From assembly GCF_000191045.1 (NCBI RefSeq), contig NC_015185.1, forward strand, positions 502,501 to 566,500: 64,000 nucleotides of DNA, given 5' to 3'. Position numbers and translations under genes: made by a program. How positions within the stretch are numbered: position 1 is the first letter of the stretch; every line of letters begins with the position of its first letter. Positions 1-64,000 of this stretch are shown piece by piece. The notes below the pieces were generated by a model, which saw only the letters and a list, made by a program, of their open reading frames with translations, did not search any database and had not been told where the DNA came from. The DNA is from Desulfurobacterium thermolithotrophum DSM 11699. Lineage in GTDB: Bacteria > Aquificota > Aquificia > Desulfurobacteriales > Desulfurobacteriaceae.

Positions 1-218
1 CCTGCTGAACATTCACCAACGAAGTATCCAAGATAACCACGTTTCATTGCTTCTTCAGGGTCAAGTTCTACATAACCCCAAGGAAGAAAAGGAGCATTTT
101 CCATATTAGGGGAGGCCCCGGCAGCAGGAGCCTCTTCAGCAAAACCAGCTTTTGGAAGGCTCATAAGCCCTGCACCGGAAGCTACAAGCAATCCCTTAAC
201 AAAGTCCCTTCTTTTCAT
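1..218 (-). CDS. Tat-exported redox protein, N-terminal part (possible C_GCAxxG_C_C / split-Soret cytochrome type)
   Basis: The window edge cuts this gene, so only about 72 N-terminal residues are visible. The start ATG (complement of 216-218) follows a strong AGGAGG. The protein begins MKRRDFVKGLLVASGAG, a twin-arginine signal with the RRDFVK motif, a hydrophobic stretch and an Ala-rich cleavage region, so a folded, cofactor-bearing periplasmic product is expected. The mature part reads ELDPEEAMKRGYLGYFVGEC, which resembles the start of C_GCAxxG_C_C or split-Soret cytochrome proteins; that family call is from memory and tentative. It lies 24 bp downstream of the porin stop, in the same direction, so the two may be cotranscribed. 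Confidence 0.55.
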   Translation of the reverse strand, partial: MKRRDFVKGLLVASGAGLMSLPKAGFAEEAPAAGASPNMENAPFLPWGYVELDPEEAMKRGYLGYFVGECSA

Positions 219-242
219 TATGAAAACCTCCTTTTTTGTTTT

Positions 243-1412
243 TTAGAATAGAAGCTGGAATTCAGCAGAAATTAAATCTTTTTGATTTGAAGCAGTATCA
301 ATCACATGAACATAAGCTCCCCTAATTGCAGCTTGCCAGCCATTTAGGAGATAGTAAAAACCAGCAGATGCATACTTCTCTTCATTGTTTGAAACATCAG
401 TGTCTTTATCAAATTCGGAGTATCTTCCAATTAAATGAAGCTTTTGTAATCCAGGGACAGCATAATCTGCTTGGAGATAATAACCAGCAACATTTCCTTT
501 TAAAGCATATTTTGTTACAGTACTTTTGTTAGGATTATCATGAAGGTAACCTGCTTCTAAAGCTAAGTTTACAGGCTTAATATCAAGTTTTGTTTCAAGA
601 TCAAAAAGGTTTCTCTTAGCTACTTTTTTATCATTGTAAGCAGCCCAACCATAACCCCCTTCATAAGCTGCTCTTATCCTCCACTTAAAGTCAGAACTAT
701 TAATAGGAGTACTATCTACAGCAAGAATGTAAGAGTATTTCTTGTCATCATTTCTTAAAGTAGAAAATCCTTCACCATCCATAACAGCAGCTTCTAGTTT
801 TAGTTTCTTCATTGGAGAGAAGATTGCTCTTATACCAAGATCTCTATTATGAGAACCCATTTTTCTAACAGCAATTGGTCTTTCTGGGAAAATAATCTTT
901 GGACCAGGTTTAAGATATGACATTGAAACAGGTATTTTCTGCTGTCCCATTCTAAGTTTTAAAGGAACTGCATCAAACTTATAATCAATGAATGCATCCC
1001 AAAGCTCTACTGTTTCTCCTCTATCTGCTCTAACATGAATCATATAACCAATATTGTCATTAAGATTTCCATGGAATCTAAATCTTACTTTCCTTGCTAC
1101 TAATCCATTTGCTTTTTCTCCATATATGTTTTTATTATTTCCTCCCTCGTAATCAAAATTAGTTTGGTCCCATCTTAAAAGAATTCTACCATCAACTTGT
1201 AGCTTCTCTGTTCTCTTTCTTGGCATAACAGTATAACCAGACTTTCTTACAAGACTTCTAAGGCTTTCGTTTTCTTTTTCCAGCTCAGCAACTTTTTGTT
1301 CTAATTGCTGAAGCTTTTCTAAAACTTCGTCGTTTGAAACTTCTTGCCCGAAGGCAGCTACAGAACCAAGAGATAACATGAAGACTGTTGAGACTGCGAG
1401 GAACTTCCTCAT
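243..1412 (-). CDS. Outer-membrane porin, coiled-coil N-terminus then beta-barrel (OprP/OprO-like)
   Basis: This 389-residue protein starts with a Sec signal peptide (residues 1-22, ending VAAFGQ). A short charged coiled coil follows (about 25-55, repeated Leu/Glu/Lys heptads), probably a periplasmic trimerisation or peptidoglycan-contacting stalk. The remainder has alternating aromatic and polar residues typical of a 16-18-strand barrel and ends in Phe (AEFQLLF), the usual outer-membrane assembly signal. It resembles phosphate-selective porin O/P proteins; the real substrate cannot be read from sequence. AGGAGG precedes the ATG. The promoter lies at 1488-1516, directly beside an IS copy. Confidence 0.8.
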   Translation of the reverse strand: MRKFLAVSTVFMLSLGSVAAFGQEVSNDEVLEKLQQLEQKVAELEKENESLRSLVRKSGYTVMPRKRTEKLQVDGRILLRWDQTNFDYEGGNNKNIYGEKANGLVARKVRFRFHGNLNDNIGYMIHVRADRGETVELWDAFIDYKFDAVPLKLRMGQQKIPVSMSYLKPGPKIIFPERPIAVRKMGSHNRDLGIRAIFSPMKKLKLEAAVMDGEGFSTLRNDDKKYSYILAVDSTPINSSDFKWRIRAAYEGGYGWAAYNDKKVAKRNLFDLETKLDIKPVNLALEAGYLHDNPNKSTVTKYALKGNVAGYYLQADYAVPGLQKLHLIGRYSEFDKDTDVSNNEEKYASAGFYYLLNGWQAAIRGAYVHVIDTASNQKDLISAEFQLLF

Positions 1413-1487
1413 CCTACACCTCCTTTTAAGATTTTTACACTTGTGTACTCGTAATTATATATTAATGTCTTATAGTAACTTATGGCA

Positions 1488-1516
1488 AATTTATCAAAAT
1501 TTGATAGCCATGTCAA
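1488..1516 (-). promoter_or_regulatory. Porin promoter with an operator-like palindrome
   Basis: On the minus strand, TTGACA (1511-1516) is followed after 17 bp by TAAATT (1488-1493), a good -35 and a fair -10. The spacer and -10 edge contain the perfect palindrome ATCAAAATTTGAT (1493-1505), placed where a repressor would block polymerase. A second possible -10 (TATAAT, 1454-1459) lies downstream but has no good -35. Position 1516 also belongs to the 10-bp target duplication of the adjacent IS. Confidence 0.6.
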
Positions 1517-1525
1517 CTATTTAAA

Positions 1526-2505
1526 GAGGGTGTTTGAAAATTGCCAAAATTAAGAAAAAAGCCTATCCTCTCCGGTATGAAAGCGAAAAGACTAAATTTC
1601 CACAAAGTACTCAACCTATCAAAAACATACATGAACCGGAGAGGACAGGCTGTACTGGTATATTTATATCCTTTTAAAACCAAAAGAGGAAGACCCAAGA
1701 AATACCCTGACGAGATAATTCTTACCCTTCTTTTCCTCCAAGTAGCCTGGAACCTATCATTCAGAGACCTTGAATATTTGGCAGTTCAGATATTTGGAAG
1801 AGAGAATATTCCTGATTTTTCAACCTATTATTACCGACTCAAGCAACTACCTTCCATTCTCCTTGTAGATTTTCTGAACTTTGTCTCTCGAAGACTCTTA
1901 GGGAAGTATCATAAAGAACTAAGATTTCTGATAATAGATGGAACTGGCTTCAAATACAATGAGATTTATCCATTGAAAATTCTAAGAGGCAAAGAGATAA
2001 AGGAGGTAAAAAGCCACGTTAAAGTTGTTGTATTAAGCGTTCATCTAAAAGATGGAAAAAGGTTCATTCTTACTGCATTACCTGGAGAGAGTTACGCTTC
2101 GGAAGTGAAACTTGGAGAGAAAATAGTTAGGTGGTTAAACGAAAGGGGATTTATATGGAGAGCTTTGAAAGGAAGGCCATTTTTAGGAGACAAAGCTTAT
2201 GACAGCATTAAGTTTATTGAGCTTGTTCTGTTAGCAGGCTTAAAGCCTTACATAAAGGTGAGAGAAACATTAAGGAAGGGAATTAAATCTGAGATTAGGC
2301 TTAAATGCAAAGAGCTTTTAGAATCTGATGAAATTTACAGGTTTAGAGGACTGATAGAGAGTATTTTTGGAGAAGTTAAGCAGGATGTTGGAAGTTACGA
2401 GAGAACAAAGAGCTTTCATATAGCTCAACTGTTTGTTTTAGCTAAGTTTATCCTCTTTAACATGGGAGTTTTGTTCTTTGTCTGGATGATTTTTCAAACA
2501 CTCTC
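1526..2505 (+). mobile_element. 980-bp insertion sequence, copy A (IS4/IS5-type DDE)
   Basis: The ends are imperfect inverted repeats: GAGGGTGTTTGAAAA on the left and the complement of GAGAGTGTTTGAAAA on the right. The element is flanked by a perfect 10-bp direct repeat, ACTATTTAAA (1516-1525 and 2506-2515). Copies B (6760-7739) and C (14585-15564) have exactly the same length and also 10-bp duplications. The near-identity of the three copies points to recent transposition. A 10-bp duplication is more usual for IS4-type than IS5-type elements. Confidence 0.93.
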
Positions 2506-2542
2506 ACTATTTAAAGAGAAACTTTTGATTACACTGGATTAA
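1541..2542 (+). CDS. DDE transposase of the 980-bp IS, copy A
   Basis: The 333-residue transposase starts at TTG 1541, with GAGGG of the left inverted repeat serving as the ribosome site; ATG 1577 is an alternative. Catalytic residues are visible: Asp in LIIDGTGF, Asp in GDKAYDS, and the Y-(2)-R-(3)-E-(6)-K signature in YRFRGLIESIFGEVK, which is typical of IS4-clan enzymes. The N-terminal third (RGRPKKYPDE) carries basic DNA-binding character. The element itself has no stop codon: the frame leaves through the right repeat and stops 37 bp outside in host DNA, giving each copy a different tail. Confidence 0.93.
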   Translation: MPKLRKKPILSGMKAKRLNFHKVLNLSKTYMNRRGQAVLVYLYPFKTKRGRPKKYPDEIILTLLFLQVAWNLSFRDLEYLAVQIFGRENIPDFSTYYYRLKQLPSILLVDFLNFVSRRLLGKYHKELRFLIIDGTGFKYNEIYPLKILRGKEIKEVKSHVKVVVLSVHLKDGKRFILTALPGESYASEVKLGEKIVRWLNERGFIWRALKGRPFLGDKAYDSIKFIELVLLAGLKPYIKVRETLRKGIKSEIRLKCKELLESDEIYRFRGLIESIFGEVKQDVGSYERTKSFHIAQLFVLAKFILFNMGVLFFVWMIFQTLSLFKEKLLITLD

Positions 2543-2874
2543 AAATAATTAAAAAGCCTTTCCTTTATTTAAGTTTTATCAATTTTTGGAAAAAAATTTT
2601 TTTAAATTTTCAAGAGAAAGCTTAATAAAATAAAAGAAATTTAATTTAAAGAGGTTTAATAATAATAACTACTTAGGTAGTATTGAAGTTCAAAGATAAA
2701 ATTTCTACAATACTTTAATTTTTACTAAAAAAGCAATATTTAAAATCTTGATAACCTAAACCTATAGATGAAAGAAAAAGAACTTCATGACTTAGAAGAT
2801 GACATTTTTAAATTGATGTAATATAATCCATTTACACATTCCACTTAATATCTAAATTAGGAGGTCAATAAATT
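2543..2874. other. Intergenic region between IS copy A and the HEAT-repeat gene
   Basis: About 330 bp of very AT-rich DNA with no convincing reading frame. It holds a small inverted repeat, ACTAC-ttag-GTAGT (2668-2681), and at its right end the promoter of the HEAT-repeat gene. I see no tRNA-like or other recognisable RNA in it. Confidence 0.6.
2799..2827 (+). promoter_or_regulatory. Sigma-70 promoter of the HEAT-repeat/LysR pair
   Basis: ATGACA (2799-2804) and TATAAT (2822-2827) are separated by 17 bp. They match five and six of six consensus positions and lie about 48 bp before the start codon of the HEAT-repeat gene. Confidence 0.65.
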
Positions 2875-4083
2875 ATGAGACTGAAAAAACTCATTTATTT
2901 TCTTTTTCTCTCTATTTCGCCTATAGTTGCTAACGCTAATAGTGCTAACGAATTAAAAATATTTAAACTTAACGATCCAGATCCAGCTGTAAGAAAAGCA
3001 GCTGTTTTTTATCTATCACAGACAGGAGATCCAGCATATATCCCTAAGTTTTGTGAAATGCTTTTAAAGGATAAAAATGAGGAGGTAAGAGCTGCTGCAG
3101 CAGATGGCTTAGGAAATTTTGATGATAAAAGGGCAGAAGATTGTCTTTTAAAAGCTCTTAAAAAGGAAAAATCAGAAAGAGTTAAGGAAAGTATAGTTTC
3201 GGCTCTTGTAGATTTTGATGATAAAAAAGTAGGTAAGTTGATGTGTAAGTTAGTTGATAGTAAAAATCCTAATATAAAAAGATACGCTTTAATGGCCTTA
3301 CTTCAATATAAAGGACTGTGTGATAAAAAGATTTTTAAACTTTTAAAGCAGGAAAATAAAAGTGACTTAAGAACAAAATTTGCTGAAATTCTTGGTATCC
3401 ATCAGTATAAACCAGCAAAGAATTATATGATGAAACTACTTAACTCTAGAAAGGATGAAGATAAGTTAGTAGCTTTAACCTATTTCAAGTATTATCCTAC
3501 AGGTGATATCGTTCCTAAGCTAGAAAAAATTTTAACAAAAAGTACTAATGAGGATTTAAAGTCTTTAGCTTTTGATGCTCTTATCGCAACAGACCATCAA
3601 AATGCTTATAAATTAATAAAGAAACTCTTAATAAAACCAACTTTTAAAAAGAAGTTTGCTTTAAGACTAGCTACTATAAAGACAAATCTTCCTCCATCGG
3701 TAATAAATTCCCTTATTGATGATAGTGATGATATCACGAAAATAGCTTTGCTTACTTACATTGGTAAACATAAACTTACAAACTACTGTAATTTCATAGA
3801 GAAAAACGTGTATAGCAAATCAAACGATGTACAAGCTGCAGCTATTTGGGCTTTAGGGCAAGTTGATTGTAAAGATAGCGTAAAAATACTTTATGAACTC
3901 ATTACAAATCTTGAGCTTGATGATACTATTAGAAAAAATGCTGCTATAGCTTTAGCTAACTTAAATCCAAAAGAATTGAAGAAAAACGTTAAGCTCATAA
4001 AGAAGGCATATGATAACGAAATATTTGATGATATCAAGGATATACTTAAAAGAGCTCTCAAAAAAGCTCAACAGGAAAATTAA
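2875..4083 (+). CDS. Exported HEAT-repeat protein
   Basis: This 402-residue protein has a Sec signal peptide (residues 1-21, ending VANA). The rest is a chain of degenerate HEAT repeats with the spacing DPDPAVRKAAVFYLSQTGD, DKNEEVRAAAADGLGNFDD, SERVKESIVSALVDFDD and so on to the C-terminus. Such solenoids act as binding scaffolds rather than enzymes; no partner is evident. AGGAGG precedes ATG 2875. The gene ends 25 bp before a LysR regulator and probably shares its transcript. Related PBS-lyase HEAT proteins often sit near cytochrome genes, but a link to the octaheme cytochrome downstream is only inference. Confidence 0.75.
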   Translation: MRLKKLIYFLFLSISPIVANANSANELKIFKLNDPDPAVRKAAVFYLSQTGDPAYIPKFCEMLLKDKNEEVRAAAADGLGNFDDKRAEDCLLKALKKEKSERVKESIVSALVDFDDKKVGKLMCKLVDSKNPNIKRYALMALLQYKGLCDKKIFKLLKQENKSDLRTKFAEILGIHQYKPAKNYMMKLLNSRKDEDKLVALTYFKYYPTGDIVPKLEKILTKSTNEDLKSLAFDALIATDHQNAYKLIKKLLIKPTFKKKFALRLATIKTNLPPSVINSLIDDSDDITKIALLTYIGKHKLTNYCNFIEKNVYSKSNDVQAAAIWALGQVDCKDSVKILYELITNLELDDTIRKNAAIALANLNPKELKKNVKLIKKAYDNEIFDDIKDILKRALKKAQQEN

Positions 4084-4108
4084 CTAAAAGTTATTACGAG
4101 GAGAAGAA

Positions 4109-5005
4109 ATGGTTGATTATAATACTCTTAAGGCATTTAAGCTTGTAGTGGATTTAAAGAGCTTTTCTGCAGCAGCTAAGGTACTAAATGTTAGCCAACC
4201 GGCTATAACAAACAGGATAAAGAGTCTTGAAAGGTTTCTTGGAGCTCCTCTTTTTGTTAGAAAAGGGAAATCTTTTACTCTTTCTTCTTACGGAGAAATT
4301 CTTTACAGAGAAATAGACATAGCAATAGAAAGCCTAGATAGAATTAAGAATTTAATGATTAAACTATCAAAAAATACAAGAGAAAAACTAAGATTTGCAG
4401 CAAGCACTACTGTTGGAAATTGGTTTATTCCTGGAATAATTCAATCTTTTATTCAGAATAAGGATATTAGTATTGAAATGCTTATAGGTAACACTGAAGA
4501 GGTTGTTCAAAATATCCTTTCTCGTTATTTTGATTTTGGTATTGTAGAAGGAAAAGCTGAAGACGAAGCTTTAAGTATTATTCCAATAAAAGAAGATAAA
4601 TTAGTACTAATAAAAGCAAAAGAAAGTCCCATTCCTGATGTTCTTTCTATAGAGGATCTATTAAAGTATCCTATTGTAGTGAGAGAAAGAGGTTCAGGTA
4701 CAAGAAATTTAATAGAAGAGATACTTTCTAAATTTAATATTACCTTTAGCAATATGAAAATATTTGCTGAGATTGGAAATACAACTTCCATAATTAATTT
4801 CGTTTCCAAAAATCCTAATGTTATAGCTTTTGTTCCTGAAGTAGCAGTAAAAGATGACTCTACCGTACAGATCATAAAAACAAAAGATATTCAAATAACA
4901 AGAAAATTTTCATTATTGATACATAAAGATTGTTCTCTTAACATGTTAGCAAGAGAATTTATAGGTTACCTTTTAAATTTTCAGCAACCAATTCAGCAAA
5001 GTTAA
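4109..5005 (+). CDS. LysR-family transcriptional regulator
   Basis: A full-length 298-residue LysR protein. Residues 1-60 form the winged helix-turn-helix (FSAAAKVLNVSQPAITNRIKSLER), followed by the linker helix and an effector domain from about 90 on. The effector domain contains VVRERGSGTRNLIEEI, the pattern of the CysL/CbbR-like periplasmic-binding fold. The start follows GAGGAGAAGAA. It lies just downstream of the HEAT-repeat gene and converges on the octaheme cytochrome gene; LysR proteins usually control a neighbour, so the cytochrome is a candidate target, but this is inference. The effector is unknown. Confidence 0.85.
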   Translation: MVDYNTLKAFKLVVDLKSFSAAAKVLNVSQPAITNRIKSLERFLGAPLFVRKGKSFTLSSYGEILYREIDIAIESLDRIKNLMIKLSKNTREKLRFAASTTVGNWFIPGIIQSFIQNKDISIEMLIGNTEEVVQNILSRYFDFGIVEGKAEDEALSIIPIKEDKLVLIKAKESPIPDVLSIEDLLKYPIVVRERGSGTRNLIEEILSKFNITFSNMKIFAEIGNTTSIINFVSKNPNVIAFVPEVAVKDDSTVQIIKTKDIQITRKFSLLIHKDCSLNMLAREFIGYLLNFQQPIQQS

Positions 5006-5110
5006 AATCTTAGTTCTTTTTTTTTACATTCTTTTCCTTCTTCTTTTTTACTCTTTTTTTCTTCTTCCTTAATTTCTTCTTTAATTAAATCTTTTACTCC
5101 ACAAAAAAAT

Positions 5111-5144
5111 AAAGGGAGGAGAATCAAAAGACTCTCCTCCCTTT
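5111..5144 (-). terminator. Rho-independent terminator of the octaheme cytochrome gene
   Basis: A perfect 12-bp stem, AAAGGGAGGAGA (5111-5122) with TCTCCTCCCTTT (5133-5144), has a 10-nt loop. In the minus-strand direction it is followed by a run of seven U. It lies 20 bp after the cytochrome stop codon. The 5010-5100 stretch to its left is a long pyrimidine-rich tract with no gene that I recognise. Confidence 0.9.
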
Positions 5145-5163
5145 AAAGATTATTTCCTAATTA

Positions 5164-6690
5164 TTAGTGAATGTGATGCTTCTTCTTGTACTTCTCTACC
5201 TTCTTCACGTGCTTCTTAATCCAGGATACGTACTTGCTTACGTAATCTGCTCCAAGTCTTGGCTCTACACTGCTTTCAAGCCACTCTACAAGCTCAAATG
5301 CAACCCTGTAGATTCCTTCCCACCAAATGTATCCTGGTGCATAGTGGAACATCGCTATCTCTGTTGGTCTAACTGCCATCGCTCCAATGTCTCTTACTAT
5401 CTTCCTGTCAAGTGGTGTGTTAAGTCCCGCCTTCTCAAGGTCTCTCTCAACCTGGAACGCTACTCTTCTGAAGTAGTCAAGTACTCCCATTGTGAGGTCT
5501 CCACCTATGAAGCAGTTTGCTACCCACTGCTTGGTGTGACACTGGGTACACATCGCAAATGCTCTTTCTCTGTTCTTGATTCCATCTGTCGGATACTTAA
5601 CGCTTGGTAGTCCTGGGTGTGGTCTTCCCGCTTTCCTTACAAATACTAACTTCCACATTCCAAGCTTCCACTTACAGATTGAAGCTGGGTTGTGGGTTGG
5701 AGCATATATCATTTTATCTCCTTGATATACTGCTCCCATGTGACATGTTCCACATGTCGGCGCAAAGTAGTCTTGACCAGCCTTTATTGCTGGGGCATCC
5801 ATGTTCCATTCATCAAACTGAGATAAGAACATTGCTCCATGCATTGATTTTCCAAACATTTCGTAGTTTGGATGGTCTTCAGATTCGTGACATCTTCCAC
5901 ATGCTCCTATTCCTGCTCTTACTATCTTGAGTCTGAAGCTGTGGAATGGGTGACATGCTGCACAGTTTCCTATTGTTCCGTCTGGGTTGATAGTTCCTGC
6001 CCCTATCATTGGCCATGTACGTAGGTCAAATACTACCTTGTCTTTCGTCTTTTTCGCTATCTCTATCTTTGTTCCGTGACAGGAGTAACATCCCCAGTTC
6101 GCAAAGATCTTAATTACTGCTGATGCTTTTGGTCTTGGTGTCTTGAGGTTGTTTGGTACTCCAGCGTATGGCCAGCATGGGTCGTTTATTATATCGTCCC
6201 ATGTAGATTCTCCGTTTGTTGTTTGGTGCGGTATTACTGTGTTCTTGTCCCATCCCATCATTTGCATTACGATTACTGCAAAGTTTCCACCAGACTTAGC
6301 TTCTGCTTTCTGGGAAATTAATCCAGAGTGTGCGTGAATTGAGTCCATGTATTCTTTTGCAACTTTTGGGTGACATACTCCACACTGCTTTGGTGTTACT
6401 AGTGTTGAAATTGTGAATCCGTAGTGGTCATATGCTGCTGGGTTAGATTCGTCTGTCTTGTGACATTCGTAACATCCTACTCCGTTGTAAAAGTGCTTTG
6501 ATCTCTTCCAGTCGTTTACTACAAATGGTGTAGCCTTGCGGTGACAGTCAAGACACTGGGATGACTCTTTGGAGAGACCAGATGCTGAGTAGTTTGTGTA
6601 GTCGTACTTAGCAGCTGCATCGGTAGTATAAATACCAAGTGATAAAATACCTGCAGCTGCTATGGTGGCTAATTTCATTAGCCCTCTCAT
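5164..6690 (-). CDS. Octaheme c-type cytochrome, hydroxylamine oxidoreductase (HAO) family
   Basis: This 508-residue periplasmic protein has a Sec signal peptide (cleavage near residue 27, TDAAA-K) and exactly eight CXXCH heme sites: CLDCH, CYECH, CGVCH, CYSCH, CAACH, CGRCH, CGTCH and CTQCH. Heme number, spacing and length fit the HAO family. In chemolithotrophic Campylobacterota and Aquificota such HAO-like enzymes are proposed to reduce nitrite or act on hydroxylamine, rather than oxidise ammonia-derived hydroxylamine. Whether the cross-linking Tyr of true HAO is present cannot be settled without alignment. GGAGG precedes the ATG, and promoter and terminator are both clear, so this looks like a single-gene, strongly expressed unit. 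Confidence 0.88.
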   Translation of the reverse strand: MRGLMKLATIAAAGILSLGIYTTDAAAKYDYTNYSASGLSKESSQCLDCHRKATPFVVNDWKRSKHFYNGVGCYECHKTDESNPAAYDHYGFTISTLVTPKQCGVCHPKVAKEYMDSIHAHSGLISQKAEAKSGGNFAVIVMQMMGWDKNTVIPHQTTNGESTWDDIINDPCWPYAGVPNNLKTPRPKASAVIKIFANWGCYSCHGTKIEIAKKTKDKVVFDLRTWPMIGAGTINPDGTIGNCAACHPFHSFRLKIVRAGIGACGRCHESEDHPNYEMFGKSMHGAMFLSQFDEWNMDAPAIKAGQDYFAPTCGTCHMGAVYQGDKMIYAPTHNPASICKWKLGMWKLVFVRKAGRPHPGLPSVKYPTDGIKNRERAFAMCTQCHTKQWVANCFIGGDLTMGVLDYFRRVAFQVERDLEKAGLNTPLDRKIVRDIGAMAVRPTEIAMFHYAPGYIWWEGIYRVAFELVEWLESSVEPRLGADYVSKYVSWIKKHVKKVEKYKKKHHIH

Positions 6691-6720
6691 AGCTACCTCC
6701 TGTTCTGATTTTTAATTAAT

Positions 6721-6750
6721 AGTATACCTTTTAAAAAGTATTGTTGTCAA
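6721..6750 (-). promoter_or_regulatory. Strong sigma-70 promoter of the octaheme cytochrome
   Basis: On the minus strand, TTGACA (6745-6750) and TATACT (6721-6726) are separated by 18 bp, about 30 bp before the start codon. Base 6750 is shared with the 10-bp target duplication of IS copy B, so the IS lies immediately upstream of the -35. Before insertion the plus strand would have read GTTGTCAACTTTAGTTGTCA, a direct repeat of GTTGTCAA with a 13-bp period. Confidence 0.8.
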
Positions 6751-6752
6751 CT

Positions 6753-7724
6753 TTAGTTGGAGAGTGTTTGAAAAATCATCCAGACAAAGAACAAAACTCC
6801 CATGTTAAAGAGGATAAACTTAGCTAAAACAAACAGTTGAGCTATATGAAAGCTCTTTGTTCTCTCGTAACTTCCAACATCCTGCTTAACTTCTCCAAAA
6901 ATACTCTCTATCAGTCCTCTAAACCTGTAAATTTCATCAGATTCTAAAAGCTCTTTGCATTTAAGCCTAATCTCAGATTTAATTCCCTTCCTTAATGTTT
7001 CTCTCACCTTTATGTAAGGCTTTAAGCCTGCTAACAGAACAAGCTCAATAAACTTAATGCTGTCATAAGCTTTGTCTCCTAAAAATGGCTTTCCTTTCAA
7101 AGCTCTCCATATAAATCCCCTTTCGTTTAACCACCTAACTATTTTCTCTCCAAGTTTCACTTCCGAAGCGTAACTCTCTCCAGGTAATGCAGTAAGAATG
7201 AACCTTTTTCCATCTTTTAGATGAACGCTTAATACAACAACTTTAACGTGGCTTTTTACCTCCTTTATCTCTTTGCCTCTTAGAATTTTCAATGGATAAA
7301 TCTCATTGTATTTGAAGCCAGTTCCATCTATTATCAGAAATCTTAGTTCTTTATGATACTTCCCTAAGAGTCTTCGAGAGACAAAGTTCAGAAAATCTAC
7401 AAGGAGAATGGAAGGTAGTTGCTTGAGTCGGTAATAATAGGTTGAAAAATCAGGAATATTCTCTCTTCCAAATATCTGAACTGCCAAATATTCAAGGTCT
7501 CTGAATGATAGGTTCCAGGCTACTTGGAGGAAAAGAAGGGTAAGAATTATCTCGTCAGGGTATTTCTTGGGTCTTCCTCTTTTGGTTTTAAAAGGATATA
7601 AATATACCAGTACAGCCTGTCCTCTCCGGTTCATGTATGTTTTTGATAGGTTGAGCACTTTGTGGAAATTTAGTCTTTTCGCTTTCATACCGGAGAGGAT
7701 AGGCTTTTTTCTTAATTTTGGCAA
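6753..7724 (-). CDS. DDE transposase of the 980-bp IS, copy B
   Basis: Near-identical to copy A, with Lys instead of Arg before PFLGDKAYDS. It starts at TTG 7724 and retains all catalytic residues (Asp, Asp, Glu and the Y-2-R-3-E-6-K signature). The frame again leaves the element and is closed by a TAA inside the duplicated target (tail QTLSN), so this copy is 323 residues long. It appears intact and potentially active. Confidence 0.92.
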   Translation of the reverse strand: MPKLRKKPILSGMKAKRLNFHKVLNLSKTYMNRRGQAVLVYLYPFKTKRGRPKKYPDEIILTLLFLQVAWNLSFRDLEYLAVQIFGRENIPDFSTYYYRLKQLPSILLVDFLNFVSRRLLGKYHKELRFLIIDGTGFKYNEIYPLKILRGKEIKEVKSHVKVVVLSVHLKDGKRFILTALPGESYASEVKLGEKIVRWLNERGFIWRALKGKPFLGDKAYDSIKFIELVLLAGLKPYIKVRETLRKGIKSEIRLKCKELLESDEIYRFRGLIESIFGEVKQDVGSYERTKSFHIAQLFVLAKFILFNMGVLFFVWMIFQTLSN

Positions 7725-7739
7725 TTTTCAAACACCCTC
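6760..7739 (-). mobile_element. 980-bp insertion sequence, copy B
   Basis: Same length and inverted repeats as copy A, in the opposite orientation. It is flanked by a perfect 10-bp target duplication, ACTTTAGTTG (6750-6759 and 7740-7749). The right end faces the cytochrome promoter, so transposase readthrough would run into that gene. Confidence 0.93.
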
Positions 7740-7887
7740 ACTTTAGTTGTCAAGTTATTTTATACTTTTCTTCTTATAAAGAAAAAGTAAATTTTTATTT
7801 TCTTAAATAGATTTTCAGTAGATTATCTCCTATAATTAAAACAGTTATTCTTACTACAAAAATTTTGGAAGTTCCACAGGAGAATAA

Positions 7888-10193
7888 GTGAATCTAAGAA
7901 AGCAAAAAGATATCCGACTTATAAAAGGATTAGTTGCTATTATTTTTATAGCTTTCTCAGTAATTTTTTTTATTTTCGTTTTTAACCTAAAAATTTTTCA
8001 AAATGAGCTCGAAAGAACAATATATATTGCAGTTGTTAGTCAAAATGGAAAACGAATAAAGAACATAGTTGATTCTACATTTTCTACTTTTCGAGAATTG
8101 GAAAGAGAATCAAAGAAGAGATTAAAAAAAAAATTGAAGAAAATGTCTTAGAAGCGTATAATATTGCTAAATCCATTTATAGAAATTGTAAAAAAGAGAA
8201 TCATAACGATGAAAAGATAAAAAATTTAATAAAAGAAGCTTTGCGAAAGCATAATTCATTAAACGATCAGACATACATATTCATAGACTCTATAAAAGGC
8301 TCTATCGTTCTAAGTCCTTTACTTCCAACGATAGAAAGAAAAAACATTTGGAATGAAAACGATGAAAAAGAAATTTCTGTCTTCAAAAAGTTTTTAACGG
8401 TTGTTCTTTACTCACCAAAAAATCAAGGAACTGTCTGGACAAGTGAAAGGATTTATTTTGTAAAACTCTTTAAACCATACAATTGGATAGTAGGAGGTAC
8501 TTCTAGTCAAAACTTAAAAGAATATATAAAAGAGTGTTTTAAGAAACACATTAAGGAACATTCTAGTTTTAATTTATTTGTAGTTGATTTGAACGACAAC
8601 AAAAAAGACACTGTTTTAAGTACTAATTTTCTTCCTAGGTTAAAACAGGTAGATAAAGAAAAACTTAGAAAAGGAATTTTCTTCAATGATAAAGATAGAA
8701 TTTATTATGTTAGATTATTTCCACAATGGAATTTAGTAGTAGGAAGTTATGTTAAAAAAATTGATATAACCAAAGAAATAATAAGTTTAAAAGAAGAGCT
8801 CTTAAGAAAAATAAAAAAAGGAGTACTCTTTGCAATTTTAGTATTGTTAATAATTCTTACAATTTCTATGGTAGTAATTCTATTCCTATTGAAAAAATTG
8901 AACTTCTCTTTAGAAGAAGTGTTAAAGAAAAACAGATTACTACAAAGAGCACGAAGAACACTTATTATAAAAGTCTATAAAGATGAACTTACAAAGCTGT
9001 CTAATAGACGTAAGTTAGAAGAAGACATCAGAAAAATAGATCCTTCTAAAAAAGTATACTTTGCTCTAATTAATATAAGAAACTTTAAAGAACTTAACGA
9101 ACTATTTGGTTTAACGAAAGGAGATGAAATTTTAAGTTTGTTTGCTAAGAACTTAAAGAAAATTGTTAAGAAAGAATCGAAAGAAACTAATGTTTATAGG
9201 ATTAGAGGAGATAGGTTTGGCGTTTTAACTTGTAGTAAAAGTCTAAGTGATGAATTCTTTATAGGTTTTATAAAGAATCTTATAAAGAGCTTAGAAGAAG
9301 AAACTTTTGAAATAGAAGGATTAAAATTCAAGTTAGATGTTACAGCAGGAATATCAACTAACAAAGATAATTTAATAATAAAAGCAGAAATTGCAGAACA
9401 AGAAGCAAAGAAAAGAAATATGAATCTTTATGTATTTGATAAAGAACTTCAGAAAATATATCAAGATCTCCATAAGAACATTATCGTTGCTTCAAAATTA
9501 AAAGAAGCTATAAAAAATGATCGAATAGTTCCTTTCTTTCAGCCTATAGTTAATCTTAAAACTGGAGAAGTTGAAAAATATGAAGTTTTAATGAGAGTGT
9601 TTGATGAAGAAGGAAAGCTATTATCTCCAAATGAGTTTTTGCCAATAGCTAAGAAAACAGGTATATATCTAAAGTTATCAAAGAGATTAATGGAAAAGGC
9701 TTTGGAAATAGCTAAAAAGAGAAATATTAAAATTTCTATGAATATATCTTCAGAAGATTTAGCTTCTACTGAAATGAAGAATTGGCTCCTTGAAAGAGTT
9801 AAAAATTCAGGAATAGCTGCTAATATATGTTTTGAAATTGTTGAAACAGAAGCTTTTAACAGTCTTGAAATTTTAAAAGAGTTTTACTCTAAAATAAAAG
9901 AGCTCAATGCTGAACTATCAATTGATGACTTTGGAAGTGGATATTCTAACTTTGAATACATTTCCACCATAAAACCTGATTACATTAAAATAGATGGAAG
10001 TCTCATAAAAAAAATTCCTGATTCTAAGGAAGTGGAAATTCTTACTAAGCACATAGTTCTTTTCTGTAAAGAATTAAATATCAAAACTATAGCTGAATTT
10101 GTTTCCTCTGAAGAGATTTTAAGAAAAGTTGAAGAACTCGGTATAGATTATGGACAAGGATTTTATTTAGGAAAGCCTACTCAATTAGATTGA
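7888..10193 (+). pseudogene. Membrane Cache-GGDEF-EAL c-di-GMP protein, frameshifted at an A10 run
   Basis: Two frames together encode one protein. From GTG 7888 (AGGAG 5-6 bp before it) come a membrane segment (residues 12-33) and a helical stalk, until the frame is lost at A10 (8124-8133) and stops at 8151. The next frame continues without a stop (KIEENVLEAYNIAKSIY) into a Cache-type sensor, a second membrane segment (KGVLFAILVLLIILTISMVV), a degenerate GGDEF (RGDRF) and an intact EAL domain (EVLMR, IVETE, DDFGSGYS, KIDGSLIK, GQGFYLGKP). One extra A, or two fewer, restores the frame. If expressed, it would be a sensor phosphodiesterase. It overlaps the convergent downstream gene by 9 bp. 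Confidence 0.85.
8124..8133 (+). repeat. A10 homopolymer at the frameshift
   Basis: Ten consecutive A residues within the stalk helix. Runs of nine or more A are known sites of replication slippage (phase variation) and RNA-polymerase slippage in AT-rich bacteria. They are also frequent sites of sequencing error. Confidence 0.9.
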
Positions 10194-11090
10194 TTTAAGT
10201 AGTTGGAATGTAATTTTTCCACACCTTTCAAGTGCATGAAAGTTATATCCTCCCTCTAAGGTAAAGAGAATGGGAATAGAAAGTTCTTTGGCAGACAAAA
10301 GTATCTGTTCTAATATAAATCGAACTCCCTTATCAGTAACTTCAAGATTTGAGAGTGGATCGTCTTTATGAAGGTCATAACCAGCAGAAACGAGAATAAT
10401 TTCAGGCTTGAAGGTTTCTATGGATTTTCTATAGATTTCTCCATAGACTTCTTTGTATTTTGTATCACCAGAACCTTCTTGTATTGGAATGTTTAAAATG
10501 TGTTCATTATTTTCTTCTTTACTTCCTGTTCCTGGATAAAAAGGATACTGATGAGTAGAGAAATAAAAAACTTTTGGATTTATGTAAAAAGTATGCTGAG
10601 TACCGTTTCCATGGTGAGCATCAAAGTCAACAATAAATATTTTCTTTATTCCTAAAAGAAGAGCTCTTACAGCACCAATTGCAACATTGTTAAAAATACA
10701 AAATCCCATTGCTCTATCTCTTTCTGCGTGATGACCGGGAGGCCTAACTGCACAAAAAACCGTTTCGTATTTATTATTTAAAAGAAGTTCTACTCCTTTT
10801 TCTACTGCTCCAGCAGCAAAAACTGCTGAGTTGTAAGTATAAGAATTATAGTAAGTGTCTGGATCAAAAAAGCCGGGAGAGTACTCCCGACAAGATAGTC
10901 TTACACTATCGATGTAGTTTTTACTATGTACTGCTTCCAAAGACTCAAAACTTACAGGTTTTGGTTTTAAAATGGGAAAATCAAACTGAGGTAAGCTCTT
11001 TAAAAAGTATTTCAATCTCAAACTGTTTTCTGGATGTTTAGGTAAATCATGTTTTAAAAATACATCATCATAGATAATAGCAGTCTTCAT
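10185..11090 (-). CDS. Histone-deacetylase-family (AcuC/arginase-fold) amidohydrolase
   Basis: A 301-residue protein with the full zinc-deacetylase pattern: RPPGHHAERDRAMGFCIFNN (His-His charge relay), VDFDAHHGNGTQ (zinc Asp and His), SAGYDLHKDDPL (second zinc Asp) and LEGGYN near the end. Bacterial relatives act on acetylated small amines or on acetyl-CoA synthetase (AcuC); the substrate here is not evident. It starts 10-20 bp after rnr ends on the same strand, so it may be the last gene of an rnr transcript. Its 3' end overlaps the c-di-GMP gene tail to tail. Confidence 0.88.
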   Translation of the reverse strand: MKTAIIYDDVFLKHDLPKHPENSLRLKYFLKSLPQFDFPILKPKPVSFESLEAVHSKNYIDSVRLSCREYSPGFFDPDTYYNSYTYNSAVFAAGAVEKGVELLLNNKYETVFCAVRPPGHHAERDRAMGFCIFNNVAIGAVRALLLGIKKIFIVDFDAHHGNGTQHTFYINPKVFYFSTHQYPFYPGTGSKEENNEHILNIPIQEGSGDTKYKEVYGEIYRKSIETFKPEIILVSAGYDLHKDDPLSNLEVTDKGVRFILEQILLSAKELSIPILFTLEGGYNFHALERCGKITFQLLKSI

Positions 11091-11104
11091 GTTTTCTTTC
11101 CTTA

Positions 11105-13219
11105 TTACTTTAATTTCCTAACAAAATCAAAGTCTGCTTTTCTATTTTCAACATCAACATTAATTAGTCTTACAAGAAGTCTATCTCCTATCCTAAAAAT
11201 AGTTCTAGTTTTCTCTCCAATAAGACAGTATTGTTTAGGGATACAGATGTAGTAATCATTTCTTAAATTTGCAACATGAATAAAACCAGGAATTAGTTGT
11301 TCAATTGTTTCGATATAAAGACCTTGTTCAGAAATACCAGTGATCATTGCTTCAAAAACTTCTCCTATGTGTTTTTTAGCGAACTGAAGCTTTTTAAGTT
11401 CAATTACATCTCTTTCTGCCTCATCAGCATTTATAGATCTTTCAGTAACATGCTTGCAGATAAGCTCTAACTTTTCTTCCCACAAAGGAATGTTTTCAGA
11501 ATTAAACTCCCCATTGAGAGCCATTTTTACCTGTCTATGAAGTTGCAAGTCTGCGTAACGCCTAATAGGTGATGTAAAGTGAGTGTAGTAGGTTGAGGCA
11601 AGACCGAAATGACCAACGTTATCAGGTGAATATTTAGCTCTTGCCATAGTACGAAGCATTAAGTAGTTTACTAATTTCTCTTCAGACTTTCCTTCTACTT
11701 CTTCTAAAATCTTTTGAAGCATTTTAGGTTGGATGTCATTTTTCACTGACGGAACCCTTATTCCCAAGGATCTAACAAAGTTTAAGAATTCCTGAAGTTT
11801 TTCTCTATCGGGTGATTCGTGAATTCTGTAAACGCTTGGATAATCTGTCCAGAACATATATTCTGCAACTGTTTCATTTGCAGCAATCATAAATTCCTCA
11901 ATTATCCTATGAGCCCAAAGTCTCTCAGCTCTATAGATATCAATTGGTTCACCTTCAGTGCTAAGAACAACAACAGGTTCAGGGAGATCAAAGTCAAGGG
12001 AACCTCTTTTATAACGCTTCTTGTAAAGGATTTGAGCAAGTTCGTACATGGTTTTTAAAGACTCAACGACATGTGGAAACTTGTCTATAGCTTCTTTATC
12101 ACCATCTATTATTTTTTGAGCAATAGTATACGTAAGTCTTGCCTTACTATGAATAACACTTTCGTAGATTTTGTAGTCAACAACAATTCCTTTCTTATTT
12201 ATAACCATTTCACAGGTAAAGGTAAGTCTATCAACATTTGGATTAAGAGAACAAATACCATTTGAAAGCTTCTCTGGAAGCATTGGTATACAACGATCTG
12301 GAAAATATACGCTTGTTCCCCTCTTATAAGCTTCTCTATCAAGAGCGCTTCCAGGCTTAACATAATGAGAAACATCAGCAATATGAACATAGAGTTTATA
12401 GTTTCCATCGGATAGTTTTTCTATTGCAACAGCATCGTCAAAGTCTCTTGCATTTTCCCCGTCGATTGTAAAACAGAGTTGTTCTCTTAAATCAACCCTT
12501 CCTTTTAGATCTTCTTCTATAACTACATCTGATATTTTTTCTGCTTCCTCAAGAGCTTCCGGTGGAAACTCTACCGGAAGATCGTACTTTCTAATAATGA
12601 GCTCAATATCCAATTTCGGTCCTGTTTTCCCAAGATTTTCTAAAAGCCTTCCGACAGGACCTCTTGTTTCTGAAGGGTAAGAAATTATCTCAGCTACTAC
12701 GTAATCACCATTTTCTACTTTTTCACAATCTTCTGAGGTAAGGAGGATATCGTAACGAATTCTTTTGTCTTCTGGAATAACAAAGCAATATCTTCTTGTT
12801 TTTTCTACTCTTCCAACTACTTTCTTAATAGCTCTTTCTATAACAGAGACTATCTTGCCTTCTTTTCGACCATCTTTAAACTCTTTTACAATTTCTACAG
12901 CTACTATATCTCCATTCATAGCACCATTCATATTTCTGCCTGGAACAAAAACTCCTTTTCCTCCATTTATGGGGTCTACAAAACCGTAACCCTCTCTGTA
13001 AACGCAAAGTTTTCCAACGATAAGATTTAGTTTTTCAGGAAGAGCATATTTAGCTCCCTTGAGTTTTACTAATTTTCCTTCTTTCGAAAGTTCTTTAAGC
13101 TTTTCGCGGAGCTCTGCTCTTTCTTCTACAGGAATACCTAAAAATTTTGCAATTTCTCTTGCCTTTAAAGGTTTGTTCAATTTTTCAAGAGCTTCAAATA
13201 TACCCTTTTCTAAGTTCAT
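11105..13219 (-). CDS. rnr: Ribonuclease R (RNase II family)
   Basis: 704 residues from ATG 13219, chosen because AGGAGG lies 4 bp upstream; a longer frame runs into the adjacent IS110-type element and is rejected. Domains in order: N-terminal winged helix (residues 1-65), cold-shock OB domains (to about 210), RNB catalytic domain with the Asp cluster in TIDGENARDFDDAVAIE, and a C-terminal S1 domain ending VRKLK. The enzyme degrades structured RNA processively from the 3' end. The Lys-rich tail of E. coli RNase R is absent. The native upstream region has been displaced by insertion elements, so expression may depend on transcripts starting inside them. Confidence 0.93.
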   Translation of the reverse strand: MNLEKGIFEALEKLNKPLKAREIAKFLGIPVEERAELREKLKELSKEGKLVKLKGAKYALPEKLNLIVGKLCVYREGYGFVDPINGGKGVFVPGRNMNGAMNGDIVAVEIVKEFKDGRKEGKIVSVIERAIKKVVGRVEKTRRYCFVIPEDKRIRYDILLTSEDCEKVENGDYVVAEIISYPSETRGPVGRLLENLGKTGPKLDIELIIRKYDLPVEFPPEALEEAEKISDVVIEEDLKGRVDLREQLCFTIDGENARDFDDAVAIEKLSDGNYKLYVHIADVSHYVKPGSALDREAYKRGTSVYFPDRCIPMLPEKLSNGICSLNPNVDRLTFTCEMVINKKGIVVDYKIYESVIHSKARLTYTIAQKIIDGDKEAIDKFPHVVESLKTMYELAQILYKKRYKRGSLDFDLPEPVVVLSTEGEPIDIYRAERLWAHRIIEEFMIAANETVAEYMFWTDYPSVYRIHESPDREKLQEFLNFVRSLGIRVPSVKNDIQPKMLQKILEEVEGKSEEKLVNYLMLRTMARAKYSPDNVGHFGLASTYYTHFTSPIRRYADLQLHRQVKMALNGEFNSENIPLWEEKLELICKHVTERSINADEAERDVIELKKLQFAKKHIGEVFEAMITGISEQGLYIETIEQLIPGFIHVANLRNDYYICIPKQYCLIGEKTRTIFRIGDRLLVRLINVDVENRKADFDFVRKLK

Positions 13220-13239
13220 ATTTCCTCCTATGAAAGATG

Positions 13240-14340
13240 TCAACCCCCAACACAGAGGTTGCATTTATTTTCAACAAAATCCATAAATTGCCTTCTCTCT
13301 CTCAAAACTGCGAACATTACTTTAACCAATTTCCTCGCCGCAGCTATCAGCGCTTTCTTCTTCTCTAAACCTTTCTTAACTAACCCTTCGTAAAATCTTT
13401 TAACTGAATTGTCTAACTTGCTGTTCAATAACGCTCTCGTAGCCTGGATAATCTTGTTCCTCGTTCTGCTGTCCCCTTTCTTTGTTATCCTTCCATTTCT
13501 AACTTCGTCTCCACTGCTATTAACACGAGGAACAAGTCCAAAATAAGCCGCTACCTTGTCTCCGTTTTCAAACCTCTCTTCGTTACATACGGCAGATATA
13601 AAGGCTATAGCTACTATATCTCCTACTCCAGGTATGCTTTTTAGAAGTTCTACTTTTCCCTTAAGCTCCTCATCTTCTCCTATAAAACTCTTGATATCTT
13701 CTTCTGTCTCTCTTATCTTATCTGTTAAGTATTCTATTGTTTCTATTTGCCTCCATATCGTTTCTCGTAATGACGGAGGCACTTTCTTCTTCGTTTCTTC
13801 CTTTATCCTTTCCATCCCTTTCTTCGTGGTGAGTTCTCTCTTGTTTGTCTTTATCCCATATTCAAGCAATAGGCTATGAAGTCTGTTAATTACCCCTTTT
13901 CTCATATCTACAAAGCTATCTCTCTCTTTCATCTTTATCCTTAGCTCTTTTTCTTTTCTCGTCGGGACGTAAACTGTCGGAAGTAAGCCCATTTCATAGT
14001 AAATGGCTATCGTTTCTGCATCTATCCTGTCGTTTTTAGCACTGTTAACACCTTTTAGAATGTTCTTAAATTTGTTAGTGTTAACGTAAGTTATTTCATC
14101 AACGCAGTTCCTTATCTCCTCCGTAAAAAATGTTACTCCTGTTAAGGTTTCTACCGCAACTTTTACTGAATATCCTTTTTTCCTAAAAGTTGTTAGGTGA
14201 TTTTTAAATTTCTCTAACTCTTCTGCTTCGTACTTCTTGGTATTAAGTATCCCTGTCAGACAATCTAAATAAGCTGCTGTAAAGCTGTTTTTGTGGTAGT
14301 CCACTCCGACATACAGTGTTTTCTCTACCTTCTCCTTCAT
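13240..14340 (-). CDS. IS110-family DEDD transposase
   Basis: 366 residues from ATG 14340 (GGGGGTAGAG just upstream); a 69-codon in-frame extension lies in the structured non-coding region and is rejected. The N-terminal RuvC-like DEDD domain shows YVGVDYHK (Asp 14), VAVETLTG (Glu) and KNDRIDAE (Asp-Asp). A helical middle leads to the C-terminal Transposase_20 domain with SIPGVGDIVA and AAYFGLVPRVNSSGDEVRNG, including the catalytic-type Ser. These enzymes use a bridge RNA to choose the target. The stop codon TGA lies inside the subterminal inverted repeat. Confidence 0.92.
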   Translation of the reverse strand: MKEKVEKTLYVGVDYHKNSFTAAYLDCLTGILNTKKYEAEELEKFKNHLTTFRKKGYSVKVAVETLTGVTFFTEEIRNCVDEITYVNTNKFKNILKGVNSAKNDRIDAETIAIYYEMGLLPTVYVPTRKEKELRIKMKERDSFVDMRKGVINRLHSLLLEYGIKTNKRELTTKKGMERIKEETKKKVPPSLRETIWRQIETIEYLTDKIRETEEDIKSFIGEDEELKGKVELLKSIPGVGDIVAIAFISAVCNEERFENGDKVAAYFGLVPRVNSSGDEVRNGRITKKGDSRTRNKIIQATRALLNSKLDNSVKRFYEGLVKKGLEKKKALIAAARKLVKVMFAVLRERRQFMDFVENKCNLCVGG

Positions 14341-14349
14341 CTCTACCCC

Positions 14350-14536
14350 CTGATATGTTTTGTGTTTTGCAACCTCTGCTTCGGAACTATTCCCATACTC
14401 CAATACGGCGCTTCCCGCCACTATAATTAGCCGGCAGGAGGCATCGGCTAATCTCCACGCACGGGGCTTATTCCCCAGGGAAAAATCCAGCCTCCTGCCT
14501 TTAAAGGTTGCCTCTTTACTATAGTCCCGAATTTCA
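14350..14536 (-). ncRNA. Candidate bridge RNA region of the IS110-type element
   Basis: This non-coding stretch between the element end and the transposase start is richer in GC than its surroundings and full of pairing sequences. GGCAGGAGGC (14433-14442) pairs with GCCTCCTGCC (14490-14499). ATTAGCCG (14426-14433) pairs with CGGCTAAT (14445-14452). GGGG (14463-14466) pairs with CCCC (14473-14476), and GCAACC (14369-14374) pairs with GGTTGC (14506-14511). Position and structure match IS110-group bridge RNAs, which carry target- and donor-binding loops. The ends of the RNA and the fold are inferred; some stems are mutually exclusive. Confidence 0.6.
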
Positions 14537-14550
14537 GGGGGTGACATCTT

Positions 14551-15549
14551 TTATATCATCTCCAATCTCTCTTTTTTAGGATATGAGAGTGTTTGAAAAA
14601 TCATCCAGACAAAGAACAAAACTCCCATGTTAAAGAGGATAAACTTAGCTAAAACAAACAGTTGAGCTATATGAAAGCTCTTTGTTTTCTCGTAACTTCC
14701 AACATCCTGCTTAACTTCTCCAAAAATACTCTCTATCAGTCCTCTAAACCTGTAAATTTCATCAGATTCTAAAAGCTCTTTGCATTTAAGCCTAATCTCA
14801 GATTTAATTCCCTTCCTTAATGTTTCTCTCACCTTTATGTAAGGCTTTAAGCCTACTAACAGAACAAGCTCAATAAACTTAATGCTGTCATAAGCTTTGT
14901 CTCCTAAAAATGGCTTTCCTTTCAAAGCTCTCCATATAAATCCCCTTTCGTTTAACCACCTAACTATTTTCTCTCCAAGTTTCACTTCCGAAGCGTAACT
15001 CTCTCCAGGTAATGCAGTAAGAATGAACCTTTTTCCATCTTTTAGATGAACGCTTAATACAACAACTTTAACGTGGCTTTTTACCTCCTTTATCTCTTTG
15101 CCTCTTAGAATTTTCAATGGATAAATCTCATTGTATTTGAAGCCAGTTCCATCTATTATCAGAAATCTTAGTTCTTTATGATACTTCCCTAAGAGTCTTC
15201 GAGAGACAAAGTTCAGAAAATCTACAAGGAGAATGGAAGGTAGTTGCTTGAGTCGGTAATAATAGGTTGAAAAATCAGGAATATTCTCTCTTCCAAATAT
15301 CTGAACTGCCAAATATTCAAGGTCTCTGAATGATAGGTTCCAGGCTACTTGGAGGAAAAGAAGGGTAAGAATTATCTCGTCAGGGTATTTCTTGGGTCTT
15401 CCTCTTTTGGTTTTAAAAGGATATAAATATACCAGTACAGCCTGTCCTCTCCGGTTCATGTATGTTTTTGATAGGTTGAGTACTTTGTGGAAATTTAGTC
15501 TTTTCGCTTTCATACCGGAGAGGATAGGCTTTTTTCTTAATTTTGGCAA
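14551..15549 (-). CDS. DDE transposase of the 980-bp IS, copy C
   Basis: 332 residues from TTG 15549, with catalytic Asp, Asp, Glu all kept. It differs from the other copies by single conservative changes (LVGLKPYIK, SYEKTKSF). The frame passes out of the element and ends at 14551 in the edge of the IS110-type element, giving the tail YPKKERLEMI. Confidence 0.92.
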   Translation of the reverse strand: MPKLRKKPILSGMKAKRLNFHKVLNLSKTYMNRRGQAVLVYLYPFKTKRGRPKKYPDEIILTLLFLQVAWNLSFRDLEYLAVQIFGRENIPDFSTYYYRLKQLPSILLVDFLNFVSRRLLGKYHKELRFLIIDGTGFKYNEIYPLKILRGKEIKEVKSHVKVVVLSVHLKDGKRFILTALPGESYASEVKLGEKIVRWLNERGFIWRALKGKPFLGDKAYDSIKFIELVLLVGLKPYIKVRETLRKGIKSEIRLKCKELLESDEIYRFRGLIESIFGEVKQDVGSYEKTKSFHIAQLFVLAKFILFNMGVLFFVWMIFQTLSYPKKERLEMI

Positions 15550-15564
15550 TTTTCAAACACCCTC
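14585..15564 (-). mobile_element. 980-bp insertion sequence, copy C
   Basis: Third copy, 980 bp, same inverted repeats. It is flanked by a perfect 10-bp duplication, TTTAGGATAT (14575-14584 and 15565-15574). Its left end faces the tRNA-Val promoter, whose -35 begins at the last base of the duplication. Confidence 0.93.
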
Positions 15565-15573
15565 TTTAGGATA

Positions 15574-15601
15574 TTGCCAAATTCCTTTGAAATATTATAT
15601 T
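15574..15601 (+). promoter_or_regulatory. Promoter of tRNA-Val
   Basis: TTGCCA (15574-15579) and TATATT (15596-15601) are separated by 16 bp, 19 bp before the mature tRNA. The first T of the -35 is the last base of the target duplication of IS copy C. Confidence 0.55.
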
Positions 15602-15620
15602 ATTCCTACATCATCAATAT

Positions 15621-15695
15621 AGGGCCGTAGCTCAGTGGGAGAGCGCCACCTTGACGCGGTGGAGGTCAGGGGTTCGAAACCCCTCGGCCCTACCA
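15621..15695 (+). tRNA. tRNA-Val (anticodon GAC)
   Basis: The full cloverleaf is visible. The acceptor stem is AGGGCCG/CGGCCCT, the D arm GCTC/GAGC, the anticodon stem CCACC/GGTGG with loop TTGACGC (anticodon GAC), and the T arm AGGGG-TTCGAAA-CCCCT. The CCA end is encoded. Confidence 0.97.
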
Positions 15696-15728
15696 TTAAA
15701 AGACTATGAAGATTAGAGGATTGAAAGA

Positions 15729-16373
15729 TTGGGGATAGATTTTTCCCTTTACGTTATCACCGATGAAAGATTTCTAAATATATCTAACATTGCAGAATCA
15801 GTAGAAAAGGCAATTCTTGGTGGTGCTACTATTATTCAGTATAGGGCAAAGAAAAAAAACACAAAGGAAATGTATGAAGAAGCTCTTGTTGTAAGAGAAA
15901 TAACTAAACGTTACAACATTCCTTTTATAGTTAATGATAGACTTGATTTAGCTCTTGCTGTCAAAGCAGATGGTGTTCATGTTGGTCAAGAGGATTTACC
16001 TGTAAATGCTATAAAAGCCATAGTTGGAAATGACTTTATTGTTGGTCTTTCAACTCACAATTTGAATCAAGTCAAAAGAGCAAATGAAGAAATGCTTGCA
16101 GATTATATAGGATTTGGCCCCGTTTTTCCTACAACTACCAAAGAAAATCCTGATCCCGTTACCGGTACTGATCTTTTGTGTAAGGCAGTAAGAATCTCAA
16201 AAATTCCGGTCGTTGCTACAGGTGGAATAAACGAAAAAAATGTAGATGATGTTCTTAAGTGCAAACCTGCAGGAGTTGCTGTTGTCCGTGCTGCTTTTGA
16301 AAAGGGAGATCCGTATAAAAATGTTTTAAAACTAAAAAGAAAAGCGAAGGAACTAAATTGGAAAAAGCTATAG
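15729..16373 (+). CDS. thiE: Thiamine-phosphate synthase
   Basis: This 214-residue TIM-barrel enzyme joins the thiazole and pyrimidine (HMP-PP) moieties into thiamine phosphate. Family motifs are present in order: TIIQYRAK, PFIVNDRLDLALAVKADGVH with VGQEDLP, IGFGPVFPTTTKEN (phosphate-loop region) and VVATGGINEKNV. The start is TTG 15729 with GAGG about 9 bp upstream. No TPP riboswitch is visible before it; the gene follows tRNA-Val by 33 bp and may depend on that promoter. Its 3' end overlaps the next gene by 16 bp. Confidence 0.92.
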   Translation: MGIDFSLYVITDERFLNISNIAESVEKAILGGATIIQYRAKKKNTKEMYEEALVVREITKRYNIPFIVNDRLDLALAVKADGVHVGQEDLPVNAIKAIVGNDFIVGLSTHNLNQVKRANEEMLADYIGFGPVFPTTTKENPDPVTGTDLLCKAVRISKIPVVATGGINEKNVDDVLKCKPAGVAVVRAAFEKGDPYKNVLKLKRKAKELNWKKL

Positions 16374-17581
16374 AAATCGCTAGAGAGTGGAAACCTAATA
16401 TAAAATTAATTTATCTTATTCTTCTTATCGTTTCTACTTTCGTTTCTGTTGCTCTGATGAATTTTCTTTTAGGGATTGGGTTACTTTACATAATTTTTGC
16501 TTTTTTATTAGGGAAAGATAAGATAAAAATAGGATTACTTGGTAAGTACATTATTCTTTTATCAACTATAACGTTTACTTCAACGTTAGTTTTTAATCCT
16601 CAAGCCATCTTTGAAGCATTTGTAGAAGTAGGACTTTTATACATTTATTTTTTTCCTGTCGACAGAAACTCTTCTTTAAAGGTTTTAAAAGATACTTATA
16701 AGGCTACATATATGGTTGGAGTTGTCGGATTAATCCTATTTTACTACCGCCATTTTTTTACAGGTATTGAAAAAATGTTTTGGGGTAAGGCTTTCAAGGC
16801 AGGAAGATTCTTTTCCATTTTTTCGTTTCTTTATCTTTTCCATGCTATAGAAAATTTCTTAAGGAAAAAAAAGGTTAATTTGAAGCTTATTTCTCATATA
16901 GTCCTTTTTATCTTGAGTGTTTGCGGCATTATTGTTGCCGGAAAACGGTCTTTTATTTTGGCATTTTTTTTAACTAGCATTATACTTATCCTTTTATTCT
17001 CAAAGCTTTTTCAAAGGAAAAAGGTTATTATACCTATTCTCTTTGTTTCTATTTTTACTTTAGCATCAGGCGTAATTTATGTATCTGCAGAAAGAAATTA
17101 CAATCTTTCTCACTCCTCTTTTAAAGAAATTATTCAATTATCTTCAAGTAATAGAGATAAAATTGCCTTGGATGCAATTAGTATTATCAAATCTGATTTT
17201 ACAGAAGGAAGAATTGTAAATATTCTCATAGGACATGGGGAAAACTGTGGAGCTTATCTTCCACATCCTTATTCTCTCAATCACAGTCAAGGAAAGTATG
17301 AATCTATCTTTCTGTTATCAGAATTTGTTGAGAAAGGATTAATAGGAGTTCTTATTGAAATACTTATAATCTATAAAGTTTTACTATTCATTGCTACTTT
17401 GGAAAAGGAAAAAGAGAAATTGTTTCTCTTGTTATGGGGAAGTATCCCCCTGGTTATTCACTTTTTTGGAATGATTTTCGTTTTTTTAAAAGATCCTACT
17501 CTACCAACGTGGTTACTTATGTTTAGATTATCAGAAAATGCTAATAAAGGAAAAAATTTTCTTAAAGGTAGGGAATCATGA
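16358..17581 (+). CDS. O-antigen ligase/polymerase-like membrane protein (Wzy/WaaL type)
   Basis: A 407-residue protein with about ten hydrophobic segments and a large loop near residues 240-320 containing IGHGENCGAYLPHPYSLNHS and later EFVEKGLIG, the pattern of PF04932 ligases and polymerases. These enzymes transfer or polymerise lipid-linked glycans in the inner membrane. The start is TTG 16358 inside the end of thiE. The stop overlaps the next ATG (ATGA), so translation is coupled to the following glycosyltransferase. Ligase or polymerase cannot be told apart from sequence alone. Confidence 0.75.
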   Translation: MEKAIEIAREWKPNIKLIYLILLIVSTFVSVALMNFLLGIGLLYIIFAFLLGKDKIKIGLLGKYIILLSTITFTSTLVFNPQAIFEAFVEVGLLYIYFFPVDRNSSLKVLKDTYKATYMVGVVGLILFYYRHFFTGIEKMFWGKAFKAGRFFSIFSFLYLFHAIENFLRKKKVNLKLISHIVLFILSVCGIIVAGKRSFILAFFLTSIILILLFSKLFQRKKVIIPILFVSIFTLASGVIYVSAERNYNLSHSSFKEIIQLSSSNRDKIALDAISIIKSDFTEGRIVNILIGHGENCGAYLPHPYSLNHSQGKYESIFLLSEFVEKGLIGVLIEILIIYKVLLFIATLEKEKEKLFLLLWGSIPLVIHFFGMIFVFLKDPTLPTWLLMFRLSENANKGKNFLKGRES

Positions 17582-18687
17582 TGAAGAAGGTTGCCCTTCT
17601 AGTTAGAAGTGCTAGTTTTGGTGGAATAGAAAGACTTGTAATAGATTTATTTAAGTATATGAAGGAACATGTTAAAGAGATAGAACCCTATTTAATTGTT
17701 TTTTGCAGGGAGGGAGGCTTTCTAAAGGAGTTAGAAGAAGAGAAGAATGTATACTTTTTAAGTTCCAAAAAGAAATTGAAAACAACAAACTTTGATATTT
17801 ACCTTAAGCTAAGAAAGTTACTAAAAGAACTTGAAGTAGACATACTACACTTTCATAGTTATCCAGTAGACTTCATAGGTGTTATTGCTTCATTAGGACT
17901 GAGAGTAAAAAGAATAGCACATATTCACAACTTCCACTTTATTGGTGGAGAAAAGAGAATAAAAAAGTACAGGTTTATAAGTAAATATATTGACAGCTTT
18001 ATCTACGTATCTAAAGCAGTAATGGAAAGTGTAGATCCTCTTTATAATGCTTACTGTCCTAATAAAAAGGTATTATATAACTTTATAGTACCCGAAAGAA
18101 TAGAAACTTTTCTAAAGAAAGAAAAAATGACACGGAAAGAATTGGGAATTCCAGAAGATGGTGTTGTCTTTTGCTTTGTTGGAAGACTTACAGACAACAA
18201 GAACATTTTGAATTTAATAAAGGCAATGTCATACTTGAAAGAAAGAAAAAATCTTTACCTTTTAATAGTAGGAAGTGGAAAACTGGAAAAAAATGCAAAA
18301 GAATTAGCAAAAAATTTACAACTTAGAAACATAGTTTTTGCAGGAGCTAGTTATAATCCATTTAAGTATCTAAAGGTTTCAAATGTTTTTATTTTACCTT
18401 CTAAAGTAGAGGGTTTACCTCTTTCTCATCTTGAAGCAATGTATTTAGGATTGCCTTCTTTGATTTCTGAAAATGTACCATCTAAGGAAATACCATCTAA
18501 GGAAATAGCTTATGAAGCCTCATTTATAAGTGGAATATCGCCTGAGTCTATAGCTAAGGGAATAGAAAATCTTTATATTTGTAAAGATATAAGAGATACT
18601 TTAGCTGTGAAAGCTAAAGAAGTAATTCAAAATTTTATTATCGATAGATATTTTGAAAAGCTTTATGAAATATACACAAGGTTATGA
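17578..18687 (+). CDS. GT-B fold glycosyltransferase (family 4)
   Basis: 369 residues. The N-terminal half opens VALLVRSASFGGIERLVIDL, the acceptor-side Gly loop of GT4 enzymes. The C-terminal half contains FVGRLTDNKNILNLIKA and the EX7E motif EGLPLSHLE that binds the donor nucleotide-sugar. It probably adds a sugar to lipopolysaccharide core or a surface glycan on the cytoplasmic face. It overlaps both neighbours by ATGA junctions, showing one operon. The sugar specificity is not readable. Confidence 0.87.
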   Translation: MMKKVALLVRSASFGGIERLVIDLFKYMKEHVKEIEPYLIVFCREGGFLKELEEEKNVYFLSSKKKLKTTNFDIYLKLRKLLKELEVDILHFHSYPVDFIGVIASLGLRVKRIAHIHNFHFIGGEKRIKKYRFISKYIDSFIYVSKAVMESVDPLYNAYCPNKKVLYNFIVPERIETFLKKEKMTRKELGIPEDGVVFCFVGRLTDNKNILNLIKAMSYLKERKNLYLLIVGSGKLEKNAKELAKNLQLRNIVFAGASYNPFKYLKVSNVFILPSKVEGLPLSHLEAMYLGLPSLISENVPSKEIPSKEIAYEASFISGISPESIAKGIENLYICKDIRDTLAVKAKEVIQNFIIDRYFEKLYEIYTRL

Positions 18688-20441
18688 AAATGATGGAAGA
18701 CATAAAAAAGGTTTCTTTTCCGTGGTGGATACTTAAGTATTTAAAGGATATGAAATTATTATTTGCAGTAGCTTTTATCACTATGTTTCTTCATGCAGGT
18801 ATTACCTCTTATTTAGCATATTTTGTAAAAGACATAGTTAACACTGTCTTTGTTAGCAAAAACGAAAGAATGATTAATCTTATACCTTTAATTCTTTTAG
18901 GCTTAGTTTTAATAAAGGGAATAGTATACTTCATTAATTATTACACAATGGCTTATATAGGACAGAGTGTTATAGCTAAACTAAGAGAAGAGCTATACGA
19001 GAAAATATTAAAACTTCCACTTGATCAATTTTGGGAATCTCCTGGAACCTTTGTTTCTAAAGTTATTAATGATACTTCTCTCCTTCAGGATTTTACATCA
19101 AGACAAATTGCTACCTTTTTAAGGAATCTTTTGACAGCTATAGGATTAATAATTGTTGTTTTTTATCTTGATTTTAAACTCGCATTTTTTGGATTAATTG
19201 GACTGCCATTGATAGGTTTCATGATTTCTGAAACTGGAAAAAGAATAAAAAGATATACTGATAGAATGCAGGACAAACTTGCTGCAATAACCAATCATCT
19301 TTTTGAAGGTGCAAGAAATATAAGAGAAATTAAACTTTTAGGCCTAGAAGAAAAATTATTAAAATTGTTCCAAAAAGATAATTACAAATATTTTAAGGAA
19401 TTCATGAAGATTCGAAAGATAGAAGGAATATATCCTTCTGTTGTTGAGTTAACAGCTTCAATAATTGTCGGATTACTTATGCTTTACGGAGGAAAAAAAA
19501 TAATCGCTGGAGAACTCACTGCCGGAGATTTTTTCTCCTTTATTATTGCTCTTGTAATGGCTTATGATCCAATTAGAAAGTTGGGACGGGAATATAATAA
19601 AATTCAACAATCTGCTTCAGTGGCAGAAAGAATACGGAAGATTCTTGAATTACCTGATGAATACCACTTAAAAGATGGTTCGAGAGAACTAAAAGAGCCT
19701 ATAAATTTTTTATATTTTAATAATATCTACTTTAAATATCCCAAATCCGAAGATTTCATTTTAAAAGGTATAGACTTTCTTTTTGAAAAAGGGAAAAAAT
19801 ATGCAATTGTAGGAAAATCTGGTAGTGGTAAAAGTACGCTGATAAACTTAATCCCTAGATTTTATGATCCAACTAAAGGTAACATAGAAGTTAATGGTAT
19901 TAACCTAAAAGATTTTAAACTTAAATCTCTCAGAAGAAAGATAGGTGTTGTAAGTCAAGATATTATTGTATTTAGAGGGACAATAAAAGAAAATATAGCT
20001 CTTGGAAATCCTGGAGTCTCTTTTGATGAAATAGTTAAAGCTGCAAAGATTGCAAACATTCATGATTTTATTGTCTCTCTTCCCAAAGGTTACGATACTC
20101 TAATAGGTGAGGGGGGTATTCAACTTTCTGGCGGACAGAAGCAAAGAATTGCAATAGCAAGAGCTGTGTTGAAAAATCCGGATATTTTGATTTTAGATGA
20201 AGCTACAAGTGCTCTCGATTCTGAAACAGAAGCAGCTGTTCAAAAAGCTCTTGACGAGAAGTTTAAAGATAAAATTCTCATTGCGATCGCCCATAGACTT
20301 TCGACGATTATTAATAGCGATTTAATAATCTTTTTAAAAGAAGGTAAAATTATAGGAGTTGGCAGTCATGAAGAACTTTACGCAAATCTTGAAGAATATA
20401 GGAAGCTATGTGATATTCAATTTAGAATAAGTCTTAAGTAA
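18684..20441 (+). CDS. msbA: Lipid A/glycolipid flippase, MsbA-type ABC exporter
   Basis: A 585-residue half-transporter. The N-terminal six-helix exporter domain (residues 20-310) is followed by an ATPase domain with Walker A GKSGSGKST, Q-loop VVSQD, signature LSGGQKQR, Walker B ILILDEATSALD and H-loop AHRLSTI. It flips lipid-linked saccharide or lipid A core across the inner membrane. Its place between glycosyltransferase genes, coupled by an ATGA overlap, supports the MsbA role over a peptide or drug exporter. Confidence 0.88.
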   Translation: MKMMEDIKKVSFPWWILKYLKDMKLLFAVAFITMFLHAGITSYLAYFVKDIVNTVFVSKNERMINLIPLILLGLVLIKGIVYFINYYTMAYIGQSVIAKLREELYEKILKLPLDQFWESPGTFVSKVINDTSLLQDFTSRQIATFLRNLLTAIGLIIVVFYLDFKLAFFGLIGLPLIGFMISETGKRIKRYTDRMQDKLAAITNHLFEGARNIREIKLLGLEEKLLKLFQKDNYKYFKEFMKIRKIEGIYPSVVELTASIIVGLLMLYGGKKIIAGELTAGDFFSFIIALVMAYDPIRKLGREYNKIQQSASVAERIRKILELPDEYHLKDGSRELKEPINFLYFNNIYFKYPKSEDFILKGIDFLFEKGKKYAIVGKSGSGKSTLINLIPRFYDPTKGNIEVNGINLKDFKLKSLRRKIGVVSQDIIVFRGTIKENIALGNPGVSFDEIVKAAKIANIHDFIVSLPKGYDTLIGEGGIQLSGGQKQRIAIARAVLKNPDILILDEATSALDSETEAAVQKALDEKFKDKILIAIAHRLSTIINSDLIIFLKEGKIIGVGSHEELYANLEEYRKLCDIQFRISLK

Positions 20442-20455
20442 AAAAGAGGAGTAAA

Positions 20456-21538
20456 ATGAGAATTCTTCAGGCAACAACCTCAAGAACTTGGAGCGGTGGA
20501 ACCGAACAGTGTCTTTTATTAGCAAAGTATATGAATGAATTAGGGCATGAAACAGGTATACTTACTATTAAAGGAAGTCTTCTTGATGAAAAAGCTAAAA
20601 TGCTTGGGATAAAGAGATTTTACTTTCCTGGAACAGAGAAAATCAGTATTAAAAATGCAAAAAAATTAGCCAAGCTTATTAAGCAATATGACGTTGTTAA
20701 TACTCATATACCAGCAGCTCATTGGTATATATGGTGTGCCTCTTTTTTTTGTAAAAAAAAACCTAAAATTGTTTATACTAGAAGGGTTAACTACGATGTA
20801 TCATTCCTATCATCTTTAACAAAATACAACATTAATACAGATGCAATAATTGCTATTTCTAATGAAGTAAAAAATAGATTAAAGAAAAGATTCTTTCTAA
20901 GAAAAAAGAAAATTTCTGTTATTCCTGATGGAATAGAGATAGATAAATTTAGTCCCCTAGTTAACTCAAAACTTCGAGAAGAAATAAAAATTGATAAAGA
21001 AACCATTGTAATTACTCATGTAGCAAATTTTCAGAAAGTGAAAGGACATAATATATTATTTGACGCCTTTAAAAGGATTTTAGAAAAAAGAAAGAAAAAA
21101 AAACTGTTACTACTTCTGGTTGGTAGAGATACGCAAAGCGAAAAAGCTCAAAATATGATAAAAGAAAAAAAAATAGAAAAGCATGTTATTTCTCTTGGAT
21201 TCCGAAAAGATATTCCTCAAATATTAAAAGAAACAGATCTTTTTGTTTTTCCTTCTATTAACGAAGGATTAGGGAGTTCTCTTCTTCAAGCTATGGCTAT
21301 GAAAAAAGTAGTGGTAGCTTCATATATTGGTGGAATAAGAAGTTATTTAAAACACATGGAAAATGGAATAACAGTTAAACCGGGAAACGTTGATTCTCTG
21401 TATCAGGGACTACTAAAAGGACTGGAAAACTTAAACAACGAAAACATGAAAGAGAACGCAAGGAAAACGGCGCAAGAATTTGATATAAAAAACGTTACAG
21501 AAAAAACTTTGCAACTTTATAAGGAACTCCTAAAGTAA
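20456..21538 (+). CDS. GT-B fold glycosyltransferase (family 4)
   Basis: 360 residues. The N-terminal acceptor loop is TTSRTWSGGTEQCLLLAKYM. The C-terminal donor domain contains HVANFQKVKGHNILFDAF and EX7E in SINEGLGSSLLQAMAM. Likely a lipopolysaccharide core or surface-glycan transferase; last intact gene of the cluster that starts at thiE. GGAG precedes the ATG. Its stop is immediately followed by a truncated nucleotide-sugar dehydrogenase, so the 3' side of the cluster has been rearranged. Confidence 0.87.
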   Translation: MRILQATTSRTWSGGTEQCLLLAKYMNELGHETGILTIKGSLLDEKAKMLGIKRFYFPGTEKISIKNAKKLAKLIKQYDVVNTHIPAAHWYIWCASFFCKKKPKIVYTRRVNYDVSFLSSLTKYNINTDAIIAISNEVKNRLKKRFFLRKKKISVIPDGIEIDKFSPLVNSKLREEIKIDKETIVITHVANFQKVKGHNILFDAFKRILEKRKKKKLLLLLVGRDTQSEKAQNMIKEKKIEKHVISLGFRKDIPQILKETDLFVFPSINEGLGSSLLQAMAMKKVVVASYIGGIRSYLKHMENGITVKPGNVDSLYQGLLKGLENLNNENMKENARKTAQEFDIKNVTEKTLQLYKELLK

Positions 21539-21539
21539 A

Positions 21540-21764
21540 CTTAAAATCTACGGAGTAAAAAAAGAGTATGGAATAGAGCTCTTAAACTCTCCTGAAGAAT
21601 TAGCACCTTACGATGCTGTGATAATTGCTGTAAAACATGACAAATTTAAAAAGCTAACACCAGAGTTCTTTAAAAGAATTTCCGTTTCAAAACCAATAGT
21701 TATTGATGTAAAAGGTATTTATGATAGAGAGCAATTTAAAGATATCGTTTTATGGAGACTATAG
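21540..21764 (+). pseudogene. C-terminal remnant of a UDP-sugar/UDP-HexNAc 6-dehydrogenase
   Basis: An open frame of about 74 codons with no start codon and no preceding domain. It reads YDAVIIAVKHDKF, then KPIVIDVKGIYD, and ends LWRL, matching the last part of the UDPG/GDP-mannose dehydrogenase C-terminal domain (WbpO/TviB-like). The NAD-binding and catalytic domains (about 350 residues) are missing. It begins one base after the stop of the upstream glycosyltransferase, so a deletion or recombination joined the two. It would once have made a uronic-acid sugar donor for this surface-glycan locus. Confidence 0.8.
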
Positions 21765-21873
21765 AAAATAAATTGATTACAACCACTATTAAATAGTCCA
21801 GCGCATTTAGTATTTAAAATTTTGTCAAGTTTTTGTAGATTTTTAAGAAAGATTTTTCTGTTTGGGAGTAAAA

Positions 21874-22635
21874 ATGAAGATCGAAATAGATGAGGATGTT
21901 GTAAATCTTTTAAAAGAATACGGACTCAATACTTATGAAGCTAAAGCATACTATGTCCTTCTTCTTCTTGGAGAATCAGCTGCCACGTCTGTTGCTCGAG
22001 AATCTAAAATACCACAGCAAAGAATCTATGATGCCTTGAAGTCCTTAGAAAGAAAAGGACTAATACAAACAAAAAACACAATACCAAAAAAATATGTTCC
22101 TTTACCAGTAAGAAGAGCTCTTACCAATAGATTACGTCAAATGAGACTTGAGTTTGAGATAAGGGAAGATAATCTACGGAAATTAATTGATGAACTTGAA
22201 AAGAGAATTCCAGAAACAAAATCACTTCTTGATAAAGGTTCTCAAATTTTTGTCATGGAAGGAAAAGAATCTATTGTCAATCAAGCTATATCTATGATTT
22301 CTTCAGCAGAATCTACCATAAAAATAGCCGGTAATAAACCTCTATTTATTTTGGAATGCAAAGGAAATCTTAGTAAATACATGAAAAGAAATGTAGAGCT
22401 TGCTGCTATAGGAGAATTTGATCAATTTTGTAAAGATGAAATAGAAAAACTCGGAGGTAAATATTGTGAAGCATCTGTTTACTGCCAGTATTTACTTATA
22501 GTAGATGACAAAAAGCTTTTAATTGTTTATTTTGATGAAAAAGGAGTTCCAAATGGACTATATACGAAAAATGAAGCTATTGTAAAACCATACCTAATGT
22601 TTTTTGAAAGTAAATGGAAAGAAGTTTGCTCTTAA
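21874..22635 (+). CDS. TrmB-family transcriptional regulator
   Basis: 253 residues from ATG 21874 (GGGAG 5-6 bp upstream; TTG 21862 is less likely). The N-terminal winged helix reads YGLNTYEAKAYYVLLLLGES then VARESKIPQQRIYDALKSLERKGL, the TrmB signature. A coiled helix (about 85-120) leads to a PLD-like effector domain. TrmB proteins are common in archaea, where they sense sugars, and less so in bacteria. It lies downstream of the glycan cluster but is separated from it by 100 bp, so it has its own promoter region. The ligand and targets are unknown. Confidence 0.83.
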   Translation: MKIEIDEDVVNLLKEYGLNTYEAKAYYVLLLLGESAATSVARESKIPQQRIYDALKSLERKGLIQTKNTIPKKYVPLPVRRALTNRLRQMRLEFEIREDNLRKLIDELEKRIPETKSLLDKGSQIFVMEGKESIVNQAISMISSAESTIKIAGNKPLFILECKGNLSKYMKRNVELAAIGEFDQFCKDEIEKLGGKYCEASVYCQYLLIVDDKKLLIVYFDEKGVPNGLYTKNEAIVKPYLMFFESKWKEVCS

Positions 22636-22645
22636 TTATTAGATT

Positions 22646-23770
22646 TGTTGAAGTTCAGATAGAAGGTGGACACCCTACAATAACCTTTGAATACCACAAG
22701 GAGGTGTCCACCGATGAAACAATTGAAAAGATTCAAAGGAACATCCCTCCATATATCAAGCACAAATACAGCATTCAAAGAAACCCTGAAAGAAGGAAGA
22801 AGAGTAAAAAAGAAACTTGACCTAACAAAAGACAGAAACGTTAAAAAAAGACTGAAATGGATAGAGTACTACCACAAAACAGGCAACGCCAGAAAAACAT
22901 GCAGATACTTTGGCATCAGTCCAACAACCTTCTACAAGTGGAAAAAAAGATACGACAAGTACGGGATAGAAGGACTCCAAGACAGAAACAAAAGACCTCA
23001 TAAAGTAAGACAACCCCAAACAGAACCTGAAATAGAACACATCATCGTCACAATAAGGGAAAAATTCCCAACCTGGAGCAAAGAAAAGATAGCAGCCTTC
23101 ATGGAAAGATACCTAAATGTAAAAATATCATCCTCTACAGTTTACAGGGTTCTCAAAAGACACGGACTAATAGAAAGAACCTGGAAACTAAAAAGTACCT
23201 ACAAGAGGAAGAAACAGAAAGGGAAAAAGAACCGCACCAGAAAAGGACTAAGAGCAGACAAACCAGGAACAATCCTCATGGACGTTAAATACCTCTACTG
23301 GTGCGGTAAAACCTTTTACCAGTTCACGGCAATAGACAAGTTCACCCGAATAGCATTTGCCAAGGTTTATTCTACAAAAAGCAGCAGGAGCGGAAGAAGG
23401 TTTTTTGAAGAACTTGAAAAATTTCTTCCCTTCAAGATAGAGAAAGTTCAAACGGATAACGGGAGCGAATTTTTAGGGGAGTTAGACGAATATCTTAAAA
23501 GAAAAGGGATAGAACACTACTTTAGTTATCCGAAATCTCCCAAGACTAATGCGCATGTAGAAAGGTTTATTCAAACGACAGAAAGTGAACTATGGATGAT
23601 AGAAGGAACAGAACCGACTGTTGATGAGATGAATAAAAAACTTTTTGAGTATTTAAAGATTTACAACTTTCTTAGACCCCATCACTCTTTAAATTACAAG
23701 ACTCCCGCTGAGAAGTTTGAGGACTATATTAGAAGTCATCAAGGTGTCCACCATGTATTGAACTCGAACA
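22646..23770 (+). mobile_element. IS481-type insertion sequence, copy D (1125 bp)
   Basis: The ends start TGTTGAAG and finish CTCGAACA, the TGT...ACA termini of IS481. Imperfect inverted repeats share GAGTTCA/AAGTTCA and the inner GGTGGACACC. The same 1125-bp unit occurs inverted at 57686-58810. No matching direct repeat flanks this copy. It begins 10 bp after the TrmB stop and ends 5 bp before the -35 of tRNA-Asn. Confidence 0.85.
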
Positions 23771-23829
23771 ACCCCTTGACAAGAGAAGGGCAGTTTCCTA
23801 TATTATTCACCAGCAAGGTTCCCCGGTAG
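22714..23829 (+). CDS. IS481-type DDE transposase, copy D
   Basis: 371 residues from ATG 22714 (AGGAGGTG 7 bp upstream; longer frame rejected). The N-terminal helix-turn-helix reads TGNARKTCRYFGISPTTFYKWKKRY, followed by a second DNA-binding segment (EKIAAFMERY). The rve integrase core has Asp in ILMDVKYLYW, Asp in VQTDNGSEF and Glu in NAHVERFIQTTESEL. The reading frame has no stop in the element and runs 59 bp past its end, overlapping the start of tRNA-Asn. Confidence 0.9.
   Translation: MKQLKRFKGTSLHISSTNTAFKETLKEGRRVKKKLDLTKDRNVKKRLKWIEYYHKTGNARKTCRYFGISPTTFYKWKKRYDKYGIEGLQDRNKRPHKVRQPQTEPEIEHIIVTIREKFPTWSKEKIAAFMERYLNVKISSSTVYRVLKRHGLIERTWKLKSTYKRKKQKGKKNRTRKGLRADKPGTILMDVKYLYWCGKTFYQFTAIDKFTRIAFAKVYSTKSSRSGRRFFEELEKFLPFKIEKVQTDNGSEFLGELDEYLKRKGIEHYFSYPKSPKTNAHVERFIQTTESELWMIEGTEPTVDEMNKKLFEYLKIYNFLRPHHSLNYKTPAEKFEDYIRSHQGVHHVLNSNNPLTREGQFPILFTSKVPR
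23776..23804 (+). promoter_or_regulatory. Promoter of tRNA-Asn
   Basis: A near-consensus promoter: TTGACA (23776-23781), 17-bp spacer, TATATT (23799-23804). It sits between the IS481 end (23770) and the tRNA start (23820). Confidence 0.8.
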
Positions 23830-23895
23830 CTCAGCGGGTAGAGCGGGTGGCTGTTAACCACCAGGTCGCTGGTTCGAGGCCGGCCCGGGGAGCCA
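23820..23895 (+). tRNA. tRNA-Asn (anticodon GTT)
   Basis: The acceptor stem is TCCCCGG/CCGGGGA, the D arm GCTC/GAGC, the anticodon stem GGTGG/CCACC with loop CTGTTAA (anticodon GTT), and the T arm GCTGG-TTCGAGG-CCGGC. The CCA end is encoded. Confidence 0.97.
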
Positions 23896-23946
23896 TCTTT
23901 TATTTTATCACGAAGATTTTTAAACTATCTCTTAAATAGTCCTTGA

Positions 23947-25050
23947 TTAAATCCTTGGTATAGAACATAAAATTTCTGCAAGAAACTTTAGTTCTTCTAA
24001 TGTGTGATCATAGTTTATAGCTATTCTTAGTCTGCTCTTTTTTACCGTAGGTGGTCTTATTGCAGGAACAAAAATTCCTTTTTCCCATAGTGATTTAGAA
24101 AGCTTAAGTGCAGACTCCTCACTCCCAGTTATAAATGGAAAAATTGCAGACATTGAGTTTATTCTTGTCAAATTCTTAAAAAATTCAATTTTTTTCTGGA
24201 GTGCTTTCATTCTTTTAGGGACAAGTTCCAAATTCTTAAGAGTTTGACAAGCAATGTATGGAGGAAGTGCTGTTGTGAAGATGAAACTCCTACACTTATT
24301 TATGAGATAGCCTTTTAAAATTTTGCTTCCAGCAACAAAAGCTCCAAAAGTTCCAAGAGCTTTACCAAGAGTTCCAACTATGACTGTTCTTTCGTCAGGA
24401 ATTAAATCAAAAATTTCTAAAGAAGACCAACCAACAACTCCTGTAGCATGAGCATCATCTATGATCAAAACCGCGTCATACAAGTCTTTTAACTGAAAAA
24501 GTTTATCAAGAGGAGCAACATCTCCATCCATACTAAAAATAGAATCTGTAACAATAAAACATCTTCTATAATTTTTTCTTTCTTTTGAAAGGATGAGCTC
24601 AAGTTCTTCTACGCTACAGTGTTTAAAGATCTTTACTTCTGCTTTAGAGAGTCTACAACCATCGATTATTGAAGCATGGTTTAGTTCGTCAGAAAGTATT
24701 AAGTCTCCTTCCTTAGCTAAAGTTGAAATTACTCCTACATTTGCCATGTAACCTGTTGAAAAAAGAAGAGCTGATTCTGTTTTTTTTAATTCAGCAAGTT
24801 TTTGTTCTAAAACTTCATGAACTTCAAAATTACCACAAACCAATCGTGAAGCCCCGGCTCCACTTTTCCAGTTTTCAAGGCATTCACAGCTAAACTTTGA
24901 AGCAAGAGAAAGATAATCGTTTGAAGAAAAATTCAAAACTTCCCTGCCATTTATGATAATTTTTTTTCCTTGAGGTGACGAAAGAACTTTTAATTCCCTA
25001 TAAAGCTGTCTCTTTTTTAAAGTTTCAAGCTCTTTCTCCATCCAATTCAA
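23947..25050 (-). CDS. bioF: 8-Amino-7-oxononanoate synthase-type PLP enzyme (BioF family)
   Basis: 367 residues from TTG 25050, chosen because GGAGG lies 6 bp upstream and the TTGA overlap couples it to the preceding gene; ATG 25041 is an alternative. The alpha-oxoamine synthase pattern is complete: NFSSNDYLSLA, ELNHASIIDGCRLS, DDAHATGVVG (PLP ring Asp and His) and VGTLGKALGTFGAF with the Schiff-base Lys. It condenses a pimeloyl thioester with alanine in biotin synthesis. Close relatives (KBL, serine palmitoyltransferase) share the fold; no other biotin gene is adjacent, so the symbol is likely but not certain. Confidence 0.82.
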   Translation of the reverse strand: MNWMEKELETLKKRQLYRELKVLSSPQGKKIIINGREVLNFSSNDYLSLASKFSCECLENWKSGAGASRLVCGNFEVHEVLEQKLAELKKTESALLFSTGYMANVGVISTLAKEGDLILSDELNHASIIDGCRLSKAEVKIFKHCSVEELELILSKERKNYRRCFIVTDSIFSMDGDVAPLDKLFQLKDLYDAVLIIDDAHATGVVGWSSLEIFDLIPDERTVIVGTLGKALGTFGAFVAGSKILKGYLINKCRSFIFTTALPPYIACQTLKNLELVPKRMKALQKKIEFFKNLTRINSMSAIFPFITGSEESALKLSKSLWEKGIFVPAIRPPTVKKSRLRIAINYDHTLEELKFLAEILCSIPRI

Positions 25051-25664
25051 AATTTTCCTCCAACTCTTGGAAGAGACCATCCTTTTTCTATTGCAAGAAT
25101 TCGAACTATAAATACAAGACAAAGTGTTATCAAGGATGTGATTTCAAAAGAAACTTGAAGCTTTTCAAGAAAAACAAAAACAATTCCACCAATGATAGAA
25201 CAAGAAGCATAAAAGTCTTCTTTAAGAATGAAAGGTACTTCTCCAGTAAGAATATCGCTGATTAAACCACCGCCTGTACCAGTAATTAATCCTAAGAGAA
25301 CTATACCAAAGGAATTTATGTCATTCTCCATACCAATTATAAATCCCGTAACAGAAAAAGCTGCAAGTCCTACAGCATCAAAATATTTAATTACTTTTTT
25401 TGTCGACAAATCTTTTTTAAATTTCACATAGAAAAAAAGAGAAAGAATTATTCCGATTATTGTTATGCTAATGTCTTTATAGCTTATAAAAGCTGTTGGA
25501 GTTTTGTTAACTATTATATCCCGAATTATTCCACCACCTAAAGCAGTCAGAAAACCAAGAGTAGTAATCCCAAGAAGGTCAAGTTTTTTGTTAATACCCT
25601 TAAAAACACCTGAGGCTGCAAACGCTAAAAGACCTATTCCATTTAAAAAGTCAAATACAAACAT
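25047..25664 (-). CDS. TRIC-type (UPF0126) membrane protein
   Basis: 205 residues, seven hydrophobic segments. Two tandem copies of the family motif are seen: LLAFAASGVFKGINKKLD then TALGGGIIRDIIV, and AAFSVTGFIIGMENDIN then TGTGGGLISDILTG. The family (PF03458) includes prokaryotic trimeric cation channels and proposed small-solute transporters. The ATG overlaps the stop of the response regulator by one base (TAATG), and its own stop overlaps bioF, so all three are cotranslated. Confidence 0.82.
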   Translation of the reverse strand: MFVFDFLNGIGLLAFAASGVFKGINKKLDLLGITTLGFLTALGGGIIRDIIVNKTPTAFISYKDISITIIGIILSLFFYVKFKKDLSTKKVIKYFDAVGLAAFSVTGFIIGMENDINSFGIVLLGLITGTGGGLISDILTGEVPFILKEDFYASCSIIGGIVFVFLEKLQVSFEITSLITLCLVFIVRILAIEKGWSLPRVGGKF

Positions 25665-26227
25665 TATTGATTTAATCCGTATTTATTTAACTTCCTATAT
25701 AGATTTGAAATATCAATTTCCATAAAGGTAGCTGCTTTTTTTAAATCGCCATTAAATCGTTTAAGCACTTGTTTGATATAAGTCTTTTCAAATTCCTCTT
25801 TTGCTTTTTTGAGAGGAAGATTTGAAAGGTAATCAACAGCTCCACCTATAGAATTTTCTGAAGATAAGTATTTCTTTGCATCTTCAATAACTTCAATAAG
25901 TTTATCGTATTTAATAGGTTTTTCTAAAAAGTCAAAAGCTCCCAATTTCATAGCCTTTACAGAAGTTTCAACCGTTCCATGACCCGAAATAATCACTACT
26001 GCCAAACTTTGAGTGATTCCTCTTTCATGGAGCTCTTTTAAGATTTCCATACCTGAAATTCCAGGAAGAAAAAGATCAAGAATTAGTATATCTGGTTTAA
26101 GTTTCTCAATAGCACCTATGACTTTAGAACCTGCCTCTTCTATAAAGATTTCAAAGCCTTCATCTTCAAGAATCTCTTTTACCGTTTCTCTTATAGTTCT
26201 TTCATCGTCAACTATTAGAACCTTCAT
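25664..26227 (-). CDS. Response regulator: receiver plus Fis-type HTH, no AAA+ domain
   Basis: 187 residues. The receiver domain (1-120) shows DDERT, the phospho-acceptor Asp in DILILDLFLPG, SGHG and the conserved Lys in FLEKP. The C-terminal part (from about 140: LPLKKAKEEFEKTYIKQVL, then GDLKKAATFMEIDISNLYRKL) is a Fis-like DNA-binding domain as in NtrX. The sigma-54-contacting AAA+ module that normally lies between them is absent, as in RegA/PrrA-type regulators. No histidine kinase lies nearby. The start overlaps the dnaX 3' end by 20 bp. Confidence 0.85.
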   Translation of the reverse strand: MKVLIVDDERTIRETVKEILEDEGFEIFIEEAGSKVIGAIEKLKPDILILDLFLPGISGMEILKELHERGITQSLAVVIISGHGTVETSVKAMKLGAFDFLEKPIKYDKLIEVIEDAKKYLSSENSIGGAVDYLSNLPLKKAKEEFEKTYIKQVLKRFNGDLKKAATFMEIDISNLYRKLNKYGLNQ

Positions 26228-27599
26228 CTATCACCTTCGGATAACCTGGAAGGAGTTTTGCATTAAAAGTTTTTAAAAGCTTGTCTATTTTTTTCTCAGA
26301 TTCCTGGGAAATTTTAACTTCTTTTTTTCCGTTTCCGTTAGATATCTCCAGAATCTTCACTCTTTTTCCAAATCTTTTTTCAAGTTCTCCTATTCTATCT
26401 TTGAGAAGTTCGTAAGCAGTTCTATTTTTTGGAATGATCTCTACAAATTCCTTTTTATCGTTTACTTCCTTTATGTATATATCCTCTAAACTATTAATTT
26501 CTTCTTCAGTGTTTTCTGTTTTTTTTTCAAGAACTGAAAGTTCTAATTTTCCCGATAATAGCTCACTTATTCTCTTTAAGTCTTTAAAGTAAGACAGTTT
26601 AAAAAGGTAAAAGAAAAGAGCTGTATACGGGTAAGGATGAGTAGCTACAACTTTATGAGCATCAGAAAGAATTTTGAAAGCTGCAAGGAGTTCTTCTTCA
26701 GAGAAATTTTTACCTTCGATAAACTCTCTTTCAACTTTTTCCAAAAGTTGCTTAACAATAAAAAGCGGATTGTATCCTTGACTCTCTAGCCTTTTTAACT
26801 TTTCCCTTAGTTCCCGTTTTTTTCCTGAAAAAGATAAACTAAGAATTTCAAAAATTTCCTTACCCGTAAGAACTCCTAAGAATTCAGATATGTAAGATGT
26901 TTTAACCAATCCATTACCTAAAGCTATAGCTTGGTCTAGAAGGCTTTCAGCATCTCTCATACATCCTTCTGAAGCTGTGGCTATAAGATAAAGAGCCTCT
27001 TCTTCATAACTTACATCTTCTTTTTCACATATTCTTTTGAGAGTTTCAACCATTAAATCCTTAGGAATTCTTCTAAAAACAAACTTCTGACATCTAGAAA
27101 GTATAGTTGGAGGTATTTTGTCTATCTCTGTAGTCGCAAGAATAAAAACAACATGCTCAGGGGGTTCTTCCAAGGTTTTGAGAAGAGCGTTAAAAGCCTC
27201 TTTTGTAAGCATATGGAATTCGTCAATAATATAAACCTTTTTCTTTCCTTTTACTGGAGCATAATTAACAGACTCTCTTAGTTCTCTTATCTGATCAATT
27301 CCTCTGTTTGTAGCAGCATCAATCTCTATAACATCTGGAAAAGAACCTTTTGAAATTGCTTGACAGTTAGAGCATTCGTTACAAGGTTCTCCGTCTATTA
27401 AACTCTCGCAATTAAGGGCTTTTGCAACAATTCTTGCTGTTGTCGTTTTTCCTACACCCCTTGGGCCGGCAAATACGTAAGCGTGAGCAAACCTTCCTGT
27501 TTTTATGGCGTTTTTCAGAGTGTTAGTAATATACTCTTGTCCAGTTACTTCTGAAAACTTGGATGGTCTATACTTTCTAGGTATTGCAACGTAAGCCAT
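26208..27599 (-). CDS. dnaX: DNA polymerase III subunit gamma/tau
   Basis: 463 residues from ATG 27599 (GGAGAAAA upstream). The clamp-loader AAA+ domain has Walker A AGPRGVGKTTTARIVAKAL, a zinc module (CESL, CNECSNCQ), Walker B IDEFHMLTKEAFNALLKTLE and SRC in ILSRCQKF. Domain III follows, then a short divergent tail (NGNGKKEVKISQESEKKIDK). The length is between E. coli gamma (431) and tau (643), so a separate tau may not exist here. It loads the sliding clamp at replication. Confidence 0.93.
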   Translation of the reverse strand: MAYVAIPRKYRPSKFSEVTGQEYITNTLKNAIKTGRFAHAYVFAGPRGVGKTTTARIVAKALNCESLIDGEPCNECSNCQAISKGSFPDVIEIDAATNRGIDQIRELRESVNYAPVKGKKKVYIIDEFHMLTKEAFNALLKTLEEPPEHVVFILATTEIDKIPPTILSRCQKFVFRRIPKDLMVETLKRICEKEDVSYEEEALYLIATASEGCMRDAESLLDQAIALGNGLVKTSYISEFLGVLTGKEIFEILSLSFSGKKRELREKLKRLESQGYNPLFIVKQLLEKVEREFIEGKNFSEEELLAAFKILSDAHKVVATHPYPYTALFFYLFKLSYFKDLKRISELLSGKLELSVLEKKTENTEEEINSLEDIYIKEVNDKKEFVEIIPKNRTAYELLKDRIGELEKRFGKRVKILEISNGNGKKEVKISQESEKKIDKLLKTFNAKLLPGYPKVIDEGSNS

Positions 27600-27737
27600 T
27601 TTTCTCCAAATTAGCAAATAAACTTTACCTTTTAAGCAATGCTATTGTATCATAAGGCAACAGTTTCTTTTTTTGTTCTTTTAAAAAGTCTTAAATTTTT
27701 TGTAAAATTCCCTTTACCACTTTTGGGGGTGTACATA

Positions 27738-29255
27738 ATGCTTTTTAGGAAGCCTCAAGTTGCTTTTTATCCTTTTATGGTTCTAAGGGATGACTACAAA
27801 TGCGTGAGATGTAAATCTTGTGTAGATCAGTGTTCGTTTGATGCCACTTACTACGACGAAGATCTTGAAATGATAGTAAACCGTAATGAAAACTGCGTTA
27901 ACTGCAAAAGATGTGAAGCTTTCTGTCCTACAGACGCTATTAAAGTAGTTAAAAATCCTTCAACTTTCCATCCAGATGCCAACTGGACAGAAGAAGCTAT
28001 AAGAGACATACACACTCAGATGCTTACAGGAGCAGTAATTCTTACTTCTACTGGAAACGATAAACCAATAAAGAATTACTTTGACCACCTTCTACTTGAT
28101 GCCTGTCAGGTAACAAACCCACCAATTGATCCTCTCAGAGAGCCTATGGAACTAAAAACTTATATCGGTAGAAAGACTGATCAAGTTGAATTTGACGAAG
28201 ATGGAATAAGTATAAAGACAAAAATCGGAAAACAGCTTGAACTCGAAATACCTGTTATTTTCTCAGCTATGTCTTATGGTTCTATCAACCTTAATCTTCA
28301 AAAAGCAATGGCAATAGCCGCCAAAGAATTTGGAACTTTTTGGAATACAGGAGAAGGTGGACTACACAAAAGTTTAAGAGAATTTAAAGACTCTACTATT
28401 GTTCAAGTGGCTTCAGGAAGGTTTGGGGTTGATCTAGACTATCTTGAAACCTCAGCAGCTATTGAAATAAAAATAGGACAGGGAGCAAAGCCAGGAATCG
28501 GAGGACATTTACCAGGTGAAAAGGTTAATGAAGGAATTGCAGAAACCAGAATGATTCCTGTAGGTTCTGATGCGATTTCTCCTGCTCCTCACCATGATAT
28601 TTACTCAATTGAAGATTTAAGACAGCTTATCTATGCCCTTAAAGAGGCCACAAACTACGAAAAGCCTGTTTTTGTGAAAATAGCAGCAGTCCATAATGTA
28701 GCAGCTATTGCCAGTGGTATAGCTCACGCTGGAGCAGATGCAATTGCAATTGATGGGATAAGAGGAGGAACAGGAGCCACTCCAAAAGCTTTAAGAGATC
28801 ATGTTGGAATTCCAATAGAACTTGCAATTGCTGCTGTTGACGACAGACTCAGAAAAGAAGGTCTAAGAAACGAAGTCTCTCTCATTGCAGCAGGTGGTTT
28901 TAGGAATGCAGTTGATGTTCTTAAGGCAATCGCTCTTGGGGCTGATGCAGTTTACATTGGAACAGTTGCTAAACTCGCAGCTGGATGTACCCAGTGTCAA
29001 CAGTGCCATACAGGAAGATGCGCGTGGGGAATAACTACAAATGATCCAAAACTTGCAAAGAGATTAAATCCAGATATAGTTGCAGAAAATCTTTACAACT
29101 TATTGAGGGCTTGGGCACACGATATTAAAGAGCTCCTTGGAGCAATGGGAATAAATGCAATAGAAAGTATCAAAGGAAACAGACTAAGACTTAGAAGCTG
29201 GGGACTTACTGAACAGGAGAATAAAATCCTTGGCGTACTTCCTGCCGGAATGTAG
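27738..29255 (+). CDS. Glutamate synthase, FMN-binding synthase subunit with N-terminal ferredoxin domain
   Basis: 505 residues from ATG 27738. Residues 15-75 hold two 4Fe-4S motifs (CVRCKSCVDQCSFDA and CVNCKRCEAFCPTDA). The Glu_synthase domain (PF01645) follows, with GEGGLHKSLREF, KPGIGGHLPG, IDGIRGGTGATPKALRDH and the 3Fe-4S site CTQCQQCHTGRC. It is the synthase module that joins ammonia to 2-oxoglutarate. Glutaminase, GXGXG, ferredoxin and FAD modules are on separate genes directly downstream, the archaeal-type arrangement. Confidence 0.9.
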   Translation: MLFRKPQVAFYPFMVLRDDYKCVRCKSCVDQCSFDATYYDEDLEMIVNRNENCVNCKRCEAFCPTDAIKVVKNPSTFHPDANWTEEAIRDIHTQMLTGAVILTSTGNDKPIKNYFDHLLLDACQVTNPPIDPLREPMELKTYIGRKTDQVEFDEDGISIKTKIGKQLELEIPVIFSAMSYGSINLNLQKAMAIAAKEFGTFWNTGEGGLHKSLREFKDSTIVQVASGRFGVDLDYLETSAAIEIKIGQGAKPGIGGHLPGEKVNEGIAETRMIPVGSDAISPAPHHDIYSIEDLRQLIYALKEATNYEKPVFVKIAAVHNVAAIASGIAHAGADAIAIDGIRGGTGATPKALRDHVGIPIELAIAAVDDRLRKEGLRNEVSLIAAGGFRNAVDVLKAIALGADAVYIGTVAKLAAGCTQCQQCHTGRCAWGITTNDPKLAKRLNPDIVAENLYNLLRAWAHDIKELLGAMGINAIESIKGNRLRLRSWGLTEQENKILGVLPAGM

Positions 29256-29266
29256 GAGAGGTGAAG

Positions 29267-29716
29267 ATGTCAAAGAAGAGAAAGCTTATGAAGGTCTATC
29301 CAATAGAGGATAACTGCATTTCATGTAGATATTGTGAAGTTGCATGTACAATGGTTCATAGTGAAACTCAAGATCCTATTAAAGCTTGCAAGCTTGAAGG
29401 ACTTCTTCCAAGAGCAACCGTAGAAGTAAAAGGACCTGTATCTCTTTCCCTTATGTGTCGACATTGCAAACATCCATTTTGCCTTGATGCTTGTATTTCT
29501 GGAGCAATTACTCAAGATGAAAGTGGAAAAGTTATACTCAATGAAGAAAAATGTGTGGCTTGTTGGGGATGTGTTTTAGTTTGTCCTTTTGGAGCAGCCC
29601 ATCCTCATCTTGAAAGGAAACATTCATTTAAATGTGACATCTGTGAAGGAAGAGGTTTTCCTGCTTGTGTAGAAGCTTGTCCAAATAGAGCTCTGATTTA
29701 CGACTTTGAGAGGTAG
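29267..29716 (+). CDS. Ferredoxin-type 4x[4Fe-4S] electron-transfer subunit
   Basis: 149 residues from ATG 29267 (AGGAGAG upstream; GTG 29261 possible). Four cysteine clusters are seen: CISCRYCEVAC, CRHCKHPFCLDAC, CVACWGCVLVC and CDICEGRGFPACVEAC, as in CooF/HycB-type proteins. Its position between the synthase and FAD subunits suggests it passes electrons from the NAD(P)H oxidoreductase to the synthase. Confidence 0.87.
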   Translation: MSKKRKLMKVYPIEDNCISCRYCEVACTMVHSETQDPIKACKLEGLLPRATVEVKGPVSLSLMCRHCKHPFCLDACISGAITQDESGKVILNEEKCVACWGCVLVCPFGAAHPHLERKHSFKCDICEGRGFPACVEACPNRALIYDFER

Positions 29717-29721
29717 AGAGA

Positions 29722-31014
29722 ATGAGATACGTGATAATAGGAAACAGTGCAGCAGCAGTTGGATGTATAACAGGAATTAGAAAAGTTGATAAAGAAGGTG
29801 AAATAGTTGTTATTTCCTACGAAGATAGATGTTACTCAAAACCTATGATTGCAGATGTTTTAATAGACTATTCTGAAGAAAAGCTCCTTTACAGAGGTGA
29901 AGATTTCTTTAAAAAGAACAATGTTAGATTAATGCTTGGCTCTAAAGCTGTTAATATAGACACAGAAAATAAACTTGTGGTTTTAGAATCTAAGGAAACT
30001 GTACTTTACGATAAGCTTTTAATTTCAACTGGTGCTGTTCCTTTTGTTCCACCTATTCCTGGAAGTGAAAAAGAGGGAGTTTTTACCTTTACTGAATTAA
30101 ATAGTGCTAAGAAAATGAAGGAATATCTTGAGAAAAACAGCGTAGAGAGAATTGTAGTTATTGGTTCTGGATTTATAGGCCTTGAGGTTGCTTACTACTT
30201 AAGAGAAATTGAAAAGGAAGTTGTTGTCGTTGAACTCCTTGATAGGGTTTTAGGAAAAGCTCTTGATAAGAGAGGTTCAGAAATAGTAGAAAAGATGTTA
30301 AGAGAAAAAGGAGTTCAATTTAAATTTAACGATACTGTTGAAGAGATTTTAGGGGAAGAGAAAGTAAACAGTGTTAGACTAAAAAGTGGAGAGGTTCTAA
30401 AAACAGAGGCTGTTGTCATTGCTATAGGTGTAAGGCCTAATGTTGAACTTGCAAAGGCAGCGGGAATTAGAGTAAACAGAGGAATAATCACAGATGACTT
30501 TATGAAAACAAATATACCTGATATTTTTGCTGCAGGAGATTGTGTAGAGTGTAAAGACATTACCGACGGAATAAGAAAAAATCTACCTCTCTTTCCATTA
30601 GCATTTGAACAAGGACTTATTGCAGGTCTTAATATGGCAGGAAAAGAGATAGAGTACTTAGGCGGATTACCTCTTAATTCCCTCAAGTTCTTAGACAAAC
30701 CTGTTCTAAATGCCGGAATCGTTGAACCTCCCGATGATAGCTATGAGGTTTTAGTTAACGACAAATTTGATAAGAAAGGATACTATAGAAAGGCAATCTT
30801 GAAAGATGGAAAGCTTGTAGGATTTGTTGCAATTGGAGAAATAGATAGAGTTGGAATTCTAACCAATCTCATAAGACAAAAGATAGATGTTTCTAATATC
30901 AAAGATAGACTTATTTCTCTTGACTTTGGTCTTGTTGACCTTCCAAGAGATTGGAGAAGAGAAAAACTGGAGAAAGATAAAACAGGATATAAGGACTGGA
31001 GGCCTGTAGAATGA
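29722..31014 (+). CDS. FAD-dependent NAD(P)H oxidoreductase (glutamate synthase partner)
   Basis: 430 residues. FAD-binding start MRYVIIGNSAAAVGCITGI, NAD(P) Rossmann motif VVIGSGFIGLEVAYYL, and second FAD motif IFAAGDCVECKD. It belongs to the pyridine-nucleotide-disulfide/rubredoxin-reductase family without a redox disulfide. In this operon it probably feeds electrons through the 4x[4Fe-4S] protein to glutamate synthase, replacing the classical GltD. Its stop overlaps the glutaminase start (ATGA). Confidence 0.85.
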   Translation: MRYVIIGNSAAAVGCITGIRKVDKEGEIVVISYEDRCYSKPMIADVLIDYSEEKLLYRGEDFFKKNNVRLMLGSKAVNIDTENKLVVLESKETVLYDKLLISTGAVPFVPPIPGSEKEGVFTFTELNSAKKMKEYLEKNSVERIVVIGSGFIGLEVAYYLREIEKEVVVVELLDRVLGKALDKRGSEIVEKMLREKGVQFKFNDTVEEILGEEKVNSVRLKSGEVLKTEAVVIAIGVRPNVELAKAAGIRVNRGIITDDFMKTNIPDIFAAGDCVECKDITDGIRKNLPLFPLAFEQGLIAGLNMAGKEIEYLGGLPLNSLKFLDKPVLNAGIVEPPDDSYEVLVNDKFDKKGYYRKAILKDGKLVGFVAIGEIDRVGILTNLIRQKIDVSNIKDRLISLDFGLVDLPRDWRREKLEKDKTGYKDWRPVE

Positions 31015-32132
31015 TTGAAAGATGCGAGATGTCGGGCTGTGGCCTTGCAGGAATAGTTAATAGAAATAGAAAAAAAATATCTGGTAAATACATATATGAC
31101 TCAATTACGTCCATGAAAGAACGTGGAAACGGAATGGGTGCAGGTTATGCAGCTTATGGAATATATCCGGAAATGGCAGAGTACTATGCTTTTCATGTAA
31201 TGCTCGATGATATAGATGTTGAGTCAGAAGTTAATGCTGTTTTGAATAAATTTTTTAAGATTGTTAAAAGTGAAATAATACCTACAAAAAATGTTCCTTC
31301 TCTATATAAAAAGACGAAACCTCCCATTTTCTATAGATACTTTGTGGAGCCTAAAAAAGATGCCATACTTCCTCTTGAAACAGAAGAGGATATGGTAGTA
31401 AGAGTTGTAATGACAATTAATGATAAAGTAAAAGGAGCATATGTTATCTCAAGCGGAAAGAATATGGGAGCTTTTAAAGGAGTAGGCCATCCTGATGAAA
31501 TAGGTGATTTCTTTGAGATAAAGGAGTACGAAGGTTATATATGGCTTGCTCATACTCGTTTTCCTACAAATACTCCCGGATGGTGGGGAGGAGCTCACCC
31601 ATTTACACTCCTTGATTGGGCAATTGTTCACAATGGAGAAATTACTTCTTATGGAACTAACAAGAGATACATTGAGATGTTCGGTTATAAGTGTACTCTT
31701 TTAACAGATACAGAAGTTGGTGCATATCTATTTGACCTTTTATTTAGAAAACATAGGCTCCCAATAAGGGCTGTTTTTATGGCTATGGCTGCTCCTTTTT
31801 GGAAAGATATTAATCGTTACAAAGAACTTGAAAAGGAAAAGCTTTACGAAATGGCTAAAATGATAAGGACTGTTTACGCTCCAGCAATGCTCAATGGCCC
31901 ATTTGCAATGCTTTTTGCCTTTAAGGATGGAGTTATTGGATTCAATGACAGAATTAAACTAAGACCTTTTGTTGCTGCTGTTAATGGAGATACAGTTTAT
32001 ATGGCAAGTGAAGAATCTGCAATAAGAGTTGTCTGTAAAGAACCTGAAAAGGTATGGATGCCAAAGGCTGGAGAACCTGTAATAGCCCTAATGAAAGACT
32101 GTAAAGAAGAAGACGTCTGCTATCCTGCATAA
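31011..32132 (+). CDS. Glutamate synthase, glutamine amidotransferase (class II) subunit
   Basis: 373 residues. The N-terminus MIERCEMSG is followed by CGLAGIV; in class II amidotransferases Cys becomes residue 1 after propeptide removal, so Cys 10 is the expected nucleophile. Later motifs are LAHTRFPTNTPGWWGGAHPF, VHNGEITSYGTNKRYIEM and TDTEVGAYL, all typical of the GltB glutaminase domain. It releases ammonia from glutamine for the FMN subunit. Confidence 0.9.
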   Translation: MIERCEMSGCGLAGIVNRNRKKISGKYIYDSITSMKERGNGMGAGYAAYGIYPEMAEYYAFHVMLDDIDVESEVNAVLNKFFKIVKSEIIPTKNVPSLYKKTKPPIFYRYFVEPKKDAILPLETEEDMVVRVVMTINDKVKGAYVISSGKNMGAFKGVGHPDEIGDFFEIKEYEGYIWLAHTRFPTNTPGWWGGAHPFTLLDWAIVHNGEITSYGTNKRYIEMFGYKCTLLTDTEVGAYLFDLLFRKHRLPIRAVFMAMAAPFWKDINRYKELEKEKLYEMAKMIRTVYAPAMLNGPFAMLFAFKDGVIGFNDRIKLRPFVAAVNGDTVYMASEESAIRVVCKEPEKVWMPKAGEPVIALMKDCKEEDVCYPA

Positions 32133-32144
32133 AAGGAGCTGAAA

Positions 32145-32939
32145 ATGGAAGTGAGACAAGTTTCAGAAGGGATATATGAAGTTATATGTGGGACTGCACA
32201 TTATAAAGAGGTAAATAAAAAGATTAAAGAGCTCGTAAAAAAAGGAGCTCAGAAAATTATTCTCAAAGAAGTTTACGGTCAAAGATACATTGGAACGGGT
32301 ATAAGGGGAAATGTAAAAATTGACATTCATGGTATTGCTGGAAACGATCTTGGAATATTCCTTTATGGTCCTGAAATAGAAGTTTTGGGAAATGCTCAAG
32401 ATGGTGTTGGAAATACCATGATGGCTGGAAAGATTATAGTTAGAGGTCATGCAGGAGATGTTTGTGGATATGGAATGAGGGGAGGAAAGATTTACATAGA
32501 GGGAGATGTCGGCTATAGGGTTGGAATTCATATGAAGGGTTACAAAGATTTAATCCCAACTTTTATAGTTGGAGGTAAGGCAGGTAACTTTTTCGGTGAA
32601 TATATGGCTGGTGGAAGACTAATTCTTCTTGGATTAGATAAAAAACCGGGAGAAGATATAGTAGGAGACTATTGTGCAACTGGAATGCACGGCGGAGTTA
32701 TGTACGTAAGAGGAGAAGTTCCGCAAAGGTACTTAGGTAAGGAAGTTAAGGTTTTTGAAGTAAATGAAGAGGATATGAAGATTTTAAGAGAAGAGCTCAA
32801 AGGCTTTTCTGAAGCCTTTAATATTTCAGTTGATGAAATACTATCTGAGCCATTTGTAAAAATTGTTCCTGTTAGTGCAAGACCTTATGGAAGGATGTAT
32901 GCTCACAGGTGGGGTATTGCAAGTGGAGTTATTAAATAG
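32145..32939 (+). CDS. Glutamate synthase, GXGXG (alpha subunit C-terminal) domain protein
   Basis: 264 residues forming the right-handed beta-helix of GltB as a separate protein. Repeated Gly-rich turns are visible: GNDLGIFLYGPEIEVLGNAQ, GNTMMAGKIIVRGHAGD, GYGMRGGKIYIEGDVGYRVG and ATGMHGGVMYVRGEVP. In fused enzymes this domain holds the ammonia channel in place. GGAG precedes the ATG; the gene is 12 bp after the glutaminase gene and 12 bp before trpB. Confidence 0.9.
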   Translation: MEVRQVSEGIYEVICGTAHYKEVNKKIKELVKKGAQKIILKEVYGQRYIGTGIRGNVKIDIHGIAGNDLGIFLYGPEIEVLGNAQDGVGNTMMAGKIIVRGHAGDVCGYGMRGGKIYIEGDVGYRVGIHMKGYKDLIPTFIVGGKAGNFFGEYMAGGRLILLGLDKKPGEDIVGDYCATGMHGGVMYVRGEVPQRYLGKEVKVFEVNEEDMKILREELKGFSEAFNISVDEILSEPFVKIVPVSARPYGRMYAHRWGIASGVIK

Positions 32940-32951
32940 GGAGGTTAAACT

Positions 32952-34160
32952 TTGTATAACTATCCAGATAGTAAGGGGAAATTTGGAATATACGGTGGAA
33001 AATTCGTTCCTGAAACTTTGATGGCAGCTCTTTCAGAACTCGAGGAAAACTATTACAAAATCAAGAACGATTCATCATTCCAAGAAGAGTTCAATAAGCT
33101 ACTTAAAGAATACGTTGGACGTCCTACACCTTTGCAATATGCCAAAAGATTTTCGCAATATCTTGGAAATGGAATTAAAGTTTATTTAAAGAGAGAAGAT
33201 TTGAATCATACAGGAGCTCACAAGATAAATAATGCCTTAGGTCAGGCACTTCTTGCAAAACGTATGGGTAAAAAGAAAATAATTGCCGAAACAGGAGCTG
33301 GGCAGCATGGAGTTGCAACGGCTACTGCCTGTGCGTTTTTAGGTTTAGAGTGTGTTGTCTACATGGGAGAAGAGGACGTAAGGAGACAGGCTCTAAACGT
33401 TTTTAGAATGGAACTTCTTGGTGCTAAGGTAGAAGTTGTAAAAAGCGGTAGCAGGACTTTAAAAGATGCTGTAAACGAAGCAACAAGAGATTGGGTAACA
33501 AACGTAAGGACTACTCACTATATAATCGGTTCAGCAGTTGGTCCTCATCCTTATCCTGAAATGGTTAGAGATTTCCAATCTGTTATTGGAAGAGAAGCAA
33601 AAGAGCAAATATTAGAAGCTGAGGGAAGATTACCAGACACCATTGTTGCCTGTGTCGGTGGAGGAAGTAACGCAATAGGAATTTTCTATCCGTTCATTGA
33701 AGATGAATCTGTAAAACTTATCGGCGTTGAAGCTGGTGGATACGGCCTTGACACAGATAAACACGCTGCAACCCTGTGCAAGGGAACAGTAGGAATTCTC
33801 CACGGTGCTAAATCCTATCTTCTTCAAACCGAAGATGGACAAGTTACTCCTACTCACTCAGTTTCTGCAGGTCTTGATTATCCTGGAGTTGGTCCTGAAC
33901 ACTCTCTTTTAAAGGATATAAAAAGAGCAGAATATTATGCAGTAACTGACGATGAAGCTCTTGAAGCTTTTCAGATTCTTTCAAGAACAGAAGGAATTAT
34001 TCCAGCCCTTGAAAGCTCCCATGCAATTGCCTGGGTGATAAAACATAAGGAAGACTTAAAAGATCAACTTGTAGTTATTAACCTTTCAGGACGTGGAGAT
34101 AAAGACGTTAATCAAGTTAGAGAAATACTTGAAGAAAGAGAAGATCTTCGCTTATGGTAG
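32952..34160 (+). CDS. trpB: Tryptophan synthase beta subunit
   Basis: 402 residues from TTG 32952 (GGGAGG about 8 bp upstream). Motifs include [20 protein letters not shown] (PLP Lys), [29 protein letters not shown] (phosphate loop) and LSGRGDKD near the end. This is the canonical TrpB1 type, which needs TrpA; no trpA is nearby. Cotranscription with glutamate synthase links aromatic and glutamate synthesis. Its 3' end overlaps the start of the next gene. Confidence 0.95.
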
Positions 34161-35377
34161 ACGAAATAACAGGTCTTTTTTCAAGAAAGGCTTTCTTTGA
34201 TTTATTGGGAAAGAAATCAAATGATAATAGAGAAATAATTATTGTCATCTTTGATATAGATGACTTCAAATTTGTAAATTTATCCTATGGTTATGATGTA
34301 GGAGATAGTATACTAAAAGCTTGTGGAAATCGTATTAAGGAAGTTTTTCAAACTTACTTTTCTGAAATTTTTATAGCAAGGACAGATTCTAATGAATTTT
34401 CAATAGCATTGTTTGATGACATTCCATTAATAAGAATTAAGGAAATTTTTTATAAACATATAAATCGAATGCTTTTTAAAAAAAGAAATGAATTAATAGC
34501 AATTACTGTTAGTGCAGGAACTAGTAAAGGAAAACATCCTTTAGAAGTTTTCTCTAAAGCAGAAAATTCTCTTTTTTTAGCAAAGGAAAGTGGAAAAAAC
34601 ACAATATTTATTGATGAAAAGTCACGAATAAGAGATTTTCAAAAGATGAAAGATATTAGAAAAAAACTTATAGAAGCTATAAGAGATAACAGTGTTAAAC
34701 CCTACTTTCAACCTATTGTATCACTAAGAACAGGTGAAATATTTGGATATGAAGTTTTAGCAAGGATATTTTATAAAAATGAACTTTTGAAGGGAGATTA
34801 TGTTTTTAGTATAGCAGATACCTTTTCTTTAACGCCTGAAATAGATAAACAGTTATTTCTAAAGGCTATCAAATATTTAAATAAAGAATACAAGCTTTTT
34901 TTTAACATTTCAATGAAATATTTCGTCAAAGAACTAAATAATATATTTCAAATTGCAAAAACTTATTCCATTAACTTAGAGAATATAACTCTCGAAATAA
35001 CAGAATCTCAAAAGTTAATACAAGAAGAAGTAGCAAAAAGTATATTTCGAATGTTCAAAGAATTTCACGTTGGTATTGCAGTAGATGATTTTGGAGCAGG
35101 TTACTCAAATTTTGTGTACTTAAAAAAGTTTCCTGTAGATGTCTTGAAAGTAGATGGAGACTTTATAAAGAATGCAAAGAAAGACGTTAAAGATCTAGCG
35201 ATTGTAAAATCTATTGTTGATATAGGAAGAATTTTTAGAATTAGAACATTGGCAGAATTTATAGAGGATGAAGAGACTTACAGAATAATGAAAGACATTG
35301 GAGTTTCACTTGGTCAGGGTTGGTTTATTGGAAAGCCAGCACCTGAGCCTCAAAAAGTAAAAATTAATTTAAGTTAA
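34154..35377 (+). CDS. Cytoplasmic GGDEF-EAL c-di-GMP protein, phosphodiesterase type
   Basis: 407 residues, no membrane segment. The N-terminal GGDEF domain begins [16 protein letters not shown] but its active-site loop is TDSNEF instead of GGDEF, so cyclase activity is unlikely. The EAL domain keeps the catalytic set: [39 protein letters not shown] and GQGWFIGKP. It probably hydrolyses c-di-GMP. Starting inside trpB, it is translated from the end of the amino-acid operon, an unexpected partner. Confidence 0.88.
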
Positions 35378-35382
35378 AATAG

Positions 35383-35407
35383 AAAGAGGGTGCAGAGCAC
35401 CCTCTTT
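35383..35407. terminator. Bidirectional rho-independent terminator
   Basis: An 11-bp perfect stem, AAAGAGGGTGC (35383-35393) with GCACCCTCTTT (35397-35407), has a 3-nt loop AGA and A/T runs on both sides. It lies between the convergent GGDEF-EAL gene (stop 35377) and the Clp gene (stop 35411), so it serves both. Confidence 0.9.
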
Positions 35408-35410
35408 TAG

Positions 35411-37945
35411 TTATTCTTTCTTTTCGTCTTCTTCCTTCTCGTCAGAATCTTCTGCAGTTTTTATCTCAGCCTGTTTTGGAGGAATTTCCCTTTCTACTTC
35501 AAAAGTGAATTCACCTTTTTCTTTGTCGTAGTCGATCTTAACTTTATCTCCATCCTTTACTGTACCTTCTAGTATTTTTACAGATAACGGTGTTTCAATG
35601 TCTCTTTGTATGGTTCTTCTTAGAGGTCTTGCTCCAAACTCTGGAACATAACCCTTCTTAGCAAGTGCAGATTTTGCTTCTTCTGTAAGAACGATTTTAA
35701 TTCCTCTATCTTCCAGTCTCTTGTTGAGCTTTGTAATTAGAAGGTCAACGATTTGCTTGATCTCTTCTTCAGAAAGTGGATGGAAGATGATTATTTCATC
35801 AATTCTATTAAGAAATTCAGGTCTGAATCTCTTTTTAAGTTCGTTCATTATCTGCTCTTTAATCTCGTCATATCTCTTTTCAAACTCTTCTTTAGAAAGA
35901 TTCATTAGATATTCAGAACCTACGTTGGATGTCATGATTATCACTGTATTGCTAAAGTCAACAGTTCTACCTTTTGCATCCGTAAGCCTTCCATCATCAA
36001 GAATTTGTAGCAAGATGTTAAACACGTCTGGATGCGCTTTTTCAATCTCATCAAGTAAGATTACACTGTAAGGCTTACGTCTAACTGCTTCTGTAAGTTG
36101 TCCGCCCTCTTCATAGCCAACGTATCCTGGAGGTGCACCAATGAGTTTAGAAACTGCGTGCTTTTCCATATACTCAGACATATCAAGTCTAATAATTGCA
36201 GTTTCATCCCCAAAGAGATATTCAGCAAGAGTTTTTGCTAGTTCAGTTTTACCAACTCCCGTTGGTCCAAGGAATAGGAATGAACCAAGAGGTCTATTTG
36301 GTGGCTGAAGTCCTGCTCTTGCACGTCTAATAGCTTCAGAAATTGCTTTAATAGCTCTTTCTTGACCGATAACTCTTTTATGGAGCTCTTCCTCCATCTT
36401 GAGAAGTTTCTGAATTTCTTCCTCTTGAAGCTTAGATGCTGGAATTCCAGTCATTTCGGAAATTACTTCAGCAATGTCTTCAGCCGTTACAACTGGAACA
36501 TTTTCACCTTCTTCTTTCATCTTCTCCTGTTTTTCTTCAAGTTCTTTAATCTTTGTTTCAATATCCTTAATTTCTTTCTTTAGCTTAGCAGCTTTGTCAA
36601 ACTCCTCGTTCTTAACAGCTTCATCAAGTTCTGCTCTTAAAGCATGTAGCTTTTCTTTAAGTTCAGCAAGTTCAGGAGACATGTAGGTGGCTTCTATCTT
36701 TTTCCTCGCACATGCTTCGTCAAGAACATCTATAGCTTTATCTGGTAAGTACCTACCTTGAATGTACTTTTTAGAAAGTTTAACTGCAGCTTCAATCGCA
36801 TCGTCTGTAATTTTTACTTTGTGGTGTTCTTCAAGCTTAGGTTTTAAGCCTTTGAGCATCTTAATAGCACTTTCTATACTTGGTTCTTCTACCCATACAG
36901 GAGCAAATCTTCTTTCAAGTGCTGGATCTTTTTCAATGTACTTTCTAAACTCGTCAACCGTTGTAGCACCAATAACTCTGAATTCACCTCTTGCAAGAGC
37001 AGGTTTCATAATGTTTGCAGCATCCATTGAACCTTCTGCCGCACCTGCCCCAACAACAGTGTGAAGTTCATCAATAAAGAGAATGATGTTTCCTTCCTCT
37101 TTAACTGCATCAAGAACCTGTTTTAGTCTTTCTTCGAATTCACCACGGTACTTTGTACCAGCAACAAGAGAAGCCATATCAAGAGCAACAATTCTCTTGT
37201 CTTTTAATTCATCAGGAACTTCACCGTTTGCAATTCTTTGAGCAACACCTTCAACAATTGCTGTTTTACCAACACCTGCTGGACCAACAAGCACAGGGTT
37301 ATTCTTAGTTCTTCTAGAAAGTATTTGAATAACCCTTTTAATTTCATTTTCCCTATCAATAACAGGGTCAAGTTTACCTTCTTCTGCAAGACCTGTAAGA
37401 TCAATTCCAAACTTCCTCAAGATTTCAGGAACTTGTTTTCCGCCTCTTCCGGCTCTTCCTCTTATTTCTCTTGAAAGTTTCTTTCTGCCTTCTCTGTACT
37501 TTTTAACAGCATTCCATGCTTCTTCTTTTTCAAGTCCAGCCTTGAGAAGAATCCTATAAGCCATACTTTCAGGCACTTCATAAAATGCTAGAAATAGGTG
37601 CTCAAGATCAACATTTCTTGCTTTCATCTGACGGGCAATATCTATTGCTGCATCAAAAACTTTTTTCATTGTAGGTGTAATGTAGATTTCATCGTACCCT
37701 GTATAGCTTGAAGGAAGTCCAAGTCTTCCAACTCTATCAACTTGCTCTCTTAAAAATCTTTTAGCTCTTACAGGATCAAAACCTGCTAACGTAAATATGT
37801 CAAGTATAGGTGAACCTGGAAGTTCAACCATTGCAAGCAAAAGATGTTCTGTATCTACATATCTTTCCCCAAGTTGTCTTGCAATTTCCTGAGAAAGAAG
37901 AATTGCATCCTTTGCTCTTCCACTTAAAACATCCCAGATGTTCAT
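35411..37945 (-). CDS. clpC: Hsp100 AAA+ unfoldase, ClpC type
   Basis: 844 residues. Two Clp-N repeats (1-145), first AAA+ module ([25 protein letters not shown]), a short middle region containing a UVR-like stretch ([20 protein letters not shown]), and second AAA+ module ([27 protein letters not shown]-terminal RPLRRTIQR). The short middle domain with UVR motif favours ClpC over ClpB, whose coiled coil is longer; the distinction is moderate. It unfolds proteins for disaggregation or for ClpP. It follows hspR by 23 bp in the same direction, so HspR likely autoregulates both. Confidence 0.85.
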
Positions 37946-37968
37946 TTTTCCCTCCTTCTTTATTGGAT

Positions 37969-38340
37969 TTATTTTTTAAGAATATCAAGGAGCTTTTCTG
38001 TATCAAGCTCCTCAAACCGTAATTCTTTAAGTAGTGTTATGAGCATACTTCTTGCACTATCATCAAGTTGCTGTGCAAGTGCAGTAAAAAGTTTTTCAAG
38101 ATCATCTTCAAGTTTGAGTATTAAATGAGTACCTGCAACATTAACTCCTCTTTCTCTTGTAAGAGAAACTATTCTTTTAACTCTAACAAGATCTCTTTCA
38201 GAGTAAAGTCTGGTTCTCCCCTCAGTCCTTGAAGGTTTTATAAGTCCTTCATTTTCATAAAACCTAAGAGTTTGAGGATGAACACCAGCAATTTTAGCAA
38301 CGATACTAATCATATAAACTGGCGTATCTTTATCAATCAC
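37969..38340 (-). CDS. hspR: MerR-family heat-shock repressor HspR
   Basis: 123 residues from GTG 38340, 6 bp after AGGAGG; the upstream GTG at 38346 directly touches the Shine-Dalgarno and is less likely. The protein starts [20 protein letters not shown], then [19 protein letters not shown] and [14 protein letters not shown], the HspR form of the MerR helix-turn-helix, and then a helical C-terminus. HspR proteins repress chaperone operons with DnaK as corepressor. The linked Clp gene fits. No clear HAIR operator (CTTGAGT-N7-ACTCAAG) is seen in the promoter. Confidence 0.85.
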
Positions 38341-38367
38341 TGCCACCCTCCTTAATCCTTAAATTTT

Positions 38368-38396
38368 AATTTAGTTATATTCAATAATCTTGTCAA
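38368..38396 (-). promoter_or_regulatory. Promoter of hspR-clpC
   Basis: On the minus strand, TTGACA (38391-38396), 17-bp spacer, TAAATT (38368-38373), 28 bp before the hspR start. It has the same boxes and spacing as the porin promoter. The adjoining plus-strand sequence TGTCAACTATATTAAAA closely resembles the target used by IS copy A (TGTCAACTATTTAAA) but is unoccupied. Confidence 0.7.
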
Positions 38397-38492
38397 CTAT
38401 ATTAAAATAACTTTTTAAGCTAAATACAAAGATAGTATAAAACTCCTCTAAATGCTACTTGATAGTGTCTTGATTTCTAAAAAAAAGGAAAT

Positions 38493-38512
38493 AAGGAGGA
38501 ACTATCCTCCTT
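38493..38512 (-). terminator. Terminator of the epimerase operon
   Basis: An 8-bp stem, AAGGAGGA (38493-38500) with TCCTCCTT (38505-38512), has loop ACTA. In the minus direction it is followed by ATTTCC and eight T. It lies 25 bp after the epimerase stop. Confidence 0.8.
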
Positions 38513-38537
38513 TAAGAAAGGGAAGCAAAAAGAAAAA

Positions 38538-39482
38538 TTAGTAAGGTAACTTGTTAATATTTACATTCTCTTTAATCCACTTTATGTAAGCAGGAATTCC
38601 TTCTTCTATTTGTGTTCCTGGATACCAGTTTAATATTTCCTTTGTTTCTGTAAGATCAGCTTCTGTATAGTTTTGATAGAAATCGTAAGGATTATCAAAA
38701 TATTCAATTTCAACATCTACGTTTAGCGTTCTTCTTATTACATCAACGATTTCATTAAAACTTCTTGCCTTTCCTGTTCCGATATTTACAATTCCGCTTT
38801 TATTTGCTTCAAAGCTTTTTATGTTTGCTTCTATACAATCCATTACATAAACAAAGTCCCTTTTTTGTTCTCCCCACTTGAAAAGTCTTGGCCTTTTCCC
38901 CTTCATTATTTGAACGGTTAATTGAAGAACCATACTTGCCATTTTACCTTTGTAAGTTTCTCTTGGACCGTAAACGTTAAAGTATCTAAGACCAACAACG
39001 GATATCGTTGGATTTTCCTTCATAAACTTATAGGCAAGCATATCCATAGCGTATTTTGAAAAACCGTAAATGTTTTCGGGTAGTAATTCTTGATTAACTT
39101 TCATTGGAGCTGGACCGTTTCCATAAACTGCTGCAGATGAAGCATAAATAACTTTTGCTTTGCTTTCTCTAGCAATTTCCAATAAGTCTTTAAAAGCTTC
39201 GTAGTTAGCTTCCATCATTTTTCGCTGGTTTGTATCTGTTGTATTGGCGTTTGCTGCTTGATGAAAGATAACATCAAATCCATATTTTCTAAGTTTTTCT
39301 ATGGTTTCGGGTTCTGTAATTGAACCAGTTATGATTTCTCCTTCAAATCCGATTAAGTTTTTAAAATGACCAGAAGAAAAGTCATCAAGAACGAAAACTT
39401 CTATATCTTTGTATCTTTTCTGGAGCTCTAATGCGAGATTAGAACCTATAAATCCTGCTCCGCCGGTAACTAATGCTTTCAT
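38538..39482 (-). CDS. hldD: NAD-dependent sugar epimerase, ADP-L-glycero-D-manno-heptose 6-epimerase-like
   Basis: 314 residues from ATG 39482. Extended SDR: NAD motif VTGGAGFIGSNLAL, FHQAANANTTDTN, catalytic YASSAAVYG and Tyr-Lys in ENIYGFSKY. The C-terminal part YQNYTEADLTETKEILNWYP with EEGIPAYIKWIKEN resembles HldD/RfaD, which makes the heptose for the LPS inner core. UDP-glucose 4-epimerase is the main alternative. The start overlaps the stop of the small upstream gene (ATGA). Confidence 0.75.
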   Translation of the reverse strand: MKALVTGGAGFIGSNLALELQKRYKDIEVFVLDDFSSGHFKNLIGFEGEIITGSITEPETIEKLRKYGFDVIFHQAANANTTDTNQRKMMEANYEAFKDLLEIARESKAKVIYASSAAVYGNGPAPMKVNQELLPENIYGFSKYAMDMLAYKFMKENPTISVVGLRYFNVYGPRETYKGKMASMVLQLTVQIMKGKRPRLFKWGEQKRDFVYVMDCIEANIKSFEANKSGIVNIGTGKARSFNEIVDVIRRTLNVDVEIEYFDNPYDFYQNYTEADLTETKEILNWYPGTQIEEGIPAYIKWIKENVNINKLPY

Positions 39483-39790
39483 TCTCCTAATTCTCCTTTT
39501 AAATAGGTTTCGTAACCTTTTTGCTTGAAGAAATCTACAAGAGCTTTTGCATATTTTTTCGCTAAGTTCCATCTATGAAAGGTTGCATACGTGGAAGATT
39601 CAACAAGTTCGTCTCCTTCAAATATTACTACAGAAACCCCCCATACAAATTTTTGAAGACTTTCGTCCTTGTATATTCTTTGAACAAAAATGTCACATAT
39701 CTTAGAAGGCTCTCCCAAAACTTTTGAAAGTTCTTCCGGAGATTTTGCAAGTGCATCAGTCATTAATTCTCTGAAAAAATTTTCAGCCAT
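39479..39790 (-). CDS. Small conserved-looking protein of unknown function
   Basis: 103 residues, soluble, with no signal peptide or known motif that I recognise. It is rich in aromatic and acidic residues: FVWGVSVVIFEGDELVESST, then TFHRWNLAKKYAKALVDFFKQKGYE, predicted as a strand pair followed by a long helix. It is placed between DHQ synthase II and the epimerase, with a 4-bp overlap to the latter, so translation is coupled. Its context suggests a housekeeping role, but no function can be assigned. Confidence 0.7.
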   Translation of the reverse strand: MAENFFRELMTDALAKSPEELSKVLGEPSKICDIFVQRIYKDESLQKFVWGVSVVIFEGDELVESSTYATFHRWNLAKKYAKALVDFFKQKGYETYLKGELGE

Positions 39791-39804
39791 AATGTTCCCC
39801 CACC

Positions 39805-40809
39805 TTACTTTTCCACTATCGTTTCTCTTACCTTCATACCAAAGTGTCTTCCAGGATCTTCTGTATAAACTAAAACTTCATCTCCTTCTTTTAAATCTAC
39901 TACTGAAATAGGAGTACCATCTGGAGCAGTTAATCTAATTGTTTCAGCGTTTTGCAAGATTCCAGCAACTTTTTTTCCATCTTTTGTTTCAGCTTCTATA
40001 AGAAGCATGGGCCTTCTTTCTACTTTTGCTCTACCTACGTAAGCAACTCTGCCCTCGCCTTTATAGTTATAAATGAGAATCTCATCACCGCTTTCAATTT
40101 CTGAAAGATATTTGGTTCTACCGTTTGGAAGCCTTACATACATATGAACGGCACCAGCATTAACTCTAAAAGGTCTTGCCGCAACGTATGGGTTTGATTC
40201 AGTTTCTGCGTGAACAAGGAACATTCCAGCTGATGAATTACCAACAAGAGCTCCTTCTCCCCTTGTCATATTCGAACAGGTATCTATACAAACTCTATCA
40301 CACATTCCTAAGGGTTTTACTTTTTTTATTTTTGCAATTTCTAGCTTAACATTTTCACCTGCAAGATTTACAGCTTCCCCTGCAGCTTTAATTTCGTTTA
40401 CATCTTCAGTGTCAAGCACAACACCTTTTACTCCTTTTTCTAAAATAGTAATAGCAGTCTTTGCCTCTTCCGCGTTTCTTACCCAGGCATAAACGTTGTC
40501 ACCTTGAGCAAGAAGGTTTTCAAGAGGAATAATAGTCCAGTCGGTTGTCTTTACTATAACGTTTTTTCCTTGCTTCAAAAGCTGTGCCGCTCTTTCCTCG
40601 TCTTCTTTCCCTTTTATTTCAACTATAATAAACTCATCGCCAAGTTTGTAATCTCCATCAGGAGCTATTGTCTTAACCTTGGCAAGTTGTTTAACTTTTT
40701 TGCTTTCAGGTTTATCAAGTAAAAGTGCAAAAACACCAGATTCTAAAGCTGCTGTAACAACTTTCTTGTTATTAGCATCTTTTACATGAATAATAAGCTC
40801 TTTAGCCAT
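39805..40809 (-). CDS. aroB': 3-Dehydroquinate synthase II (archaeal type)
   Basis: 334 residues matching PF01959. Typical parts are GVKGVVLDTEDVNEIKA, then PLGMCDRVCIDTCSNMTRGEGALVGN, AETESNPYVAARPFRVNAGA, LPNGRTKYLSEIESGDEILI and TPISVVDLKEGDEVLVY. In archaea it makes 3-dehydroquinate from 2-amino-3,7-dideoxy-D-threo-hept-6-ulosonate, bypassing DAHP and AroB. Presence in a bacterium implies the alternative aspartate-semialdehyde route, known in some Aquificota. The partner AroA' aldolase is not in the window. GGAG precedes ATG 40809. Confidence 0.92.
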   Translation of the reverse strand: MAKELIIHVKDANNKKVVTAALESGVFALLLDKPESKKVKQLAKVKTIAPDGDYKLGDEFIIVEIKGKEDEERAAQLLKQGKNVIVKTTDWTIIPLENLLAQGDNVYAWVRNAEEAKTAITILEKGVKGVVLDTEDVNEIKAAGEAVNLAGENVKLEIAKIKKVKPLGMCDRVCIDTCSNMTRGEGALVGNSSAGMFLVHAETESNPYVAARPFRVNAGAVHMYVRLPNGRTKYLSEIESGDEILIYNYKGEGRVAYVGRAKVERRPMLLIEAETKDGKKVAGILQNAETIRLTAPDGTPISVVDLKEGDEVLVYTEDPGRHFGMKVRETIVEK

Positions 40810-40826
40810 AACTCCTCCAATAATTT

Positions 40827-41513
40827 TTAGTAGTTTCTTGGACCAAAAATAGCGGTTCCAATTCTAACAATTGTAGCTCCTTCTTCTACTGCTACTTCAA
40901 AGTCGTGAGACATTCCCATTGAAAGGTGAGGAATTTTCATTCCAAGAGAGTCTTCTAATCTATCTCTTATTTTTCTTAATCTTCTAAAGTAAGGTCTTAC
41001 AAGTTCTACATCTTCAAAATAGGGAGGAACAGTCATTAATCCTTTTAGATCTAAATGTTTTAGTTCTAACACGTATCTTGCAAGTTCCTCAACTTCATTA
41101 GGAGAACAACCATGCTTAGTTTCTTCAGGAGAAAGTTTTACTTCTATAAAAACTTCTAGTTTTTTTCCAATCTTAGAAAGTCTTTTTTCCAATTCATCTG
41201 CAAGTTCCTTAGAATCAACAGATTCAATAACCTTAAAAAGGTTTACAGCATACTTGACCTTATTCTTTTGGAGATGTCCAATCATATGCCATTCAATCGG
41301 AATGTCTGATAAAAGAGGTATTTTCTCCCTTGCTTCTTGAACTCTATTTTCACCAAACAATTTAATTCCTGCTTCAAAGGCCTTTCTTATTTCTTCGGGA
41401 GCTCTTGTTTTTGAAGCTGCGAGAATAAAAACTTCGTCTGGATTTCTCTTTGCTCTTTCACAGGCCTTTTCTATACGTTCTTTTATTCTTTTAACGTTTT
41501 CTCTAATTCCCAT
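40827..41513 (-). CDS. yggS: PLP homeostasis protein (YggS/PROSC family)
   Basis: 228 residues from ATG 41513 (GAGG 7 bp upstream; a longer frame in the preceding gene is rejected). An alanine-racemase-like TIM barrel with AASKTR (PLP Lys), LFGENRVQEAREK, IEWHMIGHLQKNK, FIEVKLSPEETKHG and LSMGMSHDFEVAVEEGAT ending VRIGTAIFG. It binds PLP without a known catalytic role and balances PLP and amino-acid pools. It overlaps the upstream gene by 11 bp. Confidence 0.93.
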   Translation of the reverse strand: MGIRENVKRIKERIEKACERAKRNPDEVFILAASKTRAPEEIRKAFEAGIKLFGENRVQEAREKIPLLSDIPIEWHMIGHLQKNKVKYAVNLFKVIESVDSKELADELEKRLSKIGKKLEVFIEVKLSPEETKHGCSPNEVEELARYVLELKHLDLKGLMTVPPYFEDVELVRPYFRRLRKIRDRLEDSLGMKIPHLSMGMSHDFEVAVEEGATIVRIGTAIFGPRNY

Positions 41514-42606
41514 TTTCAAGCCTCTCATAAACTTCATCTGCAAAGAACCAAAGGTCATCGCTGAATTCTGACTCAGAATAGTTAATAAAGTCTTCAAGTG
41601 TTTTAAGTTTTCCCTCTTTGTAATAGTGGTAGCTTGAAGCTATGAAACCTTCCTTTGAAAAACCTCCTTCTCCATTAAATCTATATACCTCAATTTCAAC
41701 AAATTTATTTACTCCTGACTCAAAACACATATCAGAAATTGTTTTCCAAAAATTGAAATTAGACTTTTTCAAGATAAGTCTTGTTTTTCTTCCTTCTACT
41801 GGTTTCCCATCTCGATAGAAAAATTGATATTTGAGTTTTACTTTTAACCCTACTCCCTGAGGAGTTTTCAAAACTTTAAAAGAAGAATAATCAACAGGTA
41901 AGAGTTTGGCATAGTAACCAATTCTTTCAGAAATTGGAGCAGAATACTTGGCACCATTAAATATGTCTATTAAATGATTGATTTCTTCTTCTAAGGAAGA
42001 AATATCAACCTCTTTGGACTTGAGCATTTCAAATTCTACTGTGTTCCATAAATGGTCTTTATAAAGGACTCTATTGTTATTGTCAATAAGAATAACTTCT
42101 CCAGGTAAAAACTCAAAAGTTTTTCCATAATCAGAGTAAATTTTTAAAGCTTTATTCAAAGAAGCAATATTGAAGGTAACGTCTTCTACATAAACATTTT
42201 CCTTCTTTACGGCAACAGGCGTTTTTTTGTACCAGCCAAAAACTTTATCTTCTTTCTCTGTTCCAAGTAGTATAACGCTGTTTTCTTCTAAAAAAATAGA
42301 GCCATTATCTGTTTCTGCTTCGCAGGGAGAAGTTACAACCGCAATTTTAAGTTTAACGTGTCCTGTTGTTACATAGTCTGGAAGAGTATAGTCAACATAA
42401 TCAAGATTTACCCATCCCTTACTTAACTTACCCCAAAAAGAGTACTTGTTAAAGAGAAATCTTGTTTCACCACCATTAATGGTCTTAACAATTTCTCCTT
42501 CGGGAAGATTCCTAAGAGAAACTGCATCAGTTAAAACTTTTACTTCTTGAGCTCCTGAAGTTAGAGGAATTAGGAGAAAAATTAAAGAAATTATCAAACG
42601 ATTCAT
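41503..42606 (-). CDS. Exported protein with N-terminal SH3-like region
   Basis: 367 residues with a Sec signal peptide (1-19, ending SGAQ). Residues 22-72 (VTDAVSLRNLP-like start; actual LTDAVSLRNLPEGEIVKTI, then WGKLSKGWVNLDYVDYT) look like a bacterial SH3 domain, which often binds cell-wall peptides. The remaining 290 residues match no family I know; a second beta-rich section and an acidic C-terminus can be seen. It overlaps both neighbours, so it is cotranscribed with the thioesterase and yggS. Function unknown; periplasmic location is likely. Confidence 0.7.
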   Translation of the reverse strand: MNRLIISLIFLLIPLTSGAQEVKVLTDAVSLRNLPEGEIVKTINGGETRFLFNKYSFWGKLSKGWVNLDYVDYTLPDYVTTGHVKLKIAVVTSPCEAETDNGSIFLEENSVILLGTEKEDKVFGWYKKTPVAVKKENVYVEDVTFNIASLNKALKIYSDYGKTFEFLPGEVILIDNNNRVLYKDHLWNTVEFEMLKSKEVDISSLEEEINHLIDIFNGAKYSAPISERIGYYAKLLPVDYSSFKVLKTPQGVGLKVKLKYQFFYRDGKPVEGRKTRLILKKSNFNFWKTISDMCFESGVNKFVEIEVYRFNGEGGFSKEGFIASSYHYYKEGKLKTLEDFINYSESEFSDDLWFFADEVYERLENGN

Positions 42607-43013
42607 TTAGTCTCCCTTTTTACAAACATTATTGCTTCTGCTTCGGCAATTTTTTTTCCATCCGAAACCCTTACCATTTCTGCTTTTGTTATCTTTATTT
42701 TCTTCTTTTCTTCCTTGACTTCAGCAATGACGATAACTTCTTGGCCAGCTAAAAGAGGATTATAAAACTTAACAGTTATTTTTCCTGTAAGAAATCTTTC
42801 TTCGTAGTTTTGAAGATAAGCCATAGCCTCATCTAAGATGAGAGAAATAATTCCTCCGTGAATTACATTATCATATCCTTGGTAGTACTTTTCAAGAGAA
42901 AAACGGGCTTTTACTTTGCCATTTTCTCTATGAAAGCTTAGATGCATTCCTTTTGGATTTTCCTTTCCACATACAAAACAATAATTGTCTCTTCTAAGTT
43001 CCATCTCTTTCAT
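42603..43013 (-). CDS. PaaI-type hotdog-fold thioesterase
   Basis: 136 residues. The N-terminus has CFVCGKENPKGMHLSF, seen in many PaaI/YbgC-like proteins. The catalytic segment is NVIHGGIISLILDEAMAYL, with the HGG and Asp/Glu of hotdog thioesterases, then TGKITVKFYNPLLAGQEV. It hydrolyses acyl-CoA thioesters; the substrate is unknown. ATG 43004 is an alternative start, since the 43013 start lacks a clear ribosome site. The stop overlaps the next gene (ATGA-type). Confidence 0.87.
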   Translation of the reverse strand: MKEMELRRDNYCFVCGKENPKGMHLSFHRENGKVKARFSLEKYYQGYDNVIHGGIISLILDEAMAYLQNYEERFLTGKITVKFYNPLLAGQEVIVIAEVKEEKKKIKITKAEMVRVSDGKKIAEAEAIMFVKRETK

Positions 43014-43054
43014 GACGATAAAATTATATAGAATTTAATCTCAAGGAGAAAAAA

Positions 43055-44779
43055 GTGAAAAATAAAGAACTTGCAAATCTATTTGATGAATGGGCTGACA
43101 TACTCGAATTCAAAGAAGATAATCCTTATCACATTAGAGCTTATAGAAATGCAGCAAGATTAATTAGAGATTTATCAGAAGACATAGAAATTTTAGCAAG
43201 AGAAGGAAAACTTTTGGAACTTCCGGGAATAGGACAGAAACTCCAGGCCAAGATAATAGAGTTTCTTAAAACTGGAAAAATAGAAGAATTTGAAAAATTG
43301 AAACAACAAGTACCTGACACTATTTTCTCTCTTTTAGATATTCCGGGAGTAGGCCCAAAAACAGTCAAGCTTCTTTATGAAACCTTGGGAATAAGAAGCG
43401 TTGAAGACCTTAAAAGGGCTATTGAAAAGGGAGAACTTTTAAAACTTCCGGGATTTGGACTTAAAAAAGTAGAAAAGATAAAAAAAGGAATAGAGCTCCT
43501 TGAAAAAAATGGTGGAAGAATTCTCTTAGGAGTAGCAGTTTTCATTGCAGATAGAATAATTAATTTGCTTAAAGAACATTCGGCTGTAGAGAGAATTTCA
43601 GTTGCTGGTTCAACAAGAAGAATGAAAGAAACTGTTGGAGATATAGACATTCTTGCAACTGGAAAGAACCTTGAAATTATCGAGGCTTTTGTAAATCTTC
43701 CAAATATAAAAGAAGTTTTATGGAAAGGAACAAAGAAAGCAACAGTAATTGTTGAAGAAGGAGAGCAAGTCGATTTAAGGGTTACTGAACCAGAGTCTTA
43801 CGGTGCTGCTCTTCAGTACTTTACAGGCTCAAAAGCTCACAATATTCACTTAAGAACTATTTGTCTTAAGCAAGGATATAAACTTAACGAATATGGATTG
43901 TTTAAAGAAGAAGAAAAAATAGCCGGAAAAACTGAGGAGGAAATATATAAAGCTCTTGGAATGGAAACTCCTCCTCCTGAGATAAGAGAAGATACAGGAG
44001 AAATCGAAGCAGCTTTAGAACACAAGTTACCCAATCTCATTGACTACAAAGACATAAAAGGAGACCTTCATATTCACTCAAACTGGTCAGATGGGGTTTC
44101 GACTATTGAAGAGATAGCACTAAAGGCTTTAAAAATGGGCTATAAGTACATAGCCATAACCGATCATTCAAAATCCTTAAAAGTTGCCAATGGCCTTTCA
44201 GAAGAAGATGTTTTAAGAAGAAATGAAGAGATAGATAAGTTGAATGAAAAATTTAAAGGAAAAATAAGAATCCTTAAAGGAATGGAAGTAGATATTCTCC
44301 CTGATGGAAGTCTTGACTATGATAACGAAATTTTATCTCAACTAGATTTTGTTGTTGCGGCTATTCACTCTCGATTTACTCAAGATAATACAGAAAGAAT
44401 AATAAAGGCAATGGAAAATCCTTATGTTAATGCAATAGCTCATCCAACAGGAAGACTTATAGGACAAAGAGAAGGATATCCTCTTGATATTGAAGCCATA
44501 ATGAAAAAAGCTGCTGAAACTGGAACAGCGCTTGAAGTTAATGCTTACTACAATCGTTTGGATTTAAAAGATATTCACTGTCGATTGGCAGTTAAATTTG
44601 GAGTAAAGCTTGTAATAAGCACAGATTCACACCACGTTGATCACATGTGGATGATAAAACTTGGAGTTGGAACAGCAAGAAGAGGATGGGTTAGAAAAGA
44701 AGATGTCATAAATACGAAAAATCTGAAAGATCTCCAAAAATTTCTAAAGGAAAAAAGAAGGAAATTTGGAACTAAATAA
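43055..44779 (+). CDS. polX: DNA polymerase/3'-5' exonuclease PolX
   Basis: 574 residues from GTG 43055 (AGGAG upstream). Helix-hairpin-helix segments (LLELPGIGQKLQAKI; LLDIPGVGPKTVKLLYE; LLKLPGFGLKKVEKI), a pol-beta palm with GDIDILATG, then VDLRVTEPESYGAALQYFTG, and a C-terminal PHP domain (DLHIHSNWSDG, ITDHSKSL, MEVDIL, AIHSRF, STDSHH). The enzyme fills short gaps in base-excision repair; the PHP part is the exonuclease. It is divergent from the thioesterase operon. Confidence 0.95.
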   Translation: MKNKELANLFDEWADILEFKEDNPYHIRAYRNAARLIRDLSEDIEILAREGKLLELPGIGQKLQAKIIEFLKTGKIEEFEKLKQQVPDTIFSLLDIPGVGPKTVKLLYETLGIRSVEDLKRAIEKGELLKLPGFGLKKVEKIKKGIELLEKNGGRILLGVAVFIADRIINLLKEHSAVERISVAGSTRRMKETVGDIDILATGKNLEIIEAFVNLPNIKEVLWKGTKKATVIVEEGEQVDLRVTEPESYGAALQYFTGSKAHNIHLRTICLKQGYKLNEYGLFKEEEKIAGKTEEEIYKALGMETPPPEIREDTGEIEAALEHKLPNLIDYKDIKGDLHIHSNWSDGVSTIEEIALKALKMGYKYIAITDHSKSLKVANGLSEEDVLRRNEEIDKLNEKFKGKIRILKGMEVDILPDGSLDYDNEILSQLDFVVAAIHSRFTQDNTERIIKAMENPYVNAIAHPTGRLIGQREGYPLDIEAIMKKAAETGTALEVNAYYNRLDLKDIHCRLAVKFGVKLVISTDSHHVDHMWMIKLGVGTARRGWVRKEDVINTKNLKDLQKFLKEKRRKFGTK

Positions 44780-44791
44780 TTAGGGAAAACA

Positions 44792-44819
44792 TTGTCATTC
44801 TGACTTTGATGACTATATT
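44792..44819 (+). promoter_or_regulatory. Promoter of tRNA-Ser and SRP RNA
   Basis: TTGTCA (44792-44797) and TATATT (44814-44819) are separated by 16 bp and end 12 bp before the tRNA. They probably drive both tRNA-Ser and the 4.5S RNA. Confidence 0.6.
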
Positions 44820-44831
44820 TAACTTTCGCAT

Positions 44832-44926
44832 GGAGGGGTGCCCGAGTCTGGCTGAAGGGGCACGACTGGAAATCGTGTGTACCCCCACAAGGGGTACCGC
44901 GGGTTCGAATCCCGCCCCCTCCGCCA
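44832..44926 (+). tRNA. tRNA-Ser (anticodon GGA)
   Basis: A class II tRNA of 95 nt. The acceptor stem is GGAGGGG/CCCCTCC, the anticodon stem CACGA/TCGTG with loop CTGGAAA (anticodon GGA), followed by a long variable arm (TACCCCC-ACAA-GGGGTA) and T arm GCGGG-TTCGAAT-CCCGC. The CCA end is encoded. Confidence 0.96.
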
Positions 44927-44954
44927 TTAGTTCATTAAACAGGCAAAAGTGATT

Positions 44955-45049
44955 GGCCGGGTCCTCCACAACACCCGGAAGGTGAACCCCGCCAGGCCCG
45001 GAAGGGAGCAACGGTAAGCCTGAAGGGTGTGTGTGGTAAGGGTCTGGCC
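44955..45049 (+). ncRNA. ffs: Signal recognition particle RNA, small bacterial (4.5S) type
   Basis: About 95 nt. The apical domain is unmistakable: GCCAGGCCCGGAAGGGAGCA followed by ACGGTAAGCC, containing the GGAA tetraloop and the asymmetric loop bound by Ffh. The ends pair over 10 bp (GGCCGGGTCC with GGGTCTGGCC, G-U pairs allowed). It begins 28 nt after tRNA-Ser, suggesting a joint transcript, and its 3' end meets the convergent kamA-type gene. Confidence 0.93.
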
Positions 45050-45050
45050 T

Positions 45051-46106
45051 TTACATATCTGACATTTTAAATGTTTCGCCATTAAAACTTCTGAAGATGT
45101 AAAAATTCCCTTCCTTTTTATATCTATCTGGAAGTATTTGAACTTTTCCTTTTCCTCCTGGTCCATCTACTGCATAGTAAGGTATAGCAAAGGGAGAAAT
45201 TCTCTTAAAAAGTTTTTCTAAGATTTTTATTCCTTTTGTTATAGAAGTAGAAAAGTGCATTACCCCCTTTACAGGATCACAGTGAAAGAGATAGTAAGGT
45301 CTTACTTTTATTTTTTGAAGATTTCTAAATAGTTTTTCTAAAATATCTGCAGAATCATTAATTCCCTTTAAAAGAACTGTCTGATTATTTACAGGTATTC
45401 CGGCTTTTAGAAGATTCTTTACAGCTTCTTTTGAAAGTTCAGTAATTTCATCAGGATGATTGAAGTGAGTATTCACCCAAACTTTTTCTGCCTTTTCTAA
45501 AACTTCGAGTAAATCATCGTCAAGAAGTCTATGAGGTAAAGTTACAGGAGCTCTTGTTCCTACTCTTACAACTTCGACGTGGTCAATAGCTTTCAAACCA
45601 AAAAGAAGTTTCTTTAACCTCTCAATTGGTAAGAATAAAGGATCGCCTCCTGAAATGAGAACATCTCTGATATTTTCGTTTTTCCTTATATAGTTAAGTG
45701 CATTTTCTATTTCAGTATCACTAATAAAAAAGGTCTTTTTCTTCCAATTTCTCTTTCTCATACAGAATCGGCAAAGAGTAGGACAGAAATTTGTAGTAAC
45801 AACGAGCACTCTATCTGGATACCTATGAGTAAGGTGTAGAGTTTTTTTATCTCTTTCTTCACTTAATGGATCTTCTTCTCCTTTCGACTGAATAGCTTCA
45901 CTAATTTCCATTATGTTAGGAAAAATCATTCTTTTTATTGCACAACTTTTAACTGCAAGAGAAAGATAGTAAGGAGTAGAGAGAAAAGGATAAATGGAAG
46001 TAACCTTTTTAAAACTTTCCTTTTCTTCATCTGTTAAAGGAAAAAACTTTTCTATACTTTCAATATTTCTAACTAAATTTTGGAGCTCCTTTAGCCATTC
46101 CTTCAA
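45051..46106 (-). CDS. KamA/EpmB-family radical SAM aminomutase
   Basis: 351 residues. Radical SAM cluster CPTLCRFC (CxxxCxxC) within VTTNFCPTLCRFCMRKR, SAM-binding LISGGDPL, and the PLP-binding region near VDGPGGKGKVQILP. The length is closer to EpmB (EF-P lysine 2,3-aminomutase) than to clostridial KamA. It could make beta-lysine for EF-P modification or as a compatible solute; no epmA or efp is adjacent. Its start overlaps the upstream coiled-coil gene by ATGA. Confidence 0.87.
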   Translation of the reverse strand: MKEWLKELQNLVRNIESIEKFFPLTDEEKESFKKVTSIYPFLSTPYYLSLAVKSCAIKRMIFPNIMEISEAIQSKGEEDPLSEERDKKTLHLTHRYPDRVLVVTTNFCPTLCRFCMRKRNWKKKTFFISDTEIENALNYIRKNENIRDVLISGGDPLFLPIERLKKLLFGLKAIDHVEVVRVGTRAPVTLPHRLLDDDLLEVLEKAEKVWVNTHFNHPDEITELSKEAVKNLLKAGIPVNNQTVLLKGINDSADILEKLFRNLQKIKVRPYYLFHCDPVKGVMHFSTSITKGIKILEKLFKRISPFAIPYYAVDGPGGKGKVQILPDRYKKEGNFYIFRSFNGETFKMSDM

Positions 46107-46837
46107 TCAAGACTCCATTTAGAGCTATTGAGCTCTTCGTAGATAGTTTCTCTTGGACCAAACCTTTGAAGCTTAATTGTATCTGGAGCTATTTTTGTAT
46201 AGATAGCTCTAAACTCTCCATAAGGAGAAGTAACTCTTATACGGTAAATATCTTTTTTATCTCTTTTTAAAAGCCTTGAGGTTGTATCAATCCTTGACAG
46301 TGCAGAGATAAAACTTTCAAAAAGAAAGGGTCTTACAGAAACTTCTTTTACTAAATCTTTTCTGAATCTTCTAGAAAAAAGGACTTTAAAATCGTTTCTT
46401 CCAGTTACAAGAGATGATAAGGAGTTAAGAGCTACTTCTATAAACAATTCAACTCTAGGCTTTGGAACATCTGCTGTTTTTAAAGATTCTATCTTTTTAT
46501 TCTTTTCTGCTAATTCTCCCTTAAGTTGAGCTAATTCTTGAGTTAGAGATTCTATTTTCCTCTTATATTCATCTAATCTTTCAATCTCTTTAGTCTGAGA
46601 TTCAAAAGCCTCCTTTTCTTTTTTAAGTTCTCTTATTTGGTTTCTGAGTTCAGTTATCTCTCTGAAAAGTTCCTTTATCTTCTTATCTTTTCCTTTAAGT
46701 TTTTCATTAAGATTCTTTATCTGATTAATAAGATTTTCTCTATTTCTTTGAGGAACAACTTTCTTTGTCTTTTCCTGAACACGTCTTGCTTCAGCCTGAA
46801 GGAAATACTCTTCTATATCTCTAAACCCTTTTTTCAT
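46103..46837 (-). CDS. Coiled-coil protein with a RelE-like C-terminal segment
   Basis: 244 residues, not a family I recognise. Residues 30-125 form a nearly unbroken charged coiled coil (NLNEKLKGKDKKIKELFREI and onward). The C-terminal 110 residues begin FIEVALNSLSSLVTGRNDFK, pass through FRKDLVKEVSVRPFLFESFI and end YGEFRAIYTKIAPDTIKLQR then FGPRETIYEEL. That ending looks like the last strands of the RelE/ParE toxin fold (residue pattern RVIY...I.R.GHR..VY). No antitoxin gene is adjacent. The link to kamA by overlap suggests a translation-related role, which is inference. Confidence 0.65.
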   Translation of the reverse strand: MKKGFRDIEEYFLQAEARRVQEKTKKVVPQRNRENLINQIKNLNEKLKGKDKKIKELFREITELRNQIRELKKEKEAFESQTKEIERLDEYKRKIESLTQELAQLKGELAEKNKKIESLKTADVPKPRVELFIEVALNSLSSLVTGRNDFKVLFSRRFRKDLVKEVSVRPFLFESFISALSRIDTTSRLLKRDKKDIYRIRVTSPYGEFRAIYTKIAPDTIKLQRFGPRETIYEELNSSKWSLD

Positions 46838-46878
46838 CGGTCTAACTCCAGGAATAGTATGGTATAAACTAAATTGAA

Positions 46879-47649
46879 ATGAAAAAGGATAAGAAAAAAT
46901 TACTGATAAGAAATTTAGGGCATTCTACCTTTCTCGTAAAGAAGGAAAATTTAACAATACTTACAGATCCCTTCCTTACAAGTTCTGCGGGAGGCATTAA
47001 AAGAATTTTACCTCCTCCAGTTTCTCCAGAAGAGGTTTCTCCTGATTTAGTTCTTATTTCTCATGCTCACTATGACCATCTTGATCTTAAAACATTAAAG
47101 AAGTTAAACGGAAACTTTATTGTTGTAACTCCAGAAAATTGTAAAAAAGTAATAAGAACTGGACACAAAGTTATTGAACTAAAAGATTTCGAATCAACGC
47201 TAATTAAAGGAACCAAAATTATAAAGACTCCTGCTCTTCACAATAAAGGAAGAAACCTTCTTCATCCGGATACAGGTGTCGGTGGATTTGTCTTTGAAGT
47301 AGATGGCTTAAGATTCTACTTTGCAGGAGACACCACCTTTTCCTGTTCTTTCTATGAAGAAATTCTAGAGAAAACTCCTCATATAGATTTTGCAATGCTC
47401 CCTATAGGTGGTTTTATGCCTTTTCCTTTTAGAAAGTTTCATCAAACACCTGAAGAAGCAGTTAAAGGTTTTAAAATTTTAAAAGCTAATTATCTAATAC
47501 CCATACACTTTGGGACATGGCATCTATTTCCTTTTTACCTGAAGAAGGAAAAAGCCGTTGAAAGGCTGAAAACTTACAGTTATATTTGTAATTTGCAAGA
47601 TAAAGTAGTGATTATAGAGCCAGGCAGTAGCTTAACTTTTGAAATTTAA
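46879..47649 (+). CDS. Metallo-beta-lactamase-fold hydrolase (UlaG/UPF0173-like)
   Basis: 256 residues. Starts RNLGHSTFLVKKENLTILTD, then zinc motif LISHAHYDHLD (HxHxDH), later GDTTFSCSF (bridging Asp) and IPIHFGTWHLF (last His). It belongs to the ulaG/NAPE-PLD-like branch, hydrolases of lactone, phosphodiester or N-acyl lipids. The substrate is not evident. It is divergent from the coiled-coil gene, with 41 bp between starts. Confidence 0.87.
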   Translation: MKKDKKKLLIRNLGHSTFLVKKENLTILTDPFLTSSAGGIKRILPPPVSPEEVSPDLVLISHAHYDHLDLKTLKKLNGNFIVVTPENCKKVIRTGHKVIELKDFESTLIKGTKIIKTPALHNKGRNLLHPDTGVGGFVFEVDGLRFYFAGDTTFSCSFYEEILEKTPHIDFAMLPIGGFMPFPFRKFHQTPEEAVKGFKILKANYLIPIHFGTWHLFPFYLKKEKAVERLKTYSYICNLQDKVVIIEPGSSLTFEI

Positions 47650-47673
47650 AGAAATTTTTGATAATCTTCGGTT

Positions 47674-47946
47674 ATGAAACTGAAAAAATTAGTTGTTGGA
47701 ATATTCTTTATAACTGCTTTTGTCTACGGTTACTCGGAAGTAGGGAGTATTTCCTTTCATCATCAAGTAGAGTACCACTATAGCGATCATTACGCTTTAA
47801 ATATTTCTCAAAAAAGAGAAGAGGAAAAAACAGAACAAGTAAAAATTTGCAATCAAAAAGAATCTTTTAAAGAACAGGTCGAATATAGTACGAGAATTGA
47901 CTTCCGATTTGTTTCCTTCCCTCCTCGTGCATCTCCAATCGTTTAA
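47674..47946 (+). CDS. Small putative exported protein
   Basis: 90 residues with a plausible signal peptide (MKLKKLVVGIFFITAFVYGY) followed by a charged, His- and aromatic-rich region. No family is recognised and the ribosome site is weak. A possible promoter (TTGAAA, 15 bp, GATAAT) lies just upstream. It could be a real small periplasmic protein or chance; the signal-like N-terminus favours the former. Confidence 0.45.
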   Translation: MKLKKLVVGIFFITAFVYGYSEVGSISFHHQVEYHYSDHYALNISQKREEEKTEQVKICNQKESFKEQVEYSTRIDFRFVSFPPRASPIV

Positions 47947-48006
47947 AGTTTTCTTTAAGTAAATATAGCTAACAAGAAATTTTCAAGACTTTAAAAGGAG
48001 GAATTA

Positions 48007-50583
48007 ATGCTTAATGCTATACTAACTAAGATTTTTGGAAGTAAAAACGAAAGGGAAATAAAGAAATTAAAACCAATAGTTGAAAAGATAAATGCTTTAG
48101 AACCAGAATTTGAAAAAAAATCAAAAGAAGACCTAAGAGCATTAACTACTAAGTGGAAAGAGGAAATATCAAAAATTGAAGATGATAAAGAAAAGTTTAA
48201 ATACATGGACAAAATCCTTCCTGAAGCTTTTGCTGCAGTAAGAGAAGCAGCTAAAAGAACACTTGGAATGCGCCATTACGATGTTCAATTAATTGGTGGA
48301 ATGGTCCTTCACCAAGGAAAGATTGCTGAAATGAGAACAGGAGAAGGTAAAACACTTGTTGCTACACTTCCTGTCTATCTTAATGCTCTTGCAGGAAAAG
48401 GTGTTCATGTTGTGACTGTAAACGACTATTTAGCAAAAAGAGATGCTGAATGGATGGGACCAGTTTATAACTACTTAGGACTTTCAGTTGGATATCTCCA
48501 AAATAATATGGAAAAAGAGCAAAGAAAAGAAATGTATTCAAGAGATATAACTTATGGAACTAACAGTGAGTTTGGTTTTGATTACTTAAGAGATAATATG
48601 GCATTTTCAAAAGATGAAAAAGTTCAAAGAGAGCTCTTTTTTGCCATCGTTGACGAAGCAGATTCTATTCTTATTGATGAAGCAAGAACTCCTTTAATTA
48701 TATCCGGACCTTCCGAAGAAAACGTTGATGTTTACTACATTGCAGATGCTATTGTGAGACAACTTAAAAAGGACAAGCATTTCGAAGTTGATGAAAAGAC
48801 AAAAACAGCTGTATTAACGGATGAAGGAATTAGAGAAGTAGAAAAAATAGTTTCAAGTATGACAGGGATTAAAGACTTTAATCTCTATGATCCCAAATTT
48901 TCAGACCTTCTTCACGCGATTATTCAATCTTTAAGAGCTCACCATCTCTTCAAAAAAGATGTTGATTATGTTGTGAAAGATGGAAAGGTAGTTATAGTTG
49001 ACGAATTTACAGGAAGAATAATGCCTGGAAGACGCTGGAGCGATGGGCTTCACCAAGCTGTTGAAGCAAAAGAAGGAGTTAAGATAGAGGCTGAAAACCA
49101 AACTCTTGCAACAATCACGCTCCAAAATTACTTCAGACTCTATAAAAAACTTGCTGGAATGACCGGTACTGCTGAGACAGAAGCTGCTGAGCTTAAGGAA
49201 ATTTATGGTCTTGATGTTGTAGTTATACCTACAAACAAACCTGTGATAAGAAAAGACCATCCTGATTTGATATTTAAAACTATGAAAGCAAAGTATAATG
49301 CTGTCGTAAAAGAAATTGAAGAAAACTACAAAAAAGGAAGACCTGTACTTGTAGGAACAAATTCAATTGAAGCATCTGAGTATCTTTCAAGACTTTTAAA
49401 GAAAAAAGGTATTCCTCATCAAGTTTTGAATGCTAAGCATCATGAAAGAGAAGCCGAAATTGTTGCCCAGGCTGGAAGGCTTGGAGCAGTAACAATTGCT
49501 ACAAATATGGCAGGTCGCGGTACAGACATTCTTCTTGGTGGAAATCCTGAATTCTTAGCAAAAAAAGAATTAGAAAAGAAAGGAATTACTCCAGAAAAAG
49601 TAGGAGAGGAAAAGTATCAGGAAATATACAAAGAAACTTTTGAAAGATACAAAAAAATAACCGAAGAAGAAAAAGAGAAAGTAAAAGCACTTGGAGGCCT
49701 TTACATAATTGGTACAGAAAGAAACGAATCAAGACGTATAGACAACCAGCTTAGGGGTCGTGCAGGAAGACAGGGTGATCCTGGAGAATCAAGGTTCTTT
49801 TTATCTCTTGAAGATAATCTTTTAAGGTTATTTGGTTCGGATAGAATCAAGAAAATGATGGAAATGATGAATGTTCCAGATGATGAACCTATTACTCATA
49901 AAATGGTTTCAAAAGCTTTAGAGAATGCACAAAGAAGAGTTGAACAGCAAAACTTCCAGATAAGAAAGAGACTATTAGAGTACGATGAAGTTTACAACGT
50001 TCAAAGAAAAGTTATCTACGATCAGAGAAATAAAGTTCTTGAGGGAGAAGACTTTAAGGAAGATATCCTCTACTTTATGGAAGAAGTTGCCAAAGAAATG
50101 GTTGAAAACTATGCACCTGTTAATGTATTGCCAGATGAGTGGGATTTAAGTGCTTTAAAGAAAGCTCTTGAAGCAAGATTTGGTTTTGAGTTTAACATTC
50201 CGTCTACTTATGATGAACTGATGAACTTGTCTATTGAAGATGCTCACGACGATAGAGAAAAACTTGTAAAGCTTATATATGATAGACTTGTAAAAGAGTA
50301 CGAAAAAATGGAAAAATTAGTCGGAGAGGGACAGCTTAGAGAAATAGAGAGAATGATTATGCTTCAAACTCTTGATCATTACTGGAGACAACACCTATTA
50401 GCACTTGACCATATTAAAGAAAGTATAGGCTGGCGAGGTTACGGTCAAAGAGATCCAATCGTAGAATTTAAAAAGGAAGCTTTCCAGCTCTTTGAAGAGC
50501 TCATCTCCAATATACAGAATGGAACGGTAGACGGTCTCTTTAATTACTACAGATACGTACAGAGCCAAATAAATGAATCATAA
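48007..50583 (+). CDS. secA: Preprotein translocase ATPase SecA
   Basis: 858 residues, AGGAGG 5-6 bp before ATG. Nucleotide-binding domain 1 has EMRTGEGKTLVATLPVYLNA and the DEAD-type VDEADSILIDEARTPLIISG; the preprotein cross-linking domain follows; NBD2 has NMAGRGTDILLGGNPE and GRAGRQGDPGESRFFLSLED. The C-terminal zinc-binding SecB-contact motif is absent (ends YVQSQINES). It drives Sec export of the many signal-peptide proteins in this window. The 3' end overlaps the earliest possible start of the next gene. Confidence 0.97.
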   Translation: MLNAILTKIFGSKNEREIKKLKPIVEKINALEPEFEKKSKEDLRALTTKWKEEISKIEDDKEKFKYMDKILPEAFAAVREAAKRTLGMRHYDVQLIGGMVLHQGKIAEMRTGEGKTLVATLPVYLNALAGKGVHVVTVNDYLAKRDAEWMGPVYNYLGLSVGYLQNNMEKEQRKEMYSRDITYGTNSEFGFDYLRDNMAFSKDEKVQRELFFAIVDEADSILIDEARTPLIISGPSEENVDVYYIADAIVRQLKKDKHFEVDEKTKTAVLTDEGIREVEKIVSSMTGIKDFNLYDPKFSDLLHAIIQSLRAHHLFKKDVDYVVKDGKVVIVDEFTGRIMPGRRWSDGLHQAVEAKEGVKIEAENQTLATITLQNYFRLYKKLAGMTGTAETEAAELKEIYGLDVVVIPTNKPVIRKDHPDLIFKTMKAKYNAVVKEIEENYKKGRPVLVGTNSIEASEYLSRLLKKKGIPHQVLNAKHHEREAEIVAQAGRLGAVTIATNMAGRGTDILLGGNPEFLAKKELEKKGITPEKVGEEKYQEIYKETFERYKKITEEEKEKVKALGGLYIIGTERNESRRIDNQLRGRAGRQGDPGESRFFLSLEDNLLRLFGSDRIKKMMEMMNVPDDEPITHKMVSKALENAQRRVEQQNFQIRKRLLEYDEVYNVQRKVIYDQRNKVLEGEDFKEDILYFMEEVAKEMVENYAPVNVLPDEWDLSALKKALEARFGFEFNIPSTYDELMNLSIEDAHDDREKLVKLIYDRLVKEYEKMEKLVGEGQLREIERMIMLQTLDHYWRQHLLALDHIKESIGWRGYGQRDPIVEFKKEAFQLFEELISNIQNGTVDGLFNYYRYVQSQINES

Positions 50584-50638
50584 GGAGCTGTTCATTCCTT
50601 GTGATAAAATAGATGTCAAGGTTTTAGGAGAAGAAAAG

Positions 50639-51475
50639 GTGAAGAAGTTTTCTATAGTTTTACTTAGTTTGATGCTGTTTGCTTCTCAAGCATATGGAGA
50701 CATCTATACGGTTAAAAGAGGCGATTCTCTTTATACAATTGCAAAGAAGTTTAAAACAACTATTAGAAAAATAAAAAGACTTAATGGTTTAAGGAGTAAT
50801 ATCATACGTCCTGGTCAAAAGCTTATAGTTCCGGGTAGGAGATTTAAACCCAAAAAAAGCTTAGAAACTATAACTTTTCTTGAAAAAAAAGCAGATAACA
50901 CAGTTTCTAATAGTATGGTCAAAGCAGGAAATGAAATATACCCCATAACTACTGTTGTATTAGAAGAAGGTGAACGCTTAGCTGATGCACTTTCTACTCC
51001 TCTTGATGTTCCGTATGATAACTGGAATCTTTCCATTTTGGAAGATCCAGAATATAAAAGTGCTCTCTTAAAGGTACTTGCAAAAGTTTTTAAAAATCTC
51101 AAAAATACCCCTTACGTTTTTGGTGGAGGTAATCCAAAATATGGACTTGATTGTTCCTCATTTACTATGTATGTTTATAGGAAGTTAGGGATTAATCTAC
51201 CAAGAACTGCTCGAGCTCAGTTTAACGTTGGAGTTCCTGTTTTAAAAGAGGAATTAAAAGTGGGAGATCTTGTTTTTTTTAGAACATATGCAAGATTTCC
51301 ATCTCATGTAGGTATATACATTGGAAACGGTAAATTTGTACATTTTTCGTCAATGTATCATGGACTTGCTATATCTTCTCTTGATAGTCGTTACTTTAGA
51401 AAGCGCTACATTGGGGCAAAAAGAATTTTAAGTGAAAAACTTGTTAAAAAAATAGTTCTTGCAAACGGTAACTAA
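50639..51475 (+). CDS. LysM-NlpC/P60 cell-wall hydrolase
   Basis: 278 residues from GTG 50639 (AGGAG 8 bp upstream); an upstream ATG lacks a ribosome site and would spoil the signal peptide. Signal peptide (to about residue 20, SQAYG), LysM domain (YTVKRGDSLYTIAKKF to RPGQKLIVPG), linker, and NlpC/P60 peptidase with catalytic Cys in YGLDCSSFTMYVYRKLG and His in PSHVGIYIGNGKFVHFSS. It cleaves peptidoglycan stem peptides in the periplasm. Confidence 0.9.
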   Translation: MKKFSIVLLSLMLFASQAYGDIYTVKRGDSLYTIAKKFKTTIRKIKRLNGLRSNIIRPGQKLIVPGRRFKPKKSLETITFLEKKADNTVSNSMVKAGNEIYPITTVVLEEGERLADALSTPLDVPYDNWNLSILEDPEYKSALLKVLAKVFKNLKNTPYVFGGGNPKYGLDCSSFTMYVYRKLGINLPRTARAQFNVGVPVLKEELKVGDLVFFRTYARFPSHVGIYIGNGKFVHFSSMYHGLAISSLDSRYFRKRYIGAKRILSEKLVKKIVLANGN

Positions 51476-51492
51476 ATAAAAGGAGGTGTGCG

Positions 51493-52941
51493 ATGAACAC
51501 AAGACAGCTTCTAAAAGGCGTAACTTTGTCTTTAACCGCTACATTTTTATTCTCTCTTCCTTCCTTTGGACAAGAGGTTAAACCAACCCCTCAAGATTAC
51601 AATGTTGTAGAGTCCTTGGAAAAAGTTTTTGAAAGTGTTGCTGAAAAGGTAAAACCTGCTGTAGTCAACATTAGTACTGTATCAGAAGTAAAATTTAAGC
51701 ATCCACCAATTCCTCCTGAATTCAGAGACTTTTTCTTCCACTTTGGCATTCCATTTCCTTTTGACAATATGCCTGACGAATTTAAGACTAAATCTTTAGG
51801 ATCAGGTTTTATTGTGAAAGTAAAAAATGGTTGGGCCTATATCCTTACTAACAACCACGTTATCGATAAGGCAACAAAGATAAAAGTAAAATTGAGTGAT
51901 GGTTCGATTTACAAAGCTAAAGTTGTTGGAAAAGATCCAAAAACTGATATAGCTCTTATTAAGATTAAAATAGGAAATAAGAAAGTTCCAACCGTTGAAC
52001 TTGGAGATTCTGATAATATAAAGGTAGGAGAGTTTGTTATAGCAGTTGGGAATCCCTATGGTCTTAACTGGACAGTTACACATGGAATTGTTTCTGCAAA
52101 AGGAAGACATGGTCTTGGTTTAAATCCAATTGAAAACTTCATTCAGACAGATGCAGCAATCAATCCTGGTAATAGTGGTGGTCCACTTTGTGATATCCAC
52201 GGAAAAGTAATTGGAATAAACACAGCAATTGTTAGAAATGCTCAAGGTCTTGGCTTTGCTGTGCCTATTAATATTGCACAAAAAGTTATGAATGACTTAC
52301 TAAAATATGGAAAAGTCATAAGAGGATGGTTAGGTGTATACATCGAAGATCTTTCACCAGAAATCGCTAAAAAGTTTGGAGTTAAGAAAGGAGTTCTTGT
52401 TACAAAAGTTGTAAAAGATAGTCCTGCAGAAAAAGGAGGCCTTAGGAGTGGAGATATAATAGTTGAGTTCAACGGAAAACCCGTGAAGAATGTTTCTGAT
52501 CTTCAACTTAAGGTTATTAACACAAAACCTGGCGAGAAAGTGAAGGTAAAGATAATAAGAGACGGTCAAAAGAAAGTTCTTACTATAAAAATTGGAGAAA
52601 TGCCGGGTTCAAAACAGGTAGCAATGGAAAACTTACTTTCAAAGTATGGATTTTCCGTTCAAAAACTTACCCCAGAGTTAAAGAAAAGAATTGGAATTCC
52701 TAAATGGATAAAAGACGGTTTAATTGTTACTACAGTCAAACCAGGTTCTCCTGCAGATGATGCAGGACTTAAAGAAGGAGATGTTATTGTTAAAGCAGGA
52801 ACAACTCCAAGAAGTATGGAAATAATGAGAAGTGTGGACGATTTACTTTCTATTATAAAGAAAGCAAATGGTTCTGGTGTACTTCTTAAAGTAGTAAGAG
52901 GAGAAAATGTAATTTTCCTCGTTTTAACCTCTGAAGAATAA
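51493..52941 (+). CDS. Periplasmic serine protease, DegP/HtrA (Do) type
   Basis: 482 residues with signal peptide (to about 26, PSFGQ). Trypsin-like domain with His in ILTNNHVIDKA, Asp in DPKTDIALIKI and Ser in AAINPGNSGGPLCDI. Two PDZ domains follow (GWLGVYIEDLSPEIAKKFGV; IPKWIKDGLIVTTVKPGSPA). It degrades or refolds damaged envelope proteins. AGGAGG precedes the ATG; 17 bp separate it from the hydrolase gene and 11 bp from the sigma factor gene, so these three likely share an operon. Confidence 0.95.
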   Translation: MNTRQLLKGVTLSLTATFLFSLPSFGQEVKPTPQDYNVVESLEKVFESVAEKVKPAVVNISTVSEVKFKHPPIPPEFRDFFFHFGIPFPFDNMPDEFKTKSLGSGFIVKVKNGWAYILTNNHVIDKATKIKVKLSDGSIYKAKVVGKDPKTDIALIKIKIGNKKVPTVELGDSDNIKVGEFVIAVGNPYGLNWTVTHGIVSAKGRHGLGLNPIENFIQTDAAINPGNSGGPLCDIHGKVIGINTAIVRNAQGLGFAVPINIAQKVMNDLLKYGKVIRGWLGVYIEDLSPEIAKKFGVKKGVLVTKVVKDSPAEKGGLRSGDIIVEFNGKPVKNVSDLQLKVINTKPGEKVKVKIIRDGQKKVLTIKIGEMPGSKQVAMENLLSKYGFSVQKLTPELKKRIGIPKWIKDGLIVTTVKPGSPADDAGLKEGDVIVKAGTTPRSMEIMRSVDDLLSIIKKANGSGVLLKVVRGENVIFLVLTSEE

Positions 52942-52952
52942 GGAGTAAGAAT

Positions 52953-53921
52953 ATGGAGGAGAAAGGTTTTTTCTTTGAAGATGAAGAAAACTTTGAACTG
53001 GATAATCCTATTGATGCTATAGACGAATCTTTACCGTCTGAAGTAGACCTATTTAACCAGCAGATTGATCCATCGCTTATTGAGTCTTTTGTTCCGGATA
53101 AAGACTCTCTTGATGCTTTTTTAAAGTCAATATCAAAGATTCCTCTTCTTTCACGAGAAGAGGAAATAGAATATGCTAAAAGGGCCAAAGCTGGTGATAA
53201 AGAAGCATTAAAGAAACTTGTAGAGTCAAACTTGAGATTTGTAGTTAGCGTGGCAAAGAAGTATTTAGGTTGTGGACTTCCTCTCCACGATCTTATTGCA
53301 GAAGGAATATTAGGACTAATTGAAGCAGCAAGAAGGTTTGATCCAGACAAAGGTGTAAAGTTCATTTCTTATGCAGTTTGGTGGATTAGACAATCTATTA
53401 TGCAAGCTCTCGCTCAACAAACAGGAGCAGTAAAAATTCCTGTTAAACAGGCTGTTCTTGTTAATAAAATTACCCGTTCTTATGGAGAGCTCCTAAAAAA
53501 ACTTGGCAGAGAACCTACAACAGAAGAACTTGCAGAATATGTAGGAATGGAACCAAAAGAAATAGAACGACTTTTAACTGTTTGTCAAGTACCCCTTTCT
53601 CTTGATACTCCCATAGGAGATGAAGAAGACACAACGTTTAAAGACTTCTTGAAAGGAGAAGGAACTGCAGAAGTAGAGGAAAAAGTGGTACAGGAAGAGC
53701 TAAAGCAGAGTATACAGGAAATGCTTGAACAGCTTACTCCTCAGGAAAAGAAAATAATCATAATGAGATTTGGTCTTGACGGAAATGAACCTAAGACTCT
53801 TAGAGAAATTGGTGAAAAACTTGGCATTAGCCGTGAAAGAGTTAGGCAATTGGAAACAAGAGCAAAGAAAAAGATGAAAGAATATGCCTTAAGAAAAAAG
53901 CTTAACGTTTTTCTGAATTAG
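52953..53921 (+). CDS. Sigma-70 family RNA polymerase sigma factor (group 1/2, RpoS/SigA-like)
   Basis: 322 residues. Acidic N-terminus, then region 1.2 (DSLDAFLKSISKIPLLSREE), region 2 (LRFVVSVAKKYLG, DLIAEGILGLIEAARRFD, KFISYAVWWIRQSIMQAL), region 3 and region 4 (EIGEKLGISRERVRQLETRA). It lacks the long 1.1 and non-conserved regions of large RpoD, so either a short primary factor or an alternative group 2 factor. The link to htrA and a wall hydrolase suggests an envelope or stationary-phase role. Its 3' end overlaps the convergent motB2 by 20 bp. Confidence 0.88.
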   Translation: MEEKGFFFEDEENFELDNPIDAIDESLPSEVDLFNQQIDPSLIESFVPDKDSLDAFLKSISKIPLLSREEEIEYAKRAKAGDKEALKKLVESNLRFVVSVAKKYLGCGLPLHDLIAEGILGLIEAARRFDPDKGVKFISYAVWWIRQSIMQALAQQTGAVKIPVKQAVLVNKITRSYGELLKKLGREPTTEELAEYVGMEPKEIERLLTVCQVPLSLDTPIGDEEDTTFKDFLKGEGTAEVEEKVVQEELKQSIQEMLEQLTPQEKKIIIMRFGLDGNEPKTLREIGEKLGISRERVRQLETRAKKKMKEYALRKKLNVFLN

Positions 53922-54669
53922 AGGATTGTCTATTCTTTTCTACTGTTTTTGGTATTTTCTCCTCTTTTTTTATTTCTTGCTTATTTTCTTTTTCTTCTTT
54001 ATTCTTTGCAATTTCTAAGTAAATTTCAACTCTTCTATTTCTTGCTTGTAGTATGGGATTTTTCCAGGTATAAAGTGGTCGTGTATTTCCGTATCCAACA
54101 GCTATAATCTTTTTAGGGTTTACTCCCCTTGAAACCAAATACTTTGCAACAGTTGTAGCTCTCCTGATTGACAAATCCCAATCATCATGAATATAGGGTA
54201 AGTACTTTGTCGGTTCTTCAATACTTGTATGTCCTTCTATTCTAACTTGATAATTTCCTGGAAGCTTTTTTATTATTTCTGCTACTTTATCAAGAGCTTC
54301 TTTTGCTTTAGGAGTTAACTCTAACGAATTTGGTTTAAAAAGGACTTTATTAAATAGTCTCAGAAGAACATACTCTTGAGTCACAACAATTTGATATCCA
54401 TAAGCAGGAAGTATTCTTTTTATTATTTTCTTTATTTTTTTAGCTAGATCAGTAGTATAAATTTTTATAGGCTTAACAACCGATATATGTTCAAAGCTCT
54501 TTGCTTTTTCTCCTTGAAAATAAGATAGAAATTTTATAGCTTTTGTTACATCTAAAGTACTCATAGAATAAAGTAAAATGAAAAAAGTTAAAAGAAGAGA
54601 CATTAAGTCACTAAAACTAGTAAGCCACGCTGGAGCTGTTTTACACTCTTCTTTCTTTTTTCTTGCCAT
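53902..54669 (-). CDS. motB2: Flagellar stator protein MotB, second paralog
   Basis: 255 residues. N-terminus MARKKKEECKTAPAWLTSFS then DLMSLLLTFFILLYSMSTLD: a single membrane helix with the ion-binding Asp (FSDLMS). The C-terminal OmpA/MotB peptidoglycan-binding domain contains VRIEGHTSIEEP, DWDLSIRRATTVAKYL and GYGNTRPLY, NRRVEIYL. A Lys/Glu-rich tail follows. Almost the same N-terminus as motB1 shows duplication; Aquifex also has MotB1 and MotB2 with one MotA. Confidence 0.9.
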   Translation of the reverse strand: MARKKKEECKTAPAWLTSFSDLMSLLLTFFILLYSMSTLDVTKAIKFLSYFQGEKAKSFEHISVVKPIKIYTTDLAKKIKKIIKRILPAYGYQIVVTQEYVLLRLFNKVLFKPNSLELTPKAKEALDKVAEIIKKLPGNYQVRIEGHTSIEEPTKYLPYIHDDWDLSIRRATTVAKYLVSRGVNPKKIIAVGYGNTRPLYTWKNPILQARNRRVEIYLEIAKNKEEKENKQEIKKEEKIPKTVEKNRQSSNSEKR

Positions 54670-54681
54670 TTTCTCTATCCA

Positions 54682-55383
54682 TCACCCTGGTAAATGGATA
54701 ACAATTTCTATTCTCCTGTTTTTTGCTCTTCCTTCAGGAGTTGTATTTGGAGCTATAGGTCTATAAGGACCACAACCTGCAGCCGATAATTTTCTAGGAT
54801 CATAACCACATTGTATAAAAAGTCTTAAAACGGATACAGCTCTAGCAGCAGAAAGTTCCCAATTAGATGGAAAAATTTTTGAACGTATTGGAACATTGTC
54901 TGTATGACCTTCTATAGTTATTGGAAGTTCCAATTCCTTTAATTTTTTACACATTTCCATTATTAGAGGTATTGTTTCTTTGTAAGGTTTTTCACTTCCT
55001 GGAGGGAACAATTTATCAGTATTAATTCTCAATCTGATACTTGTTCCATATTTTGCTATTTCTGATTTTACTCCCATTTTCTTGAGCATTTGATGAATTT
55101 CTTGTAATTTTTGTTCTATCGCTCTGCGAGTCTTCATCTTAGGATACATATCGGGAAAATCTAAAGGAATTCTTTTTCCTTGGATAACTCTCTCTTCATG
55201 TATAACATAGTGTCCACCAAACGCTTGAATAATTCCTTTTATAGCTTGATAAAATTTTTCTAAAGAAATAGTACTCATTGAATAAAGAAGAATAAAAAAT
55301 GTTAAAAGAAGAGACATTAAGTCACCAAAACTAGTAAGCCATGCTGGAGGAGCTTTACACTCCTCCTTTTTCTTTCTTGCCAT
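54682..55383 (-). CDS. motB1: Flagellar stator protein MotB, first paralog
   Basis: 233 residues. Membrane helix with ion-binding Asp in SFGDLMSLLLTFFILLYSMS, then the plug/linker and OmpA-like domain (TIEGHTDNVPIRSKIFPSNW, ELSAARAVSVLRLFIQCGYD, GCGPYRPIAPNTTPEGRAKN, RRIEIVIHLPG). It anchors the stator to peptidoglycan and conducts ions with MotA. The ATG touches the MotA stop (1-bp overlap), and motB2 follows by 12 bp. Confidence 0.92.
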   Translation of the reverse strand: MARKKKEECKAPPAWLTSFGDLMSLLLTFFILLYSMSTISLEKFYQAIKGIIQAFGGHYVIHEERVIQGKRIPLDFPDMYPKMKTRRAIEQKLQEIHQMLKKMGVKSEIAKYGTSIRLRINTDKLFPPGSEKPYKETIPLIMEMCKKLKELELPITIEGHTDNVPIRSKIFPSNWELSAARAVSVLRLFIQCGYDPRKLSAAGCGPYRPIAPNTTPEGRAKNRRIEIVIHLPG

Positions 55384-56144
55384 TATCCCTCTTTAATTTC
55401 TACTCCTAGTAATCCAGCAAGTTTTTGTTTTAAAAGGTTAGGATTCAATCCTTTTTCTATTGCTTCAGCAGTAAGAAGGTAAGCTTCTAAATAAAGAAGT
55501 CTTAAATCCTTGTAATATTTTAATTTTTTAGCAACAGGTATACAAAGTACGTTTGCCAGTATAGCTCCATAAAGCGTTGTAATCATAGCAACAGCCATAC
55601 CAGGACCAAGAGCAGAAGGATCACTTAAGTTTTGAAGCATTTGAATTAAACCAATGAGAGTTCCTATCATACCAAAAGCTGGAAAGAGGTCTCCTAAAGT
55701 TTCCCAAACAGCAACTTCCGTGGATAATTTTTGTTCAATCTGAGCCATTGAGCTTTCTGCTGTACTTTTAATTTCTTCTATTTCAAGCCCATCAATAAGC
55801 ATTCTCATAACGTCTCCAAAAAATGAATCCCTTCCATAAAAAGCATCAATGTCTGATTCAAGGGCTAATATTCCTTCTTTTCTTGCTTTCTTTGCTACAT
55901 CCGTAAGAAAATCAATAGTTTCAATCGGATTAGGCATTCCTGGATTAATAGCCTTTAAGATTGCTTTAAAACCGTTAATAAACTCTCCAAGAGGAAATCC
56001 TGCCATTCCGGCAGCAATACCGCCACCTACGGTGATAAGTAATGAAGGTACGTTAATGAAAGCTCCAGGACTACCACCAATGACAATAGAAATGATTATA
56101 AGTAAGAAAGCACCTGCTATTCCTATAAGAGTTGCTATATCCAT
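55383..56144 (-). CDS. motA: Flagellar stator protein MotA
   Basis: 253 residues, four membrane helices. Typical parts are VPSLLITVGGGIAAGMAGFP, ARKEGILALESDI, WETLGDLFPAFGMIGTLIGL and AMITTLYGAILANVLCIPVA with KKLKYY. The cytoplasmic loop carries charged residues that touch FliG. Sequence features (PomA-like AFGMIGTLIGLIQML) would suit proton or sodium drive; not decided. First gene of motA-motB1-motB2. Confidence 0.95.
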   Translation of the reverse strand: MDIATLIGIAGAFLLIIISIVIGGSPGAFINVPSLLITVGGGIAAGMAGFPLGEFINGFKAILKAINPGMPNPIETIDFLTDVAKKARKEGILALESDIDAFYGRDSFFGDVMRMLIDGLEIEEIKSTAESSMAQIEQKLSTEVAVWETLGDLFPAFGMIGTLIGLIQMLQNLSDPSALGPGMAVAMITTLYGAILANVLCIPVAKKLKYYKDLRLLYLEAYLLTAEAIEKGLNPNLLKQKLAGLLGVEIKEG

Positions 56145-56172
56145 TTAATTCCTCTCTTTCTCCTTTTTATAA

Positions 56173-57543
56173 TTAGAAAATTTTTCCAGGATTGAGGATG
56201 TTATTTGGATCAAGAGCTCTTTTAATAGCTTTCATTTTCTCAAGTGCATCCTTAGCTTCTAATGGTAAAAACTCTTTTTTCATCCAACCAATTCCATGTT
56301 CTCCTGAAACAGAACCTTCTAAATCAAGAGTAAGAAGGAAAACTTCTCTCACTGCTTTTTCTACTCTATCCTCTTCTTTTGGCTCATACATAAAGTTTAC
56401 GTGAATGTTTCCATCACCAGCATGACCAAAATTAACCACCATCAAATTATATTTATCGGCAATTTTATAGACATTTTTAATTAAATCAGGAATTTTACTT
56501 CTTGGTACAACAACATCTTCATTTATTTTTTTAGGCTTTAACTGCACAATTGCAGGAGATAACGCTCTTCTTGCAGTCCAGATAGCTTCTCGTTCTTGTA
56601 AATCTGTTGCTATTTTTATTTCTTCTGCTCCTGCCTTTTTACATACTTCTGCTACTCTATTAATAAGCTCGTCAACTATTGCTTCATATCCATCTACCTC
56701 GATGATTAATAAACCTTCAGCATAGGTAGGCAATCCTAATTTTGCATAGTTTTCAACAGCTATAATTGAATTTTTGTCAAGAAATTCACAAGCAGTTGGA
56801 ATTACTTTTGCTTTAAACATATCTGCAACAGCCTGAGCTGCTTGTTCTACTTTGGGGAAAATAGCCATAGCAGTTCTAACAGCTTCGGGAGCAGGAATAA
56901 GCTTTAGATATGCTTTAGTTATAAAAGCAAGAGTTCCTTCTGAACCTACTATTAAATCTTTTAAATTATATCCAGCTACAGATTTAACTGCTTTTGAGCC
57001 AACATTTGCAACAGTACCATCAGCAAAGACAACTTCTAATTGCATTACATAATCTTTAGTAACTCCGTACTTTACACACCTTGGACCACCAGCATTTTCA
57101 GCTATGTTTCCACCAATGGTTGAATACTTATAGCTTGAAGGATCAGGTGGATAGAAAAGTCCTCTCTTTTCTACTTCTTTTTGTAGGTCATAAGTTACAA
57201 CACCTGGTTCTGTGAGAACTCCTAAATTATCTTCATCTATTTCAAGAATTCTATTCATTTTTTCGGTTGAAATCACAATTCCACCTTCTGATGCCGGTGC
57301 CGCACCACCAGTTAAGCCTGAACCTGCTCCTCTTGGATATACAGGAATTCTTTCTTCATTTGCAAAAGCTAGAACTTTTGAAACATCCTCAGTGGTTTCA
57401 GGAAAAACAACAACATCAGGAATTCCTCTATATCCTGTAGGAGTACCGTCATAAGAATAAATAACTCTCCAGTCAAGAGAAGATTTAACTTTTTCTTTAC
57501 CGATAAGATGTTGGAGCTCTTTTCCAATATCTATTTTTCGCAT
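56173..57543 (-). CDS. FAD-linked oxidase, GlcD/D-lactate dehydrogenase type
   Basis: 456 residues. FAD_binding_4 domain: PDVVVFPETTEDVSKVLAFA, YPRGAGSGLTGGAAP, the PDPSS region (YPPDPSSYKYSTIGGNIAENAG) and LKDLIVGSEGTLAFITKAYL. C-terminal FAD-oxidase domain: VNFGHAGDGNIHVNFMY and SGEHGIGWMKKEFL (zinc/iron His and catalytic region). It oxidises a 2-hydroxyacid such as glycolate or D-lactate. GlcE and GlcF partners are not adjacent. AGGAGG lies 11 bp before the ATG. Confidence 0.9.
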   Translation of the reverse strand: MRKIDIGKELQHLIGKEKVKSSLDWRVIYSYDGTPTGYRGIPDVVVFPETTEDVSKVLAFANEERIPVYPRGAGSGLTGGAAPASEGGIVISTEKMNRILEIDEDNLGVLTEPGVVTYDLQKEVEKRGLFYPPDPSSYKYSTIGGNIAENAGGPRCVKYGVTKDYVMQLEVVFADGTVANVGSKAVKSVAGYNLKDLIVGSEGTLAFITKAYLKLIPAPEAVRTAMAIFPKVEQAAQAVADMFKAKVIPTACEFLDKNSIIAVENYAKLGLPTYAEGLLIIEVDGYEAIVDELINRVAEVCKKAGAEEIKIATDLQEREAIWTARRALSPAIVQLKPKKINEDVVVPRSKIPDLIKNVYKIADKYNLMVVNFGHAGDGNIHVNFMYEPKEEDRVEKAVREVFLLTLDLEGSVSGEHGIGWMKKEFLPLEAKDALEKMKAIKRALDPNNILNPGKIF

Positions 57544-57581
57544 CTTAAATCAACCTCCTTTTAATAAGGAAATATTAACAT

Positions 57582-58742
57582 TTAGGAAGAATTTTGCGCT
57601 AATCCTCTCCTTTTCAAAGGGGAGATACAGCGCACGCCGTAAGCCGTTGTTTGATATAATTTAAGCAAGGCGATAACCAAGCCTATGTTCGAGTTCAATA
57701 CATGGTGGACACCTTGATGGTTTTTAATATATTCCTCAAACTTCTCAGCGGGAGTCTTGTAATTTAAAGAGTGATGGGGTCTAAGAAAGTTGTAAATCTT
57801 TAAATACTCAAAAAGTTTTTTATTCATCTCATCAACAGTCGGTTCTGTTCCTTCTATCATCCATAGTTCACTTTCTGTCGTTTGAATAAACCTTTCTACA
57901 TGCGCATTAGTCTTGGGAGATTTCGGATAACTAAAGTAGTGTTCTATCCCTTTTCTTTTAAGATATTCGTCTAACTCCCCTAAAAATTCGCTCCCGTTAT
58001 CCGTTTGAACTTTCTCTATCTTGAAGGGAAGAAATTTTTCAAGTTCTTCAAAAAACCTTCTTCCGCTCCTGCTGCTTTTTGTAGAATAAACCTTGGCAAA
58101 TGCTATTCGGGTGAACTTGTCTATTGCCGTGAACTGGTAAAAGGTTTTACCGCACCAGTAGAGGTATTTAACGTCCATGAGGATTGTTCCTGGTTTGTCT
58201 GCTCTTAGTCCTTTTCTGGTGCGGTTCTTTTTCCCTTTCTGTTTCTTCCTCTTGTAGGTACTTTTTAGTTTCCAGGTTCTTTCTATTAGTCCGTGTCTTT
58301 TGAGAACCCTGTAAACTGTAGAGGATGATATTTTTACATTTAGGTATCTTTCCATGAAGGCTGCTATCTTTTCTTTGCTCCAGGTTGGGAATTTTTCCCT
58401 TATTGTGACGATGATGTGTTCTATTTCAGGTTCTGTTTGTGGTTGTCTTACTTTATGAGGTCTTTTGTTTCTGTCTTGGAGTCCTTCTATCCCGTACTTG
58501 TCGTATCTTTTTTTCCACTTGTAGAAGGTTGTTGGACTGATGCCAAAGTATCTGCATGTTTTTCTGGCGTTGCCTGTTTTGTGGTAGTACTCTATCCATT
58601 TGAGTCTCCTTTTAACATTTCTGTCTTTTGTTAGGTCAAGCTTCTTTTTTACTCTTCTTCCTTTTTTCAGGGTTTCTTTGAACGCCGTATTTGTGCTGGA
58701 TATATGGAGGGATGTTCCTTTGAATCTTTTCAATTGTTTCAT
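57582..58742 (-). CDS. IS481-type DDE transposase, copy E
   Basis: 386 residues from ATG 58742 (AGGAGGTG upstream). Same HTH and rve catalytic residues as copy D (MDVKYLYW, QTDNGSEF, NAHVERFIQTTE). Small differences such as KKGRRV and FEEYIKNHQG. The frame again lacks a stop in the element and adds about 33 host-encoded residues ending LAQNSS. Confidence 0.9.
   Translation of the reverse strand: MKQLKRFKGTSLHISSTNTAFKETLKKGRRVKKKLDLTKDRNVKRRLKWIEYYHKTGNARKTCRYFGISPTTFYKWKKRYDKYGIEGLQDRNKRPHKVRQPQTEPEIEHIIVTIREKFPTWSKEKIAAFMERYLNVKISSSTVYRVLKRHGLIERTWKLKSTYKRKKQKGKKNRTRKGLRADKPGTILMDVKYLYWCGKTFYQFTAIDKFTRIAFAKVYSTKSSRSGRRFFEELEKFLPFKIEKVQTDNGSEFLGELDEYLKRKGIEHYFSYPKSPKTNAHVERFIQTTESELWMIEGTEPTVDEMNKKLFEYLKIYNFLRPHHSLNYKTPAEKFEEYIKNHQGVHHVLNSNIGLVIALLKLYQTTAYGVRCISPLKRRGLAQNSS
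57596..57633. repeat. Compact imperfect hairpin upstream of the FAD oxidase gene
   Basis: Outer arms GCGCT/AGCGC (57596-57600, 57629-57633) enclose CTCTCCTTT/AAAGGGGAG (57605-57613, 57616-57624, one G-U pair). The surrounding 57590-57685 is GC-richer than its neighbours and encodes no gene. It might be part of a decayed element or a regulatory structure in the FAD oxidase leader. Confidence 0.5.
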
Positions 58743-58810
58743 CGGTGGACACCTCCTTGTGGTATTCAAAGGTTATTGTAGGGTGTCCACCTTCTATCTG
58801 AACTTCAACA
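57686..58810 (-). mobile_element. IS481-type insertion sequence, copy E (1125 bp)
   Basis: Same 1125-bp unit as copy D but inverted: plus strand starts TGTTCGAGTTC and ends CTTCAACA. A few substitutions separate the copies. No direct repeat flanks it. It starts 8-10 bp after the hemB stop. With copy D it forms a 34-kb-spaced inverted pair able to recombine. Confidence 0.85.
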
Positions 58811-58817
58811 ACAGGGG

Positions 58818-59831
58818 TTAGATTGATTCCATCCCTCCATCTTTAAGCCATTTTGCAGCGTCCTTTGCATGATAAGTAAGAATTAAATCCGCACCTGCTC
58901 TTTTCATTGAAAGAAGTGTTTCGAGAACTACTTTTCTTTCATCTATCCAACCTTTCATTGCAGCAGCTTTAACCATTGAATACTCACCACTTACATTGTA
59001 AGCTGCAACAGGATATTTAAATGTTTCCTTTACCCGTCTTATAATATCCATGTAAGAAAGTGCAGGTTTAACCATTACGATATCTGCACCTTCTTGAATA
59101 TCAAGAGCAACTTCTCTTAAAGCTTCATCGGAATTTGCTGGATCCATCTGATAGGAGCGTCTATCTCCAAAGGCTGGAGTAGATTCTGCTGCATCTCTAA
59201 AAGGTCCATAGTAAGCTGAGGCATACTTAGCGGCATATGACATTATTGGAATATCTTTAAATCCTTCTTCATCAAGAGCTTCCCTAATTGCTTTTATCAT
59301 TCCGTCCATCATTCCAGAAGGTGCTACCATATCAGCTCCAGCTTGAGCGTGAGAGACAACCTGTTTTTTAAGGAGCTCTAAAGTTTTATCGTTATCAACT
59401 TCGCAAGTTTCTCCATGGCATTTTAGATAGCCACAGTGTCCGTGAGATGTGTACTCACAAAAGCAAACATCTGTAATGACATACATGTCAGGAACTTCTT
59501 TCTTTATGGCTCTTAGAGCTCTCTGAATTATTCCTTCGTCTGAATAAGAATCAGTTCCAAGTTCATCTTTATAGCCAGGAATTCCAAAAAGAATTACTGC
59601 CGGAATTCCAAGCTCTTTGACCTCTTGAACTTCTTCAACAAGCCTATCAATTGAATATCTATACTGCCCTGGCATTGAAGGAATTTCTTCTTTCACTCCT
59701 TCTCCTTCAACGATAAAGAGAGGATATATAAAATCGTTAACTGAAAGATAGTTTTCTCTGACCATTCTTCTGATATTTTCATTTTTTCTAAGCCTTCTAA
59801 GTCTTAGTTCAGGAAATTTCCCTATTAGCAT
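58818..59831 (-). CDS. hemB: Delta-aminolevulinic acid dehydratase (porphobilinogen synthase)
   Basis: 337 residues. Zinc-type active site with [13 protein letters not shown] (three Cys), then [19 protein letters not shown] (first Lys) and [15 protein letters not shown] (Schiff-base Lys). Joins two 5-aminolevulinate into porphobilinogen. GGAGG precedes the ATG, which lies 23 bp inside hemD. Last gene of the heme operon; the IS481 copy E follows directly, so any native terminator has been displaced. Confidence 0.97.
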
Positions 59832-60549
59832 CGCTGCCTCCTTGAAGAATTAAATTCAAAATTCCATCAATAGTGTAATTCGAAGGTAATTTCCAAGTTT
59901 TAAAACCTAATTTTTCTATTGCTTTCTGAGTTACATGACCTATAGGAATAATTTTTCCCTCATTTAGAATTACTTTTCCTTTTTCACCTGTAAGCTTTAA
60001 AAAAGATTTAAAGTTGGAAGGGCTTGTAAAAGCTAATATTTCAAAACCTTTCTCTATTTCTGCTATCAAGTCTTCCTTTATATCTTCGTTTACTATAGTT
60101 TCATAGACAACTACTTCTTTAACCTCTGCTCCCTTTTCTCTTAAGAATTCTGAAACAACTTTTCTGGCAACTTTTGGCCTTACGATAAGGAATCTTTTAC
60201 CTGTTAGGTTGATAGTTTTAAGGAGTTCTACAAGTCCTTCGCCACTAAAGTTTTCGGGGACTAAAGATTCTATGCCTATTTCCTTAAGTTTTTCTGCAGT
60301 TGAACTTCCAACTGCAATGAATTTTGAACTTCTAATTTTCTCAGGAGAAATCTTTGAAAAGAAATGTTTAACTCCATTTTTGCTTGAAATGACCGTAAAA
60401 TTAGGCGAAAACTTGAGTACTTCCTCAGCGGAAAATTCAAAAGGAACAGTCTTTATAAGAGGAATTGAGACAGGCTCAAAGCCTGTCTTTTTAAGAATTT
60501 CTTTTTGATTTTCTTTTAAATTTGCTGAAAAAAATACTCTTACTGACAT
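59809..60549 (-). CDS. hemD: Uroporphyrinogen-III synthase
   Basis: 246 residues of the divergent HemD fold: [57 protein letters not shown] and [19 protein letters not shown] then [16 protein letters not shown]. It cyclises hydroxymethylbilane to uroporphyrinogen III. Identity rests on the fold pattern and on the position between hemC and hemB, with overlaps of 10 and 23 bp. Confidence 0.9.
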
Positions 60550-61475
60550 TTCATCAGCTCATCAAGAATTTTCTTTCCACCAGCAGAAAGAAGTCTTTCT
60601 GCAACTCCAGTTCCTACCATATCAGCTTCTTCAAGGTTTTCTACTTTAAAGACACCTTCTTCTTTATAGTAGAACCTACCATTTAAATCCGAAATAAAGG
60701 CTCTTACATGAACTCTATTTTCTACTACTACTGCATAGCATCCAAGTGGAACTTGACAACCACCCTCGACTGTTCTTAGAAAAGCTCTTTCAACTGTTGC
60801 AGCTATTTCTGACTCTCTTGAGTTTATTGCCTCTTTGACTATTCTTTCTATTTCTGGATCGTCTTCTCTACCTTCAATTCCAAGAATTCCTTGGGAAACA
60901 GAAGGAATCATCTTGTCTGAAGAAAGAATTTCATCAATTTCATTTTCCCAACCTAGTCTTTTTACTCCTGCTGCTGCAAGAATTATTGCATCATACTGTT
61001 CTTCTTTAAGTTTTCTAATCCTTGTATCAACATTTCCTCTTAGGTCTCTTATTTCAAGATCTGGACGTAAAATTCTAAGTTGAGCTTTTCTTCTAAGAGA
61101 GCTCGTTCCAACAACAGCTCCTTCTGGAAGCGTATCGAGTGTATATTTTCCACAGGAAAGAAGAGCATCTCTTGGATCTTCTCTATCTGAAAAGGCTATT
61201 AGCTTTAACCCTTCAGGAAGTTTACTTGGAACGTCTTTTAAGCTATGAACAGCTATATCAACTTCTCCTTTAAGCATTGCATCTTCTATTTCCTTGGTAA
61301 AAAGTCCTTTGTCGCCAATCTTTGCAAGAGGAACGTCAAGAATTTTGTCTCCTTTTGTTGTTATTTTGATAAGCTCAACTTCAACTTCTGGAAATTTTTT
61401 TTCTATTTGTTCTTTTACCCATTCAGACTGCCAGAGAGCTAACTTACTTTTTCTTGTTCCTATTCTTATTTTCAT
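60540..61475 (-). CDS. hemC: Porphobilinogen deaminase (hydroxymethylbilane synthase)
   Basis: 311 residues from ATG 61475 (AGGAG 6 bp upstream; GTG 61478 less likely). Motifs: RIGTRKSKLALWQSEWV, HSLKDVPSKLPEGL, SSLRRKAQL, RGNVDTRIRKL and GGCQVPLGCYA, whose Cys binds the dipyrromethane cofactor. It makes hydroxymethylbilane from four porphobilinogens. Confidence 0.97.
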   Translation of the reverse strand: MKIRIGTRKSKLALWQSEWVKEQIEKKFPEVEVELIKITTKGDKILDVPLAKIGDKGLFTKEIEDAMLKGEVDIAVHSLKDVPSKLPEGLKLIAFSDREDPRDALLSCGKYTLDTLPEGAVVGTSSLRRKAQLRILRPDLEIRDLRGNVDTRIRKLKEEQYDAIILAAAGVKRLGWENEIDEILSSDKMIPSVSQGILGIEGREDDPEIERIVKEAINSRESEIAATVERAFLRTVEGGCQVPLGCYAVVVENRVHVRAFISDLNGRFYYKEEGVFKVENLEEADMVGTGVAERLLSAGGKKILDELMKCQ

Positions 61476-61503
61476 CACTTACTCCTTAAAGTTTATCTCT
61501 TAC

Positions 61504-62775
61504 TTATTCCTTCCCAAGTCCGAAAATTTCTCTGAATATCTGAACTACTTGATTTCTTTCTTCTTCTGCTGCCTTTTTTCTAACACTTGTAATCGGCTGG
61601 TGAAGAAGTTTATTAATTATTACTCTTGTAAGATTTTCTACCTCCTGTGTCTGTTGAGCTGTAAGATTAAGTTTAGATAGTCTCTTTTCTATTTCAGTTT
61701 TCCTTATTGTTTCTGCCTTCTCCTTTAGTTCTGCTATTAAAGGAGCAACTTCGAGTTCCTTTAGCCACTTAATAAATCTATCTACATATTCTTCTATTAT
61801 TCTCTTTGCAATTTCAGCTGCTCTTAATCTTTCTTCAATGTTTGCTTTTACAACTTCATTAAGGTCATCTATGTCATAAACATAAAGTCCCTCTACTTCA
61901 TTCAGCGCTGGATCAATATCTCTTGGAACAGCGATATCTATGAAAAACATTGGTGAATTTTTTCTCTTTTCAAATACAGGAACAACATTTTCCGGGGTTA
62001 GAACGTAACCAGGAGCTCCTGTAGAGCTTATAACTATATCTACAGCTTGAAGCACCGTGTTAAGTTCTGTAAGTGGAAAGGGTTTACCTCCAAATTCTTC
62101 TGCTAACTTAACAGCTCTTTCAAAGGTTCTATTAACTACAAAAACTTCTGATACACCATTTGAGAGAAGGTGTTTTACAGCTAGTTCTGCCATTTCACCT
62201 GCACCGATTATTGCAACTTTCTTTCCTGAAAAGTTTCCAAATATCTTTTTAGCTAGTTCAACAGCAGCAAAGCTAATCGAAACTGCATTTTTTGAAATTC
62301 CTGTTTCTGTTCTCACTCTTTTTGAAACTTTTAAAGCTGTTTCACAGAAGCGACACATTACAGTTCCAATCGTTCCAAGTTCTTTTGCAGTTTGAAATGC
62401 GTCTTTAAACTGTCCTACTATCTGTGGTTCTCCAACCACCATTGAGTCAAGACTCGAAGCTACATAAAATCCATGCTTGATAGCTTCTTTTTGTTCCTTT
62501 TTGTAGAAAAATTGGTTAATTTCTTCTACTGTAGCAGACTTTCTCTCGATTAAAAATTCGTATATTTCCTTGAAAGGATTAGAAGCCCTTGAAGTAAAGT
62601 AAATTTCAACGCGGTTACATGTAGAAAGAATTATGCATTCCTCAACAGAAGAAATTGAATTCATCTGAAGAAGAGCATTTTCTATTTCATCTCCTTTGAA
62701 AGCATACTTTTCTCTTATTTCAACTGGAGCTGTTTTATGGCTTAACCCTAGGCAGCATAACTTAAGATCTCCCAT
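61504..62775 (-). CDS. hemA: Glutamyl-tRNA reductase
   Basis: 423 residues from ATG 62775 (AAGGGG upstream; GTG 62778 overlaps the ccsA stop). Catalytic Cys in IILSTCNRVEIYF, GLSHKTAPVEIREKYAF at the start, NADPH motif VAIIGAGEMAELAVKHL, then IDIAVPRDIDPALNEVEGLY, and a C-terminal dimerisation helix. First step of heme synthesis by the C5 route. The hemL partner is not here. Confidence 0.96.
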   Translation of the reverse strand: MGDLKLCCLGLSHKTAPVEIREKYAFKGDEIENALLQMNSISSVEECIILSTCNRVEIYFTSRASNPFKEIYEFLIERKSATVEEINQFFYKKEQKEAIKHGFYVASSLDSMVVGEPQIVGQFKDAFQTAKELGTIGTVMCRFCETALKVSKRVRTETGISKNAVSISFAAVELAKKIFGNFSGKKVAIIGAGEMAELAVKHLLSNGVSEVFVVNRTFERAVKLAEEFGGKPFPLTELNTVLQAVDIVISSTGAPGYVLTPENVVPVFEKRKNSPMFFIDIAVPRDIDPALNEVEGLYVYDIDDLNEVVKANIEERLRAAEIAKRIIEEYVDRFIKWLKELEVAPLIAELKEKAETIRKTEIEKRLSKLNLTAQQTQEVENLTRVIINKLLHQPITSVRKKAAEEERNQVVQIFREIFGLGKE

Positions 62776-62777
62776 CA

Positions 62778-63596
62778 CTACCCCTTAAATGAATGGATAT
62801 CTTTGTCTGAAAAAAAGTTTATTCCTAAAAAGTTTAATACTATCAATAAGAAGCCAAACATAGACATATAGCAAAGCTTTTTTCCTTTCCAATTGTTGTA
62901 AAGATATAGGTGGATAATGCCAGCGTATGTAAACCAGGTAACAAGTGTTGCTATTTCCTTAGGATGCCAAGACCAGTAAGAACCAAAAATTTTTTCAGAC
63001 CAAATTGCTCCTGCAAACATCGAAATTGTTATGAACATAAATCCTACTGTAAGCGAATGATATACAATAGACTCCAATAAAGAAAGAGACGTTAGTTTGT
63101 GATAAAACACCGAGAATTTCTTTTTCTTTAAGTGTCTCTCAAAGATTAGGTATATAAGAGATGTTATAGCTGCAAAGACAAAAGCACTGTATCCAAGAAA
63201 TGCAGAAACAATGTGTGTAACCCCTACTACTCCAACAGGGAAGATATTTTTAGGAATTCCTGATGCTAAAGAAGCAACGATTAAAGAAATTGCTGCCCAG
63301 GGCATAAGAAATGTTCCTGATATTGAAAACTTATGCTTTGTAGAAAAGTAAAGAAAAATAGAAACAGTACTAATACCAAAGAGCAAAAAAGCTCCTTTCT
63401 CTGTAAAGAGAGATACTCCTCCCCCTGTTCCTGCAAGAAGAATAACTGCTATTAGATTTGTTAAAAAGCCAATCCTTGCACCATAAAGACCAACAGTAGC
63501 AAGTTTGTCTTTTCTAAGAACAAGAAACAGCAAATAGTGCAAAGCTGAAATAACATATAAAACAGCTGTTGTATATATAAAGCTATCTGTGCTCAT
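62778..63596 (-). CDS. Cytochrome c biogenesis protein CcsA/HemX type
   Basis: 272 residues with about eight membrane helices. The tryptophan-rich heme-handling segment reads FGSYWSWHPKEIATLVTWFT, a variant of the WWD-type motif, with conserved His nearby (HLYLYNNW, VTHIVSAFLGY). In system II, CcsA with CcsB attaches heme to CXXCH proteins. In a heme operon the shorter HemX, which controls HemA level, is the alternative. It overlaps aroD by ATGA and touches hemA. Confidence 0.85.
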   Translation of the reverse strand: MSTDSFIYTTAVLYVISALHYLLFLVLRKDKLATVGLYGARIGFLTNLIAVILLAGTGGGVSLFTEKGAFLLFGISTVSIFLYFSTKHKFSISGTFLMPWAAISLIVASLASGIPKNIFPVGVVGVTHIVSAFLGYSAFVFAAITSLIYLIFERHLKKKKFSVFYHKLTSLSLLESIVYHSLTVGFMFITISMFAGAIWSEKIFGSYWSWHPKEIATLVTWFTYAGIIHLYLYNNWKGKKLCYMSMFGFLLIVLNFLGINFFSDKDIHSFKG

Positions 63597-64000
63597 GATG
63601 ATAGATTATACCTTATTTTTTCTTTTTCAAATTCAGGATAAAATTCACAAAGTAATTTTATAAGTTTTTCTGCTTCTATCTGTCCTGGAGCTACAGGTTT
63701 TCCAAAGAATGTGTAGGTTAAAAGCGAACCGAAGGAAAATCCAACTACTCGTGTAAACTTTCCACTTTCTCCCATTACCATGAAAATTTTGGGGTGGTTA
63801 AATTTACTTAGAGTACAGCAAACTTTTGCTGCATCCTCTTTTTTCCTTCCAGTAAAAGCCAGTTTAACTATGTCAGCACCTGATTCAACAGCTCTATTGA
63901 AAATTTCCTCTATTTCCTTTTCTGCTGGTGTCTTTTCAAAGTCGTGGTAGGAGACGATTAAAACTTTGTGTTCCTTCCTAACAAGATTTTTTACATCCGG
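63593..64000 (-). CDS. aroD: 3-Dehydroquinate dehydratase, type I (C-terminal part; gene runs off the window)
   Basis: About 135 C-terminal residues are in the window; the N-terminus lies beyond it. Visible catalytic motifs: VLIVSYHDFEKTP with the general-base His, ADIVKLAFTGR with the Schiff-base Lys, MVMGESGKFTRVVGFSFGS and KPVAPGQIEAEKL. It converts 3-dehydroquinate to dehydroshikimate and follows on from the DHQ synthase II at 39.8-40.8 kb. The internal ATG at 63781 is only a Met in the chain, not the start. Confidence 0.93.
   Translation of the reverse strand, partial: PDVKNLVRKEHKVLIVSYHDFEKTPAEKEIEEIFNRAVESGADIVKLAFTGRKKEDAAKVCCTLSKFNHPKIFMVMGESGKFTRVVGFSFGSLLTYTFFGKPVAPGQIEAEKLIKLLCEFYPEFEKEKIRYNLSS

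Follow-up and report, generated by a model that had tools for sequence, protein, structure and literature searches.

A frame-broken phosphodiesterase gene beside an A10 run in Desulfurobacterium thermolithotrophum: a probably decaying sensor gene whose lesion appears lineage-specific and may be leaky

The window analyzed here, a 64,000-nt stretch of the D. thermolithotrophum DSM 11699 genome, carries a sensor gene in two pieces, flanked upstream by an insertion sequence (IS) copy whose edge lies 149 bp from ORF1 and downstream by a convergent histone-deacetylase-like gene that is kept as a neighbor in relatives and extends 9 nt into the end of the sensor gene (Table 1). ORF1 is homologous to its orthologs in its own reading up to approximately position 8104, and reading through from ORF1 into the -1 frame yields Pfam matches to dCache_2 (6e-25), GGDEF (5e-19), and EAL (2e-65). 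Cache, GGDEF, and EAL therefore occur in a single chain, but only across the frame break. The family-invariant residues of the EAL domain are kept (E484, N537, E568/E571, D598-D599, K619, E655, and Q675, in P0001 numbering). An earlier sequence-only reading had described an A10 run at this place, two halves that together make a complete Cache-GGDEF-EAL protein, and an intact EAL site, all of which were borne out. The GGDEF motif reads RGDRF, with RGDKF as the family consensus, and, to judge from these motifs, the diguanylate cyclase site is degenerate throughout the family, so that the predicted sensor protein would be a phosphodiesterase at most. We predict that the product would be a membrane-bound dCache/degenerate-GGDEF/EAL c-di-GMP phosphodiesterase. 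A scan for consensus promoters and terminators gave matches no commoner than chance.

Table 1. Features of the sensor locus (window positions) and of dnaX in the sister family (positions in stretches L135 and L137)
Feature	Position	Strand	Description
IS copy	6760..7739	-	DDE_Tnp_1 transposase, 980 bp
ORF1	7888..8151	+	87 aa; GTG start, TAG at 8149-8151; first transmembrane segment and beginning of the Cache region
Both frames open	8073..8148	+	one-base frame change somewhere inside; best fit 8104-8110, A10 also possible
A10 run	8124..8133	+	
Downstream (-1) frame	8133..10193	+	open back to 8073 and on to the stop ending at 10193; remaining dCache, second transmembrane segment, degenerate GGDEF (RGDRF), EAL with family-invariant residues
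In-frame loss of ~10 residues	8425..8445	+	in the first Cache module, with loss of conserved Y/Y/P columns
Histone-deacetylase-like gene	10185..11090	-	convergent
Sister-family dnaX, L135	207-1651		A9 at 1337
Sister-family dnaX, L137	1468-2903		A9 at 2589

The frame break is real, but the sequence-only reading placed it at the A10 run, and since neither frame is closed anywhere in 8073-8148, the change may lie elsewhere in this interval. Scoring the switch point with a simple profile was contradictory, close and distant orthologs giving opposite answers and the run being weighted more when distant ones dominated, and we therefore used a tree-based site likelihood (15 sequences, branch lengths fixed). 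This placed the highest likelihood at 8104-8110, with A10 approximately 3.9 log units (about 50-fold) lower and receiving approximately 2% under a flat prior. Codon usage over 8073-8123 did not discriminate between the two frames. A/T runs of at least 9, however, are present in only 0.07% of random 76-nt ORF windows and 0.7% of Lys-rich windows, which makes a chance co-occurrence of A10 and frame break unlikely, and the two are probably related. The likelihood favoring 8104-8110 thus stands against a strong mutational prior for A10. As a matter of judgement and not of computation, we think it fairly likely that the run itself lost the base, although the likelihood for a change upstream weakens this step.

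To place the break in its evolutionary context, we compared the gene across 24 genomes of the order. Orthologs were found in 14 other genomes at 43-57% identity; 13 of the 14 are open in one frame, and the ortholog in genome G015 is frameshifted at a different place, with no long run at the site (stretch L013, upstream of 1543). None of the 14 contains an A/T run of at least 8 within the gene. In G010, which the dnaX tree places nearest, a different gene lies beside the conserved histone-deacetylase-like neighbor, and genus g3 gave no close match, nor did the gene occur beside that neighbor in the two g3 genomes read. A contig scan added no close orthologs except two Desulfurobacteriaceae MAGs, which appear to correspond to genomes already searched. 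A genome of D. thermolithotrophum strain HR11 also exists (PMC12724263). On these comparisons the sensor gene appears to be dispensable, and its A10 private to one species. The run, then, is not kept as in a phase-variable gene, nor is there a conserved frame break with a conserved slippery run, as in programmed transcriptional slippage. Comparison of run length, which the sequence-only reading had proposed for related strains, thus tells, across these orthologs, against a phase-variation switch. Other inactivating mutations in relatives, which that reading had named as a refutation, were represented by the G015 frameshift alongside 13 intact genes.

That reading had also reported no other damage over 2.3 kb and had argued from this for a recent or reversible loss. 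Neither the report nor the argument holds, because the Cache region is eroded. Approximately 10 residues, including conserved Tyr and Pro columns, are gone in frame around 8430-8440, and changes affect 16 of the 52 conserved columns of the Cache region, compared with 0-8 in orthologs. By contrast, EAL is changed at 6 of 90 conserved columns, inside the ortholog range. The G000/G009 branch-length ratio is 1.63 for Cache, 1.69 for GGDEF, and 1.00 for EAL, and dnaX branch lengths in the two lineages are about equal. The gene thus combines an inactivating change absent from its relatives with added erosion, in the pattern of a pseudogene, but the normal EAL counts against an old one: with the sensing part eroded and EAL not, either the break must be recent or some enzyme must still be made and used. 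An alternative is that the downstream half works as a shorter protein, having shed Cache and being made as TM-GGDEF-EAL from an internal start, as the normal EAL constraint beside an eroded Cache would suggest. We consider this improbable, as the first methionine codon of the downstream frame falls within the second transmembrane segment, the earliest start codon listed, TTG at 8241, falls in the middle of Cache, no clear ribosome-binding site is visible by eye, and GGDEF is evolving fast as well.

We next asked how unusual such a run is in this genome, a single contig of 1,541,968 bp. With 10 kb of the genome read as N, A10 is the longest homopolymer class, with three A10 runs and none of 11 or more. 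Of the other two, one lies within an intact gene for a 1025-aa multihaem cytochrome and one outside ORFs of at least 80 aa. Relative to synonymous shuffles, coding runs are scarce: 9 A9 runs were observed versus 120 expected, 1 A10 versus 50, and none of A11 or longer versus 35. This deficit is a sign that long runs are costly here, and, given the avoidance of runs of at least 9 in intact genes, the A10 of the sensor gene fits relaxed selection. Separately, a group-1 glycosyltransferase gene (window 20456-21538) holds three of the nine counted coding A9 runs, at 20753, 21095, and 21165, and is possibly a phase-variable surface-sugar gene or a recent import.

Two A/T runs of at least 9 were found at real frame breaks, the sensor A10 and the T9 of a carbonic anhydrase gene. 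The latter emerged from a half-genome frameshift survey, covering approximately 880 kb of G020, which returned 12 frameshift-like cases, 3 of them real: a pyrimidine-nucleoside phosphorylase at A7 (genome 80169), a glycosyltransferase at T7 (1279124), and the carbonic anhydrase at T9 (1491559), all named from sequence reading. The survey missed the sensor gene because its N terminus is too diverged. The other nine cases were rejected as antisense or out-of-frame ORFs, tRNA, or rRNA, one of them (518193-518810) solely by its position over tRNA-Val. The carbonic anhydrase gene appears broken in G009 also. The three other real lesions thus fall at A/T runs of 7-9, as slippage would predict.

The genome also carries many IS copies. 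The DDE_Tnp_1 IS has 20 genome copies at approximately 98-100% identity, and a second, IS481-like element (the family name being a sequence reading) has 24 near-identical copies; within the window, near-identical copies of two IS families lie at 1541-2542, 6753-7724, and 14551-15549, and at 22687-23829 and 57582-58769. An IS481-like copy (930492-931640) interrupts a GGDEF-EAL gene at genome 929226-932202, and at 765813-766007 the C-terminal remnant of an EAL gene adjoins IS copies. Of six EAL loci found in the genome, three are thus disrupted, the sensor gene included.

These lesions also bear on whether the genome in fact has an unbroken gene, with the run or a nearby base simply miscounted in the 2011 assembly, which combined 454 and Illumina reads, was polished, and lists 34 pseudogenes (PMC3368423). 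All 4 of 4 frameshifts counted as genuine fall at A/T runs of 7-10, as 454 errors would, and the stated error rate of less than 1 in 100,000 still permits approximately 15 errors genome-wide (PMC3368423). Nevertheless, the assembly was polished with 282x Illumina coverage (PMC3368423), neither platform has difficulty with A7 or T7 runs, and miscalled bases would account neither for the erosion of Cache nor for the further EAL genes that are broken. We therefore hold an assembly error to be unlikely, though somewhat less so than the shorter protein considered above.

A by-product of this analysis, which we find more interesting than the sensor lesion itself, is the pattern at dnaX. In the window, dnaX (26208-27617, minus strand) carries an A9 run at 26519-26527, and A9 is found in 18 of 19 Desulfurobacteriaceae, with A8 in the remaining one, with stops soon downstream in both other frames. 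In Thermus, transcriptional slippage at an A9 in dnaX is exploited for two products, and the Desulfurobacteriaceae gene shares this anatomy of A9 with near stops (PMC1088944, PMC5009743), which makes it a candidate for making tau and gamma by slippage in the Thermus manner. A literature search found no paper naming dnaX slippage in Desulfurobacterium. The two sister-family genomes each have dnaX as a pair of overlapping ORFs joined at A9 (Table 1), so that tau would need slippage there; this resembles a two-ORF dnaX type that includes Chlorobi (PMC3711429). Slippage at A9 is therefore likely in this order, as far as the sequences indicate. Given an A9 that is conserved and that sits at a two-ORF junction, it is plausible, by analogy with dnaX, that RNA-polymerase slippage would give some full-length sensor protein as a by-product. 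A stronger form of this idea is that A10 is crossed efficiently, giving a reduced and noisy supply of an EAL phosphodiesterase that has lost its sensor input. The enzyme would then be throttled by slippage through accident, in a species whose dnaX probably already relies on slippage at A9. We regard it as improbable, on a par with the assembly error.

The same dnaX runs bear on whether the sensor gene is an evolved slippage device, in which phase variation of the run, or programmed slippage by RNA polymerase or ribosome, would control how much full-length phosphodiesterase is made. As a site for slippage A10 is suitable, the -1 frame could be reached through an extra mRNA A or a -1 shift on A AAA AAA, tRNA-Lys UUU is the only tRNA-Lys found, and phase-variable phosphodiesterases are known elsewhere, by promoter inversion (PMC11868660). 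Yet neither run nor frame break is kept in any ortholog, the gene is missing from the locus in the nearest relative, the sensing domain is eroded, and the conserved device in these same genomes, dnaX, looks quite different. We consider such a device improbable, no more likely than the shorter protein. Of the sequence-only reading's pair of a slippage switch or a lesion, it is the lesion that the unconserved break, the G015 frameshift, the gene's absence at the G010 locus, the Cache erosion, and the other broken EAL genes favor, and the switch that the lack of any run of at least 8 in orthologs and of a conserved break speaks against.

Taken together, we think it likely that the sensor gene is a dispensable phosphodiesterase gene in decay, and that its lesion is specific to this lineage, possibly leaky, probably caused by slippage, and not an evolved switch. 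In this scenario, an ancestral gene would have encoded a membrane-bound dCache/degenerate-GGDEF/EAL c-di-GMP phosphodiesterase, and a one-base change, net -1 frame, would have broken it in this lineage, most likely through replication slippage at or just upstream of A10. The break would mark a stage in the decay of a signaling gene that the cell can do without, in a genome with many recent IS copies, with the sensing half eroding too, though the order of these events is reconstructed. A minority of transcripts or ribosomes may cross A10 correctly and yield some full-length protein as a side effect.

Single-indel homopolymer frameshifts in Blochmannia and Buchnera (PMC3017870) resemble this case in having the break at or near poly-A, a catalytic part otherwise in frame, and a possible partial rescue by transcriptional slippage, but here the host is a free-living vent thermophile that strongly avoids long runs, the sensor domain is eroded too, and the shift may lie outside the run. 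The dnaX A9 of Thermus thermophilus (PMC1088944, PMC5009743) is a slippery run of the same kind as the sensor A10 and yields two products, whereas the A10 is private to one species; its true parallel is the family's own dnaX. PdcB/PdcC of Clostridioides difficile (PMC11868660) likewise involve a phosphodiesterase whose expression may be on or off, but they switch by promoter inversion, and the sensor gene shows no evidence of reversible switching. On its own, the sensor gene illustrates how a gene decays next to a slippery run. The strong avoidance of coding A/T runs of at least 9, together with the dnaX exception, offers a natural test of frameshift leakiness in a thermophile, and if such frameshifts prove leaky, genes of this type now called 'pseudogenes' would in many cases have to be read anew.
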